DNA of 26,795 bases from Stentor roeselii (lineage: Eukaryota > Ciliophora > Heterotrichea > Heterotrichida > Stentoridae), in the NCBI GenBank assembly GCA_006503475.1, contig RSEH01000397.1, positions 1-26,795 of the forward strand, written 5' to 3'. This document shows positions 1 through 26,795 of the stretch, one piece after another (position 1 is the stretch's first letter; each line of letters opens with the position of its first letter). A program made the position numbers and the translations under genes. The notes below the pieces were generated by a model, which saw only the letters and a list, made by a program, of their open reading frames with translations, made no database searches and was not told the origin of the DNA.

Positions 1-2520
1 AGAGTGATGAGAGATGCTGTTCAAAGAATTGTTGGAGAAGGGTCGAAAGTAAAAGGAGCAATCAAACAAATTTACAACACAATGCTCAGAAAACCCAAGA
101 CAGCTTTCGATAAGTGGCGTACTTTTGTTGCTGATGTCAAACAAAAACGACTGTTCGATGGAATGAGATCTCAAAAACTGAAATCTGCTCTCGAAGGAAT
201 CATTAGAAGAACACTCAGAAATACAAGTCAAAGAGTTATTGGAGGAGGAAATATTATCAGGGGAGCTCTTCAAAACTTGATCAACGGCTTAAGGAATATT
301 CCAAAGAAATCTTTAAGAAGATGGAAGAAGACTGTTGAAGACATCAAAAACAAGAAACTGTTTGATAATGCTCGATCATTTAAACTTAAAGCATTCCTTG
401 TCAGTATTCCAAGAAGAACAATCAAAGAAGCTTACGAAAGAGTCAAAGGAATTATTTTTGCTGCTCCTTCAGTCAAAAAAATACTTCAAAGGTGCGACCA
501 GTTACTGAAACGTAAACCAAAACAAGCATTTGATAAATGGCGTAAGTTTGTTCATGCAGTCAACAATAATCTTATTCTGAATAACTTGAAGAGTCAAAAA
601 CTGCAAAACGCTTTAGTTCGAGTTCCAAGAAGAGTGATGAGAGACGCAGTTCAAAGAATTGTTGGAGAAGGTTCTAAAGTAAAAGGAGCAATCAAACAAA
701 TTTACAACACAATGCTCAGAAAACCTAAGACAGCATTCGATAAGTGGCGTACTTTTGTTGCTGATGTCAAACATAAAAGATTGTTCGATGGAATGAGATC
801 TCAAAAACTGAAATCTGCTCTTGAAGGAATTATAAGAAGAACACTCAGAAATACAAGTCAAAGAGTCATTGGAGGAGGAAATGTGATTAAAGGTGCTCTT
901 CAAAACTTAATCAACGGCTTAAGAAACATTCCTAAAAAAGCTCTTAAGAGCTGGCAAAAATACGTAGAAAATGTTAAAAACAAAAAGCTCTTCGACGAAG
1001 CCAGATCATCTAAACTGATGAACTGCCTTGGAAGACTTGATCGAAGAACAATGAAAGACTCATACGAGCGCATTCGAGGTCTCATCTTTGCTTCTCCAGC
1101 AGTGAAGGCTGTGCTAAAACGATGCGACCAGCTACTTAAACGCAAACCCAAACAAGCATTCGATAAATGGCGTAAGTTCGTTCAAGCAGTCAACAACAAC
1201 CTCATTCTCAACAACTTGAAGAGTCAAAAACTTCAAAACGCTTTAGTTCGAGTTCCAAGAAGAGTGATGAGAGACGCAGTTCAAAGAATAGTAGGAGAAG
1301 GTTCTAAAGTAAAAGGAGCAATCAAACAAATTTACAACACAATGCTAAGAAAACCCAAGACAGCTTTCGATAAATGGCGTACTTTTGTTGCTGATGTGAA
1401 ACATAAACGATTGTTTGATGGAATGAGATCTCAGAAGCTAAAATCTGCTCTTGAAGGAATTATTAAAAGAACACTCAGAAATACAAGTCAAAGAGTTATT
1501 GGAGGAGGAAATGTGATTAAAGGTGCTCTTCAAAACTTAATCAACGGTTTAAGAAACATTCCTAAAAAAGCATTAAAGAGCTGGCAAAAATATGTAGAAG
1601 ATGTTAAAAACAAGAAGCTATTTGATGGAGCCAGATCAGCCAAACTCAAGAACTGTCTGGGAAGACTTGATAGAAGAACAATGAAAGATTCATACGAACG
1701 TATCCGAGGTCTCATCTTTACTTCTCCAGCAGTGAAAGCCCTGTTAAAACGATGTGACCAGCTCCTAAAACGCAAACCCAAGCAAGCCTTCGACAAGTGG
1801 CGAGCATTTGTCCAAGCAGTGAACAACAACGAGATCCTAAGCAACTTAAAGAGCCAAAAACTTCAAAACGCTTTAATCCGAGTTCCAAGACGAGTAATGA
1901 GAGACGCTGTTCAACGAATAGTTGGAGATGGTTCAAAAGTCAAAGGCGCTATAAAGCAAATTTACAGTACAATCCTAAGAAAGCCTAAAGCCGCATTTGA
2001 CAGATGGAGAGCTTTTATTTCAGCAGTGAAACAAAAGAGACTCTTTGATGGTCTTCGATCTGAAAAGCTAAAATCCGCTCTTTCTTTGATTGTGAAGAGA
2101 ACTTTGAGGACTTCGAATCAAAGAATTCTTGGAGGAGGAAGTGTCGTTCGAGGTGCTATGCAATGTCTGATCAATGGACTTAAAAATATTCCGAAGAAAG
2201 CTCTTAAGAACTGGCTTAGTTATTTGCAGGCTGTCAAGGCGAAGAGACTTTTCGATGGAGCAAGGTCGTTTAAGCTTAAGAACTTCTTGGATCGCATTCC
2301 TCGAAGATCTTTGAAAGATACATGTGAGCGACTTAAAGGATTCATCTTCACTGGATCATCTGTTAGACAATCACTGCTTCGAATGGAGCAGGTCATTCGA
2401 AGAAAGCCGAAACAAGGTCTTGATAAATGGGTTCGATATGCGAATGCTGTGGATTCTCAACTTATCTTGAATAATCTAAAGTCTCAGAAACTTAAAAACG
2501 CTTTAACACGGGTTCCGAGA
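1..2520 (+). repeat. Higher-order tandem array: four 630-bp units
   Basis: The phrase AGAGTGATGAGAGA recurs at 1, 631 and 1261, with variants at 1891 and 2521, so the period is exactly 630 bp (210 codons). Each unit encodes three different sub-repeats: type A with a GEGSKVKGA loop (69 residues), type B with a GGGNxIxGAL loop (69) and type C with a G-I/L-I-F-x-x-P loop (72). In the first 60 bases, units 1 and 2 differ at 4 positions and units 2 and 3 at 2 positions, whereas unit 4 is clearly more diverged. A fifth unit starting at 2521 keeps A and B but not C. The array is in frame throughout and runs off the left edge. Confidence 0.95.
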
Positions 2521-5430
2521 AGAACGATGAGAGATGCTATGCAGAGAATTATAGGAGAAGGCTCCAAGGTAAAAGGTGCAATCAAGCAAATATACACGAC
2601 AATGCTCAAAAAGCCAAAATCCGCTTTCGACCGATGGCGATCATTCATATCAGCAGTGAAAGAAAAGCGTCTTTTCGACGGTCTCCGCTCTCAAAAGCTT
2701 CTAATAAGTTTGACCGGTATCTTAAAACGCAGTCTAAAATCCTCATCTTCTCGAATAATCGGCGGAGGCAGCGTAATCAAAGGTTTCCTAGAAAAAATCT
2801 TCAGACAAATCGAGAAACTTCCTCGCATTTCTTTGATCCGCTGGAAAAAACTAGTTCAAGACATGAACTCAAAGAAACTACTTGACAACCGCAAAGCTCT
2901 TCAACTTAAAAACGCTTTCGAAAGGATTCCAAGAAGGACTTCTCGAGGAATCCTTGAAAGAATTTTAGGACAAGGCTCAAGGACCATTGGCGCCCTTCGA
3001 AGACTTGCAATTTTAACAGGAAAACTTGGAAAAGTCGCTTTAGAAAGATGGAAAGGATTTGTGAAGAGAGCAGAAGGAAAAGGTTATCAAGATAAAGTTA
3101 GAGCTGCTATGTTGAAAAGCTTTTTAGAAAGGTTGGGAAGGGCTGGAACTAGAATGTCTTTCAGTAGAATTACGGTTGGACTTGATAATTGTGAAAATAA
3201 ACTTAATGCTTTAGCGAGAATTGGAAAGAAGAAACCGTTGAGAGCTATTGGAGGATGGAAAAATGCAACTGCTGTTAAGAAACTTTCTGCACCTCTTAGG
3301 GCGAATATGCTTAGGTTTGCTCTTAGTTGTATTCCCCTCCGAACGGTTAGGGGATGCTTTAATCAACTGGTTTGTCCTACTCCTGCATCGCAGAAATTGA
3401 GAGCCATTTTCCAGATATTTAGAAATGCGCCGAGAGATTCTTTTAATAGATGGAAGAAATTCATGTATCAGTGTATTAGAGGACAAATTTTAGATCGATC
3501 CCGGTCACAAAAACTCGAAAAAACCCTCCACAAAGTTCCTCTAAGAACAATCCGTGGAGCCTTCGGTCGTATAATCGGAGATGGTAGCAGAGTAAAAGGT
3601 GCTTTAAAACTTTTAATCCTCCGATGCCATCAAAGGCCAAGAACATCTCTAAACAAATGGAAAGAATTCATTCATAACATAAAATCCGGCCATCTCTTCA
3701 ACAACTTAAGATCGCATCAATTAAAAGGTCACCTAAGCAGTTTAATATCAAGAACAGTCCGAGTATCTTTCTTAAAAGTAATCGGTGCGACTCAAACTAT
3801 GAAGAACTGCTTCAAACTAACCGTCCACAAATATTTCCTGGCAAAAACAAGGACCTGGGACAAATGGTTGAACTTCTTATCAAGCGTAAGACAAGGCAGG
3901 TCTCTCGAAGCAATAAAAGCTCAAAAGTTGCGACATCTTCTTACAAAGACTTCAGTCAAGGTGATCCGAGGAGCTTTCGATCGAATAATAGGAGATGGAA
4001 GTCGATTGAAAGGCGCTTTGAGAAGACTTGAAATAAGTGTCAATAGGACTCAACTCTCAGCTTTTAAGATTTGGAACCAGTTATGCATCGTCGCTAAACA
4101 ACAAGATTCTTTAAAGAGATTAAAAGCAAGTCAGTTGAAGAACTCGTTAAGGAAAATTCCTTTTAGACTCCTTCGAGACTCCTTCGATCGAATCATCGGT
4201 GACGGGAAAAGAGTTGCAGGGGCTTTGAGAAGACTTGGACTGAGTGTCAAGTCAAGTCAAAGTAAAGCCTTTTTACTTTGGAAACAAAAGGTGTTCAGTT
4301 CAAAACACTCTGAACTTTCGAAAGGCAACAGAATGAGAAATAATTTACAGAAAGTTTTGGCAAGAACTTTACGACTCACCTTTAACAAGATCATGGGCGA
4401 CAAAAGAGCGATTCGAGCAGTTGCAAGACTTGTCAGGAATCAATCCTTGCAGCAAGTGACAGGATTAGAGAAGCTTAAAGAAAGAGTTTACAAGTCAAAA
4501 CTTATCAGAAAGATAAGTTCAGCGTTTATATTGATGAGAATGCTTAGGAATAAGGCAGATCAGATGCTTTGTGGAAGATACAACATCTGGAAAAACCAGG
4601 ACTGGCTTAAGAAAAGAAGACTTCTCAGAAAATACGTCCTGAGCTTTATGTTCCTCACACATATCAACTACCAAAGCGGTCTTTGGAGGTGGAAATACAC
4701 AATTATGCATCATTGGCATGAACTTCACCCACTTCACGCAATAATGTATAAGAGACTTGCCAATATCGCCTTTAACTATCAAAGACGATTGACACAATTC
4801 GCTCTTTTCAAGATTGTCTTGTTTTACAGGTCGAATTCAACGAATAGGAAAAAGAAAAGTATTCAAGCTGCTTTAAATACACTTTTAAGGGCTTCAGAGG
4901 AATATGAAAGGTCGAAGTCGCCGTCTGCCGACGGCTCCAGGACTTCGATTTTAAGCAGTGGGGAGCCGATGACCAGTCAGTTAAGTGCAGCGCCTTCTAC
5001 TAAGTTGAGTAAAGAAGAAGTCGTGGAAATCAATAAAGTCGGAGGGGCTGAGGTCTTGTTTATTCATTTAAGAGAAGCGAAAAAACGAAGGGCTGGATGG
5101 GCCTTGGCAAGTATCTGGACTTTCAGTAGAAATATCGGAATGTTTGATGATGAACGAAGTAGACTTGTTGAACAAATCAATGAACTCAGATATGATAAAC
5201 ATAGTTTACTTGAGGATAATACTGCACTTAGGATGCATAATGAAGCACTTATTGAGAATTTGGAAAAGACGAATATTGAGTTTGCTTCACTTTCTTTGCA
5301 TTTGGATCAGATGAGGATTGCGCGAATGGTCAGAGCTATTAGCAAGATGGTCGACTTGCCGGTATTGGAGTCTTTGATTATACTCAAACATTATAATCCG
5401 AAGGGAAATAGTTCGATTATCAGCAATTAG
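1..5430 (+). CDS. Giant W-repeat (Sfi1/spasmin-binding-like) protein, 5'-truncated by window edge
   Basis: The frame is open to base 1 (the first codons read R-V-M-R-D in the middle of a repeat), so the start lies outside the window; the stop is TAG. About 1,809 residues are visible. Roughly the first 1,480 are some 22 tandem repeats of 69-72 residues, very rich in K/R, each with a hydrophobic-F/L-x2-W core (AFDKWR, ALKSWQ), a following KLFD/RSxKLK segment and an RRTxR...RIIGxGSxVKGAL segment. The F-x2-W-K/R core resembles centrin-binding Sfi1 repeats, and large repeat scaffolds that bind centrin/spasmin are known from ciliate contractile fibres, so a myoneme or cortical scaffold role is my inference. 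After the repeats come a W/H/Y-rich region, an S/T/P-rich linker (about residues 1,640-1,680) and a C-terminal coiled coil (about 1,715-1,775). No transmembrane segment is seen. It is convergent with the TBC gene, 79 bp away. The repeat coding is certain; the function is not. Confidence 0.88.
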   Translation, partial: RVMRDAVQRIVGEGSKVKGAIKQIYNTMLRKPKTAFDKWRTFVADVKQKRLFDGMRSQKLKSALEGIIRRTLRNTSQRVIGGGNIIRGALQNLINGLRNIPKKSLRRWKKTVEDIKNKKLFDNARSFKLKAFLVSIPRRTIKEAYERVKGIIFAAPSVKKILQRCDQLLKRKPKQAFDKWRKFVHAVNNNLILNNLKSQKLQNALVRVPRRVMRDAVQRIVGEGSKVKGAIKQIYNTMLRKPKTAFDKWRTFVADVKHKRLFDGMRSQKLKSALEGIIRRTLRNTSQRVIGGGNVIKGALQNLINGLRNIPKKALKSWQKYVENVKNKKLFDEARSSKLMNCLGRLDRRTMKDSYERIRGLIFASPAVKAVLKRCDQLLKRKPKQAFDKWRKFVQAVNNNLILNNLKSQKLQNALVRVPRRVMRDAVQRIVGEGSKVKGAIKQIYNTMLRKPKTAFDKWRTFVADVKHKRLFDGMRSQKLKSALEGIIKRTLRNTSQRVIGGGNVIKGALQNLINGLRNIPKKALKSWQKYVEDVKNKKLFDGARSAKLKNCLGRLDRRTMKDSYERIRGLIFTSPAVKALLKRCDQLLKRKPKQAFDKWRAFVQAVNNNEILSNLKSQKLQNALIRVPRRVMRDAVQRIVGDGSKVKGAIKQIYSTILRKPKAAFDRWRAFISAVKQKRLFDGLRSEKLKSALSLIVKRTLRTSNQRILGGGSVVRGAMQCLINGLKNIPKKALKNWLSYLQAVKAKRLFDGARSFKLKNFLDRIPRRSLKDTCERLKGFIFTGSSVRQSLLRMEQVIRRKPKQGLDKWVRYANAVDSQLILNNLKSQKLKNALTRVPRRTMRDAMQRIIGEGSKVKGAIKQIYTTMLKKPKSAFDRWRSFISAVKEKRLFDGLRSQKLLISLTGILKRSLKSSSSRIIGGGSVIKGFLEKIFRQIEKLPRISLIRWKKLVQDMNSKKLLDNRKALQLKNAFERIPRRTSRGILERILGQGSRTIGALRRLAILTGKLGKVALERWKGFVKRAEGKGYQDKVRAAMLKSFLERLGRAGTRMSFSRITVGLDNCENKLNALARIGKKKPLRAIGGWKNATAVKKLSAPLRANMLRFALSCIPLRTVRGCFNQLVCPTPASQKLRAIFQIFRNAPRDSFNRWKKFMYQCIRGQILDRSRSQKLEKTLHKVPLRTIRGAFGRIIGDGSRVKGALKLLILRCHQRPRTSLNKWKEFIHNIKSGHLFNNLRSHQLKGHLSSLISRTVRVSFLKVIGATQTMKNCFKLTVHKYFLAKTRTWDKWLNFLSSVRQGRSLEAIKAQKLRHLLTKTSVKVIRGAFDRIIGDGSRLKGALRRLEISVNRTQLSAFKIWNQLCIVAKQQDSLKRLKASQLKNSLRKIPFRLLRDSFDRIIGDGKRVAGALRRLGLSVKSSQSKAFLLWKQKVFSSKHSELSKGNRMRNNLQKVLARTLRLTFNKIMGDKRAIRAVARLVRNQSLQQVTGLEKLKERVYKSKLIRKISSAFILMRMLRNKADQMLCGRYNIWKNQDWLKKRRLLRKYVLSFMFLTHINYQSGLWRWKYTIMHHWHELHPLHAIMYKRLANIAFNYQRRLTQFALFKIVLFYRSNSTNRKKKSIQAALNTLLRASEEYERSKSPSADGSRTSILSSGEPMTSQLSAAPSTKLSKEEVVEINKVGGAEVLFIHLREAKKRRAGWALASIWTFSRNIGMFDDERSRLVEQINELRYDKHSLLEDNTALRMHNEALIENLEKTNIEFASLSLHLDQMRIARMVRAISKMVDLPVLESLIILKHYNPKGNSSIISN
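2521..4450 (+). repeat. Diverged continuation of the 69-residue repeat array
   Basis: About ten further copies follow without the three-type order. After A and B of unit five come copies beginning IPRRTSRG, LGRAGTRM, IPLRTVRG, VPLRTIRG, LISRTVRV, TSVKVIRG, IPFRLLRD and VLARTLRL. Each keeps the RIIGDGSRVKGAL-like segment and a W in the middle, but nucleotide similarity is low. The last recognisable copy ends near 4450. Boundaries were judged by eye. Confidence 0.8.
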
Positions 5431-5509
5431 ATTTATAGGATTAATTATCTTTAGAAGTTTTATTTTTATTAGTTTGATTTTTTTATTCTAGGTTTGATAT
5501 ATATACAGA

Positions 5510-6604
5510 TCAGCTTGTATGTCGTGGGGAATGCTGAATTATTAAAGAATTCGCTCTTTTTCTGAATTCGATTTCTGGATTTTTTGATGATGATCTTTCT
5601 TCGCCTTGATCCCAAAATATTCTAATTTTCATATCAGCTTCTTCAGGGTCAGTATCCTTCCACAAAGACTCAACAGGTGACACAATAGTCGACTGTGCCC
5701 TACAAGAGTTCCTAACAATCTCCTCAACAGAAACATGCAAATCCCTAAGCGTAGGTAAAAACTCTAAAACATTAAAAAGATCTCTTTTTTCAAACTCATT
5801 TTTAAACCTCTGCAAGACACTCAAAGCCAAATGTACCATCGACTTAAGTCCCAATGCAAAAATGACATCCCAAAACCTCTGAACATCTTCAAACCTAAAA
5901 GAATAAGAAAAAAGTGTCATAAACCACTTAGAAACCCAAAGTTGCTGATCAAGTTCAATATTTTGAAAGTGGTTAAACAAAGAAGGAATTTTCGATTTAA
6001 ACAATTTACTGAAATCTTCCGTCAATTCCGTTACTTTCGGAAATCCAGGTTCAAAAAGTCCTTTTCCTTCAAATTTATTGATGAAAATGTCCATCATGAG
6101 TGAGGACTCAAGTACATTATTTGAAGAAATGATTAAAAAGACCCCAGCCACCGAGTTCATTCCTTGACAATACCCAAGTTCCGGGTTAAGTCTTACAATA
6201 TTCATTAAAACCTCTCGAAGACTGCTCAAGTTTTCAGATTTCGCGAAAAAAGGGTGACTGGGAAAAGTTCTTTCCAGGTCTTTTTCAATCAACGTCAAAA
6301 ATTCAGAGTCAATTGGGTCTAAAGGAATATCAAGTCCTTGAAACTCAAATAAAACCTTCCAAACATCCCATCTCATCTCATTCGGAGGTCCTTCAATTAG
6401 AAGTTTTTTGAACTTCCCTTGATTTTTCTGGTAAAAGTGAAAAAGAGGATCTTTAAAGTATTCAAAACTCTTCAAAGCCTCTTCCCAGGTCTTTTTCTTC
6501 ATTTTTTCCTCAGAAAACGTTGTAGGACAAAGTAAAGCTGAGTGATTTTTCATGACTTGAGTTGAATTCGATCTATTTTTCTTGTTACAACATCCAGTTC
6601 CCAT
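5510..6604 (-). CDS. TBC-domain Rab GTPase-activating protein
   Basis: The product has 364 residues, starts at ATG 6604 and ends in TGA. It carries a TBC domain at about residues 70-290, which stimulates GTP hydrolysis by Rab GTPases in membrane traffic. Both catalytic fingers are present: arginine R112 in IEKDLER (IxxDxxR motif) and glutamine Q147 in YCQGMN (YxQ motif). The RWDVWK entry motif (R78) and the LWVSKWFMTLF and FWDVIF helices are typical of the family. The N-terminus MGTGCC offers a glycine for myristoylation and two cysteines for palmitoylation, which would anchor it to a membrane (inferred). The start codon is 44 bp from the stop of the TOGARAM gene upstream, so its promoter and leader must be very short or overlap that gene. 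Which Rab it acts on cannot be told. Standard TBC length, nothing broken. Confidence 0.93.
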   Translation of the reverse strand: MGTGCCNKKNRSNSTQVMKNHSALLCPTTFSEEKMKKKTWEEALKSFEYFKDPLFHFYQKNQGKFKKLLIEGPPNEMRWDVWKVLFEFQGLDIPLDPIDSEFLTLIEKDLERTFPSHPFFAKSENLSSLREVLMNIVRLNPELGYCQGMNSVAGVFLIISSNNVLESSLMMDIFINKFEGKGLFEPGFPKVTELTEDFSKLFKSKIPSLFNHFQNIELDQQLWVSKWFMTLFSYSFRFEDVQRFWDVIFALGLKSMVHLALSVLQRFKNEFEKRDLFNVLEFLPTLRDLHVSVEEIVRNSCRAQSTIVSPVESLWKDTDPEEADMKIRIFWDQGEERSSSKNPEIEFRKRANSLIIQHSPRHTS

Positions 6605-6648
6605 AGTGGGTGTTAATTATATTAAGGAAAAGCTAAGTGAGTTAAACA

Positions 6649-9600
6649 TCAAGTGCTGCTTATGACGCTGATCACTCGAGTAAGTTTCTTTGTCGGAGTC
6701 GATTCAAAGACAGAGTTTCCGATGGTCTTGTAAAGAAAGACAAGAATTCGACTTGCTTCATTTCGCACGTCAAGTCTGGAGTCGTCGATGAATTTATAAG
6801 CAAGGTTTAACAGTTCAACTTCTAAAAACGACTTATTTTTCATACCTGGAGCTTGGTTTACGATAATGTTTAAAACTAATGCTTTTCCTTTCGCTCCTGA
6901 TTTGCTGATATTTTCACAGAGAAGGGGAACTAACACGTCTGGACTTGTGTGAAGACCTAACAAGATGCAAACGTCACAGCCTGACTCTCGGATTGAAGTA
7001 TTTGAACAACCTAAAGCACTTACCACTGACTCCATTAAAAGACGTAAAAAAGGCTCGATTTCTGTTTTGAAAATCGGAATTAACTTTGAAAGATAACTTA
7101 AAGAATGAAGACGTACTTTTAAATTCGCGTCTTTTGAACCTTTTTCGATTATCATGAAAAAAGACTCAAGTTTTCCTAAGTCTTTCAAGGTTTTTTTACT
7201 GCTTTGGGCGAGTTCTAAACATGAGGTTATTGAATCGTATCGTATTTTCCAGTCGTTATTTAAGATGTCCTGCTCGAGTTTCACGAGTTTTAAAAGTTCT
7301 TCAGGTTCTGTCTCAGGTTTTGAAAGGACTGCGATTAGATCTCGAGCACTTTTTGTTACAAGTTTTTTACTTTTGAAGTTACTGAGACTGGGAAGAGTGA
7401 CTCTTAGTTCTTTTTTCGAGATTAAAGAACTTGAAATTGAATGCGACTTCAACTTTTTCTTGAATTGTTCTTTCACCTTTTTAAATGTCGAGTATTTCAA
7501 CCCAGGAGCTGAGACAAGGTCAATAATCCCTTCATCTGAAATACTTTCTAAAAGTAAAGAATAAGCTTGTTTTGCGTTACTTCTTACTTCAGCACTTGCA
7601 TCACTTTGAGAATCATCTAAAAACTGGATAAGTTTTCCTAGATCAGAGAATTTTTGCATGTTTTTCCCTGTTTTTTCAATGAGAATTGTAAGACAAGTTA
7701 AAACTTTCGCCTTGATTGAAGGGTTTCGATTCTGTTCAGCGTAAATCACTAAAAAATTGAGAACTTTTAACTCTGTTAAATTTTTACAGACAGCAGTTAA
7801 ACCTTCATCGGCGGTTTCAGCTAGAAACGAGTTGGTATCTGCCGCTTTTTTAAGTAAAATCTTCATAACTTCAATAATTTCGCTATCTAGAACCTTGCCA
7901 AGACTCAAGCAAAGCTCTTTAATAGCGATAAGCGAGTTTTTACTAAGACTCGATCGAAGACTATCTGCCCATTTCACCAGATTAACAACGAATCCATGAA
8001 GAGTGACTTTACTGATGAAGACTTCAGGGTTGTGTTTCGCAAGTTTTCGAATTGTGTTGATGATTTCGAACTGTTCAAACCAGACTTCTGTATGAAAAGT
8101 TGCTTTTTGTAGAGCTTCTGAAGGATGAGGTAGTTTTTCCAGTTCTTCAAAAGGAATGTAAATCGGGTTAGGCTCTGAGAAGTTAGAAGGAGGATTACTT
8201 GAGTTACTTGAAGACTTATGAATGCTGATCACTGATCTTGAAGTCTTTGTTAAGAACCCTTTACGACTGGTTCTAGTTGAATAAGTCTCAGCAGTGGTAG
8301 GTGTTTGTGACTTGACATTTTCATAAGACGTGCTCATGACCTTCAGTCTTCCATCAGGTCCTTCAAGTCTTTCATTCCTTTCATTAATCTCGACACTGTC
8401 CAAGGGTGTTGTCATAAGATAAGGACTTGAAATCATCCTGACGTCCATCGGGATCTCTTTAGACAAAATCACGTAATCCTCTGTTATCATCGGCAGGGTG
8501 TTAACTGAAAATCGCTCATGCAAACACTTCAAAGCTTCTCCATCAACGATCTCTGAAAGTCGCTCCAAGACCACCCCCTGGCCGTAGATATGCCCAAGGA
8601 CTGCAAGGGCTTCTGTTGAAACTGCTCGAATTTTAGTTCTTGAATCATCTAAAAGCTTTGCAAGTTTTTCTATAGTCGTCATGAAGTCGAAGGACTGGGA
8701 ATAAGAAAGCATTGAAAAGATCAACATCATGACAGACTCTTCTCGAATGTGCCAGTTTGAATGGTCTAAGATTTTAGTTAATGAATACATCACTTCTGAG
8801 GTGTTAAGAATGAGGAACTCTCGGATTAACTTGTGGATTGATTGTCTTATTGAAATTTTTGTGTCTGAGAACTTTAGGAGGAGTGGTGGGAGGATTGTGA
8901 AGATTTCTTTTGGTTCGGAGAGTTTTGATTTTGATGTTAGGAGTTGGAGGATCTCGACTATTTGCTTTGTTAGTTGGGAATGAGGGTCTTGGATTGTTTT
9001 TGAAAGGAGGGTGATTAGGTCGGAGATGTTCGAGGATATTAGGGAAAAGTCTTCGAGAGATTCAAGGGTTTCTTTTAAGATTTCGAGAAGGTCGCATTTT
9101 TCTTTCCAGGAGTTGCTGCTCCAGAGTCTTTCTACTACTTTCGCAGGGACACATCCAAAAGCCAAATCTCCTTTAATTTCAAACGGTACTCGTTGTCCTG
9201 AATCATTAATAATCTTAATCAATTCAGCTGAAGCGTTTTGCACATTAATCGACAAGTCCTGAGCCAAACTTTCAAGAAACGTTTTCATATCATTTAAATC
9301 AATTCCAGAGTACGCCAAATCACAAGCAAGTCTCAAAGTAGCAAGTTTTAATTCTTCACTTTTTCTCGAAATTCCACTTTCACAGAGATTTTTACAAACA
9401 ATCTTCAAGTCTCCAGTCTTGCGAACGACCTCAGCGAAGAAACTCATTAAAAATGAATGAGTCTGGTACTTCCTGAATTTAAGCAAATGGATCAAATCGG
9501 GTATTAAGGTCAAAATCGGACTGATGAGCGAATGACTCAACAGCTGAGTGATCAGAGGAAGAATTTTAGAGACTATTTCAATATCTGGCTTTTTTAAGTG

Positions 9601-9729
9601 GTTTTTAAAGGAATTCACCACTTCGTATAATTGGCTTTCGGTCAGTGGGAAAAATGAAGACAGTGAGTTGAGACTTGAGAGTTGAGAAGATTTATCAGAA
9701 CTGTTGAGATTTGTGAGAATTAAGTCCAT
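6649..9729 (-). CDS. TOGARAM1: Crescerin/TOGARAM-type TOG-array microtubule protein
   Basis: The product has 1,026 residues (ATG 9729, stop TGA) and is almost wholly HEAT-like helices. The layout is TOG1 (about 1-175), TOG2 (about 195-400), a polar S/T-rich linker (about 400-540), TOG3 (about 540-745) and TOG4 (about 795-1010): the 2+2 arrangement of crescerin/TOGARAM1, which binds tubulin and sets ciliary length. TOG3 keeps the family pattern of HETTF-like, SLRSSLSK, KILLKKAADTNSFLAE and ALTAV-like helices. TOG2 and TOG4 carry the usual W-x-I/V-R turns (SNWHIREESV, NDWKIRYDSI) and D-D-S-R-x-K/D-V/I-R helix starts. CLASP and XMAP215 are the alternatives, but domain number, linker position and the TOG3 resemblance favour TOGARAM. 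It lies in a minus-strand run, 93 bp after the BPI-like stop. The gene symbol denotes orthology judged by eye. Confidence 0.85.
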   Translation of the reverse strand: MDLILTNLNSSDKSSQLSSLNSLSSFFPLTESQLYEVVNSFKNHLKKPDIEIVSKILPLITQLLSHSLISPILTLIPDLIHLLKFRKYQTHSFLMSFFAEVVRKTGDLKIVCKNLCESGISRKSEELKLATLRLACDLAYSGIDLNDMKTFLESLAQDLSINVQNASAELIKIINDSGQRVPFEIKGDLAFGCVPAKVVERLWSSNSWKEKCDLLEILKETLESLEDFSLISSNISDLITLLSKTIQDPHSQLTKQIVEILQLLTSKSKLSEPKEIFTILPPLLLKFSDTKISIRQSIHKLIREFLILNTSEVMYSLTKILDHSNWHIREESVMMLIFSMLSYSQSFDFMTTIEKLAKLLDDSRTKIRAVSTEALAVLGHIYGQGVVLERLSEIVDGEALKCLHERFSVNTLPMITEDYVILSKEIPMDVRMISSPYLMTTPLDSVEINERNERLEGPDGRLKVMSTSYENVKSQTPTTAETYSTRTSRKGFLTKTSRSVISIHKSSSNSSNPPSNFSEPNPIYIPFEELEKLPHPSEALQKATFHTEVWFEQFEIINTIRKLAKHNPEVFISKVTLHGFVVNLVKWADSLRSSLSKNSLIAIKELCLSLGKVLDSEIIEVMKILLKKAADTNSFLAETADEGLTAVCKNLTELKVLNFLVIYAEQNRNPSIKAKVLTCLTILIEKTGKNMQKFSDLGKLIQFLDDSQSDASAEVRSNAKQAYSLLLESISDEGIIDLVSAPGLKYSTFKKVKEQFKKKLKSHSISSSLISKKELRVTLPSLSNFKSKKLVTKSARDLIAVLSKPETEPEELLKLVKLEQDILNNDWKIRYDSITSCLELAQSSKKTLKDLGKLESFFMIIEKGSKDANLKVRLHSLSYLSKLIPIFKTEIEPFLRLLMESVVSALGCSNTSIRESGCDVCILLGLHTSPDVLVPLLCENISKSGAKGKALVLNIIVNQAPGMKNKSFLEVELLNLAYKFIDDSRLDVRNEASRILVFLYKTIGNSVFESTPTKKLTRVISVISST

Positions 9730-9822
9730 TTATAAGAGTTAGATATGTGAAATGATTATGGGATTATTGATTTAGTTTTATTTTGGGGAAAAGTTTTCGT
9801 TTTGATCTATTAGCTAAACTAA

Positions 9823-11274
9823 CTAGTTAAAGTCGAAATTTGCAGAGCCTCCTATTTGGAAATTTCGACTCTGGATTGAAACTATTGGATTTGAAATTTT
9901 CAGGTATTTCGGAATGGGCAACATGATTGAATTTTTAGTAAATCCTGGATCTAAGAATGAGACAATACTCGAAAAAGCAAAGTTCAGAGCACTCTGCAAA
10001 TTATCCAAGTTAACCGCTCCAATATTAGTCACGGTAACATTATACTGCGAGAACTCAGTCATGTTCATATAAACCTCATAATTCACATAATCCGCATCAC
10101 CTTCCTGAGAAAACCAAAGTCCTAATCTTGTCGTAGCATTCCACCTAAAGCTCAAAGCCAAGACCTCAGAGTTTCCAGCATCTTGAACAGAAACATCAGC
10201 CTGAAGGGTCATTTTGATTTTCGAGCTTCCATTGTAAAGACTGATAGTGGGATAAGGCACAAGACTAAAAGTGATACTCACAGCCTTTCCAGGTCCATAA
10301 GTACTATAAAGTCCAGGTATCAATACTTGAAGTCCATCAGTAGTCAGAATTTTTGCATAACTCGGAGTATTAGTTGGAGAAAAAGTGTAGTTTAAGTCAC
10401 CTAAAGTAGTAAGTCCCCAGAAGAAACTGTTGAAGAAATAGTCTGTTAACATAATTCTTGTATTTGTAGTGATCATCCACGGAAAATAAGAGTCCATCTT
10501 ACCTGGGTAGACTTGTTTCTTCTTGGGAATACTGATATCGCCGTTTAAGTTAAACTGAAGTCCGCTGTCTTTAGTCACGTCTATATCGATAGGAGTGTAA
10601 TCTATTGCCAAGCCTTGGTCTCCGAAGTTTACGTAATAAGGAAGGTTGTCTAAGTACTTCTGAATATTACTGTTCTGGTTTGAGAAAATGTTTCTTAGCT
10701 TTGATATCGTCAAACTGTTGAATAACTGCTCGAATCCCCAGATGTACTCAAGCCAGCCTATTGCTGTTAAGATCGGGTTGTTTGATTTCATTTTTATGTT
10801 GAAGTCAGAATAAGTCATCGCCATTCGGTCGAAAACGAATTTCGCTTTTGATTTTGATACTCCAATTTCAGCTGGAATGGCAAAAGTTGCACTTTTGAAC
10901 TTCATTGTTGCCCAACCTTTGTAAGTTCCGAACCACTTCAAGGTGAAGTTTGCTGAAAGCTCTAAGTCGAATACTCCGATGACTGTTGTGATGTCATCAT
11001 CGATTGCGTTGTATTGAAGGTTGATTTTGCTGGGATCTACTACCAGGTTGTGAAAGTTTACATTGTAGAACTGGTAGTGCATTTTCGTGAGCAAATAACC
11101 AACAGTCAGATTGTAAACCTGATTTGGGTCATGTTCAGCCGTGTTGATTGCATTCGTAAGGTAATCCTTCGCAAAGTCCTGGGTAACATCTTTTCCAAGG
11201 TAAACCGAAACTCCAGGGAAGGTAATCGCTAGTAAAGCCGGGAGAAAAGAAAGGATTAAAAAGTTCGCCACCAT
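9823..11274 (-). CDS. Secreted BPI/LBP-fold lipid-binding protein
   Basis: The frame is open from 11289, but its first codon is TTG; the first ATG, at 11274, begins a classic signal peptide (MVANFLILSFLPALLA), so I place the start there. The product has 483 residues and ends in TAG. After the signal come an FPGVSVYLGKDV segment, typical of the first helix of BPI/LBP/CETP proteins, and long alternating beta stretches with a second, similar half, consistent with the two-barrel lipid-binding fold. Seven N-x-S/T sequons (NLT, NFT, NYT, NGS, NAT, NMT, NVT) support passage through the secretory route. Family members bind lipopolysaccharide or other lipids; in a bacteria-eating ciliate a role in phagosome defence or digestion is possible but inferred. 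The whole chain contains no cysteine, so the disulfide of animal BPI is absent. The family call rests on fold pattern and is less certain than the coding call. Confidence 0.75.
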   Translation of the reverse strand: MVANFLILSFLPALLAITFPGVSVYLGKDVTQDFAKDYLTNAINTAEHDPNQVYNLTVGYLLTKMHYQFYNVNFHNLVVDPSKINLQYNAIDDDITTVIGVFDLELSANFTLKWFGTYKGWATMKFKSATFAIPAEIGVSKSKAKFVFDRMAMTYSDFNIKMKSNNPILTAIGWLEYIWGFEQLFNSLTISKLRNIFSNQNSNIQKYLDNLPYYVNFGDQGLAIDYTPIDIDVTKDSGLQFNLNGDISIPKKKQVYPGKMDSYFPWMITTNTRIMLTDYFFNSFFWGLTTLGDLNYTFSPTNTPSYAKILTTDGLQVLIPGLYSTYGPGKAVSITFSLVPYPTISLYNGSSKIKMTLQADVSVQDAGNSEVLALSFRWNATTRLGLWFSQEGDADYVNYEVYMNMTEFSQYNVTVTNIGAVNLDNLQSALNFAFSSIVSFLDPGFTKNSIMLPIPKYLKISNPIVSIQSRNFQIGGSANFDFN

Positions 11275-11289
11275 TATTAACCACTTCAA
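11275..11289. promoter_or_regulatory. 15-bp gap between divergent start codons
   Basis: The ATG of the BPI-like gene (minus, 11274) and the ATG of the MORN gene (plus, 11290) are separated by 15 bp. In-frame stops lie just beyond on each side (TAA at 11278-11280 for the plus frame, and TAA on the minus strand at 11298-11296), so neither frame extends further. No GT...AG 15-mer could connect either gene to an upstream exon here. The two genes must share control elements that overlap coding sequence. Confidence 0.5.
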
Positions 11290-13050
11290 ATGAACTTAAA
11301 GTTTATAAGCCGAACATTTGACCTTCATTCAAAAGCCGACCATTCAGAAACATTTGAAATAAAAAGCAAGACTCAAGTAATCATAAAAGTTTATTCAGCA
11401 TTCATTTTCCAGTCTTCCTTCAATCAAGGCATTGGAGAAGTAGTAGCTGCAGGTAGAGACTTCGTGAATTTGATAGGAAAAATCGTTGAATTTAGTTTGA
11501 TGACTGCAAGTTGGGTGTTAAAAGAATATGAAATATGTGAAGGAAACTTCTGCTTCGTGACAAAATCTTCCATCTTAGTAAACGAAGCCCTTACTTCAAT
11601 GATGCTTGCAGAGTTCATAAAAAAACATCAACCAAAATACGTGGCTCATGTTTCTAATTCAACTCAAGTCTGCAAGTTCTTATCAAGGCTTATTAAAAGC
11701 TCAGGGATTGACTTGGTCACTGTTACGAAGCCGATTAATTCAGGTGTTCTTGATATGTTGAAATACGACATGTTACTTGTTGGACATTTAGGGGAAGAGT
11801 TCGTTTTGAATGAAAAAACTCCGAATAAAAGTGTTGTTTTTCAGTACTCTTGGAACTGCTCGTCGAGGATTTTGCATTCAGGAACTTTTGTGAAACAAAC
11901 TGTTTTTGATTGGTACTCGAAACTTGGATATTTGAGCAGGAAACAGTTTTTGTACTTTGCTCAGTTCAATTCTGGGATTTTTGAAAATGATATTCCTGAA
12001 AAGACTATTCAAGAGTTTTTTGAAGGGAATGAGGATCAAATGGTTTGTTTGAATGTTCCTCAAGTTTTTTTGTTTGATTTGTCATCGTTTAGAAGGGAAA
12101 GTATTTACACTGCGCGTGTTACTAAATCGAATATTCCTTCGTTTAGTGGATCGCTTTATTCTATTCATATATTTGCAGAGACTGGCAAGGAACAATTGAA
12201 ACTTGATGAAGTTATTAATCCGAATAGTATTGCTTCTCCGAGATGTCCTCAGTTTGAACTTTCACAGAATTCTGATGAATTTTTAGAAGGGATTTGTGAA
12301 TCGATTAGAACTGAAGACTCTTATTGCACTGACCTGTCAATTTTCCAAGATTCAACCTTAATAGAATACTTATCCCAACTGATCCTAAAGTACAGTGACC
12401 CAGAAGTTCTAAAAACCTTAAGTTCTCTATCAACTTTTTTCAACATCGACGTTCAAAGTTCAATAAAAGTTTTCATAAAATTTTTAGAAGAAGACTCCAG
12501 CGTCTTCGAAGGTCAAATGAATGACTTAAGATGTCCTCATGGTTTCGGAAGCAGGTACTTCAAAGACGGGTCAGTCTTCAGAGGGTACTGGAAGAACGGG
12601 AAAGCTGATGGTAAAGGAATTTTAGCTTCTTCTGACAAAATGTTGTATGTCGGGATTTGGAAAAAAGGACTTTTTCATGGATATGGGTCACTTTTTCTTA
12701 AGGACCGTACTTATAGAGAAGGTTATTTCAGAAAAGGAAAATTGAATGGATTCGGTATTGAAATTTTACCAAATGGAGAAAAATATCATGGAGGTTTTCT
12801 TAATGATCACAGACATGATGGAGGAGAAATCGTTAATGAAGATGGAGAGTGCTTTCTTGTTGGACATTTTAAAGGAGTTCCTTTGGAGCAGAGAAAAAGT
12901 AAAACTTTTGAAGGGTTTCAAGTCGTTGATTTTCTAGATAAAACTTGGAAATTGAGTGGGATTAATTTAATTCCAAGTGATAATGAACTTGATTGTGTGC
13001 CTGAAAGTTTTAGTGTTAGTTCGCTTTATGATTCTTTTGAGGATGATTGA
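11290..13050 (+). CDS. MORN-repeat protein with unrecognised N-terminal domain
   Basis: The product has 586 residues and ends in TGA. Residues about 405-530 are MORN repeats: VFRGYWKNGKADGKGI, LYVGIWKKGLFHGYGS, TYREGYFRKGKLNGFGI, KYHGGFLNDHRHDGGEI and a worn last copy (CFLVGHFKG). MORN repeats form beta-sheets that bind lipids or proteins and are common in ciliate cortical and ciliary proteins. The first 400 residues look like one mixed alpha/beta globular region (for example MLLVGHLGEEF near 161-171), which I cannot assign. No signal peptide or membrane span is visible. ATG 11290 is chosen because an in-frame TAA lies 10 bp upstream and the next Met is about residue 71. It is divergent from the BPI-like gene and convergent with the next, 128 bp away. 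Confidence 0.87.
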   Translation: MNLKFISRTFDLHSKADHSETFEIKSKTQVIIKVYSAFIFQSSFNQGIGEVVAAGRDFVNLIGKIVEFSLMTASWVLKEYEICEGNFCFVTKSSILVNEALTSMMLAEFIKKHQPKYVAHVSNSTQVCKFLSRLIKSSGIDLVTVTKPINSGVLDMLKYDMLLVGHLGEEFVLNEKTPNKSVVFQYSWNCSSRILHSGTFVKQTVFDWYSKLGYLSRKQFLYFAQFNSGIFENDIPEKTIQEFFEGNEDQMVCLNVPQVFLFDLSSFRRESIYTARVTKSNIPSFSGSLYSIHIFAETGKEQLKLDEVINPNSIASPRCPQFELSQNSDEFLEGICESIRTEDSYCTDLSIFQDSTLIEYLSQLILKYSDPEVLKTLSSLSTFFNIDVQSSIKVFIKFLEEDSSVFEGQMNDLRCPHGFGSRYFKDGSVFRGYWKNGKADGKGILASSDKMLYVGIWKKGLFHGYGSLFLKDRTYREGYFRKGKLNGFGIEILPNGEKYHGGFLNDHRHDGGEIVNEDGECFLVGHFKGVPLEQRKSKTFEGFQVVDFLDKTWKLSGINLIPSDNELDCVPESFSVSSLYDSFEDD

Positions 13051-13178
13051 TGTAAGTAATGGTTTAGAGATAATTATTTTATTGGGATTATTTTTACTTA
13101 AGTGATTTATTGAGCTGACATTTTTTATTGATTCAAAATCATTATGAGTCATTATTACTCTAACACTCAATTAAGTAA

Positions 13179-14276
13179 TTAATAAATAGTCTTCGGTGAA
13201 TAATTCACTTCTATTATATCTTCTGCTCCATCTTCATTATCTTTCATTAGACAAGTTCTGATACCAGTTCGCTTCACTGCATCAAGTTCCATTTTTAGCT
13301 TTCCTTTACCGTAGACTTCTAAGTTTTCAAAGCAAAAATGCTTGATTTCTGCTTTACCCTTCTTGAACTCTTGAACCTTTTTCCTGAAATAATCAGTATT
13401 CCTCAGTCCATCAATTTCTTTTTCTTTTTTCGTACTCATTAGGACCCTTTCCTGATAAATTTTTTTAGATTGAAGAGTATTCATTTCATCACTAGTCAAA
13501 ACCAGGGGTGGCTGAGGCTGTGAATAAAGCCCAGCCCTGAGTTCATCATACCAAAACTTCTGACTTCTAACTTCATTCATTTTCTGCACCTTATCAATAA
13601 CTTCAATTTCCTTCTTCCTTACTTCAAAAGCCTTAGCTGAGTTAAGTCCCAAATCTTCAGGATTCTTTTGAACCTTTTCAGCCAAATACCCTTCAATTTT
13701 TTTCCAATAATCTCTTTGTTTCTCATAAGCCTTCAAAGACTTAGTCTGCGAAAGCCAAGTGATTTTCCCTCCAGGAGTAAGTTTTAAAACTTCTCTTTCT
13801 TCCTGATCTCGAGAAGTTTTCATAGCATCTCTGATAACTCTGAGTCTTTCATCAAATCCCATAAGTTTCGGCATCGTGAATCGAGTTTTATCAAGTTTCA
13901 AAGTATTTCTATGAGGACTTCTTGCAGTCTGAGGTTTAAAAATGTTTGCTTTTTTGTAGTAAAGATCTTTTGGTCCAACGATATTCGTGGGTGTTAAAAT
14001 GTTTTCAGTTCTTAGAGGAGGGACTGGAGAGATCAACTCGAAGTTACTCTTGCAAGAATTGTGACTTAAGAACTGGTCTGGGTGTTCTGAAAAAGAGAAA
14101 AAGTCGTCTTGAATGCTGTTTGGAATTGGGGACTTTAAAGCATCAGGGTCGATTTTTTTAGCGATTTTGTAAACTTTTGTCCTTGGAGACACTTTTTCTA
14201 TTAAAATTTTTCGACGGACTTTTAATGTCTTTGTCTGTTTCACAGTAGGAGTTTCGTTTATCATTAATAATGACAT
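13179..14276 (-). CDS. Unrecognised basic, helix-rich protein (365 aa)
   Basis: The start is ATG 14276 (a second ATG four codons later is possible) and the stop is TAA. The N-terminal 150 residues are disordered-looking, rich in K, S, P and T, with TARSPHR-like basic patches. Residues about 155-335 are charged helices (GFDERLRVIRDAMK, LKAYEKQRDYWKKIEGYL, EVRKKEIEVIDKVQKMNEV) with aromatic punctuation such as SQKFWYDELRAG. No signal peptide, membrane span or catalytic motif is seen. Small basic helical proteins of this kind are common among axonemal and cortical microtubule proteins of ciliates, but I do not recognise the family and assign no function. Its start is only 13 bp after the stop of the upstream stalk-like gene on the same strand. 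Confidence 0.82.
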   Translation of the reverse strand: MSLLMINETPTVKQTKTLKVRRKILIEKVSPRTKVYKIAKKIDPDALKSPIPNSIQDDFFSFSEHPDQFLSHNSCKSNFELISPVPPLRTENILTPTNIVGPKDLYYKKANIFKPQTARSPHRNTLKLDKTRFTMPKLMGFDERLRVIRDAMKTSRDQEEREVLKLTPGGKITWLSQTKSLKAYEKQRDYWKKIEGYLAEKVQKNPEDLGLNSAKAFEVRKKEIEVIDKVQKMNEVRSQKFWYDELRAGLYSQPQPPLVLTSDEMNTLQSKKIYQERVLMSTKKEKEIDGLRNTDYFRKKVQEFKKGKAEIKHFCFENLEVYGKGKLKMELDAVKRTGIRTCLMKDNEDGAEDIIEVNYSPKTIY

Positions 14277-14289
14277 CTACTTAAGTTAA

Positions 14290-15249
14290 TTAAAAGCAGA
14301 AAAAACTAGATCTACAACACCCAAGTTTCTCATCAAATTCGTAAAATGATTGAAAATTTTCTTGTTTCAAATCGGTTTTCAAGAAGTAACCTTCATCAGC
14401 TTCTTCCACTTCTGGCATGAGTTTTTGTTTAGACTCTGTTGAATTCAAAATGCCTCTTGAAGCTGTTATTTCTGAAAAGTCATTTGAACCAATAACCCGA
14501 TTTGCGAAAGGCGAGTTGAAAGAATTCTCAGCAGTTTCATATTCAACACTTTTCGGAGAATCACTTTTGAAGCTATCAAGTTTCTGTTGAATTAAAATAA
14601 TCTGAAGATTAATCTGGTTTAGTTTTGCTTTAGTCAAATTTAGCTTTCTTTTCACCCTAATTACTTTTTACATGATATTTTCCTTAATCCCCTGGTCAAG
14701 ACTCGCTTCTTTCGCTCTGAACTCCAGTAAAAACTTGATCAGCTCTCCAAGAGTCCCAACGTTTTTCGGGTAGTTCTTGAGTTTCAAGTTGATAACTCTG
14801 TAGTTATCTAAAAATAAAGAACTTGTCGATTGAAAGTTACAAGGAATATCTTCAGGTGACAACTGCATCACTTTTTCTAAAAAGACTTCAGGAGACTTAC
14901 ACAGTTTTTTGAATTTCGGCCAACTTTCATCGATTTCATTTGTCAAGATTAGAAAAATTTCAGAAAGTTTAACAAGAGTCGTGTTCGGGTTTTTTATTTG
15001 ACTCATTTCTTGAATGGACTTATGTGAAAAGGCGAACTTGACGTTAGAGATTTTTTCTTTTGTATTAAAAAGCTCGGATTTATGTGATTTTAACTGAGAT
15101 TGAGTTGTGATGAGAGAGGAAGAAAGAGATGAAAGTTGGGCTTCGAGTCGTCCTTGCATCAGCTTCAGGCTTGAAAGTTGGAAGGATAGTTGAGAGTAGT
15201 TTATGCGGAAGGACTTTGGATTGTTTTTTTGCAAAGAGTTTGGCTCCAT
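14290..15249 (-). CDS. Dynein-stalk-like coiled-coil protein (spliced, one 15-nt intron)
   Basis: Two open frames, 15249-14672 and 14656-14290, join in frame when the 15-nt intron at 14671-14657 is removed; the split codon becomes ATG and the product has 314 residues (stop TAA). Without splicing a TAA follows at once and the second part has only a GTG to begin. Residues about 17-75 form a coiled coil, 86-178 a compact helical region and 178-225 a second coiled coil. The middle follows the dynein microtubule-binding domain pattern: NP at 87-88, TLVKLSEIFLIL, a tryptophan at 110, then FLEKVMQLSPEDI and a closing LIKFLLEFRA helix, flanked by the two stalk helices. There is no AAA motor. A free-standing microtubule-binding stalk is my inference. 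The C-terminus is acidic and ends CCRSSFFCF. It sits between the 365-aa gene (13 bp) and the coiled-coil gene (19 bp). Confidence 0.82.
14657..14671 (-). other. 15-nt spliceosomal intron
   Basis: Read on the minus strand it is GTAAAAAGTAATTAG. It starts GTAA, ends AG, has A at position 10 and contains an in-frame TAA. Removing it fuses two frames that otherwise lack a stop-free link and a proper start. Size and pattern match heterotrich ciliate introns. Confidence 0.88.
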
Positions 15250-15268
15250 TTAATTAGGTTTATCGATG

Positions 15269-17005
15269 TTATATGATGAAGTTGCATAAAAGGGACTGAA
15301 GACGGAAGAGAATTGATGAAAATTCAGATTTTGTGGAATAGGATTGGCAGAGGTACTCGAGTGAATCGAATTCACGCTTTAGGGATTCTTTTAGCGTAGA
15401 GGCTTTTTCGTAGAAGTTGGAAAGTTTGGATTTTAGTCTTTCGGAATATTTTTCGCTTTGGAGATTGAATTCCTCGTTTTTACGAAGAAGTTGCAATTTA
15501 TAAAAATCTCCTAATTTCTCCATTTCCTCCTTTTTAATCTCATTAATTTTCACAATCTCCCCACTTAATCTCCAACAATCAGCAACACTAGTTTCCAAAT
15601 TCCGACTCAATCCCAAGACTTTCGATTCCAATTCAGCCAAAGCAAGCTGAAGTTTATTTCGATCATCATTAAGCATCAAGACCTCCTCATCTCGATTCCT
15701 AATCAAATTTGCAAGTTCTGCCTGATTTTTAATCATTTCATTTTTAATCCTAGAATTTTCCTCATTCAACAAATCATTTTTCTTAACAAATTCCTGATTC
15801 AAACTTTCTACTTTTTGCTGAAAATTTTCTTCAATTTTCTTGATTTTCGCCTGTAAATTCGAATTTTCCATTTTCAAGTTTTTTGCTTCATTCAAATACG
15901 AGTTTTCAATATTCTTCAATTTTTCATCAAACCTTAAAAGTGACTGATTGAGTTTCGAATTTTCCATTTCAAGTTCTTTGATTTTTTCTTTTCTTTTTGC
16001 AGACTTTTCAAGTAAATCTCGATATCTGGCTTGAAGAAGACTGTCAGTCGAGGTGAGGTTTTCCAGTTCTTCTTTAACAAACTTTAAGTCGTGTTCAAGT
16101 CGAGTGATAAGTGAGACTTTTCTGGAGTCTTCTTTATTGAAAAAGTTTGACTTGTTTTCAAGAGTGACATTCATTCTTTCCATCTCAGAGTTGTATTTAG
16201 CTGTCAGGTCTTTGATCAGTCTTTCAGTACTTTCAAGTTTAACTTTATGACTTTTTACTTCTTCTTGAGAGATTTTCGCCTTTGCCGCTACTTCAGATAA
16301 AGAAATTTCTAAAGCGACTGACCGTGACTTGGTATCTTCAAGTGTTCTATGTTGTTCCATGTAAAGTTTTTCTCGATTTTCTAGTTCATGCTTGGAAACA
16401 GCAAGTTTTTCTTTTGTTTCTTGAAAAGATTTGAAAATGACTGTTTTTTCTTCTTCAAGATTTTTCAGTTTTTTCTCGAGTTCTCTTTTAAGGTTGGATA
16501 ATTTTTCGTATTCTGCTTTAATCAGACGATTTTCCTCAGACATGAGTTTCATTTTGTCCTCCAAGTCAATCATTGTGCCGTTCCATTGCTTGATGATCTC
16601 GCTTTTCGCCTGCAGTTCAACTTTGAAGTCTTGAACCAAGTAATTCGACTTCTCTGAAGACATTTCCAGGTCTTTCAAGCGTTTTTGACTGATTTCTAAG
16701 TTGTAGCTTAAGTCTTCATTGTCTTGCTGGACTTTCAAAGCTTTTTCAAGAAGTTCTTCGTATTTTGATACGATTTCTTTGTTTTCTTGAGTGGTCACTC
16801 GCAGTTGGTAGGATTTTTCTTCAAGTTCTTGTTGGTAAGAGACCTGCATTTGAAGGGAATCTTTTAGTTTACGGTCGTATTCGTGTAGAGTTCTTTGGCT
16901 GTGCTCTAGTTCTTCTTGAAGGATCTTGATTGTATCACGGCATTTTCGTAGAAGTGAGTCTTTGTTGGAGATTTCGCTGTTTTGTAAGCTGTCTTCCATA
17001 TTCAT
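15269..17005 (-). CDS. Long coiled-coil protein (578 aa)
   Basis: The start is ATG 17005 (MNMEDS) and the stop TAA. Residues about 10-545 are nearly unbroken charged heptads rich in E, K, L, N and S (for example KILQEELEHSQRTL, LKRELEKKLKNLEEEK, IKELEMENSKLNQSL), with few prolines, so a long rod is predicted. The last 35 residues leave the heptad pattern and turn aromatic and hydrophobic (SSILFRLQSLLCNFII). Coiled coils of this kind serve basal body, cilium, Golgi or cortical scaffolds; the sequence does not say which, and simple coiled-coil similarity is not evidence of homology. It lies 19 bp before the start of the stalk-like gene and 160 bp downstream of the Ca2+ ATPase stop, on the same strand. 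Confidence 0.88.
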   Translation of the reverse strand: MNMEDSLQNSEISNKDSLLRKCRDTIKILQEELEHSQRTLHEYDRKLKDSLQMQVSYQQELEEKSYQLRVTTQENKEIVSKYEELLEKALKVQQDNEDLSYNLEISQKRLKDLEMSSEKSNYLVQDFKVELQAKSEIIKQWNGTMIDLEDKMKLMSEENRLIKAEYEKLSNLKRELEKKLKNLEEEKTVIFKSFQETKEKLAVSKHELENREKLYMEQHRTLEDTKSRSVALEISLSEVAAKAKISQEEVKSHKVKLESTERLIKDLTAKYNSEMERMNVTLENKSNFFNKEDSRKVSLITRLEHDLKFVKEELENLTSTDSLLQARYRDLLEKSAKRKEKIKELEMENSKLNQSLLRFDEKLKNIENSYLNEAKNLKMENSNLQAKIKKIEENFQQKVESLNQEFVKKNDLLNEENSRIKNEMIKNQAELANLIRNRDEEVLMLNDDRNKLQLALAELESKVLGLSRNLETSVADCWRLSGEIVKINEIKKEEMEKLGDFYKLQLLRKNEEFNLQSEKYSERLKSKLSNFYEKASTLKESLKREFDSLEYLCQSYSTKSEFSSILFRLQSLLCNFII

Positions 17006-17165
17006 AATGTTTTAATCTCTTATTCAAAGTTTTAAAATTTATGATTGGAAAGTTGAGAGTTTTAAAAATTTTTTGTTGATTAGAAGAGTTTTATTGAATA
17101 GATTTGAGGAAATTGAAAATATTCAGAAATTTGGTTGAAAGTCGAATATTATTAAAAAAAGAATA

Positions 17166-20100
17166 TTAAACTATTCTATAACTTGATGAAAAGTGTCGTT
17201 TAGAGCTGCCTTTAACGCTTCCCACCATATGAGATCCAGAGTGCTCAGGTTCTTTGATACTTCCTTTGAACCCTGGAATTATAAGCAGGAGAAACCTCCA
17301 AAGGAGAGGAATTGTTCCATAAGCAATACATATAAACCATTGTTCAACAGTTAGTCCATATCGATTGACATTCATTGCGCGGTATCCGAACTGAACAATA
17401 AGTATCTGAACAACAATAGTAATAAACCAAATTACTACAAACATCGGAGCTTTTGAAAGTCCTTCAAAAACCCAGACCTCGTCTTTGATCCTTCTGGAAT
17501 TAAACTCACTGAATAGCTGGAACCATATAAAAGTGTTGAAAATGTAGGTGAAATGTCTGCTGGGGCCCATATCATCCATTTTATCCTTATAGTCATATCC
17601 AGCTTCAAAGTCATAAAGTCTTCCAGAGCAAACATACCCTTCTTTATCAGGATTCTGACAAACTTTATCCTCATCATCTTCAAACTCCGGAAACATATTT
17701 TCTCCAGTAAACATGAATGCAAAGAGTAAAGCTATTTGAATGGAAGCATGTCCGAAGATATGCTTGAACATCAAGGGAGTCACAATAAACTCTGAAGGGT
17801 TCTGAGGCGGTCTGTTCAGCACTTCTTCTGTTGGCTTTTCTGTTGCCAAAGCTAGGGCTGCCAGTGAGTCCATTATCATGTTCACCCAAAGCATCTGCAC
17901 TGCTGTTAGACAAGACTGTTGAATTGTTATCGCACCGACTATGCTGCAAACTACGGCGACTACGTTGATTGTTAGTTGGAATTGGATGAAACGTTGAATG
18001 TTGTCGTATATGCCTCTACCCCACACTGCTGCTTTTATGATTGAACCGAAGTTGTCGTCTATTAGGATGATATCAGCGGCTTGTCTCGCATATTCAGTCC
18101 CCGCGATTCCCATGGCAAACCCGACATTAGCCTTTCTAAGTGCGGGAGCATCATTAGTTCCATCTCCAGTCACTGCCACAACATGGCCCATCTGCTTCAA
18201 GCCAGTGACTGCTGTGTATTTATGTTCAGGAGCACAACGAGCAATGACATCAATTTTTTTAATGACTTCTTTGAATTCTTCGAAATTTACAATAACGTCG
18301 TTTCTGCAGTCTTTTCCTTTGCGGGGACAGTTGCATTCATTTACTTTAATGTCTGAAACCTGGATGTTGTCCTTTTCTTTCAAGCGAGGGTCTTTGAGGG
18401 GCTGTTTGTCTTCACATTTCTCACACATCACTCCACCCACTAGGAAGTTGAATAGGGAACCGTCGATTACTGCCTCGGAGTCGTTGGTTATTCCTACTTC
18501 TCGAGCGATTGCCTCAGCTGTTACTGGGTTGTCACCAGTGACCATTCTCACTTTAATTCCAGCTTTCTTAGACTTTTCAACTGCTTCACGAACTCCATCT
18601 CTAGGTGGATCCTGAATTCCAAAAAGTGCTAAAATTGTTAATTTTTGTGATTCAAGTATAGGATGGTTATTATTGTCCACACTATTAATCAGTTCATGGT
18701 CATCAAAGTCACGATAAGCAATAGACAAAGTCCTCAGTCCAAGTCTTGCCATTTCCGACTGAGTATTTAAGAATTTTTCTTTGTTGGCTGTGGTGAAAGG
18801 ATGCTCTTTCATTTCAAGGTCGAGTTGCTCAACACAGAATTTTTCAATGAAATCAGGAGCTCCAATTACATATACTCTGTATGACTCGCCATTTTTAATT
18901 ATGATGCTTGATTTCTTTCTTTCAGAGCTGAATGGGTTTATTTTCACTATTTTACTGCCTGCTGCTCTGAGAGTTAGGTATTCGTCTGGGTCGCTGCATA
19001 AGGCTCTGATCATTTTAATGATTGCAAGTTCGGTCTGTGCACCGACATCCACAATATCTCCATTATCCTTTCTCTCAACCCTTGCAGAAGTACACAAACT
19101 AACTCCTTCCTTCAACACCTGAAAATACTGATTAGCCCTTTGAAACAAACTTTTAAAATTATCATCATCATACAAATGAATTTCATTTTTTGAAGTAAAA
19201 GCCGCAAATCTTTTCAATTCCATTTTATTCTTGGTCAAAGTTCCAGTTTTATCCGAGCAGATCATATCGGCTCCTCCCATAGTTTCACAAGCAGCAAGAG
19301 TTTTAACAAGATTATTATCTTTCTGCATCTGTTTGACAGAATAAGCGAGACAAATAGTGACCGCGCAAGGAAGTCCTTCAGGAATAGCTACTGCAACAAC
19401 AGTAAAGGACAATAAAAAGTAACTAATCAACTCATTGACGCTTGAATTTCCATCCCAGTCATAAGTCTTCATCCCCAGTCTAATGAAAAATCTGAGGAAA
19501 AGGGCGATGAGGGCCAATAAACCAGCTCCTAATCCGATTAAAGAGACTTTTTCAGCAACGTCGTCGAGCTTTTCTTCGAGAGGAGTGTTTTCTCCTTCTT
19601 GCTCTGCGAGGTCTGAGATTCTTCCTTCTTTTGAAAATTTTCCTACTGCGATCGCGATTATGTAACCTGTACCTTGTGCTACTGATGTACCTGATATCAC
19701 AATTGGAGATGAAATTATGTGCTTGTCTTCTTTTAGTAAGGTGTTCTTTTTCATCATTTTTTTGTAGGATTTTAAGGATTTTGTGCAGGTTTTTAAATCG
19801 TCTTTGTGCATCAGGTCGTTTTCGCCGGTTAAGGCTGATTCATTGGTTAGAAGAGAATTTGAATTCAGTACAATCCCATCAGCAGGTATAATAGCTCCAG
19901 TATCCAAAAAAACTTTATCCCCAACTAAAACCTCTTCAGGATGTACTAAAATTTGTTTCCCACTTCTCACAATACTAATCTGGGCCCGATTTTTATGAAT
20001 TTCCTGAAGTTCCTTAAACTTCTTCTGTTTGGAATATCCGACAGATCCCGATACCAAAACAATGATACTAACAACAAGTAAAATAGCGAAGCCTTCAACC

Positions 20101-20588
20101 CATCCATACTCAGGATGATCTCCAACAGCTCCGACCACAAGACTAACAACTCCCAAGATCTGCAAAACAACATTGATCTTATCTTTCATAGTCTCCCAAC
20201 AAATGGCCCAAAAAGATTCAATTTCCGGTTCCGGTTTTTTATTAGAGCCGAAATGATTGGCTCGAGCTTCGAAGTCGTCCTTGTTCGAAAGTCCATTCTC
20301 GAAGGAAGTCTTGAGCAGGGACTCATAAGTTTCAAGTCCTTCCTTGTTCAGAGCCTCGACCTCTTCACTGAAGGTCCTGTTCAAGTACTGCTCGACTAGA
20401 GTGACTAGTTGGTCTGGAGACATTCTGAAATCTGAATCGCTGTTTGGGGCGATTAGGGTGTTCGACGATTCTTGCTTACTCATATTTATAGCCATGAAAA
20501 TTAGTGATTTAACAAATATGCTGGAAAGTTTAAGGGTTTTCAATTTGGAAGTTTTTGGAACTTCTTGTGGGTTTTTAGGACTTGTCAT
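17166..20588 (-). CDS. PMCA-type (P2B) calcium-transporting ATPase
   Basis: The longest frame has 1,140 residues (stop TAA). Family motifs occur in order: A-domain LTGEN (E256), M4 PEGLP (403-407), phosphorylation site DKTGT (D446), DPPRDGV, MVTGDNP, TGDGTNDAPAL, then PMCA-specific VGFAMGIAGTEYARQAADII, FIQFQLTINVVAV and MLWVNMIMDSLAALALATE. It exports Ca2+ across the plasma membrane or cortical alveolar membrane at the cost of ATP. The first 31 codons are G-poor and C-rich like the leaders of neighbouring genes, so translation may really begin at ATG 20495 or 20483 (MAINMSKQ or MSKQ). Oddities are Asn in place of the usual Ser in TGES, a cysteine-bearing insertion in the P domain (CEKC...CNCPRKGKDC), and a cytosolic tail of only about 40 residues, without the long calmodulin-binding region of animal PMCAs. 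SERCA is excluded by the VGFAMGIAGT and FIQFQLTINVV segments. Confidence 0.96.
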   Translation of the reverse strand: MTSPKNPQEVPKTSKLKTLKLSSIFVKSLIFMAINMSKQESSNTLIAPNSDSDFRMSPDQLVTLVEQYLNRTFSEEVEALNKEGLETYESLLKTSFENGLSNKDDFEARANHFGSNKKPEPEIESFWAICWETMKDKINVVLQILGVVSLVVGAVGDHPEYGWVEGFAILLVVSIIVLVSGSVGYSKQKKFKELQEIHKNRAQISIVRSGKQILVHPEEVLVGDKVFLDTGAIIPADGIVLNSNSLLTNESALTGENDLMHKDDLKTCTKSLKSYKKMMKKNTLLKEDKHIISSPIVISGTSVAQGTGYIIAIAVGKFSKEGRISDLAEQEGENTPLEEKLDDVAEKVSLIGLGAGLLALIALFLRFFIRLGMKTYDWDGNSSVNELISYFLLSFTVVAVAIPEGLPCAVTICLAYSVKQMQKDNNLVKTLAACETMGGADMICSDKTGTLTKNKMELKRFAAFTSKNEIHLYDDDNFKSLFQRANQYFQVLKEGVSLCTSARVERKDNGDIVDVGAQTELAIIKMIRALCSDPDEYLTLRAAGSKIVKINPFSSERKKSSIIIKNGESYRVYVIGAPDFIEKFCVEQLDLEMKEHPFTTANKEKFLNTQSEMARLGLRTLSIAYRDFDDHELINSVDNNNHPILESQKLTILALFGIQDPPRDGVREAVEKSKKAGIKVRMVTGDNPVTAEAIAREVGITNDSEAVIDGSLFNFLVGGVMCEKCEDKQPLKDPRLKEKDNIQVSDIKVNECNCPRKGKDCRNDVIVNFEEFKEVIKKIDVIARCAPEHKYTAVTGLKQMGHVVAVTGDGTNDAPALRKANVGFAMGIAGTEYARQAADIILIDDNFGSIIKAAVWGRGIYDNIQRFIQFQLTINVVAVVCSIVGAITIQQSCLTAVQMLWVNMIMDSLAALALATEKPTEEVLNRPPQNPSEFIVTPLMFKHIFGHASIQIALLFAFMFTGENMFPEFEDDEDKVCQNPDKEGYVCSGRLYDFEAGYDYKDKMDDMGPSRHFTYIFNTFIWFQLFSEFNSRRIKDEVWVFEGLSKAPMFVVIWFITIVVQILIVQFGYRAMNVNRYGLTVEQWFICIAYGTIPLLWRFLLLIIPGFKGSIKEPEHSGSHMVGSVKGSSKRHFSSSYRIV

Positions 20589-20986
20589 TTGGGTGGTTTG
20601 GGAACTTCAAAGGAAAAAATAAAGGTGGGTGTTAGGAGAAAAGTTCTGAAAATAGATGAGTTGGGTGTATCAAAAGAATGATTTTTCGGAGATTGTTCTG
20701 CCTTTAGATCTAGAATAAATTTTTACTGACGATTTTCCATTTACAATAGAATCAATATGGGAGATTAGTTGAAGTCTTTCTATGATCAACATGCTATTCA
20801 AATTAGAAAACCACTCACAACCCAGGCATTTCCAACAACCAGGGACACTTATTCCTGATTTCCAATTCCAAACCCACCATTCACTCGACTTGAAACTCTT
20901 TGAGTAATTAAACTTATTAAATTACTCTAAACATCAGAATTTCCGATGTTTAAGTCAGAATCGATTCATGATTCTTCATCTTAAGA
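20589..20986. promoter_or_regulatory. 398-bp divergent intergenic region (ATPase / ICT1-like)
   Basis: There is no gene, tRNA or repeat here. The region must hold both promoters. Its left part is G-rich on the plus strand and its right part (about 20800-20880) C-rich, so each gene has a C-rich, G-poor leader in its own sense. The minus strand carries TAACACCCAC at 20634-20625 and the plus strand AACCCACC at 20871-20878, similar motifs facing each gene. No TATA box can be singled out in such AT-rich DNA. Confidence 0.45.
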
Positions 20987-21487
20987 ATGATCAAAAAAAT
21001 GATTTCAATAAAAATGTTTCTAAGACTTTCTCGATTTTTCTCTGCGACAGTGACCCGAGACAAACTAATCATAAACTTTTCAAGATCTCAAGGGCCAGGA
21101 GGCCAGAACGTGAACAAAGTGAATTCCAAGGCTGACGTGCGATTTCATGTCGACTCAGCGGATTGGATCAGTCCAGAAGTCAGGGAAAGACTAAAGACTT
21201 CTTATGCTCACTTTATCAACAAAGAAGGAGAGTTGATCGTTCAATCTCAAAGTAAACTTTAGGCAGAGTTTAGAGAGCAAAAACTCAATGAAGAAGACGC
21301 TATTGAAAAAATCCAAAATATCATCAATAAGGCTTATGAATCGCCAAAAGTGAGAGAATTTAAAGAATATAAAGAATCAGATGAAAGTAAAAATAAACGC
21401 ATCTCAGTTAAAAGAGCTAAGGGTGAAAGGGAGTCGTTAAAGAAAGAAAAATTCAGCGATTTTGAAAGATCTAATAGATTGTTTTAA
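20987..21487 (+). CDS. MRPL58: Mitochondrial ICT1/MRPL58-like peptidyl-tRNA hydrolase (spliced)
   Basis: Removing the 15-nt intron at 21252-21266 joins 20987-21251 to 21267-21487, giving 161 residues and stop TAA. Family members hydrolyse peptidyl-tRNA on stalled mitochondrial ribosomes without needing a stop codon. The catalytic GGQ motif is in SQGPGGQNVNKVNSKADVRF, followed by the usual GELIVQSQ strand. Past the splice the chain reads KFREQKLNEEDAIEKIQNII, which lines up with the helix after the core domain in ICT1, and it ends in the lysine/arginine-rich tail that contacts the ribosome. The N-terminus (MIKKMISIKMFLRLSRFFSA) has basic and hydrophobic residues with no acid, as in a mitochondrial presequence. 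The absence of a codon-recognition domain excludes RF1/RF2. The nearest paralogue, C12orf65/MTRFR, is possible but less likely. Confidence 0.92.
21252..21266 (+). other. 15-nt spliceosomal intron
   Basis: The sequence is GTAAACTTTAGGCAG: GTAA start, A at position 10, CAG end, and an in-frame TAG inside. Removing it restores the frame exactly where ICT1-family proteins continue, which is independent support for the splice. Confidence 0.93.
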
Positions 21488-22068
21488 GAGTAAGAATTTT
21501 AGATATTTTCTAGGATTCACTGGAAGACTTTTTAGGATATGGATTTGGATGGATTTTGGTAGAGGTTTTAGGGATCTGTGAGAAATTGGTACAGATTTAT
21601 AGGGTTTTATGATGATGTTTTAGAAGCTATTGATAGAATGAGATATTAACTTCTTTATTTTAGCAGAGTAGTTTAGTTAAGAATTTTTTGGGTTAAAATT
21701 GAATATTTATACAGTTAAGTAATTTTTATTAATCAACTGTTTTCAGCATGCTACGATAAATATTATTTCAACTTTTGTAAGTAATTCTTTTAACTTTCTC
21801 AGCTATTAGGATTTTATTTCTTGGTGCATTTGCCTATTCTTAGTAGCATTTCATATTTCTTATTCAAAAGACATTCTCGTAATCATTTAACCTAAACTAA
21901 CCCAAGCAATATAATATAAAGTCTCTATATTTTTAAAACCAAATGATAAATTCTTACTGTTAAAATACAAAACTCCTTCTTACTTCCTAATTAACTCCTC
22001 ATCTCAAACAAACCCACTTCATCCTCTCTAAACCTCAAGACTCTCTAAGAAATCCTATTTAAATAAAT
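21488..22068. other. 581-bp intergenic region without recognisable gene
   Basis: No tRNA, open frame of note or repeat is seen. The left part (to about 21620), after the ICT1-like stop, is G/T-rich and C-poor on the plus strand. The right part (about 21890-22068), before TPGS2, is strikingly G-poor and C/A/T-rich, probably leader and promoter. It contains AACCCACTTC at 22011-22020. Confidence 0.4.
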
Positions 22069-22884
22069 ATGAACAAGCAAAGTGTGATCGAAATCTTCGA
22101 ACAAATATCCGACTCAGTGATAAGCTTCCTCGAAAACCACCCAGGCGTAGCCGAAGTTCAATTCAACGAAAGACACGGTGTACCAGAGAGCGCGATTCAA
22201 TCCTGGGAAGAGCAAAACCATCCTTTCGTCCTTCCAGATGACATGCGGAGTTTTTTGCTGATATCCGACGGTCTTCTACTGCAGTGGAAGATAAAAATGA
22301 ACCAACAAATCAAGCCCCTAGGGCAAATGCACTTTAATAGTTTGAAGGACATCAACCGCTTCGGACTGGGCAGCTATTCTTTGAGAAGACTTGGAGAAGA
22401 CCGCCTTGACAGTGGCAATGACGAAATCACTGTTTTTGACCTGGACAAGAAAGTGTTGAATGGAAGATTAGGACTTGTTTATATTGGAAGTTATCAAAAA
22501 CCACAGGTTTTCTTTCAGGATCTCTCTGGTGACTGGTTTTTTATTGCGAATTCTTTCACTGATTATTTTAGACTTATGGTCATGCATTTAGGACTACCTA
22601 ATTGGCATTATGCTTTCACTGAAGTTGGACTTGATACTACTTCTCAGCAATGGTTCAGGTTTTTGTCACCGGAAAGACTTGCTATTGATATGAAAAGTAG
22701 GAAAAAACAGGTTAAAAAAGCAAAGAGGCAGAAAAAAGAAACTAAGAAAAATAAAGCACTTATTCATGGATTGAAAAGAAGGAAAAATGCTACTGGGTTT
22801 TATTCTCAGATTCCTGATGAAAAGGGAAGTAAGAAGAAAAAGGTAAAGAAGAGTAAAAAAAGTAAACAAAATAATAAGAAGTAA
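22069..22884 (+). CDS. TPGS2: Tubulin polyglutamylase complex subunit 2 (TPGS2)
   Basis: The product has 271 residues and stop TAA. Two stretches match the TPGS2 pattern: residues about 23-82 (HPGVAEVQF, AIQSWEEQNHPFVLPDDM, SFLLISDGLLLQWKIKM, IKPLGQMHFNSL) and about 150-205 (QDLSGDWFFIANSFTDYFRL, MHLGLPNWHYAFT, QQWFRFLSP). These form an SMI1/KNR4-like domain. TPGS2 is a non-catalytic subunit of the complex that adds glutamate chains to tubulin tails in cilia and centrioles; the catalytic subunit is a TTLL1-type ligase, not in this window. The last 60 residues are almost all lysine with some N/S/R/Q, suiting contact with acidic microtubules or nuclear import. Human TPGS2 has an acidic insert in mid-domain that is much shorter here. 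The leader upstream is nearly G-free. Confidence 0.93.
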   Translation: MNKQSVIEIFEQISDSVISFLENHPGVAEVQFNERHGVPESAIQSWEEQNHPFVLPDDMRSFLLISDGLLLQWKIKMNQQIKPLGQMHFNSLKDINRFGLGSYSLRRLGEDRLDSGNDEITVFDLDKKVLNGRLGLVYIGSYQKPQVFFQDLSGDWFFIANSFTDYFRLMVMHLGLPNWHYAFTEVGLDTTSQQWFRFLSPERLAIDMKSRKKQVKKAKRQKKETKKNKALIHGLKRRKNATGFYSQIPDEKGSKKKKVKKSKKSKQNNKK

Positions 22885-23225
22885 GATTTAAGTGTTTTTT
22901 TAGATTTTTTAGAATTTTTGTGAGGAGGTTGAAGTTGAATATTTTCAGTTGATTTAATGAAGTAATAAAAGTTGGTTTATTTCGAGTTTGAAACTCTTGT
23001 AAAAAATTGATAAGATATTTATAAACATAATTACAAATATGTATTAATACTCAATAGTAAGATAATCATTTTATTACTTTTAATATTCCAGGTTGTTTGA
23101 GTTGTTTACTATAGTACTTGATGGAATAAGTCATAATTAAGATATGAAGATTATGAAGCGATCAATTATTAGGATATTTTTCATTAAAGGCAATCTATTT
23201 TGATAAAATAACTAATTATTTCTAT
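22885..23225. other. 341-bp convergent intergenic region, AT-rich
   Basis: It lies between the stops of TPGS2 (+) and the channel gene (-). It is very AT-rich, with runs such as TTTTTTTAGATTTTTTAG after the TPGS2 stop. No gene, RNA or repeat is seen; it probably holds the two 3' ends. Confidence 0.4.
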
Positions 23226-25973
23226 CTACCAATAATTCCTCTTGTAGTAGTTATAACTATTGTAGTTATGAGCTGGATGATTTGACAATGGATTGCTGTA
23301 ATACCCGTAATTATGGTGTGGAGGGATATTTTGGTATTGATAGATTTGAGGGTATTCGGGATATTGAGGATATCGAGGGTTTTGAGTATATTGAATATGA
23401 CTCACTTGAGCTGGTAAATAATTATTAACTTGAGCGATCCTTGGCTGATTAATTCCAACATTAGCAGGTCCAGGTTTATTATGACGATAATCAGAAGACA
23501 TATCTTCTTGACTGAGGTAAGTTCCGTCCATATTAGGATAAATTCCAGAAGAGTTGTTTTCCATTTTCTCCTCTCTAACCACTTTTTTTAAATTAGGTTC
23601 AACTTTCAAGTCAATGATTTCTTTAATATCAATATCTGGGTCTTGCTTTAATTTATTCTTTTGCCTTTTCGAGGCTTTATCTACTCTGTTAAGTCCAAGT
23701 GAAAGTTTCTTTTTTTCGATATCTTGAACATTTTCTCTTCCTTTCGCATAGTTTTTCATATTTTTAAATACATCAGATTCATCAAACATGAAAACATTTT
23801 TTATTTTTTCATATTGTTCCTGATTAACAACCTGTTTTTTAAGCATGAGTTCAGCGAATCGTTTATGTCCTTCACTTGATGTGATAGGGTTGAGTTTATC
23901 ATAATCTTCAACAAAGTTCAAAGCAACATCATCATATTTTTGACTGTCAAAATTCTTCCAGACATTCAAGTCAGTCTTTCCACAGAAGCTAATGAAAATT
24001 TCTAATGGCAAAACAGTATAAATAATCATCATAAGCATCCAAATGAAAGCCAAATTTGACTCTTCTGGGTTTAAGTAGTTCATGTAAACAAAGTTCATAA
24101 CTGAGTACAAAAGGACTGACCAAGGAATCACATTCATCATGGCCTTTGCCAAGTCACCTGAAAGCTTTTTCGGCCAACTGTGTCTTCGAAGAAGCAGATA
24201 TTTGAACATCCAGTACTCGAAAAACACTGCCACTGCTGAAAAAAAGAAACCGGCTGGAACTAAAGGAGCGTAACAGAAAGTCAGTAGAATAGTTTTACCG
24301 ATGTTTGCGTATCGTTGTGCCATGTCAGCAGGAGGACTTTCCATTAGTAGATTCGCATCATGTTGGCTGATATAAGCAGCTTTTTCAACTTTTTTCATAC
24401 GTAACTTGTAAATGCAGACCATTGGACTGTAGTAGTAGAGCAATGGACTGATAATTGCGTTTGATATTAAAATATAAGTTGCATCTGTTGCAAGACCTCC
24501 TGGAACGAACCAGTCTTCATACCAGTCATAGTTGACGATGAGAGCGATGACTGCTGTATTGAAAAACATCGCAAGCATCAACTTGATGGTCACTGAAATG
24601 TTATAAGCCGTCATTGAATGAGGTCTTTCATATGATGTTGAAATTCGTGTTGAACGTGACAAGACAAAGTTGATTATAATGATTATGATTGAAGGCCATA
24701 TTGAAAGTATTCTTATTGTTGAGCTATTGTCGCTACTACTGTTTCTCTCTTTCTCTCCTAAAATTTTCATACCGTAAACAATTCCAAATGTCACTGAAAC
24801 TGTTAAAAGAGTGAATATCGAAGTTTTCACAGTGTTTAAAATCCTATCTTTCGATGAAACTTCTAAATTTTCCCAAAAAATATCATTTGGCTCATTCGCT
24901 AGTCTTGCATAAATTTTTTTGTCTTTAAACTTTTCTAGTTTTATCTTAGGACGACAGCAAAACAAACTGCGCATTGTTGAATTCCAGAAGCGATAAGCCC
25001 ATTCTCGGCCGTATTTCAACTCAACAGCCCTGGCGTCTTCTTGTGTTTCGAAAGTGATGAAGGCCTGGCCAGTTAGTAGATCTCTTCCAATTCCTGCAGG
25101 AAGATCTTGTTCGAATTTCTTGATATCAGCAGAAATTATTTCCATTTCTTTTTTTAATTCTTCTTTTTGTAGTAGTTGTTTTTTGCAACACCCTGACGAA
25201 CTTGATTTGCCTTCTTTTTCAAACTCTTCAAGCATTTTGAGGTTTTCGCCTAGGTCTTCGAGCTTTCTGAGATTTTCTATGTATTCTTTTATTTTGTAGG
25301 CAAAGACTACCTTTACGACTTTAGAAGATTTACCGTCAAATCTGCCGAATTCTTCGAAGAATTCTTTGACGTCAGTTTCATTTACGTCGATACCTAGACC
25401 TGTGGCGTGTAAGGTGTAGTCTCGGGGTGTGAATGACATTAAGTTAAATTCCTGATCCTTGCTTTCAAACCACCTTCGAGAAATGTGATAAATGATTATG
25501 ACTAAAATCATAAAAGTAACATTTAAAGCGCATTGCCAAAGAGGAAATATATGGTCATTATAGCCATTATTTCCCAATGAAGCTTTAATAATCCAAGAAT
25601 CTTTGTTAGCATTCCAGTCATCTGCACGATCAGCATTAGAATTTCCAACTATGCAAGGAATTCCAACAACAAAAATTCCTAGCAACAAGATACCTCCGAT
25701 AATTTTAGAGTAAACAAAATACAGAGGAAACCCTGAGCCGAGATCTGAAAGTTCTAACATCGAACATGCTAATGAATACTTTTCTGCATGAACTGGAAAT
25801 CCACAGCATTTACACCTTTCAGACTGTCCATCTTTTAATGCTTTGGCAATCTGCTTGATATAATGAGCCTGCCGATGCTTTTGAGCCTCAATCATGTCAG
25901 CTTTTTTATAAGGATCGTAAATGTCTTCATCATGGGCGGGATCCTCGGATGTATCAGGTTTGTGTTCATCCAT
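23226..25973 (-). CDS. OSCA/TMEM63 (CSC1-like) mechanosensitive cation channel
   Basis: The product has 915 residues (ATG 25973, stop TAG). It shows a cytosolic N-terminus with a RCKCCGF cysteine cluster (54-59), TM segments near 83-109 and 143-165, then a long cytosolic RNA-recognition-like domain (about 185-355) split by a charged coiled insertion. ARLANEPNDIFWENLEVS follows at 356-373, the segment before the pore module in OSCA/TMEM63 proteins, and about seven more TM segments (379-660). SQHDANLLMESPPADMAQRY (537-556) is a conserved loop of ciliate members. Proteins of this family are calcium-permeable stretch- or osmolarity-gated channels. The tail (about 780-915) is low-complexity and rich in P, Q, Y and N (QYPEYPQ-like), ending NYYKRNYW. 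A TMC/anoctamin-type relative is the main alternative. The same tail is encoded by the truncated gene at 26494, so this is a tandem pair. Confidence 0.8.
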   Translation of the reverse strand: MDEHKPDTSEDPAHDEDIYDPYKKADMIEAQKHRQAHYIKQIAKALKDGQSERCKCCGFPVHAEKYSLACSMLELSDLGSGFPLYFVYSKIIGGILLLGIFVVGIPCIVGNSNADRADDWNANKDSWIIKASLGNNGYNDHIFPLWQCALNVTFMILVIIIYHISRRWFESKDQEFNLMSFTPRDYTLHATGLGIDVNETDVKEFFEEFGRFDGKSSKVVKVVFAYKIKEYIENLRKLEDLGENLKMLEEFEKEGKSSSSGCCKKQLLQKEELKKEMEIISADIKKFEQDLPAGIGRDLLTGQAFITFETQEDARAVELKYGREWAYRFWNSTMRSLFCCRPKIKLEKFKDKKIYARLANEPNDIFWENLEVSSKDRILNTVKTSIFTLLTVSVTFGIVYGMKILGEKERNSSSDNSSTIRILSIWPSIIIIIINFVLSRSTRISTSYERPHSMTAYNISVTIKLMLAMFFNTAVIALIVNYDWYEDWFVPGGLATDATYILISNAIISPLLYYYSPMVCIYKLRMKKVEKAAYISQHDANLLMESPPADMAQRYANIGKTILLTFCYAPLVPAGFFFSAVAVFFEYWMFKYLLLRRHSWPKKLSGDLAKAMMNVIPWSVLLYSVMNFVYMNYLNPEESNLAFIWMLMMIIYTVLPLEIFISFCGKTDLNVWKNFDSQKYDDVALNFVEDYDKLNPITSSEGHKRFAELMLKKQVVNQEQYEKIKNVFMFDESDVFKNMKNYAKGRENVQDIEKKKLSLGLNRVDKASKRQKNKLKQDPDIDIKEIIDLKVEPNLKKVVREEKMENNSSGIYPNMDGTYLSQEDMSSDYRHNKPGPANVGINQPRIAQVNNYLPAQVSHIQYTQNPRYPQYPEYPQIYQYQNIPPHHNYGYYSNPLSNHPAHNYNSYNYYKRNYW

Positions 25974-26493
25974 TTATTTATAGTTATAGCCAATCTAAAT
26001 ATATCCCATCTAACTACTTAAAGAGAAGCAAACTTTTATTCCTAGTATTGGGTCTTCAAAGTAAGAAATAATTCAATAGGAAAATATCTGCATCTAAAAA
26101 TTATTAGTAAAAATCTGGTATTCATCCAAAGAAAGCTTATCGTCGTAAACCTCGTGTCCTAAGAAAGTTTTAAGTATATGGGTTAAATTGTTAAGAAGTT
26201 GCTTGAGTATCAATGCATGCATCTGAGAGATTGTTCAAAACATGGATAACCTTGAGAACCTTTATTGATCAATTTCTGGGTATATTTGAGAATATTTTGG
26301 TTTTTGAGTAGTTAGTTATTAACTCTTATGCGGAATATGAGTTTTTATATATAAAACTTAAGATTTCACCATAATACATAAATTATATATTTTCTATACT
26401 CTTTGACTCCAGGCCAGTATACCATAACCGCCATGAAAGAAGAATATTCATTGTTATTTATGCTGTTAAACTAAAATTATTAACTATATTTAA
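25974..26493. other. 520-bp intergenic region between tandem channel genes
   Basis: The region is AT-rich with no open frame of note, tRNA or repeat. It must contain the promoter of the downstream channel gene and the 3' end of the upstream paralogue. CAATGCATGCATCTG at 26211-26225 holds a palindromic ATGCAT/TGCA core, probably by chance. Confidence 0.4.
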
Positions 26494-26795
26494 CTACCAG
26501 TAATTCCTCTGATTATAATAATAGCTATTGTAATTATAAGCAGGATGAATCGCCATAACACTACTGTAAGTATTGTAATTCTGATTTTGAGGATAACTGG
26601 GATGCTGTGGGTACTGCGGATTTTGTGGATACTGAGCGTAACCATGCTGAACTGGCATAAAGTTATTCACGTAAGCAGGACCTGGCCTATTCACTTCAGC
26701 ATTTCCCGGCCCATTGATTGGTCCAGATCCAGGTTTAGTATTATGAATAGATCCAAAATTTTCTTCCTTACTAGCAAAGCTATCTTCTAAATTCG
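26494..26795 (-). CDS. C-terminal tail of a second OSCA/TMEM63-like paralogue, 5' part beyond window
   Basis: The minus-strand frame is open from the right edge to TAG at 26494, giving about 100 residues, with no ATG in the upstream part; GTG at 26694 is only an internal valine. The peptide (GPGNAEVNRPGPAYVNNFMP, then PQNPQYPQHPSYPQNQ and a final NYNSYYYNQRNYW) matches the tail of the full-length channel gene in composition, order (KPGPANVG / RPGPAYVN, VNNYLPAQ / VNNFMPVQ) and last residues. The two 3' coding ends are also clearly similar in DNA. The membrane part lies outside the window, so the channel identity is inferred from the paralogue. Confidence 0.78.
   Translation of the reverse strand, partial: NLEDSFASKEENFGSIHNTKPGSGPINGPGNAEVNRPGPAYVNNFMPVQHGYAQYPQNPQYPQHPSYPQNQNYNTYSSVMAIHPAYNYNSYYYNQRNYW

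Follow-up and report, generated by a model that had tools for sequence, protein, structure and literature searches.

We analyzed the whole of one Stentor roeselii contig (RSEH01000397.1; contig C343 below), a stretch of 26,795 nucleotides referred to here as the window. The list of open reading frames (ORFs), together with splicing, places a gene on its minus strand at 15249-14290, with the ATG at 15249 and the stop at 14292-14290. Its spliced product (W343, or the window copy) has 314 amino acids and is arranged as a coiled coil, a head of ~100 residues, a second coiled coil, and a tail, which bears out the order of coil, compact domain, and coil that a sequence-only reading of this DNA had given for a 314-residue product. 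Exon 1 (14672..15249; minus strand, as are all features of the gene) encodes residues 1 to 192 and two bases of codon 193 and spans the first coil, the head, and the start of the second coil. It is followed by a 15-nt phase 2 intron, GTAAAAAGTAATTAG (14657..14671), and by exon 2 (14290..14656), which contains the remainder of the second coil, the tail, and the stop codon TAA. The first coil (15013..15201, about residues 17 to 79, limits approximate) is the equivalent of dynein CC1, with a hydrophobic pattern in register with CC1, and is helical in an AlphaFold2 model of low overall confidence. The head, placed by the earlier reading at 14710..15012, corresponds exactly to residues 80 to 180 and is homologous to helices H1 to H6 of the dynein microtubule-binding domain (MTBD), without the axonemal flap. 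The pattern that had first drawn attention to dynein (NP at the stalk junction, VKL...I..L, a Trp, and FLEKV...LSPEDI) is indeed present in the protein. The second coil, the equivalent of dynein CC2 (14539..14709, about residues 181 to 232, limits again approximate), is interrupted by the intron. The tail carries the motif TASRGIL (14446..14466) and ends in GCCRSSFFCF (14293..14322).

In size and in the position of its branch-point A (10), the intron matches most introns of Stentor coeruleus, which an excerpt of PMC9505925 gives as 15 nt long with that A at position 10. Genes in the window use TAA, TAG, and TGA as stops (standard code), and this code together with 15-nt introns is in keeping with a heterotrich such as Stentor (PMC9505925). 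A 365-aa MYCBPAP-family protein (by Pfam; 13179-14276) is encoded on the same strand, its ATG lying 13 bases past the stop of the dynein-head gene, and a 580-aa coiled-coil-like frame without a Pfam match (15269-17011), also on this strand, has its stop 19 bases before the ATG of that gene. Elsewhere in the window are a 1026-aa TOG/CLASP-like protein (6649-9729; Pfam CLASP_N and a CEP104-like TOG), which is likely a microtubule protein, and a 1809-aa open frame (1-5430) that runs off the window and contains many degenerate repeats (KPKxAFDKWRxF..., RRTLRxxxQRVIGGG), its Pfam matches being weak and scattered.

Pfam found no dynein or AAA+ motor family in the ten main ORFs of the window (nine scanned at E ≤ 0.001 and one at E ≤ 0.01), and among these ten the earlier statement that no AAA domain is encoded nearby holds; 12 other ORFs of ≥100 codons, outside the scan, overlap them in other frames. 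An AAA+ ring is likewise absent from the polypeptide itself, as the 314-aa gene has its own stop. The heavy chains of this genome (44.4 Mb in 522 contigs) lie elsewhere: 23 stalk matches were found, in open frames of 1825 to 4658 codons.

A genome search for relatives, which the sequence-only reading had suggested, was productive. Searching with the window protein and its relatives recovered nine genes of one design on nine contigs: C343 (the window), C10, C79, C3, C29, C481, C460, C63, and C89. We refer to them as the tailed family. Neighbors of the paralogs were viewed as ORFs within about 1.5 kb, and Pfam scanning covered ten ORFs of the window. In C10 the second coil is likewise interrupted by an intron, which agrees with that of the window gene in phase and alignment position, and C3 and C481 have another intron in common, in phase 0, where the first coil begins. 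All nine proteins end in (G/K)CC(R/K/S)xx(F/L/Y)(F/L)CF followed by the stop, and C10 has an additional Leu. Four positions never vary (9/9): the two of the CC pair, the final Cys, and the Phe that follows this Cys. The other tail motif varies more, being TASGGI/L in C79, C29, and C481 and ASGGLL in C10, and it is lost or altered in others. When the last 53 residues of C29 were used as the query, all 7 matches in the genome were family members; since this search missed C343 and C10, it is no proof that the motif is confined to the family. Cys-rich protein ends of this kind suggest S-acylation, by which the tail might anchor the protein.

Several other matches were set aside. C440 (0.0014) and C324 (0.0011) were not taken as members, since their matches are confined to the first coil of the query. 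A 227-codon frame at C64:94350-95450, with the end RSKFFLFN, resembles C89 (5.2e-8) and may be a tenth member that has decayed and lacks the Cys pair; the family profile does not match it, and it was left out of all counts. Further weak matches were C441 (0.90), C338:83080 (0.23), C69 (0.46), C313 (0.56), and C179, C56, and C77 (1.7 to 2.2).

Single-sequence searches with the window protein gave no sign of dynein. The Pfam dynein stalk profile (MT, PF12777), which the sequence-only reading had put forward as a check, did not match it up to E 10, phmmer against the PDB found no dynein, and a profile built from the heavy-chain stalks of this genome scored it at only E 0.31 (Z set to 20000). An AlphaFold2 model of exon 1 made without an alignment was too poor for use (pLDDT, 54.9). 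The dynein link became visible only through the paralogs. Of the nine members, all scanned, only C29 matches Pfam MT, above the cut-off of 24 bits (24.8 bits in one scan; 25.3 bits and E 9.7e-6 in another), and as a single query it matches one of the genome's own heavy-chain stalks at 3.5e-6. The heavy-chain-stalk profile, again with Z = 20000, matches C460 (2.7e-12), C29 (5.3e-9), C63 (2.9e-8), and C3 (1.1e-5); C10, C79, C481, and C89 are absent from its matches. When a profile of all nine members was searched against all PDB chains, the best 24 matches were dynein heavy chains or MTBD constructs, the top one being dynein-2 (2e-11), and coiled-coil proteins came next, from E 0.008. Of these 24, 21 are named as dynein; the other three (8glv_Cn, 8glv_Fm, and 9fqr_Hl) carry other labels and are chains of 4191 to 4625 aa matched at the stalk position.

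The similarity persists in heads stripped of their coils. Aligned by hhalign with the 23 heavy-chain stalks, the coil-free heads of the nine members score 60.1 (E 7.3e-9 over 99 columns). None of 200 column shuffles scored above 27.4, and the reversed alignment gave 13.0. The window head alone matches the heavy chains at E 5.5e-6 over 60 columns and the other family heads, minus C10, at 6.6e-9 (both single-pair E values). Among fold markers, the junction Pro is present in 8/9 members, and the Trp of H6, which is found in all 23 heavy chains, is kept in 7/9, having been lost from the window copy and C10.

The coils are in phase as well. We compared the hydrophobic pattern of the family with that of the 23 heavy chains, counting positions from the junction Pro and from the H6 Trp column and averaging over 8/9 members (C89 excluded). 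At zero shift the correlation is 0.57 for the first coil (48 positions) and 0.62 for the second (50 positions), values that none of 20000 permutations reached, and all other shifts from -5 to 5 give ≤0.38. Taken singly, members have their best first-coil shift at zero in 7/9 cases (not C481 or C89) and their best second-coil shift at zero or at plus or minus 7, which is the same phase, in 9/9. The window copy alone gives 0.44 and 0.43 at zero shift, with 0.52 for its second coil at shift -7, in the same heptad phase. The family profiles, the head-only profile comparison, and the coil register together support the earlier proposal of a free-standing, motorless dynein stalk and head, and we regard this identity of the window gene product as very likely. 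On sequence grounds, the gene is one of a family of nine that descend from dynein stalks, lack the motor, and share one architecture and a conserved C terminus.

Set beside the dynein heavy-chain stalk and MTBD (PF12777), the tailed family has the junction Pro and H6 Trp at the frequencies given above, H1 to H6 in order, and flanking coiled coils in identical heptad register. It differs in having no linker, AAA ring, dynein tail, or flap, in an N terminus that begins at the stalk, in a new conserved C-terminal tail, and in the partial loss of tubulin contacts. It also resembles the MTBD constructs made in the laboratory with a short stalk or as seryl-tRNA synthetase fusions (3err, 3j1t, and 6rzb), which are also motorless heads on a shortened stalk in which a fixed coil register sets the state; those are engineered, whereas the tailed family is genome encoded and has its own tail.

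We propose that the window protein is a static, passive linker of fixed affinity, anchored by its tail, and give this reading a probability of roughly 0.4. The stalk would form an antiparallel coiled-coil hairpin, some 7 heptads long and tipped by the head, with none of the linker, AAA ring, or dynein tail of a motor. With no AAA ring to shift the coil register, the head would be held in one fixed state and would not cycle. What remains would be a rod, with the head at one end facing microtubules or a nearby partner and a flexible tail at the other, the Cys- and Phe-rich end of which could attach to a membrane through S-acylation or else bind a fixed partner. Microtubule arrays of a large ciliate-like cell might be tied to the cortex or to vesicles by such a link. 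A fixed linker would be the simplest use of such a rod, and a head repurposed for another partner ranks as nearly as likely.

Tubulin contacts bear on both possibilities. Excerpts of two papers (PMC7042235 and PMC12706001) describe six dynein residues that contact tubulin; five of these were mapped on our alignment, the sixth being yeast R3152. The mouse numbers, which we counted from R3342, are our own, as are some of the equivalences. The tailed family has Lys at the end of CC1 in 5/9 members versus 19/23 heavy chains, Glu in H1 in 6/9 versus 18/23, Arg or Lys in H1 in 6/9 versus 23/23, a basic residue at the H3 R3342 position in 0/9 versus 6/23, and one at the H6 R3382 position in 5/9 versus 6/23. 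The H1 position of K3316 is basic in 0/9 members versus 13/23 heavy chains. On average, 2.44 of the 5 mapped contacts are kept in the tailed family versus 3.13 in heavy chains. A linker that grips microtubules is favored by C29, C460, and C63, which keep 4/5 contacts and so exceed the heavy-chain mean, and disfavored by the window copy, C481, and C89, which keep 1/5, as well as by the two positions that are basic in none of the nine. Some members could still grip microtubules, and others, the window copy included, may have changed partner.

The distribution of conservation has moved too. Measured as mean pairwise identity within helices, whose limits we assigned ourselves, conservation in the 23 heavy chains is highest in H6 (0.49) and H1 (0.35), followed by H3 (0.27), H2 (0.24), H4 (0.21), and H5 (0.19). 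Six tailed members have another order (H4, 0.62; H5, 0.43; H2, 0.39; H1, 0.34; H6, 0.29; H3, 0.27), and all nine give 0.39 for H2, 0.38 for H5, 0.32 for H4, 0.28 for H1, 0.26 for H6, and 0.20 for H3. The shift away from H1, H3, and H6 relative to heavy chains has a column permutation p of 1e-4 with six and nine members alike, a test that treats columns as independent, which they are not, and that draws on few paralogs. Contact counts and helix conservation thus do not uphold a canonical tubulin face that has simply been kept. The sequence-only reading had joined to the dynein identity a role as microtubule reader, competitor, or docking element; the identity stands and the role is at most tentative, given the single mapped contact of the window copy and, across the family, a conservation that has left the tubulin-facing helices.

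This pattern is what would be expected if, in at least part of the family, the fold and stalk had been kept and the head now bound a protein other than tubulin, as an adaptor or scaffold would. We rate this as a serious possibility, though short of even odds. Helices 4 and 5 of the six members would be the candidate surface, and the sparse contacts of W343 fit. Against it, the helix-4 motif INExLPxWK is absent from W343, C10, and C89, which is why H4 identity falls to 0.32 over nine members, and the motif is thus missing from the window copy itself. Three members keep 4/5 contacts, the basic residue at R3382 is proportionally commoner than in heavy chains, and the conservation of H4 and H5 could mark a new tubulin contact, comparable to the flap that contacts tubulin in DNAH7 according to an excerpt of PMC6629372.

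A further argument for the fixed linker concerns the position of E3378. An excerpt of PMC4987762 reports that E3378K in mouse dynein-1 slows dynein and lengthens its runs. This position is acidic in 18/23 heavy chains and in 0/9 tailed members, and a nonacidic residue in all nine could suit a linker that does not release. The genome's own dynein-1 (Ala) and C131 (Ser), which by its sequence we take to be dynein-2, are also nonacidic here, which weakens the reading of this position as a lock. Two other kinds of motorless head, described below, also count against it, as C100 has Ser (acidic in 0/1) and the C136 heads keep the acid (4/4).

Free heads might instead take up the sites that dynein uses on microtubules, thereby limiting or sorting motors. 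Their homology to the heads of the genome's 23 heavy chains fits such competition, which we nevertheless consider improbable: the window copy retains few contacts, a pure competitor would have no need of a conserved C terminus, and filling the lattice would presumably take very high abundance. That the gene is a pseudogene or a mis-split piece of a larger gene, as its very tight spacing to same-strand neighbors (19 and 13 bases) might hint, is hard to credit given nine copies on nine contigs with a common C-terminal motif and stop, two conserved intron positions, and no AAA domain in the ten window ORFs scanned. Equally far-fetched is the idea that an unrelated coiled-coil protein resembles dynein by chance, which the failed Pfam MT match, the poor single-sequence model, and the heavy-chain profile value of the window protein would allow and which the coil-free head match, the in-phase coils, and the dyneins at the top of the PDB-wide profile search contradict.

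The tip of dynein is usually studied as a part under motor control. A family that retains the stalk and its register and lacks the motor is a natural counterpart of the engineered constructs and allows the function of the head to be studied at a fixed register. As a linker, it would suggest that a piece of a motor has found new use as a passive connector; more broadly, the family would either extend the range of microtubule-associated proteins by one type or exemplify a motor part turned adaptor. Searches of the open-licence PubMed Central literature brought up no paper that, judged by title and start of abstract, has motorless dynein stalk genes as its subject. Single members may presumably be covered, unstudied, by automatic names in protein databases, e.g., dynein heavy chain coiled coil stalk domain-containing protein.

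The genome holds two other kinds of motorless head. At C136:37440-41196 (minus strand), four tandem genes of 151 to 174 aa encode a dynein head with very short coils. A profile of these heads places cytoplasmic dynein MTBD constructs first (2.7e-10), and in single-sequence searches their closest heavy chain in the genome is C522 (4.8e-7), which is dynein-1 (1e-23); Pfam MT has no match up to E 0.01 in the two of these four genes that were scanned. At C100:613-1197 (minus strand), near a contig end, lies a 195-aa free stalk head that matches Pfam MT at 5.7e-13 and is 42% identical to heavy chain C127. Like the tailed family, it is a free stalk head; unlike it, it carries no tail motif and clusters with C127.

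A tree built from 37 rows and 179 columns has the tailed family as one group (99/93), with C89 on a very long branch, and the C136 set another (92/92). Both lie on one side of a branch (98/96), where long branches may have pulled them together, and C100 joins C127 (100/99). An AU test rejects the tailed family, C136, and C100 as one clade (p 0.002), which points to at least two separate origins of motorless heads; it does not reject C136 with dynein-1 (p 0.085) or the tailed family with C131 (p 0.087), the groupings tested having been named after the tree had been seen. A broader reading, in which the dynein stalk and head were freed at least twice to give at least 14 motorless genes and the tailed proteins are a new class of microtubule clamps, anchored in a membrane and locked because they lack the acidic residue that tempers the affinity of dynein, seems to us rather unlikely as a whole. 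The 14 genes comprise the nine tailed members, the four tandem mini-heads, and the one heavy-chain stalk copy.
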